This document shows, piece by piece, positions 1 to 64,000 of a DNA stretch of 64,000 bases. A program made the translations under genes and the position numbers. Each line of letters starts with the position of its first letter. The stretch's first letter is position 1. The notes under the pieces were generated by a model. The model saw only the letters and a list, made by a program, of their open reading frames with translations, did not search any database and was not told the DNA's origin. The DNA comes from Marinimicrobium hydrolyticum (GTDB lineage Bacteria; Pseudomonadota; Gammaproteobacteria; Pseudomonadales; Cellvibrionaceae). The stretch covers positions 62,001-126,000 of the forward strand of contig NZ_JAVDDU010000001.1 in assembly GCF_030848505.1 (NCBI RefSeq). The letters run 5' to 3'.

Positions 1-49
1 CGTCAAAGGTTTCGCCGATGACTTTTTCTTTATCTTTACGTTGGCTCAT
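1..49 (-). CDS. PA4642-like small protein, N-terminal end only
   Basis: The first 16 codons of a leftward gene are present, beginning at the ATG at 47-49 and running off the left edge. The peptide starts MSQRKDKEKVIGE, which resembles the beginning of the small PA4642 family of pseudomonads (lysine-rich start followed by VIGE). The function of that family is unknown to me. Only 16 residues are visible, so the assignment rests on a short match and could be wrong. The gene is transcribed away from the repeat-like region to its right. Confidence 0.5.
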   Translation of the reverse strand, partial: MSQRKDKEKVIGETFD

Positions 50-406
50 GTTGCATTCTCAATAAATTGGTTTTAGACGCAGCGATGTAGCTAGTTCAGG
101 AAAGGGTACCCTGCGTTGTGAGACACGCTGTATATAACGGCCCCTACGCGCTCCCGGCGCTTCGGGGCACTCCTCGCTTCCCTGCGAGTCGTCCATGTAC
201 GCTCCGCGTCGGCTTCCTGCCTCCGAGGGTCTCAAAACGCTGGAGACTCTTTCCTCTACTGTGTTGCCTGAAAGGACGTCACCATTTGGTATCGCAAAGT
301 TGAAGGCAGTCCGCAGGGCTGTGCACATGGATGTTACCTGTACGCTTCCCATCGCGCTTTGCCTCCGGTGGTCTCAAAACCCTGCCTATCCTTTCCTTCG
401 GTTTTT
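50..406. repeat. Non-coding GC-rich intergenic region with an imperfect internal direct repeat
   Basis: No gene is visible between the left-edge gene and gatB. The region contains two imperfect direct copies of about 39 bases, at 217-255 and 359-397. Both read CTGCCTCCG (or TTGCCTCCG), then GGTCTCAAAAC, and end in TTTCCT. Short open frames on both strands here have no protein-like character. The composition and internal repetition suggest a degenerate intergenic repeat family rather than regulatory DNA. The start of the left-edge gene and the end of gatB limit it. Confidence 0.5.
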
Positions 407-1861
407 TTAACCTTCCAGTTTCTTTTTCAAAATATCATTCACTGCCTGAGGGTTTGCCTGCCCCTTGCTGGCCTTCATGATCTGGCCGACGAAGAAGCCC
501 AACATTTTAGGCCGCTTCGCCTCGTCGGCACTTCGGTAGTTGTCCACCTGTTTGGTGTTGTTGGCGATAACCTCGTCCACCAGTTTTTCCAGGGCGCCGG
601 TGTCCGATACCTGTTTGAGGCCGCGGGCTTCAATGATGGTGTCGGCGTCACCCTCGCCAAGGGTCATAGCTTCGAAGACTTGTTTGGCAATTTTGCTGGA
701 CAGGGTGCCGTCGGTCAGTCGCGTGATCAGCCCGGCCAACTGAATCGGCGTGACCTTGGATTGCGTGATGCTTAGCTCTTCTTTGTTCAGGTAAGCGGAC
801 AAGTCAGCCATAATCCAGTTGGCTGCCAATTTCGCTTCACCGCAAGCTTTCACGGTGGCTTCAAAGTAGTCAGCCACGGCACGTTCCGCGGTCAGTTGCG
901 TGGCGTCGTATTCGGTCAAGCCATAGTCAGCCACGAAACGTTCACGGCGCGCTTCCGGAAGCTCGGGCATTTGTTGACGCACTTCGTTGATGTACTGATC
1001 GTCGAGGATGACCGGCAGCAGGTCCGGGCAGGGGAAGTACCGATAGTCATCCGAGTCTTCCTTGGTGCGCATGGAACGGGCCACTTTGGTTTCGCCGTTG
1101 TAGAGACGAGTCTCCTGGACAATTTTGCCACCGTCTTCCAATACGTCGATCTGCCGTTCCACTTCCAGCGCAATGGCTTCTTCCATAAAACGGAAGGAGT
1201 TGAGGTTTTTGGTTTCGGTACGCGTACCCAACGTTTCCTGGCCTTTGGGGCGAACGGAGATGTTGACGTCAAAGCGCATGGAGCCCTGAGACATATCGCC
1301 GTCACAGATTTCCAAAGAGGTGGCGATGTTGTGCAGTTTCTTGGCGAAGGCTACCGCTTCTTCGGCGCTGCGCATGTCCGGTTCGGTGACCACTTCTATC
1401 AGCGGGGTGCCGGCGCGGTTCAGGTCGATGCCGCTCATGCCGTGGTAGTCTTCGTGCAGGGATTTACCTGCATCTTCTTCCAAGTGCGCGTGGTGAATGC
1501 GGACTCGCTTGGTTCGGCCTTCAGAGAGTTCCAAGTCCACATAACCCGGGCCAACAATCGGCTCGGCCAACTGGGTGGTTTGATAGCCTTTGGGAAGATC
1601 CGGGTAGAAATAGTTCTTGCGCTCGAACACGGAGCGTTTGCCGATTTCCGCATGCACGGCCAAACCGAACATCACCGCGTAGCGAAACGCGGCTTCGTTG
1701 GCCACAGGCAGCGTGCCCGGCATGGCCAGGTCAATGGCGCACGCTTGGGTGTTGGGCGCTGCGCCGTAGGCGGTGCTGGCGCCGGAGAATATTTTGGTTT
1801 TGGTGGCCAGTTGTACGTGTACTTCCAGCCCGATTACTGTTTCCCATTCCATCTTTGTCAT
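407..1861 (-). CDS. gatB: Aspartyl/glutamyl-tRNA(Asn/Gln) amidotransferase subunit B
   Basis: GatB is the kinase and tRNA-binding subunit of the GatCAB complex, which activates mischarged Glu-tRNA(Gln) and/or Asp-tRNA(Asn) with ATP so that ammonia from GatA can amidate it. The 484 residues match the family length. The N-terminus carries the typical GLEVHVQL and the [17 protein letters not shown] stretch, followed by [14 protein letters not shown]. The C-terminal third corresponds to the helical YqeY-like tRNA-binding domain. I kept the first ATG (1861), which has AAGG a few bases upstream; an ATG three codons later is possible. It is the last gene of gatC-gatA-gatB, 52 bases after gatA. Confidence 0.96.
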
Positions 1862-1913
1862 AAACCTTGAGTAGTGGTTTCAGTGGCCCGGTTCGGGGCT
1901 TACTGGCAACGCG

Positions 1914-3368
1914 TCATTCAATACCTGGCGCGGAGCGCGTGTGGAAATCCGTTGTCTGCTGGAACTGGTGGGCAATGTTCAACAGCCGCCCTTCAGCAAA
2001 GTAATTGCCAATCAACTGCAAACCAACGGGTTTGTTTTCCACCAGGCCGCAGGGAATCGACAGCCCGGGCAAGCCCGCCAAGTTGGTGGCGATGGTGTAA
2101 ATATCTTCCAGGTACATGGCCACCGGGTCTTTGGTTTTGGCACCGAAGGCAAACGCCGGTGAAGGCGAGGTGGGACCCATAATCACATCCACTTGAGTAA
2201 AGGCGTCCACAAAGTCTTGTTTAATGAGTCGGCGCACTTTCTGGGCTTTGCTGTAATAGGCATCGTAGTAACCGGCGGAGAGTGCATAGGCGCCCACCAA
2301 AATGCGGCGTTTCACTTCATCCCCGAACGCTTCGCTGCGCGAGCGCTGGTACAGGTCCATAAGGTCTTTGGGGGTTTCGCACCGGTAGCCGTAGCGCACA
2401 CCGTCGAAGCGAGACAGGTTGGCGGAACACTCGGCCGGGGCGATGACGTAATAGGCCGGTACCGCTAAATGGGAGTGGGGCAGGCTGATCTCTTGCACGC
2501 TGGCACCCAGGCCCTCGTACACTTTGATCGCCGCTTCCACGGCTGCGCCTGTCTCCGGGTGCAAGCCCTCGCTGAAGTATTCTTTCGGTACACCGATCTT
2601 CAAACCCTTCAGAGGCTGATTCAAATTCGCGGTGTAATCTTCCAGCGGCTGGTCAACACAAGTGGAATCCAGTGTATCGAAGCTGGCCATGGCATTGAGC
2701 ATCAGTGCCGAGTCTTCGGCGGTGCGGGTCAGTGTACCGGCCTGATCCAGACTGGATGCAAAGGCGATCATGCCCCAGCGGGACACGCGTCCGTAGGTGG
2801 GCTTCAGACCGGTCAATCCACACAGTGCCGCGGGCTGGCGAATGGAGCCGCCCGTGTCACTGGCAGTAGCACCAGCGGCCAGTTGCGCGGCCACAGCGGC
2901 GGCGGAACCACCGGAGGATCCGCCGGGGACACAGTCGATGGCCCAGGGGTTTTTTACCGGCCCGTAGTAGCTGGTTTCATTGGAGGAGCCCATGGCGAAC
3001 TCGTCCATATTGGTTTTGCCCAGCATGACTGCCCCAGCCGCTTGCAGGTTTTCCACAATGGTAGCGCTGTAAGGGGGCACGAAGTTGTCGAGCATTTTCG
3101 AGCCGCAGCTGGTGCGAACGCCATCGGTGCAAAACAAGTCTTTGTGGGCGATGGGTATGCCGCACAAGGTAGGCGCGTCGCCCTGGGCCAGTCGGCGGTC
3201 GGCTTCCTCGGCCTGCTGCAATGCCTGTTGTTCAGTTATCGTGATGAAACTGTTGTAGGTGGCATCCAGGCGCTGGATTCGCTCCAGGTAATGTTGAGTC
3301 AGTTCGACGCTGGAAAAATCTCGGCGTTTCAACCCTAGTGCGAGTTGGGCCATGGTCTGGTCATGCAT
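1914..3368 (-). CDS. gatA: Aspartyl/glutamyl-tRNA(Asn/Gln) amidotransferase subunit A
   Basis: GatA is the glutaminase subunit of GatCAB; it releases ammonia from glutamine and channels it to the activated aminoacyl-tRNA on GatB. The 484 residues fit the amidase-signature family. The Ser-cisSer-Lys triad is visible: Lys76 in AHKD, Ser151 in the GGSSGGS loop and Ser175 in [10 protein letters not shown]. It lies between gatC (57 bases upstream) and gatB, on the same strand, so the three are probably one transcript. The start is the ATG at 3368, with AAGGA about 11 bases upstream; an ATG five codons downstream is an alternative. Confidence 0.97.
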
Positions 3369-3425
3369 GGGAAAAAGTGTCCTTAGATAGGGGCGGGCAT
3401 GCGGGCCCAGAAATCACAATTGAGG

Positions 3426-3719
3426 TTATTCTTCGATGACCCTGGGAACCAGGTAAAGGCCATCTTCAACGGCGGGCGCAATGGCCTGAAACGCCTCGCG
3501 CCGATTCTGTTCGGTGACTTGATCGGCACGCAGCCGTTGCACCGCATCCAGAGGGTGCGCCATGGGCTCGACGTCGCGGGTGTCGGCGGCTTGCAATTGA
3601 TCCACCAAATTGAGTACTTCGGTGATGCGACTGGCCACTTCGCCAGATTGTTGCTCGGAAACGGCAATGCGCGCCAATTGGGCCAGTTTGGCGATATCGG
3701 AAGGTTCTACAGTGGCCAT
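3426..3719 (-). CDS. gatC: Aspartyl/glutamyl-tRNA(Asn/Gln) amidotransferase subunit C
   Basis: GatC is the small subunit that wraps around and stabilises the GatA-GatB interface. The 97-residue protein begins MATVEPSDIAKLAQLARI, the usual GatC opening, and ends with the characteristic DGLYLVPRVIEE. I chose the ATG at 3719 because GGAG lies nine bases upstream; a TTG seven codons earlier extends the frame but that extension covers this ribosome-binding site. It is the first gene of the gatCAB operon and is divergent from mreB, as in pseudomonads. Confidence 0.95.
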   Translation of the reverse strand: MATVEPSDIAKLAQLARIAVSEQQSGEVASRITEVLNLVDQLQAADTRDVEPMAHPLDAVQRLRADQVTEQNRREAFQAIAPAVEDGLYLVPRVIEE

Positions 3720-5215
<1,496 letters not shown>

Positions 5216-5250
5216 AAGCCGTGCAATAACGCTGAGCGTGGGAGCTTGCC

Positions 5251-6084
5251 ATTAAAACGCTGTTCACCAAGGGTCCCGCCGTCGCCTCCCGTGCTCTGAT
5301 ATTTAGCTTGGCGGCGGTTGCCCTCATTCTCGTTAGCATTTACACAGATTGGCTGGCGCCAGTGCGCGCCCAGCTGGGCACTGTGGCGACCCCCTTTTAC
5401 TGGGTGACCAACATACCGCAACGCTTGGAGGATTGGGGGCAGGACACTTTCAGATCCCGAGCCAATTTGCAGGCGGAAAACGAAGCACTGAGAACCGAGC
5501 TGCTGATTCATCAACGCCGGCTGCAACAAATGGCCGCCCTGGCGGCGGAGAATGTGCGTCTGCGGCGATTGCTCAACTCCAGCGATATGCTCCAGGACAA
5601 AGTCCTGATTTCCGAGCTTATCGGTATTTCCCCCGACCCGTTAACCCACACCGTTATGATCGACCGTGGCCGCCGTGATGGCGTCTACCGCGGGCAGGCG
5701 GTGTTGGATGCGTTTGGCTTGATGGGGCAAGTGGTGGAGGTTCACAGCAACAGCAGCCGGGTATTGCTGATTACCGATAGCAGCCACGCCCTGCCGGTGC
5801 AGGTAAACCGCAACGGTGTGCGCGCCATTGCCGAAGGTACCGGTAACCTCAATCAATTGCGCTTGCGCCATGTCTCCAACACCACAGATATTCGGGCCGG
5901 TGACGTGTTAGTCAGCTCTGGCCTGGGAGGCCGCTATCCGGTGGGCTACCCAGTAGCGCAGGTGGAAGAGGTGGTGCGCGACCCAGGGCAGTCCTTTGCC
6001 ACCGTTATTGCCTCGCCCAAAGCTCGTCTGGATCGCAGTCGGCACGTTCTGCTCGTATTCGGAAACGAAGACGGAGACAACTGA
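5251..6084 (+). CDS. mreC: Rod shape-determining protein MreC, probably starting at ATT
   Basis: MreC is a bitopic inner-membrane protein whose periplasmic part forms filaments and activates PBP2. After a short cytoplasmic tail and one membrane helix (LIFSLAAVALILVSIY) come a coiled coil and the two beta-barrel domains, with GQAVLDAFGLMGQVVEV and DVLVSSGLGGRYPVGYPVA as family signatures. The conserved N-terminal segment KTLFTKGP is encoded from 5254, upstream of the first conventional start (TTG at 5308), and the frame is closed by TGA at 5233-5235. No ATG, GTG or TTG lies between. ATT at 5251, six bases after GGAG (5241-5244), is the best start. That gives 277 residues. mreD follows directly. 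Confidence 0.9.
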   Translation: MKTLFTKGPAVASRALIFSLAAVALILVSIYTDWLAPVRAQLGTVATPFYWVTNIPQRLEDWGQDTFRSRANLQAENEALRTELLIHQRRLQQMAALAAENVRLRRLLNSSDMLQDKVLISELIGISPDPLTHTVMIDRGRRDGVYRGQAVLDAFGLMGQVVEVHSNSSRVLLITDSSHALPVQVNRNGVRAIAEGTGNLNQLRLRHVSNTTDIRAGDVLVSSGLGGRYPVGYPVAQVEEVVRDPGQSFATVIASPKARLDRSRHVLLVFGNEDGDN

Positions 6085-6085
6085 G

Positions 6086-6568
6086 GTGTTCGGCAGCGCG
6101 GATCGATGGGTCGTCATTGGCGCTGTCTTGGTGGCGCTGCTGCTGGCGGTATACCCCCTGCCACTGGATTGGCGCTGGGGCCGCCCCGCCTTCCTTCTTT
6201 TATTGGTAATCTACTGGAGCTTGATCGTGCCCGGCCGCACCAGCCTTACGCTGGTTTGGTGCCTGGGGCTGGTCCAGGATTTGATTACCGGCACACCTCT
6301 GGGACAGCATGCGCTGGGTATGGTAATTGTGACCTATATCTGCCTGCAATCCTATCAACGAGTCTGCAATTACGGCTTATGGCAACAAGCCTGTTGGGTG
6401 TTTGTTCTGGTGGGTATTAGTCAACTGACCGCCAACTGGGTGTACACTATGTCCGGTGGGAACGCGCCGGGGTTGTACTTTCTCCTCCCCGCGTTCACCA
6501 GTGCGTTATTGTGGCCGTTTTGTTACCGGCTGCTGGAGCACCTACGTCACCGTTTCGCCGTAAGCTAG
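6086..6568 (+). CDS. mreD: Rod shape-determining membrane protein MreD
   Basis: MreD is a small polytopic inner-membrane partner of MreC. I place the start at GTG 6086, one base after the mreC stop, with GGAG at 6073-6076 inside the end of mreC; this gives 160 residues, the usual size. Upstream extension in this frame would only translate the end of mreC. Hydrophobic helices fill the protein (for example VVIGAVLVALLLAVYPL), and the LVWCLGLVQDLITGTPLG segment is typical of the family. Tight spacing implies translational coupling with mreC. Confidence 0.92.
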   Translation: MFGSADRWVVIGAVLVALLLAVYPLPLDWRWGRPAFLLLLVIYWSLIVPGRTSLTLVWCLGLVQDLITGTPLGQHALGMVIVTYICLQSYQRVCNYGLWQQACWVFVLVGISQLTANWVYTMSGGNAPGLYFLLPAFTSALLWPFCYRLLEHLRHRFAVS

Positions 6569-6618
6569 ACGGCGCGAACGGCCAGCGCCGTACTTGAACC
6601 AACAGACAGTTTTTAGCC

Positions 6619-7224
6619 ATGTCCGATATGTACCTCGCCTCCCAGTCTCCCCGACGCCGCGAACTGCTCAGGCAAATCGGGGTGCGCTTCACTCCCCTTT
6701 CAGTCTCGGTGGAAGAACGCCCCGAGCCTGGTGAAAGCCCTTCTGACTATGTACAGCGCTTGGCTCTTGAAAAGGCGCGCGCCGGCTACGAACGGCTGCA
6801 GCGCGACGGATTAGCCAAACTTCCGGTATTGGGCGCCGACACCATAGGGGTCTTTGAGGGCCAGATTCTGGAAAAGCCGCTGGATCCAGAGCATGCGGCG
6901 ACCATCCTGCGCCGACTGTCCGGGCGCCAGCATCAGGTTCTGTCCGCTGTTGCCATGCGCGACGGAGTGTCCGAACAGGTTCGTCTGTCCGTCAGTGAGG
7001 TGAGCTTTCGGCCCCTGACCGATACCGAGATTCGCAGTTACTGGCACAGTGGTGAACCCGCCGACAAAGCGGGTGGTTATGCCATTCAGGGCTTGGGCGC
7101 GGTGTTCGTGCGCGAGTTGCGAGGTAGCTACACAGGCGTTGTGGGCTTGCCGTTGGAAGTGACGCTGGATCTGCTGCGGGACTTTCAAGTGCCCTGGTGG
7201 CAGACGGGAGCCGGGAGTGAGTGA
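6619..7224 (+). CDS. maf: Maf-family nucleoside triphosphate pyrophosphatase, YhdE type (dTTP/UTP)
   Basis: Maf proteins hydrolyse non-canonical or excess nucleoside triphosphates to monophosphates; the YhdE branch prefers dTTP and UTP. The 201 residues start with LASQSPRRRELL, followed by the catalytic VLGADTI and EKP motifs, SGEPADKAGGYAIQGLG and GSYTGVVGLPL. Place in the operon between mreD and rng is that of E. coli yhdE. Its end overlaps the GTG start of rng by eight bases. Confidence 0.93.
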   Translation: MSDMYLASQSPRRRELLRQIGVRFTPLSVSVEERPEPGESPSDYVQRLALEKARAGYERLQRDGLAKLPVLGADTIGVFEGQILEKPLDPEHAATILRRLSGRQHQVLSAVAMRDGVSEQVRLSVSEVSFRPLTDTEIRSYWHSGEPADKAGGYAIQGLGAVFVRELRGSYTGVVGLPLEVTLDLLRDFQVPWWQTGAGSE

Positions 7225-8686
7225 AGAAATCCTGGTAAACGTCTCCCCGGTCGAAACCCGTGTGGCGGTTGTGGAAAACGGCATAGTGCAGGAGCTGCAC
7301 ATTGAGCGTACCCACAACAAGGGCTACGTGGGCAATATCTACAAGGGTAAAGTGGTCCGTGTCCTGCCGGGCATGCAAGCGGCTTTTGTGGAGATCGGCC
7401 TGGCGCGCACCGCCTTTATTCACGCGGCGGATATCGCCGACATGCCCCTGGAGGTCGAAGGGCGCCGCGCTGAGTTGCCGGACATTCGTACCCTTCTCCG
7501 AGAGGGGCAAAGCCTTCTCGTACAAGTCAGCAAAGACCCGATCGGCAGTAAAGGGGCTCGTCTGACCGCAAACCTGAGTTTGTCTTCACGTTATTTGGTC
7601 TTTCTGCCTCACAGCGCTCACATCGGTGTGTCCATACGGATCGAAGACGAAGAAGAACGAGAGCGGTTGCGCACTTTGGTGGCGACGCTGGTGGCGGAAC
7701 AGGGCGTCTCGGGCGGCTTTATTTTGCGTACTGTGGCGGAAGGTGTGGACGCCGAAGCGCTGGCCTCGGATATCGCCTTTCTGCAAAAGCTCTGGTCCGA
7801 CTTCAAGGGCGCCAGCGCCGGGGCCGCAGTGCCGTCAGTCATCCATACGGACATGCCACTGTCTTTGCGCGCCCTGCGTGATTTGGCGCGCGCCTCTTTG
7901 GAAAAAATACGCGTGGATTCCCGTCAGAGCTGGCAGCAGATGCGCAGCTTTGCGGAAAGTTACTACCCGCAACTGACCGACTTGATCGAATGCTATCAAG
8001 GCGAGCGCCCGCTACTGGACCTGTACGGGGTTGAGGATGAAATCAGCCGGGCACTGGATACCCGCGTGCCCCTGAAATCGAACGGTTATCTCATTATTGA
8101 GCAGACCGAGGCGATGACCACCGTAGATGTGAATACCGGAGCTTTTGTTGGGCGGCGCAACCTGGAAGAGACTATCTTTAAAACTAACATGGAGGCGGCG
8201 ACGGCGATTGTTCGCCAACTGCGTTTGCGCAACCTGGGCGGGATCATCATTCTGGACTTCATCGATATGGAAGATCCAGAGCATGAGCGCCAGGTGCTTC
8301 GGACATTAGAAAAGGCACTGGAAAAAGATCACGCCAAAACCAGTATTACCGGCGTCTCTGAGTTGGGCCTGGTAGAGATGACGCGCAAGCGTACGCGCGA
8401 ATCACTTGGGCAAATGTTGTGTGAACCTTGCCCGTTGTGCAGCGGCAGCGGGCAGATCAAATCCCCGCAAACTGTGTGTTATGAAATTTTTCGGGAAATC
8501 CTCCGAGAGGCGCGAGCCTACGAGAATACCAAGTTCCTGGTGTTGGCTTCGCAAGTGGTGGTGGATCGTCTACTGGACGAAGATGCCGCCTATGTGGCGG
8601 ATCTGGAAGCTTTTATTGGCCGCACGGTCGAGTTCCAGGTCGAGAGTTTGTTTACCCAGGAGCAATACGACGTTGTCTTGGTGTAG
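7217..8686 (+). CDS. rng: Ribonuclease G
   Basis: RNase G is an endoribonuclease that matures the 5' end of 16S rRNA and degrades some mRNAs. The 489 residues show an S1 RNA-binding domain near the N-terminus (GNIYKGKVVRVLPGMQAAFV), and the catalytic Mg-binding aspartates Asp304 (VDVNTG) and Asp347 (LDFIDM). A CEPCPLC zinc-link motif (Cys402, Cys405, Cys408) serves for dimerisation. Length fits RNase G rather than RNase E. The start is GTG 7217, inside the end of maf, with a GGGAG just before it, so the two are translationally coupled. yhdP follows after 36 bases. Confidence 0.96.
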   Translation: MSEEILVNVSPVETRVAVVENGIVQELHIERTHNKGYVGNIYKGKVVRVLPGMQAAFVEIGLARTAFIHAADIADMPLEVEGRRAELPDIRTLLREGQSLLVQVSKDPIGSKGARLTANLSLSSRYLVFLPHSAHIGVSIRIEDEEERERLRTLVATLVAEQGVSGGFILRTVAEGVDAEALASDIAFLQKLWSDFKGASAGAAVPSVIHTDMPLSLRALRDLARASLEKIRVDSRQSWQQMRSFAESYYPQLTDLIECYQGERPLLDLYGVEDEISRALDTRVPLKSNGYLIIEQTEAMTTVDVNTGAFVGRRNLEETIFKTNMEAATAIVRQLRLRNLGGIIILDFIDMEDPEHERQVLRTLEKALEKDHAKTSITGVSELGLVEMTRKRTRESLGQMLCEPCPLCSGSGQIKSPQTVCYEIFREILREARAYENTKFLVLASQVVVDRLLDEDAAYVADLEAFIGRTVEFQVESLFTQEQYDVVLV

Positions 8687-8722
8687 TGTGTTTAACCCTG
8701 TCCTTAAAGGTCTCTTCACCGC

Positions 8723-11700
8723 ATGGTAAAAGCTCTTCGCTACCTGGTGAAAAAATTCTACATCCTGTGTGCTGTTGTGCTGATAGGGGCGGCGGTAGTG
8801 GTTCAGGCTGGGCGCAGTTTGGCGCCCCTGGCGGAGCGCTACCCCGATCAAGTCGCGGAATATCTGTCGGAACAGCTTAATCTGGAAGTCAGTCTGGGGG
8901 CTATTCACGCCCATTGGGAGGGCCTGAAACCGCGCCTTTCCCTACGGGATATCCGCATTCGGGATCTGGATGGTTACCGCCTTCTGGTGGCCGAAGGTGC
9001 TGAGCTTGAGCTCGACCTGTTGAGCAGTGCCCTACGGCTCAAGCCCGTTTGGGGGGAAATAGAACTGCACTCAGCCCACCTATTGCTCACCCAAAGCGAA
9101 TCTGGCACTTGGGGTGTACCCGGGCCAGCGACTCAGCAGCAAGGGGCCCAGCTGGACGACGTTTGGAGCTTGGTACAACTGGGAACCCGCGTTGAATTTC
9201 ATGATACCCGGCTGCGTCTGGCGTTTGCCAACGGCGAGCGGTTGGACTTTATCGCACCCCACATACTGCTGGAAAATCACGAAGACTTTCACCGCTTGTC
9301 GGCGCAGGTTGACATCGCTGAGCGCGCCGGCGCTTTGAAACTGGTTATCGAAGGCCAGGGTAACCCTTCAGATTCGCGCCGCTTCCACACCCAGGGTCAT
9401 CTGGAGTTAAGCCAGATTCCTCTGCGGGAGTCCGTGGTAGCTCTGGAAGAAGCCTTCTTGGGTGAAAGTGAACGGGGCGAATGGGTACGGGACGGGCGAG
9501 CCAACGCGCGGCTGTGGTTTGACAGTTTACCCAGGGGCGAAGGTTACAGTCTTCGTGGGCACGCCACCCTGGAAGACTTGACGCTACCCATACAGGGGCG
9601 TGATCTGCGTACCGTATCCACGAAAGTGTCCGGGCAGTGGATGCGCGACGGCCGCTGGCAAATGGCGCTGCAGGAGCTGAGTGCGCTGTGGGGCGAGCAA
9701 AAGCTTCCAGCGGTGAATATGGGGGCCAGCCTGGACGGACCAAAAGCGCCAGTGCAGATCATGATGGACCGCCTGGAGCTGGGCTATTGGGCCGACTTGG
9801 TGGATCAATTTGGCCTGCTGGGGGATGGCTTGTTGCAAGAAGTACTGCAAACTCTCAAGCCGCGCGGGCACTTGCACCACGTGCAACTGACGCTACCCCG
9901 GGAGGAACCGCAACGCTGGGAACTGGCCGCTGAACTGAATCAGGTGAGTGTAGATCCCTGGCAAAACGTCCCGGGCTTTACCAATGTTTCGGGCTACCTG
10001 GCGGCCAATCAGTCCGGTGGCACCCTGGATCTAGACAGTCGCAACGGCTTCGGCATGTTTTATGAGGGCACGTACGACGCGCCCATGGGCTACCAGCGAG
10101 CCCGGGGGCAGGTGGCTTGGCATCTACGGCCGGAAGACAACAGGATTTACGTCAATAGCGGCCCCCTGACGCTGGCGGGTGAGCGGGAATCCGCTCGCGG
10201 CAGCTTCTGGCTGGCCATGCCCTGGCAAGCCGGTACCGATGACATCGACCTTTATATTCAGGTGGCTACAGAACAAATGGCGGCGCCCCTGTACGCCAAA
10301 TATCTGCCCGCCGTATTGCCCCCGGTTTTGACCGATTGGTTACACAGCAGCCTGGCACGCGCCAATCCGGGGCGTGTCACCGCTGGCGATTTTGTGTTTC
10401 GCGGCACCCTCAGCGAGCCCAGCGAGATGGCGCGGAGCCACCAACTGTATTTGGCGTTCGAGCGAGCCCGGCTTAAGTACGATTCAGAGTGGCCAGCGCT
10501 AACAGGAGGGGAAGGGCAGCTTTGGTTGGATGACAGCCACTTGAACGTGCAACTGACACAAGCCCAGGTGTATAACAGCCGAGTTCATGATGTTGAGATC
10601 GGCCTTGCACCCAATGCGGAGGGCGAAGGCCTTTTATTAATTATTGATGGCCAAGTCGACGGTATCGCCAGCGACGGTTTGAGGCTGCTGCGCGAATCCG
10701 CCTTGCAGCGCCAAGTGGGCCGAGCAATGGACGGCTGGTACATGCATGGCGATTTGCAGGCGGAATTGTCGCTGGCAATTCCACTGCAGGCAGATCAGCC
10801 CGGAGCTCGACAGGTAGTCACTGTAGATCTAGATGTCCCCCGCTGGGCTATGGATCATTATGACCTGGAAATGCGTAACCTGAAGGGTCGTATTCGCTAC
10901 ACCGACCGGGACGGGCTGAGCGCCGACGCCTTGCAAACCACTTTGTTTGGCGAACCTTTGAGTATATCCATTGCCAGCCAACGCTCACGGGATGAAGACC
11001 TGCCTCAAACCTTGCTCTCCTTCGCTGGTGCGGTGCACAGTGACCGATTGCTGGAATGGTCTCAACAACCCGCGGCGGCCTTCCTGCGCGGCAACATCAA
11101 CTATCGAGCGCAAGTGGAACTCACTCACCGCCCAGAAACCGATGAGGGCGATCGCCGCAAGGTAGCCCTGGCCATTACCAGCGATCTCGAAGGTGTTGCG
11201 GTCGATTTGCCAGCCCCGTATGGCAAAGGCCCCGCTACAGCGCGGCCAACGCATTTGAACATGGTGTTCGGTACCGAGACGTCGCTGATCGATCTTCACT
11301 ATGGCGATTTGTTGCAAGCTCTGGTGCAGCTCGACACCGAAGGTTTTCAGTTACGGGCCGCCAATTTGGCGCTGGGTGAGCCAGCTCAGTTGCCCACCGA
11401 CTCAAGGTTGCACCTGAGCGGAAGTCTGGATCGCTTTGACTGGCCTCGTTGGCAGAGCGTTTGGGATCGCTACAACGCCCATGCGGAAAAACTTGGACAT
11501 GACCCTGAACAGCAAACCCAGCGTGCCCAAGAGCTACTCGCCGACGACTTGCAGCTCAGTGCCCAAATGCGTTTGGGCCAACATCAACTGGGCGGCGTCT
11601 TGCTGGAAGATATAGACCTGGGCGTGTCCTCTGAAGCTGACGGGTGGTCATTGAACTTCGCGAATGACACCTTGCAGGGGAATTTGCAGTGGTTCAACGA

Positions 11701-12679
11701 TCAACGCCCCTTGCAGATCGAACTGGATTATTTGCGCCTGGCTCCGTCCTTGCTCACCGACTTACCCACCGACAGTGACGACGTGTTTGATCCTCGCCAG
11801 CTGCCGGCTGCGGAAGTGATGATTGATCAATTCACCGTTGAGGGAGAGGATTACGGTCACTGGTCTTTCCATCTGGTGCCCGGAGAAGAGGGGATACGGT
11901 TTGATCAAATTATTGGGGAAGTGCGCGGCTTGCATCTCAGTGGTCTCAACGGAGAGCAGGGGGCAGTGTTGGATTGGTACTTCCGGGATGACGGTTCGCA
12001 AGATTCACACTTCGCCGGATTTTTTCACACCCAAAACATGGGTGAAGTGATGCGGCGATGGGGGCAGCCGGACCTGATTGAAAGCCAGCGCGCCAGCTAC
12101 CGGGCAAATTTGAGTTGGGCCGCGCCGCCCTGGGGAGTGAGCGCGGAAAAACTGGTGGGCGATGTGGTTCTGGAGCTGGACGAAGGCCGCTTTGTTCGCA
12201 ACCCGGCCGGTGGCAGCGACGGTATCCTGCGCCTGTTCGCCGTCTTGAATTTTGATGCTTTGGCGCGCCGTCTGCGCTTGGACTTTTCCGATCTTTATCA
12301 GAGCGGACTGGCTTACGACAGCATTCGCGGGCGAGCGTTTTTTAATGAAGGGCAAGTGGAGTTTCGGGAACCGCTGTTAGTGCGCAGTCCGTCCAGCCGT
12401 ATGCAGCTGGTGGGCCGAGTCGATTTACTGGAGGAAACTCTGGACGCACGCCTCGTTGCGACCTTGCCCGTAGCCGGTAACCTGACCTTTTTAACGGCAC
12501 TGGTGGGCGGGCTGCCAGCGGCCGCCGGCGTGTTTATTGTCAGCAAGCTGTTTGAGCGTCAAATGGATCAAGCCACCAGCATTCGTTATCGCATCTCCGG
12601 CGACTGGGACGAGCCGAGGGTAAAGTTCGATCGGCTGTTTGAAGGGGATATGACCCTGAGCTCGGCTAAAGAAAAATAA
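8723..12679 (+). CDS. yhdP: AsmA-like bridge protein YhdP
   Basis: YhdP belongs to the AsmA-like proteins that span the periplasm as long hydrophobic grooves and carry phospholipid from the inner to the outer membrane. The 1318 residues are the normal size. There is one N-terminal membrane helix (YILCAVVLIGAAVVVQA), a long repetitive beta-rich region, and the C-terminal conserved segment with FAVLNFDALARRLRLDFSDLY. The gene closes the mre cluster as in E. coli, although tldD, often next, is absent: a convergent small gene follows. The start ATG at 8723 has AAAGG/TAAAGG upstream at the end of the rng spacer. Confidence 0.93.
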   Translation: MVKALRYLVKKFYILCAVVLIGAAVVVQAGRSLAPLAERYPDQVAEYLSEQLNLEVSLGAIHAHWEGLKPRLSLRDIRIRDLDGYRLLVAEGAELELDLLSSALRLKPVWGEIELHSAHLLLTQSESGTWGVPGPATQQQGAQLDDVWSLVQLGTRVEFHDTRLRLAFANGERLDFIAPHILLENHEDFHRLSAQVDIAERAGALKLVIEGQGNPSDSRRFHTQGHLELSQIPLRESVVALEEAFLGESERGEWVRDGRANARLWFDSLPRGEGYSLRGHATLEDLTLPIQGRDLRTVSTKVSGQWMRDGRWQMALQELSALWGEQKLPAVNMGASLDGPKAPVQIMMDRLELGYWADLVDQFGLLGDGLLQEVLQTLKPRGHLHHVQLTLPREEPQRWELAAELNQVSVDPWQNVPGFTNVSGYLAANQSGGTLDLDSRNGFGMFYEGTYDAPMGYQRARGQVAWHLRPEDNRIYVNSGPLTLAGERESARGSFWLAMPWQAGTDDIDLYIQVATEQMAAPLYAKYLPAVLPPVLTDWLHSSLARANPGRVTAGDFVFRGTLSEPSEMARSHQLYLAFERARLKYDSEWPALTGGEGQLWLDDSHLNVQLTQAQVYNSRVHDVEIGLAPNAEGEGLLLIIDGQVDGIASDGLRLLRESALQRQVGRAMDGWYMHGDLQAELSLAIPLQADQPGARQVVTVDLDVPRWAMDHYDLEMRNLKGRIRYTDRDGLSADALQTTLFGEPLSISIASQRSRDEDLPQTLLSFAGAVHSDRLLEWSQQPAAAFLRGNINYRAQVELTHRPETDEGDRRKVALAITSDLEGVAVDLPAPYGKGPATARPTHLNMVFGTETSLIDLHYGDLLQALVQLDTEGFQLRAANLALGEPAQLPTDSRLHLSGSLDRFDWPRWQSVWDRYNAHAEKLGHDPEQQTQRAQELLADDLQLSAQMRLGQHQLGGVLLEDIDLGVSSEADGWSLNFANDTLQGNLQWFNDQRPLQIELDYLRLAPSLLTDLPTDSDDVFDPRQLPAAEVMIDQFTVEGEDYGHWSFHLVPGEEGIRFDQIIGEVRGLHLSGLNGEQGAVLDWYFRDDGSQDSHFAGFFHTQNMGEVMRRWGQPDLIESQRASYRANLSWAAPPWGVSAEKLVGDVVLELDEGRFVRNPAGGSDGILRLFAVLNFDALARRLRLDFSDLYQSGLAYDSIRGRAFFNEGQVEFREPLLVRSPSSRMQLVGRVDLLEETLDARLVATLPVAGNLTFLTALVGGLPAAAGVFIVSKLFERQMDQATSIRYRISGDWDEPRVKFDRLFEGDMTLSSAKEK

Positions 12680-12691
12680 TAAATTTTGGAC

Positions 12692-12713
12692 AAAAAAAAC
12701 CCCCTTGCGGGGG
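12692..12713 (-). terminator. Rho-independent terminator of the small leftward gene
   Basis: Read on the minus strand, a five-base G/C stem (12709-12713 with 12700-12704, loop CAAG-like) is followed by a run of eight T. It lies 26 bases past the stop of the 95-residue gene and between it and the convergent yhdP. Confidence 0.8.
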
Positions 12714-12738
12714 CGAAAAAAGACTGACTTTCGTAAAC

Positions 12739-13026
12739 TCAACCGTTCACTGAACGGAATTCTCTAATTGCCTGGTTGAACTCATCGGCAAAGGCTTTGA
12801 GTGCACTTTCCTGGCGGCGCAGCTCGGCGTTGCTCAGCCGTGCACAGTTCAGGTATGCCTCTTTGGCTTGCACATACTCGCGCACCAAGTTATTCGATTT
12901 GACCATCTGCGCCGTCACGGCCGTCGAAGGATCGGGTATTTCTGGTTTGTTTTGCGGGGCTTCACAAGCCCAGGCAGAAGCAGAAAATGCAGCGCTAAAT
13001 GCAGCGACCATCAACAGTTTCTTCAT
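12739..13026 (-). CDS. Small exported protein of unknown function
   Basis: I do not recognise a family. The 95-residue protein has a clear signal peptide (MKKLLMVAAFSAAFSASAWA) with cleavage after Ala20. The mature part of about 75 residues starts with Cys and contains two cysteines (in ACEAP and LNCAR), which could form a disulphide; the rest is probably helical and charged. It is monocistronic: a terminator follows and a promoter-like TATAAT lies about 160 bases upstream. It is convergent with yhdP. Confidence 0.75.
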   Translation of the reverse strand: MKKLLMVAAFSAAFSASAWACEAPQNKPEIPDPSTAVTAQMVKSNNLVREYVQAKEAYLNCARLSNAELRRQESALKAFADEFNQAIREFRSVNG

Positions 13027-13411
13027 AATTACTCTTTCTCGTCATCGGGCGCCTATGCAAGGCAACCCCGGGGTCGTTAACAATCTCTTCCGCTCTCTGT
13101 CCGACTCCTTCTGATGACAGTGAACTCCCTCCAGCTCCAGGGAAGAACGGAAGTGATTCTGCCATTTCTGGCTGTGGCGCGAAATACATTATACGGACCG
13201 ATTTGTCATTAAATGGCGCTAAAATCGTCCATATGGTTATCAATATCACGAAACGCCCCCAAAAATGTTAGGTTTGTTGACGCTTTGAAAATGGGGCGAA
13301 AGGGAAGGGTTGTAACGTCAAATTTTTGAACGCCAGTAAACGCACAAGGCCCGCGTAATAATGACGCGGGCCTTGTGGAGGGGTGCTTCCTCCAACTGAT
13401 GAAATAGAGCC
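13027..13411. promoter_or_regulatory. Intergenic region with a promoter-like -10 for the 95-residue gene
   Basis: On the minus strand a perfect TATAAT occurs at 13188-13193, preceded by a weak -35 (CATTTA). It would give a leader of about 155 bases for the 95-residue gene. A small open frame across the leader does not look coding. The left part beyond 13260 holds the hairpin of the neighbouring gene. Confidence 0.4.
13344..13376 (-). terminator. Hairpin downstream of the lytic transglycosylase gene
   Basis: A perfect 13-base inverted repeat (13344-13356 and 13364-13376, seven-base loop) rich in G and C lies 36 bases past the end of the leftward transglycosylase gene. Only GCGTTT follows it on the minus strand, so the T run is weak. 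Termination or 3'-end protection is likely. Confidence 0.6.
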
Positions 13412-14623
13412 TTAATCGGACAGATTAATACCCAACTTTTTGAGCACCTCAAGGCCGGGGAAGCCATCGGCTACCATGTCCTGACTGTGCTGAAAGCTTC
13501 GCAGAGCGCGTCGAGTGGCGGGCCCTAAAATCCCGTCGACGGTGCCGCTGTCAAAGCCTTTGCCATTAAGCGTTTCCTGCAAAGCGACGACTTGATCCCG
13601 GCTTAACCGTGGGGCATCCGCCGGTGGACTTTGAACCAAAGGGCCGGCGCCAGCGATACGATCGGCCAAAAGGCCCACGGAAAGCGCGTAGAACTCAGAT
13701 TGGTTCCAACCCATAATCACTCTGAAATTGGAGTACACCAAAAATGCCGGCCCCTCATGCCCGGCAGGTATCAAGAGCGAAGCCTGCAAGTCTGCAGCGG
13801 GCAGTGGCGCCCCGTCGGCCCGGCGCACGCCCAGCTTGGCCCACTCAGACAGCGGCTTGCGAGTGTCCAGACCGGCTTCCATAAAGGGGAAATTGTTCGG
13901 CAGTTTTACTTCCCGACCCCAGCGGGTGTTTTCATCCCAACCCAAGTGTTGGAGAAAATTGGCGGCCGATGCCATGGCATCGGGCAGGCTGTTCCACAAA
14001 TCCCGGCGGCCGCTCTCATCGTAGTCCACCGCATAGCGCAGAAACACCGACGGCATAAACTGTACGTGCCCCATGGCACCCGCCCAGGAACCTTCCATTC
14101 GCTCAGCCGTGATCGCGCCTTCGTCGATAATACGCAAGGCGGAGATCAATTCGCGCGTGAAATAGGTGCTGCGGCGTGGATCACAAGCCAGCGTGGCGAG
14201 CGAATCCAATACGGACATGCGGCCAAAGAAACTACCGAAATTGGTTTCCAAGCCCCAAAAGGCCACCAGATAAGGCGCGGGCACACCGTACTGTTTAGAA
14301 ACGCGCTCCAGTAGGGCACCGTGTTCTTTGAGTAGAGCGCGGCCCTGATTGACTCGCTGCTCATTGACCCGACGACCAAAATAATCCGCAAAGGTTGTGG
14401 TGAATTCCGGTTGCCGACGGTCAAGTTCGATCACTCGCTCGGAAAATTTCACGTTAGCCAGGCTTTGCTCGAGGGTGTTGCTTGAAATACCTTCGGTACG
14501 CGCCAGGGCGTCGATATTGGCAATACACTGTGCAAATTCTTCGGCGGGCATAGCCTGGGCACTGGGAAATACTGCACTCAGGGACAAACCGAGACCCGCG
14601 AGCAGGCTTTTTCTGATGGTCAT
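13412..14623 (-). CDS. Periplasmic lytic murein transglycosylase, MltB group, with peptidoglycan-binding domain
   Basis: The enzyme cleaves the MurNAc-GlcNAc bond of peptidoglycan non-hydrolytically, forming 1,6-anhydroMurNAc. The 403 residues contain a signal peptide (to about SAQA, residue 24). The SLT_2 catalytic domain has the catalytic Glu126 in FWGLETNFG, then SWAGAMGHVQFMPS and a C-terminal PG_binding_1 domain (about 340-400) with NGKGFDSGTVDGILGPATRRAL. There is no lipobox, so unlike E. coli MltB it is probably soluble in the periplasm. The signal-peptide ATG at 14623 is the start. It is divergent from the next gene. Confidence 0.92.
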   Translation of the reverse strand: MTIRKSLLAGLGLSLSAVFPSAQAMPAEEFAQCIANIDALARTEGISSNTLEQSLANVKFSERVIELDRRQPEFTTTFADYFGRRVNEQRVNQGRALLKEHGALLERVSKQYGVPAPYLVAFWGLETNFGSFFGRMSVLDSLATLACDPRRSTYFTRELISALRIIDEGAITAERMEGSWAGAMGHVQFMPSVFLRYAVDYDESGRRDLWNSLPDAMASAANFLQHLGWDENTRWGREVKLPNNFPFMEAGLDTRKPLSEWAKLGVRRADGAPLPAADLQASLLIPAGHEGPAFLVYSNFRVIMGWNQSEFYALSVGLLADRIAGAGPLVQSPPADAPRLSRDQVVALQETLNGKGFDSGTVDGILGPATRRALRSFQHSQDMVADGFPGLEVLKKLGINLSD

Positions 14624-14964
14624 AATAACTCCGAATGGGGTAGCGCTGGCGCAAAAAGTTGTAGCTTGGAGCGCGAGAGGCTCTAGCAGTTCCCTCCCAT
14701 CTAAGGGCCTTTGAGCAGGATACCAGTTCCGGCGCCCCGGAAACTACTGGGACGCGTGGACGCAATTCTGTTTTCGGTGTCGTGGTACAGAACTGGCGTA
14801 TGACACAGTTCTCATTTTAAACCCATACCCCGAGTTGGCGGCGAAAAGTACCCCCAGTGCTCGTGCCGTTGCAGTGGATGCCACCGGGGGGCTCTGGCAA
14901 AATGGGCGTTCGAGGCGTCGCGCGCCAGAAGGATGTTTACAATAAAACGAAAGAAGGAGTACCC
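14624..14964. other. Divergent intergenic region
   Basis: About 340 bases between the transglycosylase and the 706-residue gene. It holds short imperfect inverted repeats (CCAGTTCCGG with CCGGAAAC near 14723-14748; AGAACTG with CAGTTCT near 14790-14812) but no gene and no clear promoter pair. TACAAT at 14938-14943 is a weak possible -10 for the rightward gene. Confidence 0.35.
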
Positions 14965-17085
14965 ATGAAGTCTCAGTGGACCATCGGCCTCGTGGCCGCA
15001 GTAGCCGTATTGGTGACCGCGACCGTAATCGCCCGTTATTGGCCCGAGGTTCCTGAGCGGACCGAACGGGAAGCCGGCCCGGTAAGCTTTCTCGGGCAAA
15101 TTCCCGCCGACAGCCCTTTTGTGATTGTGGGTAGAAACACTTCCGAAGGTGTGCCAGAAGATTGGAATCCAGGGCAGTACAATATCGGTTCGCATGAGCT
15201 AGAGCCGTTATTGGATCAGATGCGTAATACCGAACATCCGTCCTTACCTTTATTGCTGTGGTTATTGGAAGACTTCTTGGCGGCGGGTGAGGAACGTGGT
15301 TATCACGGCATGTTAGAGCATTATGGATTCAACCCCGAGGCTGCCTTTGCACTCTACTGGCACGGCGCCATGCCGGTGTTCCGGCTGGAGCTGAATGACG
15401 GCGCCGCCCTGAACGCGGTTTTGGATCGCGCCGAGGCGGAGGCGGATTTCCAGTATCCACAAACCACGGTAGGCGATGTGTCTGTGCGGACTTGGCCGTT
15501 GTTGAGTGAAAATACTCACCCGAATGTTCCGGCTCTGCAACTGGGCATAGTGGTCGAGCCGCAGCAACTGACGCTTTCCTTGCTTACCGATCGAGACGCC
15601 GACGCCAATCGTTTGCAGCGCTTCGCTCGCCAGTCCATCTCCGAGTCTCTCGCCGATACCGACTTCCAAGAAAACTGGGGGGCAGAGTTTGGGCGCAGCG
15701 ATCTGTTACTGGGATTTGTGGATTACTATCGTCTGGCGCAAGCGCTGCTGTTGCCCGAGCAAAATCGTACCGGGCGGGAATTGCTGACGCTGTTTCCGGA
15801 CTACGAAGGAAAACTGAAGGAAAAATTTTCACCCGCTTGCCGGCAAGAATACGTGCAGTTAACCCAAGGAGCGCCGCGTCAGGTATTTGGAAACACCGAT
15901 TATGCGTTCAGCGAACAACAGATTCGCATGGGCTTGCGTTCGGTTTTACGCATTGAAAATACCGAAGTGCGCGATCAACTCCAGCGCCTGCCCGGCTTTT
16001 TGCCGGAGTACAGTCGGCATGTGGACGATAAGCTGTTCACCGCAGCGATGGGTATTACCATGGACGAGCTGGTGCCAACCTTGAGCGCCCTCTGGCGCCA
16101 GCTTGTCAACGCGCCGTATGAGTGTGATTCCTTGCAAGCCATGCAGCGGCAACTGAATCGGGCCAACCCCATGATGATGGGCATGTTTACCGCCATGGCC
16201 AGTGGGCTCCAGGGTGTTGGCCTGGCGGTTTACGATGTACACGCCGATCCGGACAGCGAAGCCGGGCTTGATGGTGATGCGCTGCTCTCCTTCAGCGCCA
16301 AAGATCCCGAAAGCTTAGTTTCTTTATTGACCTCCTACGCCCCCGGTTTGACTGGCCAACGGGTGCCGACGGACGGTACGCCCGTTGCGTTCACGCCGCC
16401 GTTTACGAGCGAACAGCTCTACATCGCCATCAAGAGCCAGCACATCGTAATCTACCGCGGTGAACGGGCCACTGAAGCCGCCAACGCCATGGACGGAGAG
16501 GCACTGGCAAAACACGGTCTCACAGCTTTCGGTCTTAACCTTGAGCGTGCCGGCGATGTTTTACTCAGTTCACCGGAAACCATGGCCGCTGTTTTCCCGG
16601 AAAATTGCGAGCAGAGCTATCTGGGCTTATTGCAAATGAGCGGCTCACTCTCGGACTGGCACTACAGCGAAACAATGAACGAGCTGGGGTGGGACGCGCA
16701 CTTTAAAATGGGTGTATCTCTCGCCGCCATTGAAGCCGACCAACTGCCCGGCGACTACCAAGTGTCGGCACTCCATGATAATGACTGTAGCTGGGAGGTG
16801 CTCGGCTCCGATAGCAAACAAGAAGACGGTAGCGGAAAGTTTACCTTTTCCGACGAGCAAGAGGGCTGTAACCTGTTTGAAACAGAGTATGATTGGCAGT
16901 TGCAAGGTAGCCAAGTGGTGCAGGTAACGCGGGCGCTACGCGAGAGAGAAACCTGTAGCGACGACTGGAAAGAACCTGATGCCGATGGATTTGCCTGCAG
17001 TATTCTACGCATGGACGATACGGGTTTTTACTGCCTATGGCAGGAAGAAACCGATATGGCGATTTATCGTTACCAGCGGCAGTAG
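14965..17085 (+). CDS. Membrane-anchored envelope protein of unknown function
   Basis: I do not recognise a firm family. The start is the ATG at 14965, which has AAGGAG five bases upstream; the frame is open further upstream but without a ribosome-binding site. The 706-residue product has one N-terminal membrane helix (WTIGLVAAVAVLVTATVIA), and the remainder is predicted to be periplasmic and acidic. The opening PADSPFVIVGRN is reminiscent of DUF3352-like proteins, which I regard as a weak hint only. Five or more cysteines cluster near the C-terminus (from residue about 610), suggesting disulphides. It is monocistronic and ends at a bidirectional terminator. Confidence 0.8.
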   Translation: MKSQWTIGLVAAVAVLVTATVIARYWPEVPERTEREAGPVSFLGQIPADSPFVIVGRNTSEGVPEDWNPGQYNIGSHELEPLLDQMRNTEHPSLPLLLWLLEDFLAAGEERGYHGMLEHYGFNPEAAFALYWHGAMPVFRLELNDGAALNAVLDRAEAEADFQYPQTTVGDVSVRTWPLLSENTHPNVPALQLGIVVEPQQLTLSLLTDRDADANRLQRFARQSISESLADTDFQENWGAEFGRSDLLLGFVDYYRLAQALLLPEQNRTGRELLTLFPDYEGKLKEKFSPACRQEYVQLTQGAPRQVFGNTDYAFSEQQIRMGLRSVLRIENTEVRDQLQRLPGFLPEYSRHVDDKLFTAAMGITMDELVPTLSALWRQLVNAPYECDSLQAMQRQLNRANPMMMGMFTAMASGLQGVGLAVYDVHADPDSEAGLDGDALLSFSAKDPESLVSLLTSYAPGLTGQRVPTDGTPVAFTPPFTSEQLYIAIKSQHIVIYRGERATEAANAMDGEALAKHGLTAFGLNLERAGDVLLSSPETMAAVFPENCEQSYLGLLQMSGSLSDWHYSETMNELGWDAHFKMGVSLAAIEADQLPGDYQVSALHDNDCSWEVLGSDSKQEDGSGKFTFSDEQEGCNLFETEYDWQLQGSQVVQVTRALRERETCSDDWKEPDADGFACSILRMDDTGFYCLWQEETDMAIYRYQRQ

Positions 17086-17102
17086 GGGTAACGTGAAACG
17101 AA

Positions 17103-17127
17103 AAAAGAGGTGCACTGCACCTCTTTT
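17103..17127. terminator. Bidirectional rho-independent terminator
   Basis: An inverted repeat (17103-17114 with 17116-17127) has A on its left arm and T on its right arm, so it ends both the rightward 706-residue gene and the leftward cysteine-rich operon. The innermost bases must open to form the loop. Confidence 0.85.
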
Positions 17128-17207
17128 CTTAGGTTTAAACTTTATTTAAAAGCGATATCGGTTAGATAATCGCCTTTGCTGGTACCCGCTGCATAGCGGC
17201 GAGTCGC

Positions 17208-17486
17208 TTATTCCGAAAGAAGCTGGCCATCGGAGTGCTTCTTCTCATTAATCGGAGCGGCGGTATCTCCAGCTTCCAGTGGCCTGCCACGATTTCTAGC
17301 GTTGGCCTCGCTAACGACAACGCCTTTACTACTGTTTTCGGCGACCCCGTTCTTGCTGGCGATGTTAATTTTGCTTATGGTAGGGGTCTTTTCGTCATCC
17401 GCGTTATTTTCCTCATCGGCGTTCGCCGATATCGTTACTGAAGCGAGAAAAACTAAAACGAAAAGTTTCATTGCTATGGCTTTCAT
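17208..17486 (-). CDS. Small exported acidic protein, third gene of the cysteine-rich operon
   Basis: No family recognised. The 92 residues begin with a signal peptide (MKAIAMKLFVLVFLASVTISANA), followed by an acidic, low-complexity mature part without cysteine, probably disordered. The start ATG at 17486 has AGGAGG four bases upstream; the ATG five codons later lies too far from it. It comes 31 bases after the DsbA-like gene on the same strand, so it is probably co-transcribed with it and with the cysteine-rich repeat protein. Its role could be that of an accessory or a peptide released to the periplasm; nothing in the sequence decides this. Confidence 0.7.
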   Translation of the reverse strand: MKAIAMKLFVLVFLASVTISANADEENNADDEKTPTISKINIASKNGVAENSSKGVVVSEANARNRGRPLEAGDTAAPINEKKHSDGQLLSE

Positions 17487-17517
17487 AAAACCTCCTCGAC
17501 ATTATTGAAATAAACGT

Positions 17518-18246
17518 TTATTCGACCTGTCCAATCAAGGAGCGCAGGTCATTAATACTCATGGCGCCCATCCTAAAAATGGCCTTTCCGTTTGATGCAT
17601 TGTATATAACGGTTGTTGGAGTTCCTTGAATCCCCAGTGAACGGCCCTCTCGTATATCTCTCTCGATTCTCGACGATATCTTCTGTGAATATAGGCATGA
17701 GTCGTATGTCGGCTTGTCTACGTTCAGGGACGAAAGAAGATCAGAAACAACGGACTCGTTTAGTGGTGCTTCATCCAAGTAGATCTTGTCGAAAAAGGCG
17801 AAAAAGCCCTTACTGTCTTTCTGTTCTGCAATGCACTCAGGTACTTTGGCCCATTGTGCAGAAGGGGACTGATCATTCAGCGGAAAGTGACGTAAACTCC
17901 AGCTCACAGAGCCTTCGCTTTCATCAATAGCTCTCTTTGCAACACTGTAGAACTGTCTGCAAAATGAGCACTGTACATCGAAATACGAAATTAGCTTTAT
18001 GGGGGATTCGCTATTTCCATAAACGCGATCTGTTTGATCGGGTTCTCTCACCTTTTCAATCAGCTCTGCCCCTTCAAGAAAGGTCGGCGGCTGATTAATG
18101 GGCGCAGCCGCCGTTTTTACACTAACCGGCTCTGCGCTCCCGTTAGCGCCACTAGAGGTGTTTAGTCGCTCACCCGTATACACTATCGCGAGCCCAATAA
18201 TCACGGCATGGATTATCGCTCCCCAAAAAAAGCGCCAACTTTCCAT
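17518..18246 (-). CDS. Membrane-anchored DsbA-like thiol-disulphide oxidoreductase
   Basis: The protein has a thioredoxin fold of the DsbA/Thioredoxin_4 type and probably makes or isomerises disulphides in exported proteins. In its 242 residues I see an N-terminal membrane helix (residues about 7-24), a variable linker to about residue 75, the redox motif Cys93-Ser-Phe-Cys96 after SYFDVQ, and the cis-proline loop QGTP (Pro210). There are two further cysteines at 138 and 184. The start ATG 18246 has GGAG five bases upstream. It lies 33 bases after the 56-cysteine repeat protein on the same strand; that protein is the obvious candidate substrate, which is an inference from position. Confidence 0.87.
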   Translation of the reverse strand: MESWRFFWGAIIHAVIIGLAIVYTGERLNTSSGANGSAEPVSVKTAAAPINQPPTFLEGAELIEKVREPDQTDRVYGNSESPIKLISYFDVQCSFCRQFYSVAKRAIDESEGSVSWSLRHFPLNDQSPSAQWAKVPECIAEQKDSKGFFAFFDKIYLDEAPLNESVVSDLLSSLNVDKPTYDSCLYSQKISSRIERDIREGRSLGIQGTPTTVIYNASNGKAIFRMGAMSINDLRSLIGQVE

Positions 18247-18279
18247 ATAATCTCCGATAATTGTTAGTAAATTGTATTG

Positions 18280-19806
18280 CTACAGGGTAAAGGATTTCAC
18301 TTTTCGAAAATTCCGCATTAGCGCGATAAGTAGCATAAACAAATAGACACTTCCCCCTGCAATGCCGCCACCGGATGAACTGCTTTCGCTACCTCCACCA
18401 CTAGATGAGCCGCCGCTGCTTCCACCACTAGACGAGCCGCCGCTGCCTCCTGTGCAGGCCGAGCTCGACGAACAATAGCCATCGCAGGCATACGAGTTCG
18501 AGCTTTCGCAACAAAGGTTGCTGTTGTTCATGGACTCATAAGGTGCTGCTGACGGACAACTCGAGCAGAACTTACCGGCGGTACAACCATCGCCACTACC
18601 ACTGCCGCCGCCAGTACTGCCACCACCAGTACTGCCACCGCCACCACCAGTGTTACAGCTGCTGCTGGAAGAGCAGAATCTATTGCCCGAGCTGTCTTCA
18701 CAGGCGTACGAATTTGAAGACTCGCAACAAAGGGTGCTGTTGTTCATAGATTGATAGGGGGTAGACGACGGGCAACTTGAGCAAAAGCTACCAGCGGAAC
18801 AGCCATCACTGGCACCGCCTCCGCCACCGCCAGTGCTGCAGGTGCTGCTGGATGAGCAGAATCTGTTGCCATTGCTGTCTTGGCAGGCATAGGAGTTCGA
18901 TGACTCGCAGCACAAGCTGCTGTTGTTCACGGACTGATAGGGCGTGGATGAGGGGCAGCTCGAGCAGTAGCTTCCAGCCGAGCAGCTGCCGCCGCCACCG
19001 CCGCCACCGCCAGTGCTGCAAGTACTGCTGGATGAGCAGAATCTGTTGCCACTGCTGTCTTGGCAGGCATAGGAGTTCGATGACTCGCAGCACAAGCTGC
19101 TGTTGTTCACGGACTGATAGGGTGTCGACGAGGGGCAGCTCGAGCAGTAGCTTCCAGCCGAGCAGCTGCCGCCACCACCACCGCCGCCGCCAGTGCTGCA
19201 AGTGCTGCTGGATGAGCAGAATCTGTTGCCACTACTGTCCTGACACGCATAGGAGTTCGATGACTCGCAGCACAAGCTGCTGTTGTTCACGGACTGATAG
19301 GGTGTGGACGAGGGGCAGCTCGAGCAGTAGCTTCCAGCCGAGCAGCTCCCGCCGCCGCCACCACCGCCGCCGCCGCCAGTGCTGCAAGTGCTGCTGGATG
19401 AGCAGAATCTGTTGCCACTGCTGTCCTGACACGCATAGGAGTTCGATGACTCGCAGCACAAGCTGCTATTGTTCATGGACTGATAGGGTGTCGACGAGGG
19501 GCAGCTCGAGCAGTAGCTTCCAGCCGAGCAACTGCCGCCACCACCGCCCCCGCCAGTACTGCAGGTACTGCTGCTTGAGCAGAATCGATTGCCGCTACTG
19601 TCCTGACAGGCATAGGAGTTCGCTGACTGGCAACATAATCCACTGTTGTTCATTGATTGATAGGGTGTGGAAGACGGACAGCTCGAGCAGTAGCTCCCGC
19701 TAGTACAAGAAGCATTGGCCATGTTGGAAAGCAACGCGGCAAGGGCGATGGCAATGTAGACAAGCCACAGCCTTGGATCAGACAAAGTACGTTTATTATT
19801 GGGCAT
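18280..19806 (-). CDS. Secreted surface protein with seven eight-cysteine repeats and a GlyGly-CTERM-like tail
   Basis: I know no described family with this repeat. The start ATG at 19806 has AAGGAG nine bases upstream; a TTG nine codons earlier is not preferred. The 508 residues consist of a signal peptide (to about Ala32) and seven units (34-92, 93-154, 155-214, 215-274, 275-335, 336-407, 408-451). Each unit follows C-x5-C-x2-C-x14-CC-x7-C-x8-C-x5-C (x3 for x8 in the last), 56 cysteines in all, and ends in a poly-Gly linker. A Ser/Gly-rich stalk follows, then a C-terminal Gly-Gly, hydrophobic stretch and basic end (GGSVYLFMLLIALMRNFRK). That end resembles GlyGly-CTERM sorting signals cut by rhombosortase. 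It leads the operon with the DsbA-like gene. Confidence 0.88.
   Translation of the reverse strand: MPNNKRTLSDPRLWLVYIAIALAALLSNMANASCTSGSYCSSCPSSTPYQSMNNSGLCCQSANSYACQDSSGNRFCSSSSTCSTGGGGGGGSCSAGSYCSSCPSSTPYQSMNNSSLCCESSNSYACQDSSGNRFCSSSSTCSTGGGGGGGGGGSCSAGSYCSSCPSSTPYQSVNNSSLCCESSNSYACQDSSGNRFCSSSSTCSTGGGGGGGGSCSAGSYCSSCPSSTPYQSVNNSSLCCESSNSYACQDSSGNRFCSSSSTCSTGGGGGGGGSCSAGSYCSSCPSSTPYQSVNNSSLCCESSNSYACQDSNGNRFCSSSSTCSTGGGGGGASDGCSAGSFCSSCPSSTPYQSMNNSTLCCESSNSYACEDSSGNRFCSSSSSCNTGGGGGSTGGGSTGGGSGSGDGCTAGKFCSSCPSAAPYESMNNSNLCCESSNSYACDGYCSSSSACTGGSGGSSSGGSSGGSSSGGGSESSSSGGGIAGGSVYLFMLLIALMRNFRKVKSFTL
18454..19707 (-). repeat. Tandem 180-186 base coding repeats (seven units)
   Basis: The seven protein units correspond to 19531-19707, 19345-19530, 19165-19344, 18985-19164, 18802-18984, 18586-18801 and 18454-18585. 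Units two to five are nearly identical at the DNA level and spaced by 180-186 bases, so they arose recently by unequal exchange or slippage; the outer units are diverged. Most length differences lie in the glycine linkers. Confidence 0.9.
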
Positions 19807-20307
19807 GGCACAAGGCTCCTTCAATCTAGACAAACCCGTCGCTGTTATATGAAAAGGGGCTCCACTAGTGCTCTCAGATGGTCGGAACTAGGTGGGAAGC
19901 CGGACTTGCCCTCATGCAGGGGGGGAGCCTTGCAGAAGGGCGGGTACAGGGAACCATTCGGACTTTAGCTCACAATCCTTGCGGATAAATCACCCAAATG
20001 GGGTATTTTTATGCCAAGCGGTGAAAATAGTTGGTGGGAAATGGGCCAAAATTCTCCTTTTGCGCTCCGGTGGAACGCCTTTGGCCCGTAAACGCTGTGT
20101 TACTTTGGGGAGGATGGCCCTAGAAGCTCGGGTGTATCACCGTGTATTCAGTGGAAAACGGGGGGAGTGGGGGCGCTGAGGCGATGGAGGGGGAGGCACT
20201 GACCCGCAGCGGAGTCACTACCCTATGACGGGTGCGATGCGCCTCTTTCTTGGCGAGCGATTTCAATCTCGTCAGACCCTACCCAATTACTAAGGCAATT
20301 TGTGAGG
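19807..20307. other. About 500 bases without a gene upstream of the cysteine-rich operon
   Basis: This stretch separates the end of the PAS-GGDEF gene from the start of the cysteine-rich operon, both leftward. No open frame in it looks coding. It must hold the operon promoter: TATAAC on the minus strand near 19847-19852 is a weak -10 without a good -35. I looked for a cyclic-di-GMP riboswitch and saw no convincing core. The region is unusually rich in short G and C runs. Confidence 0.4.
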
Positions 20308-21351
20308 CTAACACGCGCCGAAAAACTGGAAGCTATTCCGGCCGTTCTCCTTAATAGAGTACATGGCCATATCGGAATTTCGCAGTAAGGTGTCGGCGTC
20401 CATGCCGTTCTCCGGATAAATACTGATGCCGACGCTCAAGGTCAGGTGAAATTCGTGTCCGTCAATTATGTGCGGTCCAGCGAACTTGGCTAGCAGCTTT
20501 TCAGCAATTTGAGCGGTATCCTCCCGTTCTTCGATTTCGGTCAATAGAATCACAAACTCGTCACCACCATGTCGGCATACGGTGTCTGTGAGTCGAACGC
20601 AGGAGACAATCTTTTCCGCCACATCCTGCAGTAGATGGTCGCCGACGGTATGACCGAAGGCGTCATTAATTCCTTTAAAGTAATCGAGGTCGACGAACAG
20701 CAATGCGACTTGTTTGCGGTGTCGTTTGGCCATGCCAATAGCGTGGGTTAGCCGCTCCATCAATAGCTGTCGGTTGGGTAAACCCGTGAGCGCATCATGC
20801 TGTGCAAGATGACGCATTTTCTTAACTTCAGAACCTGACTGATGGGCATCGTGAAACACAATGACCGCCCCCTCTATTTGCCCGAGGCGGTTGAGGATGG
20901 GCGCGGCTGAATCTTCAATCGCCAGGTCAGTTCCGTCGCGGCGAATTAGTACGCTGCCCAGGGCTAGCTCCACCGTTCGTCCTTCCCGGATGGCCTCTTG
21001 TGCAGGGTTAATTGCTCGCTGGCGAGTCGCGCCATCGACAATCAAAAAAATGTCCTCAATCGCACGCCCGAGCGCTTCATCCTTGTGCCAGCCTGTCATT
21101 TGTTGAGCCACCTTGTTCAGATAGATGACATCGCCTTTTGGATTGACGACCAATACCGCGTCGCCAATGGCATCCAAGGTGATTTGCGCCATGTCTTCAA
21201 AGGTACAATTGCTGGAAAGGTGGCGCGCGCCCTTATGTGCGCAGGGCGTACCGCCGGACTGTTTGCTTGGCCGCACCTTCCTGACCGCGCGCGTGGCGGG
21301 CGAACCCAGAAAGGGTAGGTTTTTTTGGGGTGTGTTCCGCAACGTAGGCAT
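20308..21351 (-). CDS. PAS-GGDEF diguanylate cyclase
   Basis: The protein makes cyclic di-GMP from two GTP. The 347 residues contain an N-terminal tail, a PAS domain (about 53-170, with VVNPKGDVIYLN) and a GGDEF domain with DALTGLPNR at 186-194 and the intact active site GGDEF at 262-266. The inhibitory site RLTD (253-256) lies five residues before it, so product inhibition is expected. No membrane helix or signal peptide is seen, so it acts in the cytoplasm and the PAS domain senses an internal signal. The start ATG at 21351 gives a basic, proline-containing tail; a later start is possible. Confidence 0.93.
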   Translation of the reverse strand: MPTLRNTPQKNLPFLGSPATRAVRKVRPSKQSGGTPCAHKGARHLSSNCTFEDMAQITLDAIGDAVLVVNPKGDVIYLNKVAQQMTGWHKDEALGRAIEDIFLIVDGATRQRAINPAQEAIREGRTVELALGSVLIRRDGTDLAIEDSAAPILNRLGQIEGAVIVFHDAHQSGSEVKKMRHLAQHDALTGLPNRQLLMERLTHAIGMAKRHRKQVALLFVDLDYFKGINDAFGHTVGDHLLQDVAEKIVSCVRLTDTVCRHGGDEFVILLTEIEEREDTAQIAEKLLAKFAGPHIIDGHEFHLTLSVGISIYPENGMDADTLLRNSDMAMYSIKENGRNSFQFFGAC

Positions 21352-21450
21352 ATCGGCCAGAGTAATCGGAAATTATTTTGGGGTCTGTACGCGAACGAAC
21401 TTAGGCCTTAGTAGGCGAAACACTAGTCGTTCAAAACGTCACGCTCTGGT

Positions 21451-22188
21451 CTAGTGGGAATCCGTTGGCGTAGGCGTTCGTTCAGGGTGAACCTGACACT
21501 TTGGCTTAAGCAGACGATCGGTTTCTCTTTTTACCACGGAATAGCATTCACAACTCAGTTGTTCCAGCTTAGGACGATTGGTCACTTCGATATGGCCACG
21601 CCGGTACTCGATTACGCCGAGCTTCTGTAAGCGTCCCGCTGCCTCGGTCACGCCTTCGCGACGCACGCCAAGCATATTGGCGATTAACTCTTGGGTCATA
21701 ATCAGATGATTCGTAGGCAGGCGATCCAGGGAAAGCAAAAGCCAGCGGCACAACTGTTGGTCAATGGAGTGGTGGCGATTACACACGGCGGTTTGTGCCA
21801 TTTGGGTAATCAGTGCCTGAGTGTAACGCAGCACTAACGACATCAGATCGCCGTGGCGGTCGAATTCATCGACGAGCCGTTGTCCGGCCAGTCGGTAACC
21901 ACTGCCAGCACTTTGCACCACGGCTCGGCTAGACGTGCTTTCACCGCCCATAAACAACGAAATACCCACCAACCCCTCGTGACCCACCACAGAAATTTCT
22001 GCCGAGGCGCCGCTCTCCATCACGTAGAGCAACGATACGATGGAATCAGTGGGGAAATACACATGGCGCATTTTGTCGCCGGGCTCGTAGAGCACCTTGC
22101 CAAGGGGCAAATGAATTTCTTCAAGATAGGGAAAAATGCGTTGCTTCACTTCAGGCGACAAGGCGGAGAGGATTTGATTTTGATTCAT
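21451..22188 (-). CDS. Crp/Fnr-family transcription regulator
   Basis: The 245 residues have an N-terminal cyclic-nucleotide-binding fold (about 20-130) and a C-terminal winged-helix domain with MTQELIANMLGVRREGVTEAAGRLQKLG as helix-turn-helix (about 165-195). The cysteines of Fnr-type iron-sulphur sensing are not in place, and the typical cAMP-contact set of Crp is not recognisable, so the ligand is unknown. This group often controls responses to stress or to nutrients in proteobacteria. It lies between two signalling genes, 99 bases upstream of the PAS-GGDEF gene and on the same strand. Confidence 0.9.
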   Translation of the reverse strand: MNQNQILSALSPEVKQRIFPYLEEIHLPLGKVLYEPGDKMRHVYFPTDSIVSLLYVMESGASAEISVVGHEGLVGISLFMGGESTSSRAVVQSAGSGYRLAGQRLVDEFDRHGDLMSLVLRYTQALITQMAQTAVCNRHHSIDQQLCRWLLLSLDRLPTNHLIMTQELIANMLGVRREGVTEAAGRLQKLGVIEYRRGHIEVTNRPKLEQLSCECYSVVKRETDRLLKPKCQVHPERTPTPTDSH

Positions 22189-22718
22189 CGTTGTAACGAC
22201 AGGGGCTCCCTTGCGTCTCCATATTGGCTTTGTGCGAATCTGAGTAAATCATCCGCGTGGGCACGTACGATGTCATACAATGCGTGTTTTAGCCAACGTT
22301 TTATTAGTCACGTAGGGGGCAATGGGCTATCAGTTTCCCGGGCGCGTCACAAATACATCCGTATACTCTGTTAATGCGTCCCAGCCATCCTTGTAGACTC
22401 GTTCTCGGTCATCCTTGAGAAAACGGCCCGGGAAACTGATAGCCCATCGCTTTCAGGCCCTAACGTTTTTAATCCTATCGTTTCAGTTCGCTATGTTCTG
22501 TACGTTATCGAACATTGAAGAAAAATAAATGATCAGAGTGTGCGTTTAGCGGCGAAATGCGCCGGGAAGATGGAGCGCTACTGTTTAGTCAGCCTGCCCA
22601 TTACTACATACGAATTACATTACTCATCACTGAAAAAACTGTTTTCCAGAGCGCAATAGGGCGCCGTCGTTTATGTCAGCCTTAAAGCGCTAGTGGAACT
22701 GGAATCGATACGTTCTCG
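22189..22718. other. Intergenic region with a 126-base hairpin element
   Basis: About 530 bases between the Crp/Fnr gene and the end of the CheB-CheR gene. The notable content is the long inverted repeat at 22322-22447 listed separately. The part from 22448 to 22718 holds no gene and no strong terminator. The promoter of the Crp/Fnr gene should lie just right of 22188 but I cannot point to it. Confidence 0.45.
22322..22447. repeat. Element bounded by perfect 22-base inverted repeats
   Basis: The arm at 22322-22343 (ATGGGCTATCAGTTTCCCGG...) is exactly repeated in reverse complement at 22426-22447, with 82 bases between. The interior has no gene. A transcript of either strand would fold into a long stem. 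It could be a miniature non-autonomous mobile element or a member of an intergenic repeat family; a second copy is not in this window. Confidence 0.7.
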
Positions 22719-25313
22719 TTAGGGTTTCGCATCTTTACGCAGGGCTTGTTCCAGCTCTTTGGTCGCGGTGATATCCAAAAGAGTGATTACCACTCCGTCG
22801 ATAACATCGTCCAATCGGCGATAGGGCATGATCCGTACTGTAAACCACCGGTTGTCGGTGGTGGTGATTTGCTTCTCGGAAAACGCCAGTGTGCTTAGGG
22901 TGTTGAGGGCGTCGTCATTCAGTTCCGGATATTGCAAGCTGGTGGTGAGGTCGGACAGAGGGCGGCCAACATCGCTTTCACGGATGCTGATGATCTTTGA
23001 CGCACGATCGGTAAAGCGACGCAGGTTCAAATCCTGATCGAGAAACAAAATGGCGATATCGATGCTGTTGAGTAAATTCTTCATATCGCTCTGAGCCAGA
23101 GCAAGATCATCCAGTTTCGTCTGCATCTCCGAGTTGATGGTTTGCAGCTCCTCGTTCATGGACTGCATCTCTTCCTTTGAGGTGGTCAGCTCTTCGTTGG
23201 TTGACTGCAGTTCCTCATTGGTCGATTGCAGTTCTTCGTTGGCGGACTGCAACTCCTCCCGGGACGCGCGGTTTTCTTCTCGCAGCGTCTGGATTTCATC
23301 CTGGCATTGTTGGAGCTCGGCGGCATGGGCTTGTTGTGTGAGTGTCTTCGGTTCGTCGTTGTGCTCCCTGGCGTGAGCCGGGGCGATGTCGCGGAACACG
23401 ATCATTTTCATGCCGCGTAGGGTGGTGGGTTCGCGCAGCGCCTGTACGGTGATATCGACGTTCTGAATCCCCCCGCCAGGCAGTTGCACTTGGAGACCTT
23501 GTAAGTGCAGAGGTTCTCCCTGATTCCCAGCTTGGCGCAGGGCGCTGGCAATGGGGGTACGCAGCCCCTCCCGCACCATGGCATGAAAATTCCAGTTGGC
23601 TTTGCCGGCGGCGGGTTCCAGATACTTACCCGTGCGGCCGCTGATATAAACCACATCCCCCTCATCATTGACTACCACCGCCGCGGGGGCGTAGACCTGC
23701 AATAGCACCTGGTTGGCTGCCGATTGTAGATTATCATTTGATTGGGAACTTGAGTTGCTGGGGGACACGGGATGCTCCTTGGCTATCCTGGAAAGAGGTG
23801 GAATCGATTTAACCGGCAGCCGGGTTTCGCCGCTCTTGGCATTATCCTGGCGCGCGTACAGTCGCAGTTTGGATTGCAGGGTTGTAAACAGCGGCGTGTG
23901 CCGCCCGACCGTTTCAGAACTCCCCAGTAACAGCACACCTTTGTCGCGCAGGCTGTAGTGAAACAGGGGAATCAGTTTGCGTTGCAGACTTTGATCGAAA
24001 TAGATCAGTAGGTTGCGGCAGGATATCAGGTCAAGGCGGGTAAAGGGCGGATCAAGCACCACATTGTGCTGGGCGAACAACACCAAATCACGGATTTCAG
24101 TATTGATCTGGTATCCGTCATTGTGAGCGCTAAAAAAGCGCTCCAGACGTTCAGCCGACACAGCGGCGCTGATGTCGGCGGGGTAATAGCCGCGACGCGC
24201 GGTGGCAATCGCGTCCGGGCTCAGATCGGACGCGAAGATCTGCAGGCTAACCTCATGTTTGTGGGGCAGGTTGTCCAGCGCCTCTTTAAAGATCATGGCC
24301 AGGGAGTAGGCTTCTTCGCCAGTAGAGCAACCGACCACCCAGGCGCGTAGGTGGGGTTCCTCACGTCGTCTCGCCAGCAGGTCCGGCAGGGTCTTTTCCG
24401 CTAGGTGCTGCCACACCGGAGCGTCACGGAAAAAGCTGGTCACCCCGATAAGCACTTCCTTGAACAGCAGGTCAATCTCCTGGGGGTTGTGCTCCAAATA
24501 ATCCGCGTACAGGTCCAAGGTGGCGATTTCGTGGATCGCCATGCGCCGCTCCATGCGCCGGTGCAGGGTGCTGGGCTTGTAGTGGGAAAAGTCTTGGCGG
24601 GTTCGCTGTTGCAATAGGCGGAGAATGCGCTGTAAGGGCTCTGACTCCTGCCCGGGCTCCACATGAGGTGGTTCCGCCGATTTCCCGCTAGGGGCCTCCC
24701 GCTCCGGTGCCTGCTTGAGGCTGGCCAGAATGCGGGCGGGCAAATCTTCGACCGGAGCGATGATGTCGGCACAGTCTGCGGAGATGGCGCTTTGGGGCAT
24801 GGCATCGAACTGCGCCGTGTCTGGCTGTTGCACCGCCGTGAGGCCGCCTACCGCCTTGATCGCCTGTAAGCCCAGAGTACCGTCAGCGCCCATGCCGGAC
24901 AGTACAACCCCGATTGCTCGCTCTCCTAGGGCGGTGGCCAAGGAAGAAAACAGCACATTGATTGGTAGTCGCATGCCCCTGGGCTCCATGGGCTTTGCGA
25001 GCTTCAGCAAGCCGTCGACTACGCTGAGTTCCGTATTCGGCGGTATTACATACACGGCATCAGGCTCGATGGGCATGCCTTGGGTCGCTTCCCGCACCCG
25101 CATTGGGGTTATGCGTTGAAGCAATTCCGTGAGTAACGTCTTGTGGGTGGGATCGAGATGCTGCACAACCACATAGGCCATGTGGCTGTTCGGCGGTATC
25201 TGGGCGAGGAATTGCTCCAGCGGTGCTAGGCCACCGGCGGATGCACCAATGCCCAAGATGCGTAAGGTCGCCACAGTTTTTCTTGGCGCATTGGCAGGGG
25301 TCAAAGCAGCCAT
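22719..25313 (-). CDS. CheB-CheR-PAS fusion protein
   Basis: This 864-residue fusion joins a CheB-type methylesterase domain to a CheR-type methyltransferase domain and a sensory tail. The CheB triad is complete: Ser25 (GASAGG), His52 (VVQHLD) and Asp144 (GMGADGT). CheR follows with RRMERRMAIH, TSFFRD and the SAM motif VVGCSTGEEAYSLA (roughly residues 230-500). Then come a PAS-like region, a long coiled coil of repeated EELQSTNEE type and a last PAS domain. There is no receiver on CheB and no histidine kinase at the end, though many relatives have one. The PAS protein upstream is probably co-transcribed. Confidence 0.93.
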   Translation of the reverse strand: MAALTPANAPRKTVATLRILGIGASAGGLAPLEQFLAQIPPNSHMAYVVVQHLDPTHKTLLTELLQRITPMRVREATQGMPIEPDAVYVIPPNTELSVVDGLLKLAKPMEPRGMRLPINVLFSSLATALGERAIGVVLSGMGADGTLGLQAIKAVGGLTAVQQPDTAQFDAMPQSAISADCADIIAPVEDLPARILASLKQAPEREAPSGKSAEPPHVEPGQESEPLQRILRLLQQRTRQDFSHYKPSTLHRRMERRMAIHEIATLDLYADYLEHNPQEIDLLFKEVLIGVTSFFRDAPVWQHLAEKTLPDLLARRREEPHLRAWVVGCSTGEEAYSLAMIFKEALDNLPHKHEVSLQIFASDLSPDAIATARRGYYPADISAAVSAERLERFFSAHNDGYQINTEIRDLVLFAQHNVVLDPPFTRLDLISCRNLLIYFDQSLQRKLIPLFHYSLRDKGVLLLGSSETVGRHTPLFTTLQSKLRLYARQDNAKSGETRLPVKSIPPLSRIAKEHPVSPSNSSSQSNDNLQSAANQVLLQVYAPAAVVVNDEGDVVYISGRTGKYLEPAAGKANWNFHAMVREGLRTPIASALRQAGNQGEPLHLQGLQVQLPGGGIQNVDITVQALREPTTLRGMKMIVFRDIAPAHAREHNDEPKTLTQQAHAAELQQCQDEIQTLREENRASREELQSANEELQSTNEELQSTNEELTTSKEEMQSMNEELQTINSEMQTKLDDLALAQSDMKNLLNSIDIAILFLDQDLNLRRFTDRASKIISIRESDVGRPLSDLTTSLQYPELNDDALNTLSTLAFSEKQITTTDNRWFTVRIMPYRRLDDVIDGVVITLLDITATKELEQALRKDAKP

Positions 25314-25325
25314 AGCAGGGGACGG

Positions 25326-25928
25326 CTAACAGGGGTTCTCGGCATTGGCGTACTCGCAGCAAGCCAACAGAATATGCTCGTGCCCTGCAGGAAGTGACGC
25401 CATAAACTGTATGTGTCGCGAGCCCCCACTTATCTCGGCTAGGCAGCTTTTCTTAGCGCCGGACTGTGCGACATCCTGAAGTAGAGCAAGCACCCGCGCT
25501 CGGCTTTCGGTGGCTAGGAATGTACCGAGCGAGTGACCCTCAATATCCTTAGGTCCAACGCCAAAGAGCTCAGTAGCGGCCAGATTGCTCTGAATGACGT
25601 TGCCCTCTAAGTCAACGAGACAATAGCCAAAGGGTGCTGCATCGTACAGCGTCCGGTAAAGGTCCAGATCCTCCACAAGCGCCTGTTCATTGGCGGCGAT
25701 CTCTTCGTTCTGCAGATCAAGTTCTACTTGGTGAACCTGCAGTTCATGGAGCAACTTGAGGGCATCGTCCGCTCTGTTGGGATCACTGGAGAGGCCGTGG
25801 AGTAAGCGCAGGGTGTCAACGTTTATTGACCAGTAACCTGTTGCCGGCGCTGTGCCAGCGAGCAACAGCGCTTCAGCCTTGTCTCGCAGCTTGATGTAGA
25901 CACTGGATTCATCGATGGTAGCGGGCAT
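25326..25928 (-). CDS. PAS-domain protein preceding the CheB-CheR fusion
   Basis: The 200-residue cytoplasmic protein has an N-terminal helical part with a coiled coil (about 60-90, ELQVHQVELDLQNEEI), followed by a PAS domain (about 92-200, with APFGYCLVDLEGNVIQSNLAA). I chose the ATG at 25928 because AGGAGG lies four bases upstream; an ATG nine codons earlier is in frame. It ends 12 bases before the CheB-CheR gene, so it is likely to be co-expressed and could feed a signal to it. This short PAS plus CheB-CheR pairing occurs in other proteobacteria. Confidence 0.85.
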   Translation of the reverse strand: MPATIDESSVYIKLRDKAEALLLAGTAPATGYWSINVDTLRLLHGLSSDPNRADDALKLLHELQVHQVELDLQNEEIAANEQALVEDLDLYRTLYDAAPFGYCLVDLEGNVIQSNLAATELFGVGPKDIEGHSLGTFLATESRARVLALLQDVAQSGAKKSCLAEISGGSRHIQFMASLPAGHEHILLACCEYANAENPC

Positions 25929-26299
25929 ACAGCCTCCTCGGGATATGGCCCTCATAGTAGCTTATCGTCGCCGGCATTAGTATCAGGAAGATTGCAAGTG
26001 GACACCCGGAGGCGAACACTCCCTTACTGGTCGGACCCTTGGGTAGTGTTGGCAAAATGGCAGCGCTCACCGTCTTTGATAAAAATACGATTTCGCGCCG
26101 ATAGGGAAGAGGACTTCTCGCGAATGATTACCTTATTTAAAGCAGGGGGGCAAGTTAAGCGGTAAACAAGACGACTACTGCAAGTAGCTCTTGTGCTCGT
26201 CATCCAGACTCGTGGTGCTGCGTATCTGTTGGAGTGCCGCGACAGGAATGACAGGGAGCTTTTCCCTGTCATTCCAAGGTAAGAGAGAAATTTGGGCCT
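25929..26299. other. Intergenic region with a strong hairpin
   Basis: About 370 bases between the GH43 gene end and the PAS gene start, both leftward. An open frame on the minus strand (26024-26272) looks non-coding. The only distinct structure is the 13-base stem at 26245-26275. Promoter elements for the PAS gene are not obvious. Confidence 0.4.
26245..26275 (-). terminator. Perfect 13-base hairpin after the GH43 gene
   Basis: GGAATGACAGGGA at 26245-26257 pairs with 26263-26275 across a five-base loop, 25 bases past the stop of the GH43 gene. No T run follows on either strand, so it is either a weak terminator or a 3'-end stabilising structure. Confidence 0.5.
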
Positions 26300-27691
26300 T
26301 TATTGACGAATCATCATCCATTGTTGGTTTTCACCACCGGTCGGGTGCCACTGAGTGATGTTCGCTTGGTTTTCCGAACTCCAGCCCGACACATCCAACA
26401 CATGGCCACTTAGATCCGACTGAACTTCAACGTAATTGCCCACCGGATTCAGGCTCCACCTTTGCCCTGCGCCGCCCCAGTAATCCCACTGAGCAATATT
26501 GGCGCCGGCTGAAGTGCTGGCCTCCCATACGTCCATGCTTTTTAGACTTCCGGCATTAATCAAACTGTAGTTACCCGTACCCTGATCGATCACGTACCAG
26601 TTTTGGTGCAAACCACCAAAGTAATCGTACTGCACAATATTGGCCCCATTATCGGTAGACGCGTAAGCCACTTCTAAGGCTTTGCCGCTGTGGCGCGAGG
26701 TAAAGCTATACATGCCCTCGGTCACGCCGCCACACTGCACAATGGTGTCGAAATTGTGAGTCATGGACGGCCAGCCGTTTAGGTAGGTCATCATCTGAAT
26801 GTCCAGCTTGGCTGTGCCGTTATCACTCAAGTCGTAGTAATGAGTGGAGACGTAATTGCAGCCATCTTGTTTGAGTACACCAATATGGCCCGGTCCTTTG
26901 CGGTGTCCGTCCTCGTTCGGCAGTAAATTACGCTCGCCGGTATAAGGGCCGAAGACACTTTGTGAGCGCGCCACCTGCACCCGGTACGTACTGTCTGCCC
27001 CTTGGCAGCAGGTCCCGCGGGTAAAAAACAGGTAGTAGTAATCGCCGTTGCGTGTAATGTAAGGCGCTTCGATGGAATCGTGGCCACCACCGTAAATGTG
27101 AGTCACAGGGCCGGCCAATTTGCCTGTTGCCTGGTCCACCTCTGCGACACCCAAGCCGCCAAACCAGGACCCGTAGGACATATACACACGCCCATCATGA
27201 TCGCGGAACACCGCCGGATCGATCGCATTGATCTCGTTCACCCCACCGTAGGACTGAACCACCATCCCCAAATCCTCCCAGGTGGGGTTTTTCAGCGATG
27301 GTGTGCGCACCACACCAATGGCCGACTCGGACGTTCCAAAGGTGGAAACGGAGTAATACAGGTAATAATAGTTTCCGATCTGAATCACATCGGGCGCCCA
27401 GAACTCACCCTCAAAACCTGGAACCGCATCGTTAATCCAGTTGGGCCATGAGTCTCCGAACACGGTATTGGGGTTCTCCCAGTGGGTCAGGTTGGTCGAG
27501 GTGGAATACCAAAGACCCTCACCGGTCGTGAAATGAAAATAGGTATCGTCTTCGCGTATCAGAGTCGAGGGATCGTGGGAATTGGTGATCCCGGTCAACT
27601 CGATGGCCGATGCAGTGAGGCCGGACATCGCAAGAGAAAAGAAACACAGCAGTTTGAGAAACCAAGATCGGTTCAGTAGGAGGGGTTGCAT
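26300..27691 (-). CDS. Secreted GH43 glycosidase (arabinanase-like) with C-terminal ricin-type domain
   Basis: The enzyme is predicted to hydrolyse arabinan or a related plant polysaccharide outside the cell. The 463 residues have a signal peptide (cleaved near SAIE, residue 31), a five-bladed GH43 propeller with the three acidic catalytic residues Asp40 (SHDPS), Asp158 (AIDPAVF) and Glu208 (SIEAPY), and a ricin B/CBM13-like lectin domain (about 330-463) with repeated Q-x-W-type motifs (QNWYV, QRWSL, QQWMM). Blades resemble endo-1,5-alpha-arabinanases, but substrate cannot be fixed from sequence alone. No other sugar-degrading genes are adjacent. Confidence 0.9.
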   Translation of the reverse strand: MQPLLLNRSWFLKLLCFFSLAMSGLTASAIELTGITNSHDPSTLIREDDTYFHFTTGEGLWYSTSTNLTHWENPNTVFGDSWPNWINDAVPGFEGEFWAPDVIQIGNYYYLYYSVSTFGTSESAIGVVRTPSLKNPTWEDLGMVVQSYGGVNEINAIDPAVFRDHDGRVYMSYGSWFGGLGVAEVDQATGKLAGPVTHIYGGGHDSIEAPYITRNGDYYYLFFTRGTCCQGADSTYRVQVARSQSVFGPYTGERNLLPNEDGHRKGPGHIGVLKQDGCNYVSTHYYDLSDNGTAKLDIQMMTYLNGWPSMTHNFDTIVQCGGVTEGMYSFTSRHSGKALEVAYASTDNGANIVQYDYFGGLHQNWYVIDQGTGNYSLINAGSLKSMDVWEASTSAGANIAQWDYWGGAGQRWSLNPVGNYVEVQSDLSGHVLDVSGWSSENQANITQWHPTGGENQQWMMIRQ

Positions 27692-28016
27692 AAGTCACCT
27701 TTCGTCGTTCATTTCAGTTATTTAAATACTATTATCATATAAAATGACAATGCCGATGCTATCACCCAAAGTCCACCAAAACCATGGACTGGTAAGAAGG
27801 ATCCCTCATAAGAGGCTGTTCTAGTTATGCAGGTCGGGTAGGGCGGGGGATGGGCGAACAAGCTCTTGCCTCTTTAGGCTAGGCCTTACGATTGGGCACC
27901 TCTCTTTCGCCCAAAATATGTTCTACAATGTAGAAACGGCGCGTCGCCACTAGGGACCGCTGGCGAATCTAGCTAGAGGCTTGTAAAGCCCCAATAACAA
28001 TAGAGCGATACTCTGA
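27692..28016. promoter_or_regulatory. Divergent region between the GH43 gene and a lytic transglycosylase gene
   Basis: A very A/T-rich block at 27715-27755 lies just upstream of the GH43 start and probably includes its promoter. Nearer to the rightward gene is a perfect 15-base palindrome TTCTACAATGTAGAA at 27921-27935, which has the form of a repressor or activator binding site. I cannot assign a regulator. Confidence 0.45.
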
Positions 28017-28709
28017 GTGAAGTCACTCCTACCCATTCTGATGTGCACCCTACTGCCCCTGAGTGTTCTGGGAACGTCAGGCGCTAGTGCGCAGGCCCAA
28101 AGCGCCAGCCAGCCGACGGTAGAGGTCTACAGATACCGGAATGATCGCGGTGTGGTGTCGTTTTCCGACCGAGCCCCGCGGGGCACCCGCTATGAAGTGC
28201 TGCGTTACAACTGCTTTGCCTGCGACCTGCAATCCCAGGTGGATTGGCACGAAACCCCGCTGTTTGTGCGTCGGTTTCGGGACATTATTGACCAGGCCGC
28301 GTACCAGCATGGGGTCGACCCCGCCTTGGTGCGCGCCGTGATTCACGCGGAATCCGCGTTTCGGCCCAAAGCACTGTCGCCCAAGGGCGCGCAGGGCCTA
28401 ATGCAGCTAATGCCCGCCACGGCTCAAGACTTGGGTGTTACCGACGCCTTTCTACCCGAGCAGAACATCGACGGTGGCGTGCGCTATCTCGCCGGACTGC
28501 TGGCGCAACACCATGGCGATGTTCGCCTGGCAACTGCCGCTTACAATGCCGGCCCCGGCGCCGTCCGCCGCCACCGCGGCGTGCCACCGTTTGAAGAAAC
28601 CCGCACGTACATCAAGCGTGTCGAAATACTCCACCAGCGGTATCAGGAGGCTTTGAGAGTCGCCAATACCGATGAGATGGCGGCTTCGGCGGTTGCCGGC
28701 ACTCAATAA
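28017..28709 (+). CDS. Soluble lytic transglycosylase (SLT domain)
   Basis: The protein cuts peptidoglycan as a lytic transglycosylase in the periplasm. The 230 residues show a signal peptide (to about SAQA, residue 26), a short DUF4124-like segment (VEVYRYRNDRGVVSFSDRAP, about 35-54), two cysteines in NCFACD, and an SLT domain (about 90-215). That domain has the catalytic Glu112 in IHAESAF, MQLMPATA and AAYNAGPGAV. The start is GTG 28017, the only one placing a signal peptide correctly; no good ribosome-binding site is seen. It stands alone and is divergent from GH43. Confidence 0.88.
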   Translation: MKSLLPILMCTLLPLSVLGTSGASAQAQSASQPTVEVYRYRNDRGVVSFSDRAPRGTRYEVLRYNCFACDLQSQVDWHETPLFVRRFRDIIDQAAYQHGVDPALVRAVIHAESAFRPKALSPKGAQGLMQLMPATAQDLGVTDAFLPEQNIDGGVRYLAGLLAQHHGDVRLATAAYNAGPGAVRRHRGVPPFEETRTYIKRVEILHQRYQEALRVANTDEMAASAVAGTQ

Positions 28710-28736
28710 AATTCAGCACTGGTTTGATGGGAAGTT

Positions 28737-29819
28737 TTACTCTTTTACTACCGTAAGCTTCATAATTCCGCCACCGTAGAGGCCGAGATAGATGACGGTA
28801 GCATCGTTCTCAGTCGTGGCGAGAATGCTTCGGACTCCACCACGCAGTGTGGTACTCGAGTGTTGGTGCTTTGTCCAAGTCGCACCGCCATCGGTGGATA
28901 CCTCAAAGATCAGGGGTTGGGGCGCGTCCTCTTGTTTGGTCCAGCCGCCGGTATAGATCGTTTGAGGATCATGCGGATCTAAGGCCAAGCCAAAGTAAAA
29001 ACGATAGTCCACATCACCGATCAAGGTGCTCCAGTCCTCACCGTTGTTCTCGGTTTTGACGATGCCGCCTTCGCCGCTGACATAAACGCCCGCCTCGTTT
29101 TCGGGGTCGAAGACAATTCCGTACACGACGCTCGGGCTGGGCATCAGATCTCTGAAGCTTTGCGCTTCCTGGGTGTCCAGGGAGTAGCGCTCCAGTACCA
29201 ATTGTTCCATGCCATTTTGTCCGCCGTACCAGATGTCATTGGTGGCGGGGTTGTGTTTGACGACACTTTTGGGTTGCCCAAATCCATCCCAAAAGCCGTT
29301 CAATAGTTCCCAGTTACGGCCTTCATCCAATGACACCGCCAGTGCTTCCACGCCTGTGGCATAAAGCGCGTTGTTGGTTTCGTCGTAGTAGAGGCCGTAT
29401 AGGGTTTCGGGATCTTCGGCGCCAAAGTTGTGCTCGATACTGTGCCAGGTTTCCCCGCCGTCGGTACTCTCAATCAGTTGATCACTGAATATTCCCTCGT
29501 CGTCAGTCTCGCGTACCGAGGCAATAAGGTGGTCGACGCTAAGAATGGCGATAGCGAGCACCTTCTTGTCCATCAGACCAGTCGCCGACCAATGGCTGGT
29601 TGGAGTTTTTATGTAGAGCCCCTGATCTGTGGCGGCAAACAGTTGGTCGTTGTGTTGATAAAGATGGGTGACCACATGGCCGCTTAGGCCATTGAAAGTG
29701 TATTCAATTCGATCACCTTCGAGCTTCGGCATTTTGTCGCCCGAGCACCCAAGCAGCAAACCGACAAAAAGTACGCAGGAAAGGTTTTTGGCAGCGGAAA
29801 TAAAAAGACGTGTTTGCAT
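28737..29819 (-). CDS. Lipoprotein with Asp-box beta-propeller repeats
   Basis: A 360-residue lipoprotein: the signal ends in the lipobox LLLGC (Cys25), followed by a beta-propeller of the BNR/Asp-box type. Asp boxes of the form S-x-D-x-G-x-T-W are seen in STDGGETW (about 118), TENNGEDWS (about 256) and STDGGATW (about 310), with a degenerate one in SLDEGRNWE. Such propellers occur in sialidases, photosystem assembly factor HCF136/YCF48 and Vps10-like proteins; here nothing shows enzyme activity. It probably binds a ligand in the periplasm or at the outer membrane. The start ATG 29819 has GGGGA upstream. Confidence 0.85.
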   Translation of the reverse strand: MQTRLFISAAKNLSCVLFVGLLLGCSGDKMPKLEGDRIEYTFNGLSGHVVTHLYQHNDQLFAATDQGLYIKTPTSHWSATGLMDKKVLAIAILSVDHLIASVRETDDEGIFSDQLIESTDGGETWHSIEHNFGAEDPETLYGLYYDETNNALYATGVEALAVSLDEGRNWELLNGFWDGFGQPKSVVKHNPATNDIWYGGQNGMEQLVLERYSLDTQEAQSFRDLMPSPSVVYGIVFDPENEAGVYVSGEGGIVKTENNGEDWSTLIGDVDYRFYFGLALDPHDPQTIYTGGWTKQEDAPQPLIFEVSTDGGATWTKHQHSSTTLRGGVRSILATTENDATVIYLGLYGGGIMKLTVVKE

Positions 29820-29909
29820 GAGTTATTCCCCGTGGAGGTTTGGCTGAGTTTACACAGCCTAAAAGGGGAAAGTCGTAATAAATTGTAACGGGCTGGCTGC
29901 TGGGCTCGG

Positions 29910-30275
29910 TTAGTCTTGATTCAATCCCAGTTCCTTTTGTTTCTTCTTGGTAAGCCCCAGGGAAACGAGGCGATGCGACTCCTGAAGATAGTATTTGAGC
30001 TCGTCATCCCGACTGGGTGGCGCGTCGTATTGTTGTATCCACTTCATGCCGCGGGAGGCCAAATAGGGGGCTGGTCTGTATCCGGGTTCTTCCTGCAAGA
30101 TCTCGTAGTGTAGCTCGGACACTTTGAAAGTGAACGCCGGTTTGCCGGCCTTGGACCAGCCACCAACGGCGAACACCTTTTCGCCCACTTTCCATACGTG
30201 GGCACCGCCCCACTGGATGACATGGGACGTGGCGGGTAGGGCGCCACAAAACGCGTTGTACTCATCGTAGGTCAT
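29910..30275 (-). CDS. MmcQ/YjbR-family protein
   Basis: The 121-residue protein has the opening MTYDEYNAFCGALPATSH, then WGGAHVWKVGEKVFAV, and Y-L-A-S-R-G-M-K-W later, all typical of MmcQ/YjbR (CyaY-like fold). Members bind DNA in at least one structural study, but the cellular function is not settled. No signal peptide is present. It stands alone between the Asp-box lipoprotein and a divergent membrane protein. Confidence 0.88.
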   Translation of the reverse strand: MTYDEYNAFCGALPATSHVIQWGGAHVWKVGEKVFAVGGWSKAGKPAFTFKVSELHYEILQEEPGYRPAPYLASRGMKWIQQYDAPPSRDDELKYYLQESHRLVSLGLTKKKQKELGLNQD

Positions 30276-30435
30276 AGTGTGCCTATGTTACCCCTGATTT
30301 TCGCTTAAGGGCTAGAAACTAAAGACTGTTTTCTGGCTTTTGAGGGTGGCGGATAGATGCTAAGATCCCAGGCCTTGGCAGCGCCGGCATAGCGCCTGGA
30401 CGCAAGTATACTAACGATAATGATAAGGAACAGTT

Positions 30436-31146
30436 ATGCTCGATAAGGCGATAACAGACAGCTGGATTTTCTTCAAACGCCACTTTGTTATGTTGGCCGT
30501 CCTGATGGTGCCCGTACTGGTGCCCATGCAAATGGTGCTGGCTTTGTATGTGTCGCCCGATGTAGAGCAGGGGGTCAGCCTCGGTAATACCTTCTTAATG
30601 ACTCTGATCGGGTTTGTATTTTACTCGCTCTATATGCCGGCAGTGATTTTTTATATGGCCTCCGTAGTGACCGGCGAAAGACGCAGCATCGCCGAGTTGT
30701 ATCAGCTGGCGCTCAGGTGGTGGATCCCGTTCTTTGTACTGCTGATGTTGGTCATGCTGTCAGCCGCTGCGGGCTTTTTAGCGCTTATTGTTCCCGGCAT
30801 TATTATTGCGCTCAAACTGGTGTTTGCTGAGTTTGACATGCTGCTAAACGGCTCCAAACCCGTAGCGGCGATGAAAGCCAGCTGGCGTTTGACCAAAACG
30901 TGCAAGGGTACCTTGTTCGGTGGTTACGTGATTATTACCCTCTGTATTTATGTGCCCTTTGCGATAGTGAGTTTTATCTTGGGTTTGTACCAGGTAACCC
31001 ACTGGGGCGTAGAGGCCTTCCTTTCAATGCTGGCCAGTGTGTGTAACGTTTTCTACACCATATTTGCCTTTCGGGTGTATGACATGGTGATCACTGACGA
31101 GCGTGACACGCAAGCGCAAGAACCTGAGCCGAGCCCGGTGGGCTAA
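30436..31146 (+). CDS. Six-helix inner-membrane protein (YciC/UPF0259-like)
   Basis: The 236 residues contain about six hydrophobic helices and a charged C-terminal tail. The overall pattern, with SWIFFKRHFVMLAVL at the start and a long helix pair around LALIVPGIIIALKLVF, is like the YciC/UPF0259 and DUF975 group, whose function is unknown. AAGGA precedes the ATG at 30436. Its stop is only three bases before the start of the giant CPBP protein, so both are surely co-translated and may act together in the membrane. Confidence 0.75.
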   Translation: MLDKAITDSWIFFKRHFVMLAVLMVPVLVPMQMVLALYVSPDVEQGVSLGNTFLMTLIGFVFYSLYMPAVIFYMASVVTGERRSIAELYQLALRWWIPFFVLLMLVMLSAAAGFLALIVPGIIIALKLVFAEFDMLLNGSKPVAAMKASWRLTKTCKGTLFGGYVIITLCIYVPFAIVSFILGLYQVTHWGVEAFLSMLASVCNVFYTIFAFRVYDMVITDERDTQAQEPEPSPVG

Positions 31147-31149
31147 CAT

Positions 31150-34100
31150 TTGAAATCGTTTTTCCACTCCCGCCCGTTGTGGGCGCTGTTTTTGTGTGTC
31201 GGCTTGCTCAGCAGCATTGTCGGCTTACGCCTGTATTTTGCCCACTCCGGCAGCCTGTCCCTGAATGTCGATCTGTCCCGTGAGCAAGCTGTACAAATTG
31301 CCCGAGAATTTCAGGAGCGGCGCTTTCCGGATCTGGTGGTCGAACGTGAAGCGGTGCGCTTTGTTACCGACCAAGGCCTGCAGATCTATGTTGAGTTGGA
31401 AGGTGGCGGCGTGGCCGCCTATCAGGATTTAATTGGTAACCCCGATGCCACTAGCCACTTCTGGCAAGTGCGCCTGTTTGCTGAATCCCGCCAGAAGGAG
31501 CTGATCGTCGCGCTCAGCCCGGACGGCAAGCCAATTTCGTTTTACCGGGCTACACCGGAGCAGGACCCAGGTGCAGCCCTGGAGCCACCGGCGGCTCGGG
31601 ACATCGCAGAGCAGGGCGCTCGAGCCTTGTTGAAGGAGCAATTCGAGCATTACGAGCTTTTGGAGAGCACACAGGTTCGTCGGGACAGTGGCCGGGTGGA
31701 TCACTATTTCACGTATCAGCATCGGGACCTCACCGCCGAGGAGGCGCGCTTTCGCCTGAGCCTTAGCGTGGCTGGTGATGAGCTGATTAACGTCAGCAGT
31801 TTCAAGTTTATACCCGAAGGTTTCTGGCAACGCTATCGGGAAAGCCGCGGCGTCAACGATCAAATAAAGCAAGTGTCCGACCTGGCGACGCTTGGACTGC
31901 TGGGCCTGCTTTTACTGGGCGGCGCTATCTGGCTGTTTATGCGCAGGGAGCTTCGCTGGCGCCCGGCACTGCTCTGTGCCGGGGTCATCGCTACGGGCCT
32001 GGCGGCGGCACAACTGAGTAACTTGCCCTCGGCCTGGATGCATTACAGCACCACCTCGTCGGCTCGGGACTTTCTGTTGCAGCAATTTGGGCACACGAGT
32101 TTAGGGCTGGTGCGCAATCTGCTGTTCTTTGCGGTGATTTTTACCATTGCCGAAGGTTTAACCCGACTGGCCAAACCTCGGGACCCCCATCTGTGGCAAA
32201 AACCCGGACTGGAACTCATGGGCAGCGGCACAGGAGCGGGGCTCGTTCTTGGCGCCTACGTGTTGACGGGATTGTTTCTCGCCTATGCGTCGCTGTTTTT
32301 TATCCTCTCCCGCGATGTTCTGGGCTGGTGGGTCCCGGCCAATGTTCAGTTCGACCCCAACATTCTAGCCAATTGGCGCCCAGCACTATCGCCGATTTTT
32401 TCCGCGCTTCAGGCAGCGGCCTGGGAGGAAGCACTGTTCCGCGCGGTCCCGCTGTCCGTGGCGATCATCGTTGGGAGGCGCTGGGGCTACTTACGCACCT
32501 TGGTCATCGTCACGCTGATCGCTCAGGCAGTCATTTTCGCCGGCGCCCACGCCAACTATTTGAATCTGCCCGGCTACAGTCGGTTGGTCGAGTTGATATT
32601 GCCCGCGCTGGTTTTCGGTCTGTTGTTTCTGCGCTTTGGTCTGCTGATCTGCATACTAATCCACTTTCTGTACAACCTGGCATTGATGAGTAATCCCATC
32701 TTCGTCACGCCGGGTTTGGATCTTTGGTTGGACAAGGGACTGGTTATTGCCGCCGCCCTGGCGCCACTGCTGTTGGTCATTGTTGCTCGGGTGCGCAACG
32801 GCCGTTTTATTGAGCTGCCTGAACGGCTGCGTAACGGCGAACCCACACACGGCGAGCCGAAGGCTCCGAGCCGCCCCTTGCCGGTATTGCCTGCCAAGCC
32901 CGCGCTGAACCCGGGTCGCTGGCACTGGCTATTGGCCGTTGCCGCTCTGGGAATTCTCCTGGCCATTAAGCTGAGTCCGCCGCCGATTGACTGGCCAGCT
33001 TTTACTATTGACCGAACAGAAGCGCTGGAAAAGGCGGAAGACTATCTGGCTGAGCGGGGAGTCAGTCTCGACGATCAGTGGCGACGGACGCTGGTGGCTC
33101 GAACGTCCGGCCTGAATCAGTCGCGCTTTGTCTGGGAGCGGGAGGGTCCCGAGGGAGTGCACCGGCTGCTTGAACAAAACCATCTGGATACGCCTTACTG
33201 GGTGATCAAATGGCGACGTTTTGAGGGGCCGGTCGAGGAACGCTCTGAACGCTGGGAGGCTTACCTGTATCCGGACGGACAATTGCACGAGCTGGTACAC
33301 CACTTACCCGAAAGTCGGGCCGGCCCGACATTGGACCGGGAGCAGGCTCTGGAGCTGGCCGGACAACGGCTCGCGGAGTTGGGGTGGCCTTCACCCGACG
33401 AGATGGAGCTGCGCTCCGTACGCGAAAGTCAGAAACCGGAGCGCACCGACTGGCATATTATTTTTAACCGTCCCTCGGTGTACCAACGGGATCAAAGCCA
33501 AGCCATCGTGCGCCTGGCCATCCGGGGTGATGAGGTAACCAGCTACGTACGGTCCCTGGATATACCCGAGAATTGGCAGCGCGAACGCAGCGAACGTCAA
33601 TCCCAGCGGTCCACCTGGGCGCTGGGGAGCCAGGTTATTCTGGTGGGCGTGTTGTTGCTCGCGATCGCCACTCTGCTGACGCGAGGTCCGAGAAACGGCT
33701 TTCGTGGCCGAGCTGCGGTGCCCTGGATGATATTAATAGCCGGCAGCTTACTGTTCGTTAACGGGACGTCCATCTCCCAGGTGCTGAATGGTTTGGACCC
33801 CACCAAAGGTTGGCACAGCCAGTTGGTCATTATCAGCGCCAGCTGGCTCGCTGAGGCTCTGCTGATGGCCGTGGTGGCGCTGATCGCCGTCCAGGTGCTA
33901 TATGCAGAAAGCCCGGCCCAAGATAGCCATTGGCGCAAGGATATGGGATTGGGTACAACCCTGGGGCTACTGATCGTCACTTTGGGCGCGCTGCTGCCTT
34001 TCTTGCTGGTGAATGCTTTCGCGCCCAGCTACTTTCCGCACATAGGCACCCACTGGCCCGTCCTAAGAGCCGTAAGCGGAGCTCTGTTAGAGTTCCGCCA

Positions 34101-34569
34101 AGCTTTGTTCTTTTTGGTTATTGCCGTGGGCCTGACTCGTTTTGTTTATGACGGACGCCCTTGGCGCGGGTGGCTAATCATCGCCCTAAGCGTTGCGTGG
34201 CTCGGCTTTAACATGGCATCGGCAAGCACTTGGCAGGCCGGGTTGAGTAGCAATCTAGGCCCCGTGGTGGTGCTCTTTGTGAGTATACAATTGATGGCAC
34301 GCGGCCAGTTGGGTGTGGCGCTTGCCCTTCAAGGCGTAGCCATCGCCGGCAACCAGCTGTCAATGATTGGCGCCAATCACTCTCTGGGTTGGTTTCAGGG
34401 ACTATCGGCTGCCGCCGTCTGTCTGGTGGTTACGGCCTTACTGGTACGTCACTGGCACCGTCATTGTTCTCTCGCCCATTCACCGGCCTCAAGTTCAAGT
34501 TTCCGATCCAACCTAGTTAATAGGGGGACAAACTTACTAGCGAAAAATCCTATCCGGGGAAGCGCCTAG
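31150..34569 (+). CDS. Giant duplicated CPBP-family intramembrane glutamic protease
   Basis: The 1139-residue protein starts at TTG 31150, directly after the upstream gene, and contains two copies of a soluble domain plus membrane bundle. In the first half a membrane helix and a periplasmic-type domain (about 30-235) precede eight or so helices with the CPBP/Rce1 motifs: Glu426-Glu427 with Arg431 (EEALFR), His467 (AGAHANY), and His505 with Asn509 (HFLYN). The second half repeats the plan (soluble part from about 620, membrane part from about 830) but lacks these residues: EFRQALF at 981 replaces EE. Normal CPBP proteases have 200-350 residues, so this architecture is rare. The substrate is unknown. 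Confidence 0.85.
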   Translation: MKSFFHSRPLWALFLCVGLLSSIVGLRLYFAHSGSLSLNVDLSREQAVQIAREFQERRFPDLVVEREAVRFVTDQGLQIYVELEGGGVAAYQDLIGNPDATSHFWQVRLFAESRQKELIVALSPDGKPISFYRATPEQDPGAALEPPAARDIAEQGARALLKEQFEHYELLESTQVRRDSGRVDHYFTYQHRDLTAEEARFRLSLSVAGDELINVSSFKFIPEGFWQRYRESRGVNDQIKQVSDLATLGLLGLLLLGGAIWLFMRRELRWRPALLCAGVIATGLAAAQLSNLPSAWMHYSTTSSARDFLLQQFGHTSLGLVRNLLFFAVIFTIAEGLTRLAKPRDPHLWQKPGLELMGSGTGAGLVLGAYVLTGLFLAYASLFFILSRDVLGWWVPANVQFDPNILANWRPALSPIFSALQAAAWEEALFRAVPLSVAIIVGRRWGYLRTLVIVTLIAQAVIFAGAHANYLNLPGYSRLVELILPALVFGLLFLRFGLLICILIHFLYNLALMSNPIFVTPGLDLWLDKGLVIAAALAPLLLVIVARVRNGRFIELPERLRNGEPTHGEPKAPSRPLPVLPAKPALNPGRWHWLLAVAALGILLAIKLSPPPIDWPAFTIDRTEALEKAEDYLAERGVSLDDQWRRTLVARTSGLNQSRFVWEREGPEGVHRLLEQNHLDTPYWVIKWRRFEGPVEERSERWEAYLYPDGQLHELVHHLPESRAGPTLDREQALELAGQRLAELGWPSPDEMELRSVRESQKPERTDWHIIFNRPSVYQRDQSQAIVRLAIRGDEVTSYVRSLDIPENWQRERSERQSQRSTWALGSQVILVGVLLLAIATLLTRGPRNGFRGRAAVPWMILIAGSLLFVNGTSISQVLNGLDPTKGWHSQLVIISASWLAEALLMAVVALIAVQVLYAESPAQDSHWRKDMGLGTTLGLLIVTLGALLPFLLVNAFAPSYFPHIGTHWPVLRAVSGALLEFRQALFFLVIAVGLTRFVYDGRPWRGWLIIALSVAWLGFNMASASTWQAGLSSNLGPVVVLFVSIQLMARGQLGVALALQGVAIAGNQLSMIGANHSLGWFQGLSAAAVCLVVTALLVRHWHRHCSLAHSPASSSSFRSNLVNRGTNLLAKNPIRGSA

Positions 34570-34869
34570 ATAGGTTAAAAACAACGAGTGGTGTTCAGTA
34601 GGAATGCCTTGGCCTCGTGCGTGGCCGAGGTTGCTCGGCTGGAGGCCATTAGTAGTGCGACGCTTATAAAGCGTTGACATCCCCAGTATATGCTGTATGG
34701 TGGGTCGCGTTAGGAAATTCTGATTTATATTGTAAAAACCGTTTCGATCCCCTGCCAGTAGTTAGCAACTCCGTAGCACGTAATCGTCCTGTCTTTTTTA
34801 AGTAATAGAATCTTTCCGGCAACATCGGTCCAATTGGGCCATCAACATTATATTTTTATAGGTATGATT
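34570..34869 (+). promoter_or_regulatory. Cold-shock gene promoter and long 5' leader
   Basis: TTGACA at 34674-34679 and TATGGT at 34696-34701, separated by 16 bases, form a good sigma-70 promoter. The predicted start near 34708 leaves an untranslated leader of about 160 bases before the cold-shock gene, as in E. coli cspA mRNA, where the leader acts as a temperature-responsive structure. The rest of the region, 34570-34670, holds no gene. Confidence 0.65.
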
Positions 34870-35076
34870 ATGTCAGCAGTTACTGGTACAGTTAAGTGGT
34901 TCAACGAAGCTAAAGGTTTTGGTTTTATTGAGCAAGAGTCTGGTGCAGATGTTTTTGCTCACTTCAGCGCTATTACCGGTTCAGGCTTCAAAACCCTGAC
35001 CGAAGGCCAAAGTGTTAGCTTCAGTGTCACTCAAGGCCAGAAAGGCCTTCAGGCAGAGAACATTCAAGCTATCTAA
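34870..35076 (+). CDS. cspA: Cold-shock protein, CspA family
   Basis: The 68-residue OB-fold protein binds single-stranded RNA and DNA and melts RNA structure, acting as a chaperone or anti-terminator. RNP1 (KGFGFIEQ) and RNP2 (VFAHFSAI) are both complete, and the opening [15 protein letters not shown] is that of the family. The start chosen is the ATG at 34870 (MSAVTG), seven bases after AGG; an ATG two codons earlier and a longer frame exist but would lie on the leader. A strong terminator follows. Which of the several paralogues it is cannot be told, so the symbol is the family name. Confidence 0.92.
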
Positions 35077-35113
35077 TATAGCTTGAGCTCGGTGCTTTAG
35101 CGCTGAAGTTCTT

Positions 35114-35151
35114 AAAAAGGCGGCTCCTTTGCGGGAGCCGCCTTTTTTTAT
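35114..35151. terminator. Bidirectional rho-independent terminator
   Basis: A 13-base stem (35115-35127 with 35134-35146) with A before and T after serves the rightward cold-shock gene and the leftward propeller-GGDEF gene that ends at 35169. Confidence 0.9.
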
Positions 35152-35168
35152 TTCAAACATGAGATTTC

Positions 35169-38100
35169 TCAACCAATTTGGTAGTTGTTTTTCCCCCTGG
35201 CTTTAACCTCATACATTAATCTATCCGCGGTTTTCTTAAGCATGTCTTCAGTGTCGCCATGTTTTGGGTAGTACGCACAACCAATACTTGCCTCAAGTTT
35301 TAGATTCATTCCATCTAGCGTAAACGGAGCGCTAATTTGTGAAAGTATTCTTGCACATATCTCTTCAATAAAAGAGACGCTTTCAACTTCAGACAAAATG
35401 ACCAGAAACTCGTCACCGCCTATCCGGCAGGCCGTGTCGTAATCCCGAATTACCTTTTGGATTCTTAAGGCCGCTTCAACAAGCATAACGTCTCCAGCCT
35501 CGTGTCCATAGGTGTCGTTGATGGCCTTAAAGCCATCCAGGTCCAGGAACAGAACGGCAGCAATATGCTCCTTTCTTTTGGCCATATTAAGCGCGATTTT
35601 GAGCCGTTGGTTGGCAAGCCGCAAACTCGGCAGGCCCGTTAATGGATCATGATTGGCCAGATGCTCAATTTCTTTGTTCTTTTCTTCCAGCTCTTTGGTT
35701 CTTTCTCTTACTTGAGCGGCCAGTTTCTGTTCTGATCTTCGAATTCGTCTGACCCGATAGAGAAAGATCAATTGAAGGGCGCCCAAGATAAGTACGATAA
35801 GGGAAAACCTAAACAAATTCGTCTCATACCAAGGAGGAAGCACAACGATTTGTAACTCGGCTTCGTCTTGGCTCCAAATGCCGTTGCCATTCGATGCTTT
35901 AACACGGAATACATAGCTTCCCGCGTCCAAGTTTGTGTAGGTAGCGCTACGCTGGGACCCTACCTCGTTCCAATCTCCATCAAAACCTTCTAGCTTGTAA
36001 GCGTATTGGCTCAGCTGTGGGGTACGGTAGTTCAGCAATGCAAAGGACAAAGAAAATACGGCCTGATCAGGCGTTAATTTGATTTTATCCGTATGTGTGA
36101 TGGTTTTTTGGAGTGGCGAGTTCTCACCGCCTATTGGCACGGCCCGATTAAACAACTGAAAATCGGTAAACACCACCGGATGGGCGGATTCGTCTATAAA
36201 CAGGTGTTCTGGGTTGAACACTGTCAAGCCAGTGGTGCTGCCAAATATCAATTCGCCAGTGCTCGTTTTCAAGTAAGCTGGACGGTTAAATAGGTTGCCG
36301 GGCAAGCCATGTTCGGCGGTGTAATGGCGAAAAGTTTCAGTGTCTGGGTTAAAGCGGGATAGGCCGTTCTCAGTGCTCAGCCACAAATACCCCTGCTCAT
36401 CTTCCAAAATGCCTTTCACAGTGTCATTGGGCAGCCCCTCTTGAGCTTGGTAAACCGTAAATTTCTCGGTCCTTCTGTCGAACTTATTTATGCCGCCACG
36501 CGTGCCTATCCAAAGGTTGCCCTTGCTGTCTTCGACGATGCTCCATACCTCGTTACCGCTTAGGCTAGTCGGGTCTCCTTTAATGTGCTTAAAACGGGTG
36601 AAGCTGCCATCGGCTCTGTTCATTAAATTTAAGCCGTCTGACGTTCCCACCCAAAAATTACCTAAGCTGTCCTCATGAAGCGCCAAAACAATATTGGAAG
36701 TAATGCTCGTTGCGTCGTCCTGATCCGGAAGATATTGTGTGGTCAGCTCGGTCTCTGGATCATAACGAACTAAGCCGCCCCCCTCAGACCCCATCCAAAT
36801 GTTTTGTTGGTTATCCTCATAGATCACCCATACGATACTCAGGTGATTGCCTCCGGTACCCAGCTCAAGGGCGGTAAACCCCCCGGTTTTTTCGTCAAAC
36901 CGGCTTGCGCCTCCGCCCCAGGTTCCTACCCAAAGTTGGTTGTCTGTAAGAATAGATACATCTAAAACGGCGGGCGCCGGTACACTGTTAGGCTGTTTCG
37001 GGTCGTGCTTATATCGAGTGATTGCGCCCGTTTTTGGATTCAGGTGGTTAAGTCCATCTTCTGTGCCTATCCAAAAGTTGCCTTGAGCGTCTTCGGCAAT
37101 ACTTAATATACCGCTGTTGCTGAGGCTGTTCTCATTCCGTAGCTCGTGTCGGTAATTACGAAACGCCGATGCGTAGGGGTCGGTCTTGGAAATTCCTGTG
37201 GGGAAATGGGTAAACCACCAATCGCCGCTTTGGTCTTTAAAGATAGCTTGGACTTTGTCGGCAAGTAGGCTGGTGGGGTCATGAGGACGATGGTCAAAGC
37301 GTTCAAAACGCCCTGTAGCCGGATCAAATAAATTCAGGCCACCACCGTCGCTAGCCACCCACAAGCGGCCGTCATCGGATTCAGAGAGAGCTTGAATATA
37401 GGCGAGCCCAGGGCCATGGCTGTTTTGTGGCTCGTAGCCATAGCGAATAAACGTACCCGTCTTCTTATCGAGCTGATTTAACCCGCCACCGAGAGTGCCT
37501 ACCCAAATCCGATGTTGACGGTCTTCAATTAGACTCCTAACGGTGTTGCTGCCTAGGCTCCCGGCATCATCGGGGTTGTGGGGGTAGTGAGTAAAGTTAG
37601 TCGTGTTTGGGTCGAGCTTGGTGAGGCCGGCATCAGAAGTCCCTATCCATAGGCTGCCTTCGTGATCCGTGTAGACCACGCGTAGGTTGTTGCTTGCCAA
37701 ACTGGCGGGATTATTGGCGTCGTGCTGATACCGGATAAAGGTCTCGGTTTTTGGGTCAAACAAATTTAATCCCCCACCAAGCGTGGCGATCCACAGCCCG
37801 CCCTCTTTATCTTCCGCTAATGAGGTGACGGCATTATGGCTCAGGCTGTGAGGGTTGTTCGGGTCGTGCTGATATCGCGTAAAGGTATCACTTACCGGAT
37901 CATACAGATTCAACCCCCCTCGCGTTGCCACCCACAACCGGCCTTGCGAGTCGACCAGTAAATCCCTCACATAGTTGTTGCTCACGCTCTTCGGGTTATT
38001 CGCGTCGTTGCGGTAGATCTTGGTGGTTTTGCCATCGAAGCGTGCCAAACCGGATAAGCCGCCAATCCACATAAAGCCCCGCGAATCCTGAGTGATCGCA

Positions 38101-38264
38101 TTGGGGTTGCCAATCGAATTCAGCTCAGAGCTATCAAAGGTCTTGAAGCGAAGTGATTGCAGGTTCGGCTCCATGCCAGAACTGGCGAAACCGACCGCGG
38201 GAAGGGTGACTATAAGGAAGAGGGCAAATAGAACGCTGCCCAAATGTATTGGCCCGAAATTCAT
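35169..38264 (-). CDS. Two-component-propeller receptor fused to GGDEF (diguanylate cyclase)
   Basis: A 1031-residue membrane receptor. A signal peptide or anchor (residues about 9-27) leads to about fourteen Reg_prop blades (repeated SLWIGT, GGLNLFD, FTRYQHDPNN), which form two periplasmic propellers as in hybrid two-component sensors of polysaccharide users. A Y_Y_Y domain (about 690-800), a membrane helix (LFRFSLIVLILGALQLIFLY) and a coiled coil follow. The C-terminal GGDEF domain has DPLTGLPSLR, an intact GGDEF in CRIGGDEFLVIL, and the inhibitory site RDYD five residues before it. It should turn an external signal, perhaps a sugar, into cyclic di-GMP. Confidence 0.93.
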   Translation of the reverse strand: MNFGPIHLGSVLFALFLIVTLPAVGFASSGMEPNLQSLRFKTFDSSELNSIGNPNAITQDSRGFMWIGGLSGLARFDGKTTKIYRNDANNPKSVSNNYVRDLLVDSQGRLWVATRGGLNLYDPVSDTFTRYQHDPNNPHSLSHNAVTSLAEDKEGGLWIATLGGGLNLFDPKTETFIRYQHDANNPASLASNNLRVVYTDHEGSLWIGTSDAGLTKLDPNTTNFTHYPHNPDDAGSLGSNTVRSLIEDRQHRIWVGTLGGGLNQLDKKTGTFIRYGYEPQNSHGPGLAYIQALSESDDGRLWVASDGGGLNLFDPATGRFERFDHRPHDPTSLLADKVQAIFKDQSGDWWFTHFPTGISKTDPYASAFRNYRHELRNENSLSNSGILSIAEDAQGNFWIGTEDGLNHLNPKTGAITRYKHDPKQPNSVPAPAVLDVSILTDNQLWVGTWGGGASRFDEKTGGFTALELGTGGNHLSIVWVIYEDNQQNIWMGSEGGGLVRYDPETELTTQYLPDQDDATSITSNIVLALHEDSLGNFWVGTSDGLNLMNRADGSFTRFKHIKGDPTSLSGNEVWSIVEDSKGNLWIGTRGGINKFDRRTEKFTVYQAQEGLPNDTVKGILEDEQGYLWLSTENGLSRFNPDTETFRHYTAEHGLPGNLFNRPAYLKTSTGELIFGSTTGLTVFNPEHLFIDESAHPVVFTDFQLFNRAVPIGGENSPLQKTITHTDKIKLTPDQAVFSLSFALLNYRTPQLSQYAYKLEGFDGDWNEVGSQRSATYTNLDAGSYVFRVKASNGNGIWSQDEAELQIVVLPPWYETNLFRFSLIVLILGALQLIFLYRVRRIRRSEQKLAAQVRERTKELEEKNKEIEHLANHDPLTGLPSLRLANQRLKIALNMAKRKEHIAAVLFLDLDGFKAINDTYGHEAGDVMLVEAALRIQKVIRDYDTACRIGGDEFLVILSEVESVSFIEEICARILSQISAPFTLDGMNLKLEASIGCAYYPKHGDTEDMLKKTADRLMYEVKARGKNNYQIG

Positions 38265-38722
38265 GGCTTTTTCCGTATTTTCGGCTGATGGCGCTTATGA
38301 GCCAATAATAGGCTGTGGAATTATGTGCCTATCATAGATTGTGTGCTCTTAGAACTCTAGTGCAGCGTGAAGCTAAGCCGGTGTATGGGGCTTGGAAGTG
38401 GAAATTTGGGGTGTCGATAAAATTTACAGAGTGCGAGGCGCCAACTCTTTCTCGAGTAGTCATGTGGTCAATCGACTACGCCACTACGTCCTCTATGCCG
38501 TTAGAGTGACCGAAAATGCAACGATCGCCGAGGCCAGCCACATCAGCCCGGAGGCCGCCACGCACCACCAAAGTAAGCATGACGCATATCCGCTTGCGCT
38601 TGGGCCATATTATTTCGCGTAGCTCCTCTAAATTACGTGCGTTGTAATACGTTTAAACCGAAGATACGATACTATGCTAGCTCGTTAAAGCAGCATCCAT
38701 AAAGCAAACGCAGGAGACAACA
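38265..38722. other. Intergenic region with a gene remnant
   Basis: About 460 bases between two divergent genes. Apart from the DUF7010 remnant at 38496-38608, no gene is seen. TTG at 38723, the start of the next gene, has AGGAG at 38712-38716. The propeller gene's promoter should lie just right of 38264. Confidence 0.4.
38496..38608 (-). pseudogene. 5' remnant of a DUF7010-type membrane-protein gene
   Basis: On the minus strand, an ATG at 38608 opens a peptide MAQAQADMRHAYFGG, which matches the start of the intact DUF7010 protein encoded at 42531-43076. After about 15 codons a short deletion shifts the frame; in the shifted frame ASGLMWLASAI and LTA continue the match, and then the similarity ends at a stop near 38496. 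At the DNA level 38521-38552 and 42979-43010 are almost identical. The remnant is therefore a truncated and frameshifted paralogue. Confidence 0.8.
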
Positions 38723-39406
38723 TTGAGCAAGCCAAAGCTCGAGTACGTAGGAATTAGTCGCAGCCCCGTTATCGTTATTGATGACTATGTTTCTGACACT
38801 CAGCCATTAATACAGCACGCGATGGACCAAGCCGCTTTTAGCCGTGACGAGAAAAGTTTCTACCCGGGTATGCGCTCGGAGCTACCTAGGGATTACGTCG
38901 TGGATTGTTTAAAGCCGATGATTCCGCACCTTTATTCCATTTACAATATTCCTAAGGATCTTAAGGCAAGGCCCGTGGACTTGCGTTACTCGCTAATAAC
39001 CCAGGCCCCTCACGAACTACAAGCTATTCAGACGTTGCCGCACTTCGATACGCCTAGCCGCTATACCATTGCAATATTGCATTATTTGAATGATCAGCCG
39101 CACGGCGGTACCGGTTTCTTTCGCCACAAAGCGACCGGCTATGAATATATTAACGAGCAAAGGCAAGCGGCTTATTTTAGCCATGTGCAAAAAATAGTAG
39201 ATGATTTTACGCCTGAAGCCGCGGCCTATTGCCCAGCGCAAAGCGAGCATTTTGAGTGTTATCACGAAATAGAGTTTCGCCATAACCGAATCGCGGCCTA
39301 CCCTGGGAGCCTGTTGCATACCGCTATGGTTAATCCAAAAACGGATGTAGACGCTAACCCCCAAACAGGCCGATTGACGGCTAATATGCTGATTGAATTT
39401 GTATAA
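38723..39406 (+). CDS. DUF6445-family protein (2-oxoglutarate-Fe(II) oxygenase-like fold)
   Basis: The 227 residues match the DUF6445 family, which often accompanies tryptophan-halogenase-like and TonB-receptor genes in polysaccharide-using gammaproteobacteria. Its biochemical role is unknown. An iron-binding facial triad is suggested by His107-x-Asp109 (LPHFDT) and His199 (GSLLHTA), with Arg217 as a possible co-substrate contact; this is inferred from pattern only. The start is TTG 38723, six bases after AGGAG. No halogenase or transporter gene is adjacent here, so it stands alone and is convergent with the Omp_AT gene. Confidence 0.75.
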   Translation: MSKPKLEYVGISRSPVIVIDDYVSDTQPLIQHAMDQAAFSRDEKSFYPGMRSELPRDYVVDCLKPMIPHLYSIYNIPKDLKARPVDLRYSLITQAPHELQAIQTLPHFDTPSRYTIAILHYLNDQPHGGTGFFRHKATGYEYINEQRQAAYFSHVQKIVDDFTPEAAAYCPAQSEHFECYHEIEFRHNRIAAYPGSLLHTAMVNPKTDVDANPQTGRLTANMLIEFV

Positions 39407-39478
39407 GCAAAGTCTCGGTATTCTTCGGGACACCACAGCGGCAAGAGCGTGCGCCGGCTACTTCGGCCATCTCCCATT

Positions 39479-40573
39479 TCACCAATCTTCGTTATACAGA
39501 ATCATAAAGCTTCCCCCGCTAAGGGCGCTGCCGTAATTCACCATAATACCGGCGCCGAGGTTGTCCAGCCAGGACGGACCATCGATATCAAACAACCAGC
39601 TGACCCCCATTTGGTAATAATGGTCGGTTTCGAGCGTTAGGGTCACGTCACCGCCAACATCGACGCGGCGGGCAAGCAGCCTCAGCTTGTTTGAGGTGCC
39701 CAGTACCTCGGGCAACTCCCAGTAGGCGGTGACGCCTTTTGCCCAGCTCCAGGTTTCGGGCGAAACATCGTCCAGCCCCTGGTCGCTACTGACGGTGTCG
39801 CCAGCGTAGTAGCTCAGCGTGCTTTGATACTCCCAGGGCACTCCCCGGACTTCGCTGCTGTAGGTGGCCCGGGTTTGGACATCAGCCATCAGTGCGGTGG
39901 CGGCGGTGTCGAACAGCAGGTCTTCGACGCCTTCGCCGGCGTCCGGCGATAAGGTTAGGTCGGCCGTGTAATCGTTCTGATAACGCAGAAGATGCAAGCC
40001 GGCGCCGGCATCCAGCTCCCATTGCTGGGTGAGTTCATACAAAACCCCCACACCCACACGGCCGCCGTAGACTCGGCCTTTGCTTTCCTCCCTGGCCCCG
40101 TTTTCCGGCTCATCCGGACTGCCGCGAAAGATGTCCTGTGTGGTCTCAAGGTAACTAAGCCGACCGTTGATGTAGGGGGTCAGCCGGTTTTCGTCAGGAC
40201 CGAGGGTCCACTTCCAGGGAAAGGTAAAGGTAGTGACGCTGTCACGCCGGCCGACGGATTCTTCCGTGCCGAACTGGTCATTGCCCATGGGAATGAAAGA
40301 GTCGGGATCAAACGACAGAATGCCCACCGTCAACACTTCGGCATCGGTCAATACCACCGAGGTAGCAAAGGCCGATTCAGCCTGGCGTTCAGCGAAGGCC
40401 GCGTTCGCCTCATCCGCCGTTTGAGCGCTGCCAGCCGCATACCAGAGGCTGAACACCAGCGCGATTAGCCCCCGAGCCCAGTGGCCCCTGGTGCCAGCCG
40501 AGCGGTCGATAGGTTTCATGAGCGCGTAAAACATGCAAATTAGCGTGACCAAGCCGACCACTTCCAGACTCAT
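39479..40573 (-). CDS. Outer-membrane beta-barrel protein, solitary autotransporter-barrel (Omp_AT) type
   Basis: The protein of up to 364 residues looks like the Omp_AT group of vibrios and relatives: a short leader, then ESAFATSVVLTDAEVLTVGILSF-type opening and about twelve amphipathic strands. There are two possible N-termini. ATG 40573 has AGGAG eight bases upstream but puts a hydrophobic segment in front of the true-looking signal peptide (ending AAGSA before QTADEA). ATG 40519 starts directly with that signal but lacks a ribosome-binding site. I list the longer form. The barrel ends with an aromatic residue (NEDW), as outer-membrane proteins do. Confidence 0.75.
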   Translation of the reverse strand: MSLEVVGLVTLICMFYALMKPIDRSAGTRGHWARGLIALVFSLWYAAGSAQTADEANAAFAERQAESAFATSVVLTDAEVLTVGILSFDPDSFIPMGNDQFGTEESVGRRDSVTTFTFPWKWTLGPDENRLTPYINGRLSYLETTQDIFRGSPDEPENGAREESKGRVYGGRVGVGVLYELTQQWELDAGAGLHLLRYQNDYTADLTLSPDAGEGVEDLLFDTAATALMADVQTRATYSSEVRGVPWEYQSTLSYYAGDTVSSDQGLDDVSPETWSWAKGVTAYWELPEVLGTSNKLRLLARRVDVGGDVTLTLETDHYYQMGVSWLFDIDGPSWLDNLGAGIMVNYGSALSGGSFMILYNEDW

Positions 40574-40844
40574 GATCCAATCTCCTTTGGAGTGAGTGCC
40601 ATTGGGCGAAGGTGTGCTAAAGCGTGATGACTTGGTTCAGTCTAAGAGGTGGCCGGGTAAAAGCACAAGCCTGAATCCTTGGCCTGGGCCAGCCTTTTCC
40701 AAGGTGTCACGCTACCGCTGCTAAGACTGTGTACAAATGTGACTTCCTATAACTCCTCTTGTACAATTTTGATCAATTCGGAAGCGTTGGTGCGTCCGCG
40801 CACAAGCTCTTCAGTAATAGACCAACCAATGACAAGGAAAACTA

Positions 40845-41663
40845 ATGAAGATCAAGTCACTGGCAGTACTTACCGCGCTTTCGCTATGCTCAGCGCTTGC
40901 CACGGCGGCACCGTATCAAACCGAAATCAATGGCGCATACATCAATTTTGATGACAGTGACGATTTCAATCTTCGTGCGGCATACTACTTTTCGCCTGTT
41001 GAGAGCAGTGGTTCCCCCTTGGCGGAGGAGGCCTTTTTAGGTCGGGCGAGTGGTGTTTACTTGGATTACGACAGGTTAGAGAGCGATTTCGAGCCAAGAG
41101 ATAGAGTGAATGTCGGCTTAGAGTATTACATCCCTAATTCAATATTCTATGTTGGGGCTAACGTGGTCCACATCACTGAATTGGATGATGGCTTTGACAG
41201 CGACGGAAGTGATACCGATTGGGGGTTAACGTTTGGCATTGCTCCTATCGAAGGTCTACTGGTCACCACAAGCTATCGCGTCGCTCCGAAGTTGCATACA
41301 CCTCGTCTTACTCAGTTTATCCAATACTTTACTACCATTGCTGAAGAGGACCGCAGTGGTTACGACTTCAATTTGAGCGCTAAATATGTGGCCCAACTGG
41401 AAGGTGAAACCGCCATCAAACTTACCGTTACCTATGCTGACGAGAGATGGGGCGACATGGTATCGATAGGAGCGGATTACTTTTTTGATTCAACCTTCAG
41501 TGTCGGCATCTGGAGAGAGGACATTGGGGAGTCTACTCTTGCAGGTTATGGTATTCGCACCGAGAAGTTCTTTACACCTCGATTCAGTGTTCAGGCCAGC
41601 TACGCCGACTTTGACGATCTAGATTTATCCATTTTGAGTGTCGGCGCTGGTGTGCGCTTTTAG
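40845..41663 (+). CDS. Putative porin, outer-membrane beta-barrel
   Basis: The 272-residue protein has a signal peptide (MKIKSLAVLTALSLCSALATA, cleaved before APYQ) and many alternating amphipathic strands ending in VGAGVRF; the C-terminal Phe is the outer-membrane assembly signal. It resembles a family of small putative porins of marine gammaproteobacteria. The acidic character suggests cation selectivity, which is only an inference. AAGGA precedes the ATG 40845. It is divergent from the Omp_AT gene with an intergenic region of 271 bases. Confidence 0.8.
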   Translation: MKIKSLAVLTALSLCSALATAAPYQTEINGAYINFDDSDDFNLRAAYYFSPVESSGSPLAEEAFLGRASGVYLDYDRLESDFEPRDRVNVGLEYYIPNSIFYVGANVVHITELDDGFDSDGSDTDWGLTFGIAPIEGLLVTTSYRVAPKLHTPRLTQFIQYFTTIAEEDRSGYDFNLSAKYVAQLEGETAIKLTVTYADERWGDMVSIGADYFFDSTFSVGIWREDIGESTLAGYGIRTEKFFTPRFSVQASYADFDDLDLSILSVGAGVRF

Positions 41664-42040
41664 TGGCAAACCGCCGAAATCCCAAACCTCTTGTACGAGG
41701 TGCTGGGAGTTATCATGAATGAAGTGAATGCGGCTTCGCCGCATCGAATTGCGATTAGGCGGGACAACTAAAATACGTCATTCTTTAGAAGGTCGACTTC
41801 CGTGCCATAGTACCCGTAATGCTCACAGAAGGCGCATCAATACTCATGTCTCCTGGTCTCGGCATCTCACCATCTGTGCAAACGCAAATTCTTCCTCAAT
41901 ACCCATTTGAAACTTTAGCTCATTCAGAGCGACCTCGCTGTACTTGATTCCCACCGGCCCTGAATAAGCCCCACGCTGGACGGAATCCCCTCAGGCGAGT
42001 ATTATGTGCGGCTTCCAATCCCCAGTTTGGAAGCCAGTCC
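41664..42040. other. Intergenic region upstream of the tRNA gene
   Basis: About 380 bases. It holds a small hairpin ATGCGGC-TTC-GCCGCAT at 41728-41744 and, on the minus strand, a short open frame (about 41844-41954, GIKYSEVALNEL...) that reads like a fragment of a coding sequence but that I cannot identify. No promoter for the tRNA gene is obvious, although one must lie here. Confidence 0.35.
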
Positions 42041-42117
42041 GCACCCGTAGCTCAGCTGGATAGAGTAGGTGGCTTCGAACCACTTGGTCGGGAGTTCGAA
42101 TCTCTCCGGGTGCGCCA
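42041..42117 (+). tRNA. tRNA-Arg (anticodon TCG)
   Basis: The 77 bases fold into a full cloverleaf: acceptor GCACCCG with CGGGTGC, D arm GCTC/GAGT, anticodon stem GGTGG/CCACT with loop CTTCGAA (anticodon TCG, codon CGA), T arm GGGAG-TTCGAAT-CTCTC, discriminator G and an encoded CCA end. A terminator follows directly. The 3' 19 bases are part of a 24-base sequence duplicated 278 bases downstream. Confidence 0.95.
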
Positions 42118-42400
42118 CATACAAAAAAGCCTCGCTCGTAGAGCGGGGTTTTTTTGTATGTGGGGCGCCCGTATAACTTGGTTCGAACTCCTCAGTTCGA
42201 CACTGACTACAAGGATGCAGGAGGTACGCTTACAGGACGTAAGCGGTAGAGCCGAGTCGGGAACGGAGGCCGAGAGCAACGCAGGAGCGTCGGGCTGGCG
42301 TACCAGTTGCCGAGGACAGCCGTTTTGGACAGCCGAAGGCTGGGGCGCAGCCCCTAGGGACAGGATGTCCCGAGTCAATCTCTCCGGGTGCGCCACATAC
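42099..42400. repeat. 24-base direct repeat of the tRNA-Arg 3' end (att-like)
   Basis: The 24 bases at 42099-42122 (from the T loop through CCA and ACATAC) recur exactly at 42377-42400. Between them lie the terminator and about 200 bases of GC-rich intergenic sequence without a gene. tRNA 3' ends are the usual targets of tyrosine integrases, which leave such duplications. No integrase is present, so this is a remnant or a recombination scar. Confidence 0.75.
42117..42163 (+). terminator. Terminator of the tRNA gene
   Basis: CCTCGCTC pairs with GAGCGGGG around a GTA loop, flanked by A on the left and seven T on the right; the outer ACATAC/GTATGT arms also pair. It ends the tRNA-Arg transcript. 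Confidence 0.85.
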
Positions 42401-42513
42401 GCCCAGCTTGCTATGACTTTGCTGTCATAGCTGCGAGAGCAGAATGCCTTAGCTGAGGCCCGAAAAATTCCATCCATAGCGTAGTAATCGGAAACGTTAG
42501 CTTCTCGGGTCAT
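42401..42513 (-). pseudogene. Truncated GNAT acetyltransferase gene, first 38 codons
   Basis: From ATG 42513 the minus strand encodes 38 codons, 29 of which agree with the intact GNAT acetyltransferase at 63410-63880 (shared REAN, SAKAFCSRSY, VIASWA). The match stops exactly where the second copy of the tRNA direct repeat begins. The catalytic and acetyl-CoA-binding part is missing, so no function is expected. Confidence 0.85.
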
Positions 42514-42530
42514 TTGTCGGTCTCGGTCTT

Positions 42531-43076
42531 TTATTCCCTCAAACTATTTGACTGACTTCGCTCTCGCGCAACGATCACCCCGGAGAACAATAATTCCAGG
42601 GCCGCCCCCACAAAAGCGCTGATATAAAAGGAGGCATTCAGCATTATGCACAGCATACCGGCGAGCGCGAGAAGCGCACCCAACAGCCAGTAAACACGAA
42701 GTCCGTAGAGAGTGGCGAACATTAGATATCGGCCTCCGATAATCAGCAACATTATGGGGTAGAACCAGTCCCCGCGTACCTGAGCTACAACAAAGGCGAT
42801 GAAAAGCCCAATAAACAGTAGAAATGTGCTTTCCATTGCCAGTGCCGCCAGGGGATTATCGGAGCTGTGCTTTCCGGGACGGCCCAGCGCTTTAGATAGC
42901 AACATGGCCAGGGGATGTATTGCCATGCCCGCAAGAAAAAGGGTGATTATTCCGGCCGTTAGAGAGAACGAGAATGCGGCGATGGCTGAGGCCAGCCACA
43001 TCAGTCCGGAGGCAAAAACTCCTGGGCCCCCGCTAAAGTAGCCATAACGCATATCCACTTGTGCTTGGTTTAACAT
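42531..43076 (-). CDS. DUF7010-family membrane protein
   Basis: The 181-residue protein has five or six hydrophobic helices and the DUF7010 hallmarks: DMRYGYFSGGPGVFASGLMW near the start, IHPLAMLLSKALGRPGKH in the middle and LIIGGRYLMFATLYGLRVYW later. The family is widespread and of unknown function. I chose the ATG at 43076, five bases after AAGGA; the frame opens further upstream only by a TTG. A truncated copy lies at 38496-38608. The truncated GNAT gene follows 17 bases downstream. Confidence 0.85.
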   Translation of the reverse strand: MLNQAQVDMRYGYFSGGPGVFASGLMWLASAIAAFSFSLTAGIITLFLAGMAIHPLAMLLSKALGRPGKHSSDNPLAALAMESTFLLFIGLFIAFVVAQVRGDWFYPIMLLIIGGRYLMFATLYGLRVYWLLGALLALAGMLCIMLNASFYISAFVGAALELLFSGVIVARERSQSNSLRE

Positions 43077-43204
43077 CATCTTCCTTTCCCTTTTTAGCCA
43101 CGGATGCTGTAACACATCCAAACAGAGCTTCGTTACTGAATTTAATATTATTAGAACCCTTTAATGCGGTTTGGTTGCTGCCGGCATTGGCTAGGGCGAT
43201 CCGT

Positions 43205-45694
43205 TCAGTCGCGCTGAAGCACCGCGGAAGCTGAAGCCCTCCAGTTCTTTCGGGGGCGGCCAATAATGGCGAGTGCAAGTAAAAGCAGTAAACTTGATCC
43301 AAAAAATCCACCGCCTGAGCTACCAGAGCTCTCGTCAGAGGGAATCAACGGGGGGCCGCCCTCTACAGGAGCAGCGACAGATTCATCGTACTCCTCCATT
43401 GTGTGCCGTTCGTCATCCTCAATATTGACCGTGGCTGTATTGCTGCTGGCTATGCCAGCGCCTGTGCTTGCATAAAGCCTTACTTGAAATTCGATTCTTC
43501 CGTAGTACCAAGGGTCATCAATTAATTCAATCTCAACTTCGATGCCCGCCTCGCCATCTGGGATCACGTAACTCTGGTTTACGGGAACGTAGTCCAGATA
43601 TGGTTCTGCGGGCGGGTTGCCTCCCACCCACTCCCCATCCTCTAAATGACTGACAAAACCGTATTGGGTCGCGAGTTTAAATTCAACGTCGCCGCTCAAG
43701 TCTTCCCCGGAGCGCTGGATGTAAATGCTTGCTGCGCCGCTGTCTTCCTCAGCGTAGTATTCGTCTTGTGAGAAACTCAACGTGTTGTTGAATGCGGGCG
43801 AGAAAGGGTTCACGCCGGCTTCGATATCCGCCATGTTTGCGGTGCCGTTGCCGTTGTAATCTTGAGCATCGTCGGAGCTATCGCAGGGCTCGGGACGCTG
43901 AAATTCCGTTACATCAAAATCGTCGTCGAAGACTTCGCCTGGAACAAATAAATGGGCTTCCAGTAAGTATCGCTTCTGCCAGCACAGAATTGAATCGTTG
44001 CCTTCCAGTCTGTATTGCAGTGCGATGCCTCGCCGTTCTAGGCTTTCCAGCAAAGATTCTATATTGTGGAGCTGGTTGTCGCGCAGATCGAACTTAATGT
44101 TGGTGCGCTGATCAAGCTGTTCTTCCAAGGGTGAAAAGTCGGGAAGCTGAGCAATCTGATTGCCGACCAGTTGCATTTTGCTGATCGAAGGAAGGTGCAC
44201 CAGCGATGAAATATCGGTGATGTAGTTGTGATTCAAATTTAAGACTTCAAGGTCTTGCAATGGAGGGAAGTCGGACAGGTCACTCAACAAATTGTTGCTG
44301 AGATCCACCCGCTGCAGGTTGGGCAAAAGCTCAAGCCCCGCCAGTGAGGTAAGACCTTTATTGCGACAATCCAGATCGTAAATAATAGCCGCATACTTAG
44401 ACTTACCGTCGCGTACACACTGCGCCAGAGCCATGTGGCCGTGCGCCTCCAATGTATCGGCCGCGAGCGTGAGGTCAGGACTGGATACGTAGGTCTCAGC
44501 GACTTCAAAGCGCACCGCATTGAGCGCATAAACGGCGTCCGCGCCATTCTTGTACTCCTTGGGCACACCCAGAGGAGTGCCATCATCGCTCTCCCCGAGA
44601 GACTGCGAGTAACGACCGAGCGAGCGCGTGTAGTAGGACATGATGGTGCCCGCACCATCAGCGTGTAAATGCCCGAGTGCAAACGGAAAGCTCGCGCCAA
44701 CTTCGCCTTGTCGGCGCGAGTGCGTCAACCCCAAAGCGTGGCCAAGTTCGTGGGCGAATAGGGTGTCTGGCTCTCCCGCCTGTCTTAGCGCAACGGCGAT
44801 GTAACGAGTGTGTTCACAGCCTGTAACAGAACCGTTCCAACCGCATAAGTATGAGCCGCCGCCGCCGGTCTCGCTCAGATAAGCGACCACGGCGGCGCGG
44901 TGCTCATGGCGTAGATTGTGAATATCGCCAAACCACGGAGGTTGAGCCTTGCTGATTCTGGACAAAAGCGTAGAGTTACTCTCGCCCTCAGGGTGGTCAA
45001 TTTCCACAGTGTGAACAAAGTTCACCCTTATAAACACGCCGCTGGCTTCCAAATAGTGATTGGTTACCGCTTTGATTTGCGCTATGCGCGTGTTTATATT
45101 GCCCCCGTAGTTGTCCGCCGCCGTTTTCGAGTAGGCGATCAGAACATTCAATTCCACAACCTCTTCATCGTAAATGGCAGGGCTCAGGTCAGCCTTGGCA
45201 ACACCTCTGCCCGGTTCAGCCTTGGCAGCAACTCTGCGTGCTTGATTCCGGGGTTGGGCGACAATCAACGTTTCCGCTTCAGCGCCGTGTTCCAATTTGG
45301 GGCTGCGCATTGCGCCGAGCTTACCGTCCGCCTCCAGCTTATAAGTCGTATTCGCGTATTCAATATGAGCGAAGATTTGAGACTCATCAAAACTCAGAAT
45401 CAGCGCACCCGCTTTGGCCGAACCTGTCAGGTCGGCCCTAAGGGTAACGCTTCCATTCGGATTCACACTCCGTTCGCGCAAAAGCGCCTCGACCCTATCG
45501 TGACCGGGTAATGACAAGGGGACAGCCTTTCCGACTTGCCAGTTGTGCAGCTGCTCACGGTCGAAGGTCAGTAACTGTGCGGAATCGATCGGCTGATTAG
45601 AAACGCTGGGCTCAAGAGTCCACAAACCGCCAGCATGGGCGGGCGCAACGATGGCAAAGAGGATAAGAAAGGCAAAAATGAAATGGCGCAGCAC
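43205..45694 (-). CDS. Secreted zinc metalloprotease with leucine-rich repeats, Calx-beta domain and GlyGly-CTERM
   Basis: An 829-residue exported protease. It has a signal peptide (to AHA, residue 21), a propeptide-like part (22-180) and a metzincin domain with HELGHALGLTH (315-325: His315, Glu316, His319, His325) and a Met-turn (GTIMSYY, about 351). A leucine-rich repeat part (about 445-560, LQRVDLSNNLLSDL), a Calx-beta-like domain (about 655-755) and a C-terminal GlyGly-CTERM-like tail (GGGFFGSSLLLLLALAI then basic) follow. It should be secreted by the type II system, trimmed by rhombosortase and held at the surface. The LRR insert in such a protease is unusual. Confidence 0.9.
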   Translation of the reverse strand: MLRHFIFAFLILFAIVAPAHAGGLWTLEPSVSNQPIDSAQLLTFDREQLHNWQVGKAVPLSLPGHDRVEALLRERSVNPNGSVTLRADLTGSAKAGALILSFDESQIFAHIEYANTTYKLEADGKLGAMRSPKLEHGAEAETLIVAQPRNQARRVAAKAEPGRGVAKADLSPAIYDEEVVELNVLIAYSKTAADNYGGNINTRIAQIKAVTNHYLEASGVFIRVNFVHTVEIDHPEGESNSTLLSRISKAQPPWFGDIHNLRHEHRAAVVAYLSETGGGGSYLCGWNGSVTGCEHTRYIAVALRQAGEPDTLFAHELGHALGLTHSRRQGEVGASFPFALGHLHADGAGTIMSYYTRSLGRYSQSLGESDDGTPLGVPKEYKNGADAVYALNAVRFEVAETYVSSPDLTLAADTLEAHGHMALAQCVRDGKSKYAAIIYDLDCRNKGLTSLAGLELLPNLQRVDLSNNLLSDLSDFPPLQDLEVLNLNHNYITDISSLVHLPSISKMQLVGNQIAQLPDFSPLEEQLDQRTNIKFDLRDNQLHNIESLLESLERRGIALQYRLEGNDSILCWQKRYLLEAHLFVPGEVFDDDFDVTEFQRPEPCDSSDDAQDYNGNGTANMADIEAGVNPFSPAFNNTLSFSQDEYYAEEDSGAASIYIQRSGEDLSGDVEFKLATQYGFVSHLEDGEWVGGNPPAEPYLDYVPVNQSYVIPDGEAGIEVEIELIDDPWYYGRIEFQVRLYASTGAGIASSNTATVNIEDDERHTMEEYDESVAAPVEGGPPLIPSDESSGSSGGGFFGSSLLLLLALAIIGRPRKNWRASASAVLQRD

Positions 45695-45942
45695 TTGAAT
45701 CTCCTTATTGATTATTGTGCATATAGGAGTGCGCTCAGTGGGTGCATCCTTCAGCTATCCAATGGTAGCGGAATTCGGAAACCGACTCCAGGACACCCGA
45801 ACGTTACTCTTTGTTGCCATGAGCTGTTGTCGGAGGCCTGTCTGGGTTCGTGGGTGGGTTGCTGCTGGGTTATTGGTTACTCAAAGAGAGGCACGTGTGG
45901 ATGAATATATGGGATCGAAAAACTTTGCTTGATATAGTGCGT

Positions 45943-45963
45943 AAAAAAATCTGTCCCCTTTTT
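45943..45963. repeat. Dispersed GTCCCCTTT-type sequence, copy 1
   Basis: A-run, ATCTGTCCCC and T-run, 20 bases past the mazF stop. It is one of at least six similar sites between 45.9 and 60.6 kb in the same orientation. Confidence 0.6.
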
Positions 45964-45983
45964 CCTCAACGCTCTACAGTTCA

Positions 45984-46313
45984 TCAAGAAACTAGAAGTT
46001 TTGCAATCTGCGTGACTTTTTCTCGGATCGGTTTTGGGCATTGTTCGATGAACGTAGCCCTCCGGGCCCTGAAGTCCAGCGAACGCATTTGATGAACCAA
46101 AATGCTGCCGTGTGTCTTGCCTTCCTGGGGTAACTCCACCTCCAGGGCAACACCACGAACGGTGCTGGTAATCGGCGCCACAATGGCAAACTCGGTATGA
46201 TCATTGAACTGCTGGCGGGACAAGACGAACGCCGGCCGACGTTTCATGATTTCCTTGCCGGCGCTCGGATCAAAGTCAATCTCAATGATGTCTCCTTGCT
46301 CCGGAGTGTACAT
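45984..46313 (-). CDS. mazF: MazF/PemK-family mRNA interferase toxin
   Basis: The 109-residue toxin of a type II system cuts mRNA at short sequence motifs. It has the PemK/MazF opening (GDIIEIDFDPSAGKE), RRPAFVLSRQQFN, the APITST strand and the late QMRSLDFRARR with the usual functional residues. Its ATG overlaps the TAA of the antitoxin gene (TAATG), which couples translation. A copy of the dispersed GTCCCC sequence lies just downstream. Confidence 0.93.
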   Translation of the reverse strand: MYTPEQGDIIEIDFDPSAGKEIMKRRPAFVLSRQQFNDHTEFAIVAPITSTVRGVALEVELPQEGKTHGSILVHQMRSLDFRARRATFIEQCPKPIREKVTQIAKLLVS

Positions 46314-46564
46314 TAAACCTCCTTACCAGCAGCCGGCATGTCCATCCACTGCCGGTCTTCATCATTGAGCTGTAACTTATCTTTGGGACTTCCCGCCAAC
46401 AGGGATTCGAGCGTTAACTCCTGCTTGGGCCTAAGGCAAATGGTGTGATCTTCCACGGACAGGTCCAGCACCGAACCGACCTTGATCCCTGCCAGCTCTG
46501 TGACCACTTTGGGGAGGCTTACTATCGTGGCCCCCCCTGACTTACGTACGATGACCTCTGTCAT
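46313..46564 (-). CDS. mazE: MazE/AbrB-family antitoxin
   Basis: The 83-residue antitoxin has an N-terminal AbrB/MazE swapped-hairpin DNA-binding domain (VIVRKSGGATIVSLPKVV) and a C-terminal tail that should wrap the toxin. It binds the operator upstream of its own gene to repress the operon. The start ATG is at 46564. The stop overlaps the start of mazF. Confidence 0.92.
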   Translation of the reverse strand: MTEVIVRKSGGATIVSLPKVVTELAGIKVGSVLDLSVEDHTICLRPKQELTLESLLAGSPKDKLQLNDEDRQWMDMPAAGKEV

Positions 46565-46603
46565 AACGCTACCTCCAGCAATGGTTAGGCATTGACCGTA
46601 TAA

Positions 46604-46651
46604 GTTATACCTCAGTATAACATTGCCGACAAGTTATACAAGAATATAACT
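46604..46651 (-). promoter_or_regulatory. mazEF promoter with two palindromic operators
   Basis: Palindrome one, GTTATAC-CTCA-GTATAAC, lies at 46604-46621; palindrome two, (A)GTTATA-CAAGAA-TATAAC(T), lies at 46632-46651, 29 bases away. On the minus strand TTGTCG, 17 bases and TATAAC, as well as TTGTAT, 16 bases and TATACT, give overlapping promoters within them. Binding of MazE alone or MazEF would therefore block RNA polymerase, the known autoregulation of such operons. Confidence 0.7.
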
Positions 46652-46669
46652 GAGCTGTAACCAGGGGCA

Positions 46670-48982
46670 TCATAGCGGTGCCAGCCATTTGCCTAGCTCG
46701 CCGGCGCTGAGCGGCTTCGACAGCCAGAACCCCTGCGCTATATCGCAGCCTTTGTCCTTCAGCATTTCCAACTGCAGCTTGTTCTCCACACCTTCCGCCA
46801 CTACGTCCATGCCAAGGCCGTGAGAGAGGGTAATGACTGCATCGACGATATGCTCGGTCTGCGGACTGTCTCCCAGTACCGTAACAAAACTACGGTCCAG
46901 CTTGAGAGACTGTGCGGGGAGTTGCTGCAGGTAGCTCAGCGAGGAATAGCCCGTACCAAAATCATCGATTGTCAGGCTTACGCCCATATCCCGCAGCTGT
47001 TGGAGGACGTCCAAAGTCTTCTTCATGTCACCGATAAGCGCCGTTTCAGTCACTTCCAGCTCCAGCCAGGCCGGATCTACTTCATACCTTTCAAGAGCAT
47101 CGGCAAAATGAGCCAGCAGATCGGTCTGGCGGATTTGCACCGGCGACAGGTTGACTGCCACTACAGGTGGTTGCAACCCGGCCTGACGCCAGGCTTGTAG
47201 CTGGCGACAGGTCTCAGCGAAGACCCAATGACCAATATCGGCGATCAGGCCACTGCGCTCGGCCTCTGGAATAAATTGGTCCGGTCCCAGCAGGCCCTTC
47301 TGTGGGTGCTGCCAGCGGATGAGTGCCTCGGCGCCACAGAGTCGATTGCTGCTCAGTTCCACTTTGGGTTGATATTCAAGCAAGAACTCATTCGACATGA
47401 CGGCACGCCGCAAGTCACGCACCAACTCCCTGGCCGCCAAGTACTTCTCGTACATTTCCGAGATGTAGAAGGCATAGTTACCCCCTGCAGCTACATGTTG
47501 TCGTGCCAAATCGGCATTACGCATCAGCATATTGTATGTGGTGGCATTGGGGGGATAGAGGGTGATCCCAATCCGTGTTTGAATGGATAGCTGACGATCC
47601 CCCACACTGATCGGTTCAGCAAGCGCGTTGATAAAACTGCGGGCCAACGACTCGGCGGCCTTCTTGCTGGTGATCGCTGGTTGCAGTACAGCGAACTGAT
47701 CGGAATGCAACCGGGCCAGTTGACAGCCAGTCGGCAGCCGTTGCCGCAAGCGCTGAGCAACGCATTGAATGACCGCATCGCCAATCTCAATGCCCCACAC
47801 CCGATTCACTCCTTTAAAGTCAACAATGTCGAGCAAGTGCAGTGCCAGCATTCCTTTATGCTCCATCGTCGCACGCTGCTCAGCTTCCAGCAATTCCTGG
47901 AAGTAGTAGCGATTGGGCAGCTTGGTCAGAGGATCATGACGACCCAGGAAGCGGATTCTCTCGGCATTGGAACGCTCGGCGGCAATCTTTCCCACCAGCC
48001 GGCGTGCCAGAGTCATGCTAATCCCGGTGACACTCCCAAGCAACAACAGTAAAACAGTACCCAGGCCGATATAGTTAACGGTCGCGCGCTGCATTTTCTC
48101 CCCAGCAGTATCATGCAGTGAGTCCACCCACAGGTTCAGAGATTCATCAATTTCGGCGATATAGGCGCTGGCCAACCTGAACCAGGCCAGGGCCGCCTGG
48201 GAATCAGGCTCGGCGACTTGCTGTCGCTGCACAATGCGTGCGCGGAACACTTCCATTTCGGGAGCATAGGGGCTGGTGGAGATGATGTTATAAATTTGGC
48301 GATCCATACTTTGGGGAGCGGCTTCTGCCATTTGATCGAGTTGTTCCCGCTGCGCTTCCAGGTTTTTAATGAACAGCTGATAGTGAGTTTGGCTCAGGCC
48401 CTTGGTCCCTAATAAAATCGCACCCAAGCCACGCTCCAGGGACGCGTCCTCAACAAAAGCCTGCAGTCGCTGGAAGTTGACCATTTGCACCGCAAGATCC
48501 GCCACTTCAACGTCCAGGGCAACAACGTACAACGTATCCAGGAGCTGGTCGATGATGCGTGTGTAGGATGCGACTTTAGCCAGAGGTTCAATGTGCTCGC
48601 GGTCAACACGCTCTCTGATGTCGGGCAGCTCCGCCAAGGCTGCTTGTGCACGTGATTGCACCGCCATCACACCGCGCCTGTCGGCGTGTTGATTGAGCAG
48701 ACGGGCCAGCTCACGCACTTGCTCATCGGTGGCGTCGCGCTGCGCCGACAGTTGACGGGAAAAGGCTGTCACACCACTCACGACAGCTGCACTCATACCG
48801 CGCTCATCCTGAAGGTCGCTGATCACAGCACTGACGCTGACAGCAACTTCGATCAGTTGCTCCACCCGCTGCGCCTGCTGCACATCGCGCCACAACTGCA
48901 GAGCCAACAATGATGCCAGCAGTAGGCAAGCTACCAAAGGTAGAGCGATGGCAATCGTCGTGCGCCGGGCAATCTCCCGCAT
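46670..48982 (-). CDS. NIT-domain sensor with degenerate GGDEF and intact EAL (cyclic-di-GMP phosphodiesterase)
   Basis: Start at ATG 48982, five bases after AAGGAG; a TTG 19 codons upstream is not preferred. The 770-residue membrane protein has one N-terminal helix and a helical periplasmic part of the NIT (nitrate/nitrite-sensing) type, with the DERGMSAA segment near its start. A second helix follows (GLGTVLLLLLGSVTGISM), then GGDEF and EAL domains. The GGDEF site reads HSDQF, so no cyclase activity is expected. The EAL domain is complete: AEALIRWQHP, ELEVTETAL, IDDFGTGYSSL, KLDRSFV and VAEGVE. The protein should degrade cyclic di-GMP in response to an external signal. Confidence 0.93.
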   Translation of the reverse strand: MREIARRTTIAIALPLVACLLLASLLALQLWRDVQQAQRVEQLIEVAVSVSAVISDLQDERGMSAAVVSGVTAFSRQLSAQRDATDEQVRELARLLNQHADRRGVMAVQSRAQAALAELPDIRERVDREHIEPLAKVASYTRIIDQLLDTLYVVALDVEVADLAVQMVNFQRLQAFVEDASLERGLGAILLGTKGLSQTHYQLFIKNLEAQREQLDQMAEAAPQSMDRQIYNIISTSPYAPEMEVFRARIVQRQQVAEPDSQAALAWFRLASAYIAEIDESLNLWVDSLHDTAGEKMQRATVNYIGLGTVLLLLLGSVTGISMTLARRLVGKIAAERSNAERIRFLGRHDPLTKLPNRYYFQELLEAEQRATMEHKGMLALHLLDIVDFKGVNRVWGIEIGDAVIQCVAQRLRQRLPTGCQLARLHSDQFAVLQPAITSKKAAESLARSFINALAEPISVGDRQLSIQTRIGITLYPPNATTYNMLMRNADLARQHVAAGGNYAFYISEMYEKYLAARELVRDLRRAVMSNEFLLEYQPKVELSSNRLCGAEALIRWQHPQKGLLGPDQFIPEAERSGLIADIGHWVFAETCRQLQAWRQAGLQPPVVAVNLSPVQIRQTDLLAHFADALERYEVDPAWLELEVTETALIGDMKKTLDVLQQLRDMGVSLTIDDFGTGYSSLSYLQQLPAQSLKLDRSFVTVLGDSPQTEHIVDAVITLSHGLGMDVVAEGVENKLQLEMLKDKGCDIAQGFWLSKPLSAGELGKWLAPL

Positions 48983-49266
48983 AGTCACTCCTTGATCAGG
49001 CAAGTTGGACGAGGCGCTAAGGGCTATATCTGCCGCCAAGCCAACAGGGTATAACGCAACTCAAGCACCCCTTAGCCGGAGAGTCAATAACGGTATCGCG
49101 TTACTGAATTACCACTGTCTACGGTTGTCGCTGCAATTGCGGTCAGAATTGCCAAACTGGAATAACGAGGCTGAAGCACCCGTCGCACCAAACCAAAAAA
49201 TCTTAACTGCGCCCTCGCTCTGGCCACTGCGGCGCGCACTTGTGCCGGGGCGGTGCGAACGCATAA

Positions 49267-51675
49267 TTATTGTCCTAGTTCATCAGCAGTATAGGGCTGA
49301 TTTCGTGTGGCCGTTTGCTCTCGAACCTTACTGACCTCTTTAGCGCTAATAGCACCTGAAGCGTTTCCCCAGTTATTGCGAATATAAGTCGCAATAGCGG
49401 CACTATCGTAATCACTAAAACTACTATTATCCGCCAAACCGGGCATGACCAAGGGAAACTCATGCTCAACGCCATTTATTTTGATGGGACCACGTAAACC
49501 ATGCAGGATCACCTTAATCAGTACGTCTGGCTCGCCGGTAACCCTATCACTGTTGGCTAGTGGTGGCGCCATACCATCCATGCCTCGCCCTTGCTGACCA
49601 TGACAACCCGCACACACTGCGCGACCTTCATACAGTGACTTTCCATGAAGATACTGGTGTTGCTCCTGTGTCACGAGGTAGTTAAAGTTACTTTCGACAA
49701 TCTCCTGATTTCCGACCAAGGCCAATAAATCATTGAGTTTCTCGCTGGCACTACTACCTAAATGGTCCTGCAACTCCTGCTCCCTACCACTAATGCCGCT
49801 AACAACAGCCTCATTAATCAGTGGTTTATCACCATATTCACGCAAAACCGCTTCCAACAGTTCCATTTTGTCGTCAATCATCAAATCACCAGCATTTAAT
49901 GCCACTTGCAAAGCAACTTCATAGTCGCTTGTCGCGAGTCGCATTAAGATCGATGCAAACGTCTTCTGTTCGTTTTCAGGCAAACGTGTAAGCAGCTCAA
50001 TTGCCGATATTTGCACCTTAGTATGGGGTGAACTTAAACCGGCTTTAATGCTTTTCGAATTAACAGCATTGAGGCCCTCTAACGTCCACAACGCGTTTAT
50101 CTGAACGCGAGAGTCTTTGCTTGAGTTCACAAGGTCAGTAATTTCATCCGCAACACTTTTATCATTACGCTGTACGATCAAGCGTCTAGCGGTATCCCTA
50201 TGCCAACCATTAGCATGACCCAAATACGGCACTAGCTGTGAACTGGTTTTCGTTAATAATTGGGGTTTTTCAGCGAGCTCATTGTCAGCCCAACGTAAAC
50301 GGTAAATTCTTCCCATATTGTTGTTATGCTTGTGTAGATCTCGGGCTTCAGATTGTTCCCGTAAATAGGTGGTTAGGAACTCTTTGTGCTGGATGACTCC
50401 ATGATACATATCCAATATGTAAAGTGAGCCATCGGGTGCGGTATACAAATTAACCGGGCGAAAACGCTCATCGGTGGACGCCAATATCTCGCGTTGTGCA
50501 TATAGCTCCTCGCCACTAAACTCTCCCTGACCTTCTATAATGCGTCTGGCTGAAATCAAGTTAGCAGCCGGTTCAGGGGTAAAGGCCACACCATAAAATT
50601 CGTCCGGAAACTGATCTCCACGATAAATGGCACTGCCACTGGAGGCGGTAAAGCTCACTAACTTACCTCTATCGGGCCCCTCTGACACCAAGATTTCTGG
50701 CAAATAACCGCGATTAACCCCAGGATTCATCCGAACAGGATAAACTCTGTTAGAGCCAATACTATGAGCTTTGATTTCCTGTACTAAGTCAGGGTTTCTG
50801 TTCAGTGAGTTGGGGCGCAAGAATTCGCCCTGGATAGGTACGCTATTCCAGTTGTGAAAAAGTCTCCCGTAATCATCCATGGTAAGGCCCCACTGCCCGC
50901 GAGACTCGGTCTTGGAAAGGGCCATCTTCCAATACTGATTGCGATATATTTCTTCAGATCCTTGGGGTAACTCACCGTCTAAAGGCAGTATCTTATAACG
51001 ACGGTCGCTTTTGGCGTTGTAATACCAATTGTCCAGGGCGTAGAGCATTCCGTTGGGCTTATGCTCCACACTCCCGCCCCTGGCATAGTCTGGATCGATC
51101 ACCTCCCGAATACCCAGTCTATCCCCAGCCTTAACTTCGGCGAAATACAGTTGGGTTTGGTCGGAGTACAAAATCCCACCCTTTACGAGCGCTATGGTAC
51201 GCGGAAGAATAATGTCATCCAGAAATACCGTGCGTTGGTCCATCACGCCGTCACCGTTGGTATCTTCCAAAATGGCAATGCTCCCTATGGGGACTTCCTC
51301 ATTATTGCCATCCAAATCGGGCATAAAAGTGGTCATCTCTGCCACCCACATACGACCATTGCCATCAAAGCTCATGGCCACTGGATTAAAAACATTGGGC
51401 TCGGCGGCCACGTTTTCCAATACAAATCCCGGCTGTATTTTCATGGATTGCATGGCCTGAGGCACCATCAGAACCGGCGCCGGTGGAATATCTTCGGCGG
51501 CGATGGGCGGCGTCATATCATGACCCTCACGATCACCCAGGTTCCTCGTTTCGGATGGCGTAGTTTCGGAGGCATCGGAGCTCAGTTGGCCATCATCATT
51601 TATCGACGAATATGAACAGCCTAAAATAGATACACCGAATAAGGTATTAATCAGTAGTAGTCGCGCCTTAACCAC
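49267..51675 (-). CDS. DUF7133-type propeller lipoprotein with HEAT region and cytochrome c domain
   Basis: The 802-residue lipoprotein starts at GTG 51675 with GAGGAG six bases upstream; the lipobox is SILGC (Cys20). A sorbosone/glucose-dehydrogenase-like propeller follows (PGFVLENVAAEP, FDGNGRMWVAEM, EDTNGDGVMDQRTVFLDD, GSVEHKPNGMLYALDNWYY). Then come a HEAT-like helical part (about 480-640) and a C-terminal cytochrome c with the haem motif Cys688-Ala-Gly-Cys691-His692. Such PVC-type haem proteins are abundant in Planctomycetes and Bacteroidetes. The gene is visibly richer in A/T than its neighbours, which suggests transfer. Oxidation of an organic substrate in the periplasm is likely; the substrate is unknown. 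Confidence 0.87.
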   Translation of the reverse strand: MVKARLLLINTLFGVSILGCSYSSINDDGQLSSDASETTPSETRNLGDREGHDMTPPIAAEDIPPAPVLMVPQAMQSMKIQPGFVLENVAAEPNVFNPVAMSFDGNGRMWVAEMTTFMPDLDGNNEEVPIGSIAILEDTNGDGVMDQRTVFLDDIILPRTIALVKGGILYSDQTQLYFAEVKAGDRLGIREVIDPDYARGGSVEHKPNGMLYALDNWYYNAKSDRRYKILPLDGELPQGSEEIYRNQYWKMALSKTESRGQWGLTMDDYGRLFHNWNSVPIQGEFLRPNSLNRNPDLVQEIKAHSIGSNRVYPVRMNPGVNRGYLPEILVSEGPDRGKLVSFTASSGSAIYRGDQFPDEFYGVAFTPEPAANLISARRIIEGQGEFSGEELYAQREILASTDERFRPVNLYTAPDGSLYILDMYHGVIQHKEFLTTYLREQSEARDLHKHNNNMGRIYRLRWADNELAEKPQLLTKTSSQLVPYLGHANGWHRDTARRLIVQRNDKSVADEITDLVNSSKDSRVQINALWTLEGLNAVNSKSIKAGLSSPHTKVQISAIELLTRLPENEQKTFASILMRLATSDYEVALQVALNAGDLMIDDKMELLEAVLREYGDKPLINEAVVSGISGREQELQDHLGSSASEKLNDLLALVGNQEIVESNFNYLVTQEQHQYLHGKSLYEGRAVCAGCHGQQGRGMDGMAPPLANSDRVTGEPDVLIKVILHGLRGPIKINGVEHEFPLVMPGLADNSSFSDYDSAAIATYIRNNWGNASGAISAKEVSKVREQTATRNQPYTADELGQ

Positions 51676-52062
51676 GGGCTTCTCCTCAAGAACAATGTCT
51701 TTATAATTATTGGTCTGATGCGCATTCGGAACCTCAGCGCAGCGATTCGCTAGGAAGCAGCGTATTTAGCCCTCGAATGTCTTCGTCTGCGATAACTCTT
51801 ATTTTGTTGGGAACATATAGCGAAGAGAATACAAGGGTACTAATGTGCCTATCTTAGTGCGTGTATTCTCGGGGCGCCAGTGCTGGGTGAGTCCGAAACG
51901 AGGGAGTTCGGGAATGGAGCTCGGGATACCCAAAAACTTGGCCGGATGAGGGAAGAGGGCGCGAGGATTACTTCGGCTAGCCCTAATCATCGGCCCCGGG
52001 ATTCAATCAGTTGATCAGGTCGGACCCTGCAATAGAGTCTCTAGAAAATAGATCTGTCCCCT
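51676..52062. other. Intergenic region with a GTCCCCTTT cluster at its end
   Basis: About 390 bases between the start of the DUF7133 gene and the end of fic. No gene is visible. The left part should hold the promoter of the DUF7133 gene. The last part (52045-52062 and on into fic) belongs to the dispersed repeat. Confidence 0.4.
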
Positions 52063-52101
52063 TTACCTCTTGTCCCCTTTACTTCCGTCCCCTTTACCTC
52101 C
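52045..52101. repeat. Dispersed GTCCCCTTT-type sequence, copy 2 (three tandem cores)
   Basis: AGATCT precedes three cores GTCCCCTTTAC at 52056-52066, 52072-52082 and 52087-52097. The stop codon and last dozen codons of fic (GGKGDGSKGDKR) are encoded by this repeat. Confidence 0.75.
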
Positions 52102-53214
52102 GCGCCCAGGTCCCAGTGCGAGAGTGTAACGTGTGCTGCGTCCGCCGCCCGGCAGCTGGCGCAAGCAGCCTTTCTCCATCAGGTCGGTCAGGTCGCGAGT
52201 GGCTGTGGCTTTGCTCACTCGCGCCATGGATTTGTATTTGGCGGCATTAATGCCCTGTTCGAAAGCTTCTCCTGCCGTGTCCAAGAGCCGGTTCAGTACT
52301 TTGATCTGTCGCTCGTTGAGCAAGGTGGTGGCGTGTTGCTGCCAAAAGCGGGTCTTGGTCATAACCCCTGCCACTCGGGTTGGTGCCTGTTGTATTGCAT
52401 CCTCGAGTACCGTCAGAAACCACGCCAACCACTCAGTAATCTCCAAGGTGCCTTTCTGTGTTTCCTCCAAGTGTTCGTAATAGGCTTGGCGCTGGGCCAT
52501 GATGGCTGCGCTCAGGGAATAGAACCGGACCGATTGTCGTTCCGCCTGAGCGAGCGCACGGTCGGTCACGGCGCGTGCGACTCGGCCGTTGCCGTCATCA
52601 AATGGGTGAAGGGTAATGAGCCACAAGTGGGCCAGGCCCGCGCGCAGCAATGGATCCAACTCGGCTGGTGGGTGGGTGAACCAGTCTAGAAAGGTGCTCA
52701 GTTCCACCTCTAATTGCGATCGGGGCGGTGCCTCAAAGTGCACCCGTGGACGATCAATTCGCCCTGAGACAACTTGCATGGGTTGTTCACCCCGCAAATC
52801 GCCAATGCGGATATTGGACAGCAGACCTGGCCCATCGGGGAACAGCAATGCTTGCCACTGGCACAGGCGTTCAAGGGATAGCGGCTGGTCGGGCCGGTGA
52901 GTGGCTTCCAGCAACAGCGATACCAGGGATTCGGTTTTAGCGGTAGGTTTTGACGCCAACCCTCCCTGGGGAAGCCCGAGGTGCTTTGCCACCGAAGAGC
53001 GTACAGACCCCGCATCCAGGTGTTCGCCTTCAATCTCGCTGGTGCGGATGGCATTCTGAATCAGCGCATCCATTTCCAGCTCGGTTTGCTCAGGCACGGA
53101 CTCTGCCCCTCCGAGGAGGCGCCCTTGCAGCAGACGTATGGCATTTAGTTGGGCGTTCAGGGCGGCGTGATTCCACCGGAATCGTGGCCAATCAGGTTGT
53201 TCCCAGATGTACAT
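52063..53214 (-). CDS. Fic-family protein with N-terminal inhibitory helix and C-terminal winged helix
   Basis: Fic enzymes transfer AMP or another phosphoryl group to hydroxyl groups of target proteins. I start at ATG 53214 (MYIWEQPDW, the usual opening with DUF4172), ten bases after GGAG. The 383 residues contain the class II inhibitory motif Thr58...Glu62-Gly63, the complete active site HPFDDGNGRVAR (203-214) and a C-terminal winged-helix domain (about 310-370). Being autoinhibited by its own N-terminus, it needs no separate antitoxin. Its last residues come from the GTCCCCTTT repeat, so the C-terminus is not native to the family. Confidence 0.92.
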   Translation of the reverse strand: MYIWEQPDWPRFRWNHAALNAQLNAIRLLQGRLLGGAESVPEQTELEMDALIQNAIRTSEIEGEHLDAGSVRSSVAKHLGLPQGGLASKPTAKTESLVSLLLEATHRPDQPLSLERLCQWQALLFPDGPGLLSNIRIGDLRGEQPMQVVSGRIDRPRVHFEAPPRSQLEVELSTFLDWFTHPPAELDPLLRAGLAHLWLITLHPFDDGNGRVARAVTDRALAQAERQSVRFYSLSAAIMAQRQAYYEHLEETQKGTLEITEWLAWFLTVLEDAIQQAPTRVAGVMTKTRFWQQHATTLLNERQIKVLNRLLDTAGEAFEQGINAAKYKSMARVSKATATRDLTDLMEKGCLRQLPGGGRSTRYTLALGPGRGGKGDGSKGDKR

Positions 53215-53276
53215 GAGCCGAATACTCCGCCTTATCGGATCAAATAATGAGCCGATTATGGCAGCTATTCGGCTCA
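53214..53276 (-). promoter_or_regulatory. Possible operator of the fic gene
   Basis: TGAGCCGAATA at 53214-53224 is inverted as TATTCGGCTCA at 53266-53276, and a third, related GAGCCGATTA lies at 53249-53258. These repeats start at the fic initiation codon and reach about 60 bases upstream, a place suited to autoregulation by the winged-helix domain of Fic. Confidence 0.45.
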
Positions 53277-53384
53277 AGGGCCAGTTGCAAACCTCAACCG
53301 GATGTCTCGAAGATCGAAGATGATAATCGATAGCCCGGTAGCTCCTTTTGGTACACTGGGCGGCCAACTGGCACGGAGTACCCC

Positions 53385-54035
53385 ATGAAGCATCTACATA
53401 TCGACATCGTTTCCGACGTCGCCTGCCCTTGGTGCGCCATTGGCTACGCCCGGCTGGATCAGGCGAAACGGTCTCTGGCAGGGGAGATTGAATTTACTGA
53501 ACACTGGCGCGCCTTCGAGCTGAACCCGGACGACCAGGCCGAGCCCGAGCCCATTCTGCCGGCGCTGGCGCGCAAGTACGGCCGCTCGGGGTCGGAAATT
53601 CAGGCCTCCCAGGCGGACATGATGGCCATCGCCAAGTCCCTGGGAATCAACTTTGACAAAATGCAGGAGCGCTATACCTGCAATACCTTCGATGCCCACC
53701 GGTTGCTCAAGTGGGCCGCCACTCAAGATAAAGCCACTTTTTTGCAAAAAGCGCTCTTTGAAGCCTATTTCGGGCGAGCGGAAGATGTGTCCAAGACGGG
53801 TGTGTTGCTCGGTTGCGCCGAAGCCGCGGGGCTGGATTCAGCCGAGGCGCAGCGTATTCTGGAAAGCGACGACTTTGGCCAGGCCGTTATCGACGAAGAG
53901 CACGCTTACCAGCGCGCGGGTGTAACGGCTGTACCGGGTTTTATCGTCAACGAGAAGTATTTGATTTCCGGCGCTCAGGACACTGACACTTTGGTGGAGG
54001 CTTTTCGGAATATTGCTCGGGAGCAGGATGAGTAG
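53385..54035 (+). CDS. FrnE-like DsbA-family oxidoreductase
   Basis: The 216-residue protein belongs to the cytoplasmic DsbA-like group related to FrnE and 2-hydroxychromene-2-carboxylate isomerase. The redox site is Cys14-Pro-Trp-Cys17 (DVACPWCAIG). The helical insert follows, and a cis-proline loop is seen in TAVPGFIVN. No signal peptide is present. FrnE of Deinococcus acts in oxidative-stress resistance; whether that holds here is unknown. CGGAG lies eight bases before the ATG at 53385. It is divergent from fic and convergent with the EF-G gene. Confidence 0.9.
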   Translation: MKHLHIDIVSDVACPWCAIGYARLDQAKRSLAGEIEFTEHWRAFELNPDDQAEPEPILPALARKYGRSGSEIQASQADMMAIAKSLGINFDKMQERYTCNTFDAHRLLKWAATQDKATFLQKALFEAYFGRAEDVSKTGVLLGCAEAAGLDSAEAQRILESDDFGQAVIDEEHAYQRAGVTAVPGFIVNEKYLISGAQDTDTLVEAFRNIAREQDE

Positions 54036-54042
54036 CCAGGGC

Positions 54043-54078
54043 CAAAAAAAGCCCCACCAGCTTTCGCTGGCGGGGCTC
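54043..54078 (-). terminator. Rho-independent terminator of the EF-G gene
   Basis: An 11-base stem with one mismatch (54051-54061 with 54066-54076) is followed on the minus strand by seven T (54044-54050). It lies 22 bases past the EF-G stop. Confidence 0.88.
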
Positions 54079-54098
54079 CGAGTGACACCAATCCGCGG

Positions 54099-56186
<2,088 letters not shown>

Positions 56187-56361
56187 AGCGCTCTCTAAAG
56201 CTGGGTTGAACACGGGGGGGTGAAAAGGCAGCGAATATACTAGAAATTGGGGCATTTTGCTCGTAAAAAATGACGAATTTTCGATCAGCGGCTTAGTTTT
56301 GCCTCCTCAGATAGGCCAATCCTGGCTAAGTTCAGCAGGGATGGGGTCAAACACCCTCGTC

Positions 56362-56996
<635 letters not shown>

Positions 56997-57266
56997 TCAC
57001 CGCAGCTGACTATCTTTGCTACCTCTTCGGTTGATCCCGCCACCAGTTATATTCTGCTCATCATCTCGCTCTGACTGACAGGTAACACATAAACGGACTC
57101 CTGGCACCGCCTTCTGCCGTGCGACAGGTATCGCTGCCCCACATTCTTCACAATGTGTGAGGCTGTTACCGCTGTGTAAGCGACTGCGAGCTTCTTGTAC
57201 TGCGTCATCGATGCTTGCGTCGATCTGATCTTGAACGGCGCCATCACGGGTCCAGCCACCGGCCAT
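56997..57266 (-). CDS. ybiI: DksA/TraR-type zinc-finger protein YbiI
   Basis: The 89 residues agree closely with E. coli YbiI: GGWTRDGAVQDQIDASIDDA at the start, the zinc motif CEECG...C-V-T-C, and the C-terminal NRRGSKDSQLR. The four cysteines form one zinc finger as in DksA, but the coiled coil that DksA inserts into RNA polymerase is missing, so its mode of action is unknown. AGGAGG precedes the ATG. It stands alone. Confidence 0.93.
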   Translation of the reverse strand: MAGGWTRDGAVQDQIDASIDDAVQEARSRLHSGNSLTHCEECGAAIPVARQKAVPGVRLCVTCQSERDDEQNITGGGINRRGSKDSQLR

Positions 57267-57448
57267 TTTGTCCTCCTGAGTCTCGAACGACTGAACTCAT
57301 TAGAGGTTTGCCAAAGTACAAAGTTTCTCTATTGCTTTCGCGCGCAACTAGGAACCACACCACCGCCAACAACTTCGGCTTTGTTGACTTTTTTGGGACA
57401 CCCCGCGCAACTAGGGTGACTTTTTTGGGATACCCAAACTTTACTTGT
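57267..57448. repeat. Short intergenic direct repeat upstream of ybiI
   Basis: GACTTTTTTGGGACACCC at 57386-57403 and GACTTTTTTGGGATACCC at 57418-57435 are near-identical and 32 bases apart. GCGCAACTAGG occurs twice as well (about 57341 and 57406). No gene is seen. The pair looks like part of a repeat family. Confidence 0.5.
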
Positions 57449-58318
57449 TTAGTTTATTCCTCCAAACTTTGGGCGTCCTCGATATTTCGATAATACCTCC
57501 GTCCGGCCACGCCCTCTGGCGCTCCCCACGTATTCGTCGATCCACTCGGCGAATGACGAGATCCTGACGAAGTATTCCTGCACGCCGTACAGGCCCTCTG
57601 GGCCGTCCATGGTGTCCTGGCCCGAGCCGACGCCCGCAATGCGCCATCCACTGTCTGTGTGGATCAACGCCGGACCGCCGCTGTCACCAGGACCGCTGAT
57701 ACCTTCCAGCGTGAGCACATTCGGATTCCCGGGGGCATCGAAACGCCACGACAGATTCCCGTCCTCCGCCCGGTCGACGCGGTTCTCCGCGACGCGGAAC
57801 AGGCCGTCCTCGGTGCCAAGTCCGGTATCGCCATTACCGGTGCCGCCCCAGCCGGGCATCACGACCACTTGACCGACTTCATCCGTGCCGCGATACAGCG
57901 GCATTGGCGCGACGTGAGTCACTGGCTCGGCAAGACGAAGCAGCGCGATGTCGGGCGCGCGGTCAGTGCCGTTACCCGGATGGCGGAGCACCGCGTCGAT
58001 ACGAGCAGGCCGACCGGCAATGGTCACAGCGAAGCCCGGACCTTCCGGCGCGCTCGCACTGAGCCGCAACTTTTCGTTGACGCAGTGCGCCGCCGTGATC
58101 GCAAATCTTGGTCCGATCAGAGTCGCCATGCAGTCCTTATGCCCGGCCTTGGTGAGGTAGAGGTTGAACACGCTGGGGTAGTCACTCTCGCGCGCCAGAT
58201 ACGCCGCGTCGGGGATGTCATGGCGTATGACGATGGCCGAGGCTACGGGAGCGATGCTCGCAAGCAGGAAGGCGGCAGCGGCAATAGGGGAAAGAAAAAA
58301 ACAACGGCGGAGGTTCAT
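57449..58318 (-). CDS. Secreted trypsin-like serine protease (S1)
   Basis: The 289-residue exported protease has a signal peptide (to about ASA, residue 28), and the complete chymotrypsin-type triad: His78 (TAAHC), Asp123 (DIALL) and Ser213 (GPGDSGGP). A cysteine pair, Cys63 and Cys79, matches the histidine-loop disulphide. The gene is very G/C-rich compared with its neighbours. The C-terminal tail (GRGRTEVLSKYRGRPKFGGIN) is basic and unrelated to the fold; it may come from neighbouring repeat DNA. The start ATG is at 58318. Confidence 0.9.
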   Translation of the reverse strand: MNLRRCFFLSPIAAAAFLLASIAPVASAIVIRHDIPDAAYLARESDYPSVFNLYLTKAGHKDCMATLIGPRFAITAAHCVNEKLRLSASAPEGPGFAVTIAGRPARIDAVLRHPGNGTDRAPDIALLRLAEPVTHVAPMPLYRGTDEVGQVVVMPGWGGTGNGDTGLGTEDGLFRVAENRVDRAEDGNLSWRFDAPGNPNVLTLEGISGPGDSGGPALIHTDSGWRIAGVGSGQDTMDGPEGLYGVQEYFVRISSFAEWIDEYVGSARGRGRTEVLSKYRGRPKFGGIN

Positions 58319-58436
58319 AAGGGTACCTTTCAGAATTTCAGGTCCGCCAGAAGTTCACCGTGCACTTGGTGTCTGCGGAGCATGGACGGTTAATTATCTA
58401 AACATACTCAAAATCGGACCCGACTATAGAAGCAGT

Positions 58437-58751
58437 TCATCTGGATAGAGAAGCCTGCCCCAATACGATCAGAAACACCAGGCTCAAAACTATCGCCGGA
58501 CTCATGATCAAAGCCAAAGCTCCCCGAGATAGATTCCGCCGAGCCGGAAGAGCGAGGACCGCTACTAACACCCAGACAGGTAACGCGCCCATCAGCGTTA
58601 GCCAAGCACCCAATAGAGGTTCACCCTCTCCGTTCTGCTCGCCAGAAGACCAATATTTCCAAAAGTAGCTGCCTGCGAAAACGAGGAGAAAAAAACCAAG
58701 TAGAGAAACAGCTGCAGCTATGTGGAGCATGATTAGCCGAATGGTGGGCAT
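58437..58751 (-). CDS. Small membrane protein of unknown function
   Basis: No family recognised. The 104-residue product has three hydrophobic helices (IMLHIAAAVSLLGFFLLVFAG, LLGAWLTLMGALPVWVLVAVLAL, ALIMSPAIVLSLVFLIVLG). I prefer the ATG at 58751, nine bases after GGAG; another ATG lies nine codons upstream. A diverged fragment of this gene is found at 60601-60656. Together with the next genes it forms a leftward series of unrecognised membrane proteins. Confidence 0.65.
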   Translation of the reverse strand: MPTIRLIMLHIAAAVSLLGFFLLVFAGSYFWKYWSSGEQNGEGEPLLGAWLTLMGALPVWVLVAVLALPARRNLSRGALALIMSPAIVLSLVFLIVLGQASLSR

Positions 58752-58800
58752 TCTATTGATCTCCAATGAAACCGCCATAGCCCCGCTGGGCTAGGTGGGG

Positions 58801-58842
58801 AAAATAAATCCGTCCCCATTTAGTCATAGTCCCCATTTAGTC
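58801..58842. repeat. Dispersed GTCCCCTTT-type sequence, copy 5
   Basis: AAATCCGTCCCCATTTAGTC followed by a second AGTCCCCATTTAGTC. The stop codon of the leftward membrane gene (TAA at 58837-58839) lies in it. Confidence 0.65.
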
Positions 58843-59328
58843 TCGACTCTGGATATACGACAACGAACATCGCACAACAAGGGGCCATAATCCAATCACT
58901 AGCCAGCCAACTAAAGGGTGCGCGAGCGACTCTTCGCTCGCTATCTTGGTTGTTGAGAATAGAGTCAACCAGATTAGAAAAGGGTACGCGCCGGCGAGTA
59001 CAGACACCAAGAGTAGCGAAGTTCGCCCTAGTTGAATTCTAAGCCTAAAGAAGTAGGCGAAAATTGCAAACAAGACGCTACCAATTAGCGCTAGCAGCAT
59101 CGCGCCGATAATTTCAATTTCGAAAGCTGCGATCGGTACATCTCGAAACTTCGAATCGAAATCTTTGAATACGAAGACGGTTAGTGCTCCTAAGCCGACT
59201 CCTGCAGTCAATGCGGACGCGAAAAACAAGACTGAAAACAGTATTATCATCGATAGACCCATAAGCCTGGTCGCGAGGCTCTTATGCTTTGCTAATTTTC
59301 GCCGCTTTGCGGCATCAAATTGAGTCAC
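58837..59328 (-). CDS. Membrane protein of unknown function, coupled to the upstream gene
   Basis: No family recognised. The 163-residue product begins VTQFDAAKRRKLAKHKSLATR (start GTG 59328) and has four helices. Its GTG overlaps the stop of the upstream gene as GTGA, so translation is coupled; an in-frame TTG farther upstream is unlikely. The gene ends inside a copy of the dispersed GTCCCC repeat. The pair with the 110-residue protein may make a small membrane complex. Confidence 0.65.
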   Translation of the reverse strand: MTQFDAAKRRKLAKHKSLATRLMGLSMIILFSVLFFASALTAGVGLGALTVFVFKDFDSKFRDVPIAAFEIEIIGAMLLALIGSVLFAIFAYFFRLRIQLGRTSLLLVSVLAGAYPFLIWLTLFSTTKIASEESLAHPLVGWLVIGLWPLVVRCSLSYIQSRD

Positions 59329-59657
59329 TTGTTGAGAGCAGGGGCCTGCCGTGACAGATACAGAACGCCCGCTGAGATTGAAAGTATGGATAGGGGGTAT
59401 ACCCAAAGCATAGCGCTCTGCCAAACAGTAAAAGCGCCCTGGGCGCCAAGCACGTCCCCATCCGGGCCGTACACATATTCCATGGACTGTGGAGCAACGA
59501 ACTCGGCCATAATTTTTATAACAAGCATGGCTACGGATGGCACTCCTATAAGCGCTGCACTAAGGGGGTTTCCAGAGCGATACAGCCTTGCGGAAGCATA
59601 GGCGAATATGGCAAACGCCAAGATTGGAAGGTACTGATTCAAATAAAATGTCGTCAT
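59325..59657 (-). CDS. Membrane protein of unknown function
   Basis: No family recognised. The 110-residue product (start ATG 59657, seven bases after AAGGA; an ATG two codons upstream is also possible) begins MTTFYLNQYLPILAFAIFAY and has three hydrophobic segments. It overlaps the next gene by four bases. Conserved charged residues are few. Confidence 0.6.
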   Translation of the reverse strand: MTTFYLNQYLPILAFAIFAYASARLYRSGNPLSAALIGVPSVAMLVIKIMAEFVAPQSMEYVYGPDGDVLGAQGAFTVWQSAMLWVYPLSILSISAGVLYLSRQAPALNK

Positions 59658-59774
59658 GTTCATTTCCTTGGCCTCATCTAATGCAAAAAATAATCTATTT
59701 TTTAGGGGAAAAGTCTTCACGCAATAAACTATAGGTCAATCCAGCGTATACCCATTGATCGTTCTCGTCGGTTT

Positions 59775-60539
59775 CTACGGAAAAAGCCCTCGAGACCTAA
59801 GTACACCCTCTGCCTTTAACCGAAACAGCTCATCTGGATAGACGCCTGCCTTGCAAGCAACAAACTCTGAGCTACGTTCCCAGATTTCCTTGGGGTACAC
59901 TCGGTCTACGTATTCTTCTGTGTACTGGTGGACCGATCTTGTTACCGGTGGAGAGAACTCAATAGTGAACAGTTTGGCAGGCTGGCCTTCCCATTCTGCC
60001 GGTGTCGGATCTCCACAGTACGCCCAGTCGCCTTCAGCCGTTTTATTCAACGGGTACCACTGATACTTCTCGTGGGCCCATTTTCCTTCAAGCTTGGTTA
60101 AAAATATTAGGCTGTATCTTCTAAAAAGAACGGCCGGCTCACCATAATGATCATAAAGTGTGAATGATATTTGATCATCGTTGTAGTTTCCCCAAATAGG
60201 CTTAAGGACTCTGTATGTCAGCTCGAATCGGTGGTTGTAAACAATGGCACCTTCATTTTTCGGGTTCTCAGTTTGCTCTACAGAGATCGGATTCTCGACA
60301 AAAACAAAAAAGCTGTCCTCAGAAGCTAAGCGAGAAGTTCTGTTTCTCATCTCTACTTGCTGGCGCTCGAAGGATCTTTCTCGCGAGCGGTCTTCAAAGG
60401 CAACTAGGGCTAGAGTCATGCCAAGCAAACTAAAAACACCTATCAAGTAAAAGAGAGCACTTCGTCGATTAAATATCAACCAAATGCCGGCGGCTATCAA
60501 AAGCATGACAAAGCCAAGGATAACTAATTCAATACGCAT
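59775..60539 (-). CDS. Membrane-anchored protein of unknown function
   Basis: No family recognised. The 254 residues have two N-terminal helices (ELVILGFVMLLIAAGIWLIF and ALFYLIGVFSLLGMTLALVAF) and a periplasmic domain of about 200 residues with two cysteines (AYCGD and ACKAG) that may bond. The domain is rich in aromatic residues and has a beta character. The start ATG 60539 is preceded by CGGAA. It is same-stranded with its neighbours with gaps of 50-105 bases. Confidence 0.65.
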   Translation of the reverse strand: MRIELVILGFVMLLIAAGIWLIFNRRSALFYLIGVFSLLGMTLALVAFEDRSRERSFERQQVEMRNRTSRLASEDSFFVFVENPISVEQTENPKNEGAIVYNHRFELTYRVLKPIWGNYNDDQISFTLYDHYGEPAVLFRRYSLIFLTKLEGKWAHEKYQWYPLNKTAEGDWAYCGDPTPAEWEGQPAKLFTIEFSPPVTRSVHQYTEEYVDRVYPKEIWERSSEFVACKAGVYPDELFRLKAEGVLRSRGLFP

Positions 60540-60575
60540 GTGCCGATTCCGTTGAGTTTAGGATAACCTATGAGG

Positions 60576-60600
60576 AATAATAAATCTGTCCACTTTAATA
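60576..60600. repeat. Dispersed GTCCCCTTT-type sequence, copy 6
   Basis: AATAAATCTGTCCACTTTAAT lies directly left of a gene fragment that begins at 60601, and about 45 bases past the stop of the next leftward gene. Confidence 0.6.
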
Positions 60601-60656
60601 AAAGCTCTCCGAGATAGATTCCGCGAGCCGGAAGAGGGCCGCCACTAACTTCCAGA
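60601..60656 (-). pseudogene. Fragment of a paralogue of the 104-residue membrane-protein gene
   Basis: These about 56 bases align with 58516-58575, an internal part of the 58437-58751 gene (CGAGATAGATTCCG and GAGCCGGAAGAG in both), with small indels. The fragment begins exactly at the end of repeat copy 6 and overlaps the last codons of the 60645-61238 gene. Confidence 0.65.
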
Positions 60657-61238
60657 CGAACACTCGCCTTCTTCACGCACTTCCATCTGTATTTCAAGCT
60701 TCATTAACCACTCCTTTGATAACTCAGTTGACCAATCCGCCCATTCTTGATTTTGATAAAGATAAACCAGGCGTGACATAGCATGTAAATTCCCACTTTC
60801 TGCAGCCTTTAAGTAAGCGGAGTGAGCTAAGTCATACAGGCTCTGTTCTGAGAGAACATCGCCATATCGAAGGCAGGCATGGTCGTTGTTGTTGCCGCAC
60901 TCTTGTTTCATGAAGTGCGTGTAGCGATTTCTGAATGATTCTATCTCGTCGGAAGAGATACCTTTCAAAGAATGTTTTTCAATGTGTTTGATATCAAACA
61001 TCGCTGAATGATACAGCGAGTATCTTACGGCTTCAGCTTCGTTGTTCTCAAGGCGTTGGATGTTCAGCATCTTGGACTTAAAGTCGTTGAGGCGACTTCT
61101 GTCTATGTCAGTAAGATAGAAGTCAGTAAAATAGGTAATGCTCTCGTCAACCACTTTGTAAGCGTATCCTAGATACAGAGATGACATGGCCAGAATGATG
61201 ATCAAAGCGGTTTTTATACGTTCAATTGTAGATTTCAT
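60645..61238 (-). CDS. Signal-anchored protein of unknown function
   Basis: No family recognised. The 197 residues have an N-terminal helix (TALIIILAMSSLYLGYAY) and a helical domain. YDLAHSAYLKAAESGNLHAMSRLVYLY near 140 resembles a Sel1/TPR-like repeat, so a protein-protein contact role is possible. Two cysteines (about 113 and 121) are close together. The last few codons lie in the fragment of the foreign gene at 60601-60656, so the C-terminus may be altered. It is visibly A/T-richer than neighbours. Confidence 0.65.
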   Translation of the reverse strand: MKSTIERIKTALIIILAMSSLYLGYAYKVVDESITYFTDFYLTDIDRSRLNDFKSKMLNIQRLENNEAEAVRYSLYHSAMFDIKHIEKHSLKGISSDEIESFRNRYTHFMKQECGNNNDHACLRYGDVLSEQSLYDLAHSAYLKAAESGNLHAMSRLVYLYQNQEWADWSTELSKEWLMKLEIQMEVREEGECSSGS

Positions 61239-61333
61239 TGCTTTTCCAATGACAAGATTATTTAAAATATCGCTAATTCAATTCGCTTCTGCATTGGTGT
61301 TCTAGCGAAACACGCATATCTTCTCATTCGCAA

Positions 61334-62656
61334 TCAGATTTCAAAGTTAATAGGGTAGGGTGAAATGTCCTGGCGGGGATGGCGTAGACTCTTGACCCCA
61401 ATGGCATTAGAATCCGAGTCCCATAGCAGCGGCTTCCCGGTATAGGGATTTTTCAAATCGTGCTCTGCGAGATGCTGAGCAACGTCTTCCGGAGAAACGC
61501 CGGCTTGGCGCAGGTGTAATGTTGCCAACAGTACGCGCCGAAAACCTTCAAGATCTGCTACGCGGGTTCCGTATTGAGTGAAATCTACGGCATAAACATT
61601 ACTTAGCCAATGCCCTGTTGCGTTGTACCAGCTCCACTTTCGGGCCGGGTTCATGGATTTCTGGTGCGTCGCGAGTCGGTCAGGCAGATCGGTGAAAGGA
61701 GCTTTCATAACATTGGCTGCAGCTAAAAGTCGCTCTGCTTGCATGTTTTCAGTGGCCTGCACTTTATGGAAGGGCATTAGGATATGGGGAAAGAAACCGT
61801 CTCCCGGGTCCTGCATCAACTCGTGTATTGCAGCGCGTGAAAATTGGTATTCTCCTGTGAACACCTCCAGTAACGACCGCTCTTTTTCGCTTATTGGGCT
61901 TTCCCAAACCAATGGTAGGGGTACACCGAACTCGCGAGAGAGGCTATTGGTCCACTGAATATTCTGCTGGAGCGCGGTAGCTGCAATTAATTTGGTGACA
62001 ATGTATTCAGCTTCCGTGAGTACGAAGCGCCAAAACCGGGCGTCGTCATTCAAAGCGCTCTGTGCTTCTGCTGTCCGGCCTTCGCGTGCAGCCAGCCATG
62101 CGTCGAACAGTCCCAACCTGCTTAGATGGATCCAACTAGTGTAATTTGGGAAAGGCGCTGCCAAATCACTCAATTGATGCTCCCGCCAATGTTTGAGTTC
62201 GTCGAGCGAACGATAGAGATGCAATCGGTTGCGCTCTGCAACAAGTAAATCTGACAAAAGCTGTACGTTTTGCTCCAACTCTTTTATGCAGCACGCGTTG
62301 GGTCGATTACAGCTGCTAAGCAGTTTTTGCAGTGGTTCAGGGAGTGAGCGAGAGTATAGGTCGGGCTCTGGAAGAGAGGATCGGGCAGTTCGGGGGAGCT
62401 CGGCCCATTGAGCCCAGGCTGCCCCGAGCTCGTAGGGCGACTTCTCCTGTCCGGCTACGAGACCGATAAGGTGCAGGTAGGCGTTGTCCTCATCGGCGAC
62501 CGGGGTGCGCTTGTTGAGGTGTTGCTCAAAAAACTGAACCGCAGGCGACGGCGGCTCATCGTGCCGGTTGATTATCAACAGCGTAAGATATAAAAGTACC
62601 GCTGCGAGAGCGAGCGCTAGCGAGAGAAACCCAGTTATTTGAAGTGCGCGCAGCAT
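61334..62656 (-). CDS. Membrane-anchored protein of unknown function
   Basis: No family recognised with certainty. The 440 residues have one N-terminal helix (GFLSLALALAAVLLYLTLLII) and a large, mostly helical periplasmic domain, with a cysteine cluster in SCNRPNACC near 115 and a C-terminal motif KNPYTGKPLLWD that resembles those in uncharacterised proteins of this order. AAGGA lies six bases before the ATG 62656. It is the longest of the leftward unknown genes. Confidence 0.7.
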   Translation of the reverse strand: MLRALQITGFLSLALALAAVLLYLTLLIINRHDEPPSPAVQFFEQHLNKRTPVADEDNAYLHLIGLVAGQEKSPYELGAAWAQWAELPRTARSSLPEPDLYSRSLPEPLQKLLSSCNRPNACCIKELEQNVQLLSDLLVAERNRLHLYRSLDELKHWREHQLSDLAAPFPNYTSWIHLSRLGLFDAWLAAREGRTAEAQSALNDDARFWRFVLTEAEYIVTKLIAATALQQNIQWTNSLSREFGVPLPLVWESPISEKERSLLEVFTGEYQFSRAAIHELMQDPGDGFFPHILMPFHKVQATENMQAERLLAAANVMKAPFTDLPDRLATHQKSMNPARKWSWYNATGHWLSNVYAVDFTQYGTRVADLEGFRRVLLATLHLRQAGVSPEDVAQHLAEHDLKNPYTGKPLLWDSDSNAIGVKSLRHPRQDISPYPINFEI

Positions 62657-62724
62657 TCGAGATCCTTCATTGATTGATTTCCCTTATTTGGGTTAACTGG
62701 CGCCGGCTTTGTCAGCAATCGAAT

Positions 62725-63159
62725 TTACCTGTTGTTTGGGCTATGGCTGTTGGGAATAAACAGGAGATTAATAACGAAGCCAGCCAGGCCACCAAACAAA
62801 AAAACTAACCATCCTATTGTCAAAAGCGCAAATAAAATCTGACCTGAAAGGCTGGCTATGAAGCCACCAGCACCACTATAAAGGAAAGCATGGATAGCCG
62901 TCGCTAGGACAAGCACCAAAATCGCTAGCAAGCCTCCGCGGAAAAATCCAAGTGGTGGCAGTGTGCGCGAAATCCGCTTCTCTACCCAAAGCGCTGTGAG
63001 GACGAACGCTAACAATCCTGAACAGGCAACAATTATGGACATGGCGGTTCTATTGGGGTCGCTCCATGCAGGTACCGCAAAGAACCAGGAGGCGCCCGTT
63101 GCTCCAAGCACGGCTGCGCCAGTGGCTATCAGTCCAGAGTTAATAGTAGTAGTTCGCAT
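62725..63159 (-). CDS. Membrane protein of unknown function
   Basis: No family recognised. About 144 residues with four helices and small loops (MRTTTINSGLIATGAAVLGATG at the start). The start is uncertain: ATG 63159 begins directly with the first helix, while ATG 63189 adds ten residues; neither has a strong ribosome-binding site. It is same-stranded with the 440-residue gene, with a gap of 68 bases. Confidence 0.6.
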   Translation of the reverse strand: MRTTTINSGLIATGAAVLGATGASWFFAVPAWSDPNRTAMSIIVACSGLLAFVLTALWVEKRISRTLPPLGFFRGGLLAILVLVLATAIHAFLYSGAGGFIASLSGQILFALLTIGWLVFLFGGLAGFVINLLFIPNSHSPNNR

Positions 63160-63204
63160 ATCGATTCTGTAGCCCAAACTCTCCCTCATGTAGTGGCCAA
63201 GCAA

Positions 63205-63409
63205 TATTGGCCAAATTTATAGCTATCTACGTAGCGCGGCTCTGCCACACTCGTCACCAAGCCCTTACGTGCGAGCGCGGATTTTTTTGACCGTAGTAAC
63301 CGATAAGATAGTCCGACATCGAGTCCTTTACATCCGTAAAACTTCTGCAGCCGAAGCCGGACAATCTAAACCTATAAAATGCGGACAAAGTAGGTTGGTG
63401 TTGGCAAAA
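63205..63409. other. Short intergenic region
   Basis: About 200 bases between a membrane gene and the end of the GNAT gene. No gene and no clear regulatory element are seen; I searched it for integron attC-like ends and saw none. Confidence 0.35.
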
Positions 63410-63880
63410 TTAAGGGCACAGTTTCTGTTCCATCTGTACTGACTCCATCTCTACCCCGTTCTTAGTCCGGTACATGCTTCGGCCGATTTCTGTGAATCCA
63501 TGCCTTTCATAAAAGCTTACGGCGTTGAGAGATGAGTCAAGCTTCAGAGCTGGTATGCCCGATGACTCCGCTCTCGCAACTAGAAATTCAAGCATACTTT
63601 GGCCTATACTCTTGCCGGAGTGCTCGGGAGATACAAACAGCGATACAAGCTTGTGGCTCCCTAGGTTAACGCTGCCAAAACAGACGACCTTACCTTCAAG
63701 GGTGAATACGTACTGCTCATCTCCGCTTTCCTTACTTTTGAGGAAGCGGTCCGGCCATGGCTCACCGGCCCAGCTTGCTATGACTTGGCAAGCGTAGCTG
63801 CGAGAACAGAACGCCTTCGCTGAGACCCGAAAAACGTTATCCATAGCGTCGTAATCGGACGCGTTAGCCTCTCGGATCAT
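63410..63880 (-). CDS. GNAT-family N-acetyltransferase
   Basis: The 156-residue protein is a complete GNAT domain: it transfers acetyl from acetyl-CoA to an amine. The acetyl-CoA motif A is seen in FVSPEHSGKSIGQSMLEFL (Gln/Arg-x-x-Gly-x-Gly type) and motif B in SLNAVSFYERHGFTEIG. Substrate is unknown; small amines or antibiotics are common in this group. The ATG is at 63880. Its first 38 codons have a truncated paralogue next to the tRNA-Arg region (42401-42513). Confidence 0.9.
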   Translation of the reverse strand: MIREANASDYDAMDNVFRVSAKAFCSRSYACQVIASWAGEPWPDRFLKSKESGDEQYVFTLEGKVVCFGSVNLGSHKLVSLFVSPEHSGKSIGQSMLEFLVARAESSGIPALKLDSSLNAVSFYERHGFTEIGRSMYRTKNGVEMESVQMEQKLCP

Positions 63881-64000
63881 TTATGCTCTCCGTCTCTCAT
63901 TCGCTCTTTCTTTTCACACAAGAGGAACAGCAAATCTTTCCTCCTCTTGTTTGGCGACAAGTGCGTTACTCCAGCTTGAAGATATAATGCTTTTTCGGTG
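63881..64000. other. Right edge, no gene seen
   Basis: The last 120 bases contain a nine-base inverted repeat ACAAGAGGA/TCCTCTTGT (63918-63926 and 63942-63950), which could end a leftward gene lying beyond the window. No coding region is recognised. Confidence 0.35.

Follow-up and report, generated by a model that had tools for sequence, protein, structure and literature searches.

BcfH is encoded in the bcf fimbrial cluster of Salmonella. TrbB of the F-plasmid T4SS is an operon-borne disulphide enzyme (PMC11315126), and removal of the N-terminal trimerisation part of Proteus ScsC turns the isomerase into an oxidase (PMC5524982). On the side of secretion, GlyGly-CTERM proteins, the signal of which is laid out as Gly/Ser-GG, a hydrophobic stretch and a basic end (PMC3237569, PMC6219818), are cleaved by rhombosortase ahead of transport by the type II secretion system (T2SS) and surface display (PMC6219818, PMC13393428). 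In Vibrio cholerae the cut falls after the first Gly of the GG and the new end receives a glycerophosphoethanolamine-containing group, upon which the T2SS delivers the protein to the surface (PMC6219818); the T2SS transports fully folded proteins (PMC7949064).

The locus described here is situated in a window of 64,000 nt of Marinimicrobium hydrolyticum (GCF_030848505.1, contig NZ_JAVDDU010000001.1, 62,001-126,000 of the forward strand), the whole stretch of DNA that was analysed, and could, with the case evenly balanced, be read as an operon for the secretion and folding of a surface protein built like beads on a string. Three genes, all on the - strand, are separated by 33 and 31 bases, whereby the open reading frame coordinates confirm the three leftward genes and gaps given in the initial annotation. 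Gene 1 (18280-19806) encodes the 508-aa exported Cys-repeat protein P0001, gene 2 (17518-18246) the membrane-anchored DsbA/Thioredoxin_4 protein P0002 and gene 3 (17208-17486), an open reading frame with a strong ribosome-binding site, the 92-aa polar protein P0003, the signal peptide of which agrees with the small exported third protein proposed before. A plausible ribosome-binding site precedes each of the three genes, and one terminator with an 11-bp stem (17103-17127, no strand assigned), common to the operon and to a convergent + strand gene (14857-17085), closes the operon downstream of gene 3. Judged by gene spacing, co-transcription of the repeat gene and the DsbA-fold gene is supported. 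The 500-base region upstream of the operon (19807-20307) contains neither an Rfam match above chance, regulatory RNA having been sought, nor a convincing sigma-70 promoter. Pfam and NCBIfam profile searches assigned gene 3 to no confident family, and its similarity to the gene of a small exported protein that precedes the Colwellia unit discussed below did not exceed that of shuffles.

Gene 1 starts with ATG, 9 nt downstream of AAGGAG, and the first repeat unit begins directly after the signal peptide ending in ...NMANA. P0001 contains 56 Cys (7 x 8), 150 Ser and 85 Gly, no His and few charged residues. The repeat unit of about 53 (roughly 50) residues, such as SCSAGSYCSSCPSSTPYQSMNNSSLCCESSNSYACQDSSGNRFCSSSSTCSTG, occurs as unit 1 (19552-19710), unit 2 (19375-19533), unit 3 (19189-19347), unit 4 (19009-19167), unit 5 (18829-18987), unit 6 (18646-18804) and unit 7 (18445-18588), all on the - strand, with runs of 5-10 Gly or Gly/Ser as linkers. 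Of the earlier description as seven eight-Cys units of fixed spacing joined by poly-Gly, the unit number, the 56 Cys and the linkers stand; the spacing C-x5-C-x2-C-x14-CC-x7-C-x8-C-x5-C is exact in six units, and unit 7, shorter by 5 residues, departs from it with C-x3-C in place of C-x8-C (Cys6 to Cys7). The units are very probably disulphide-bonded. AlphaFold2 on the repeat unit (8 sequences) reached a pLDDT of only 58 and placed a hairpin around Cys6-Cys7; Foldseek with this model of pLDDT 58 returned no match.

P0001 is almost certainly a real, selected and exported protein. Units 2-5, 93-97 % identical among themselves at the DNA level, appear to be recent copies or products of gene conversion, and units 1, 6 and 7 share only 65-80 % DNA identity with the remaining units. 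Unit 1 differs from units 2, 3 and 5 at a silent rate of 1.4-2.2 per site and a replacement rate of about 0.1, and its silent differences to unit 6 are beyond saturation. Where computable, dN/dS between diverged units is about 0.04-0.07, with silent sites close to saturation or past it, and 56 of 56 Cys are retained. Such conservation of the protein sequence between diverged units, at saturating silent sites, is what a functional protein read in the frame of gene 1 would give, and places P0001 under selection. This dN/dS pattern dismisses a long + strand frame over the repeats (18777-19703) as a by-product of the repeat; that gene 1 itself is a spurious frame is ruled out by the selection between units, by its signal peptide and by the identically spaced relative. 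Among frames of at least 150 codons in 400 kb of the same genome, none has a Cys load near that of P0001.

The spacing pattern had been placed outside known families, and single units, profile and whole P0001 indeed gave no match in Pfam, NCBIfam and PDB; with single units no family appeared up to E 10, and the best PDB match (E 1.7, to a 60 kDa protein) is at chance level. A scan of 84,980 species genomes found a single relative, which belongs to an uncultured Colwellia metagenome-assembled genome (MAG); as the scan used strict peptide patterns, it may have passed over more distant ones. The relative consists of a signal peptide, a single unit and poly-Gly, the unit possessing the six-Cys core C-x14-CC-x7-C-x8-C-x5-C with identical spacing and lacking the first two Cys. 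The contig ends after this first unit in a Nextera adapter (L031, 6148-6179), the gene being truncated and its last residues an artefact. When the profile was run against 391 order-level, 369 class-level and 297 Colwellia-family genomes, no further real match came up, and neither pattern scans of viral collections nor tblastn of plasmids and phages found a repeat relative, although low-complexity filtering may hide relatives in BLAST searches. Rejected upon inspection were weak matches to the Ser/Gly linker only (L015) and to an antisense frame (L021, L040), and L020 and L022-L024 were set aside as weak and mostly stop-containing or very short. By these searches, the repeat unit would be almost unique among sequenced bacteria.

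The C-terminus of P0001, ESSSSGGGIAGGSVYLFMLLIALMRNFRKVKSFTL, passes from a Gly/Ser linker over GG to a short hydrophobic stretch and a basic end (18283-18372, - strand; SSSSGGGIAGG / SVYLFMLLIALM / RNFRKVK), the tripartite layout of a GlyGly-CTERM signal when the tail is read directly. Of the 159 frames of the window, a heuristic for such tails retrieved two, P0001 and a metalloprotease; of 541 frames from 400 kb on another contig it retrieved none. The metalloprotease, an exported M12-type protein with leucine-rich repeats and a Calx-beta domain, is weakly Mep72-like and ends in SSGSSGGGFFGSSLLLLLALAIIGRPRKN (43205-45694, - strand). The GlyGly-CTERM model TIGR03501 matched P0001 neither at full length nor with the tail alone; the test is insensitive here since the textbook-looking tail of the metalloprotease, serving as control, fails it too. 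As the cut-off is not reached, P0001 is called GlyGly-CTERM-like and not a member. A rhombosortase (TIGR03902, 139.9 bits versus a cut-off of 84; motifs GLSGALHG and AHLYG) is encoded at G000:C1:61202-61651, 350 bases outside the left side of the window; it lies some 18 kb from gene 1 and shares the strand of the operon. The genome also encodes the type II secretin GspD (TIGR02517, 559 bits versus a cut-off of 351), the sole Gsp gene searched for, from which the presence of type II secretion is read. Tail shape, the rhombosortase and GspD genes and the published VesB pathway together make it reasonably probable that P0001 takes the rhombosortase/T2SS route. The initial annotation had spoken of an undescribed secretion operon and had missed tail, rhombosortase and T2SS, in view of which such a system is unnecessary.

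The membrane-anchored CxxC thioredoxin-fold protein announced for gene 2 is borne out by Pfam (PF13462, E 4e-20; PF01323, E 1e-14), residues and structure alike. P0002 comprises a transmembrane helix (residues 2-30), a linker (31-59) and a DsbA fold (60-241) with CSFC at 93-96, TP at 209-210 (Thr before the cis-Pro) and, according to the alignment, a second Cys pair, C138/C184. AlphaFold2 (pLDDT 85) predicts a single membrane helix followed by a disordered linker and, with pLDDT mostly above 90, a confidently modelled DsbA fold, and Foldseek retrieves Pseudomonas aeruginosa DsbA2 as best match (4n30, E 9.5e-12), with Wolbachia alpha-DsbA1/2, Salmonella BcfH (7jve) and ScsC proteins as other nearest solved structures. 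Thioredoxin fold with inserted helical domain, CxxC and cis-Pro loop place P0002 in the DsbA family (PF01323/PF13462). A trimeric isomerase of the Proteus ScsC type is not indicated, the N-terminus being a transmembrane helix and disordered linker and no trimerisation stalk, nor is a copper-linked scs cluster, the operon partners being genes 1 and 3. Since a region comparable to the trimerisation part of ScsC is lacking, P0002 leans more towards an oxidase.

Whether gene 2 is dedicated to the repeat protein is a separate matter. Its nearest homologues in the class, at 30-37 % identity, adjoin DsbD_N and DsbD_TM/CcdA genes or a redoxin/TlpA-type gene or are without clear partner, and no repeat-pattern protein occurred in the homologue neighbourhoods examined. 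In two of these (L073, 284-1890; L075, 8954-10551) separate DsbD_N and DsbD_TM beside the homologue amount to a split DsbD-like redox relay. Relatives are also carried by 1,273 plasmids, the majority conjugative; on one (L101, 5815-6732) the gene is three genes away from MobH and TraD, near traA, and is likely a Dsb helper of conjugation. The genome of the Colwellia relative contains no close P0002 ortholog, the best candidate (24 % identity) being a DsbA beside DsbB. As the M. hydrolyticum genome encodes at least one other, canonical DsbA (L047), beside a cytochrome c gene, disulphide oxidation is not confined to gene 2. The window additionally harbours a DSBA-superfamily protein without export signal, FrnE-like by eye (about 53400-54005, + strand). 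The co-occurrence of repeat and DsbA-like gene in many genomes, suggested earlier as a check, is not supported, the only repeat relative belonging to a genome without close ortholog, and cannot be shown because the repeat is nearly unique. It is operon position, and this alone, that speaks for a dedication of gene 2, which by descent is not special to the repeat. Of the proposed private oxidoreductase and dedicated folding, the operon neighbourhood with a Cys-rich exported protein is retained, while the homologues situated elsewhere without the repeat and the other DsbA count against it. On balance, gene 2 probably serves gene 1.

The same operon admits a reading as unrelated neighbours: gene 2 would code for a general thiol enzyme and have ended up next to an orphan surface gene, the repeats being folded by the housekeeping DsbA. 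The wide distribution of its clade in other contexts, the Colwellia relative without close DsbA ortholog and the GC content of genes 2 and 3 (47-49 %, compared with 57 % in the repeat gene and 53-58 % in the neighbours) fit such a chance neighbourhood, but the low GC may merely reflect that genes 2 and 3 are without GC-rich Gly runs, the short gaps, own ribosome-binding sites and single terminator after gene 3 bind the genes together, and a Cys-rich protein is a fitting client for such an enzyme, so that we consider unrelated neighbours rather unlikely. A further alternative is an extracellular metal sink, in which gene 2, as an ScsC-like copper-linked thiol protein, would keep the 56 Cys reduced so that these could bind Cu or other soft metals. 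P0002 does resemble ScsC, which is linked to copper (PMC8900818, PMC5524982), in sequence and fold, and CxxC and CC motifs are metal-capable; however, a conserved spacing of eight Cys separated by long loops is usual in disulphide modules and not in metallothioneins, P0001 is without His, no metal resistance genes were recognised by inspection among the neighbouring frames and the periplasm of the species has a DsbA oxidase, which renders a metal sink improbable.

The tail could also be an ordinary membrane anchor, by which the beads would stay attached to the inner membrane and have a periplasmic role, with the same folding help. That it misses the GlyGly-CTERM model agrees with this alternative, and a short hydrophobic stretch with basic end suits a simple stop-transfer anchor as well, but the hydrophobic core spans just some 12-16 residues, a long Gly/Ser linker and GG come before it, few such tails occur in the genome and a rhombosortase is encoded nearby; a plain anchor is thus unlikely.

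In the preferred reading, a secretion-and-folding operon, Sec would export P0001 and each bead of about 50 residues would fold separately, locked by four disulphides, with the poly-Gly linkers giving flexibility. P0002, to judge from operon position and enzyme family, would oxidise or proof-read these disulphides close to the inner membrane, in which client (by its tail) and enzyme would both be anchored. The GlyGly-CTERM-like tail would retain P0001 in the inner membrane until cleavage by rhombosortase, upon which the T2SS would move the folded flexible chain to the cell surface for display. There it might serve for binding or adhesion, as a module that is multivalent and resistant to proteases, which is a guess and the weakest step; an adhesin or binding role of P0001 is accordingly only a tentative proposal. 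Equally doubtful is the full combination of a new eight-Cys bead domain as tandem flexible multivalent binder with an operon-borne membrane-anchored disulphide enzyme and rhombosortase plus T2SS display. The preferred reading is weakened by the lack of any relative in which repeat and DsbA gene go together, by a further DsbA in the genome, by a tail that misses TIGR03501 and by the pLDDT of 58 of the unit model. If it is true, the small disulphide domains of bacteria would be joined by a new one, and the operon would be a minimal test case for the joint action of rhombosortase, type II secretion and a private Dsb enzyme on one very disulphide-rich client; the poly-Gly bead chain could serve as a surface-display scaffold. 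The extreme rarity of the repeat limits its general importance.

Compared with known systems, the repeat unit resembles hevein-type chitin-binding domains, WAP domains and knottins in its size of about 45-50 residues, eight Cys and vicinal CC, but differs from them in spacing and shows no detectable sequence match, and membership is not claimed. P0002 shares fold, CxxC and the Thr before cis-Pro with DsbA2, Wolbachia alpha-DsbA1/2, ScsC and BcfH, and its second Cys pair with many of its closest homologues; in contrast to these proteins, an uncleaved N-terminal membrane anchor and disordered linker replace their long N-terminal region, and the partner gene encodes a Cys-repeat protein. Like BcfH in bcf and TrbB in the T4SS, it is a thioredoxin-fold enzyme encoded with a presumed Cys-containing extracellular client, but the client here is an unrelated Cys-bead protein and no pilus or T4SS genes are nearby. 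P0001 is like VesB of Vibrio cholerae and ExeM of Shewanella in its signal peptide, soluble region, Gly/Ser linker and tail of GG, hydrophobic stretch and basic end, and the rhombosortase and GspD genes of GlyGly-CTERM/rhombosortase systems are present in the M. hydrolyticum genome too; whereas the known substrates are mostly enzymes, P0001 is a repeat protein without enzyme domain and with a tail below the model cut-off. The export and folding machinery apparently used by P0001 is therefore of known kinds, and it is the bead module that is new.
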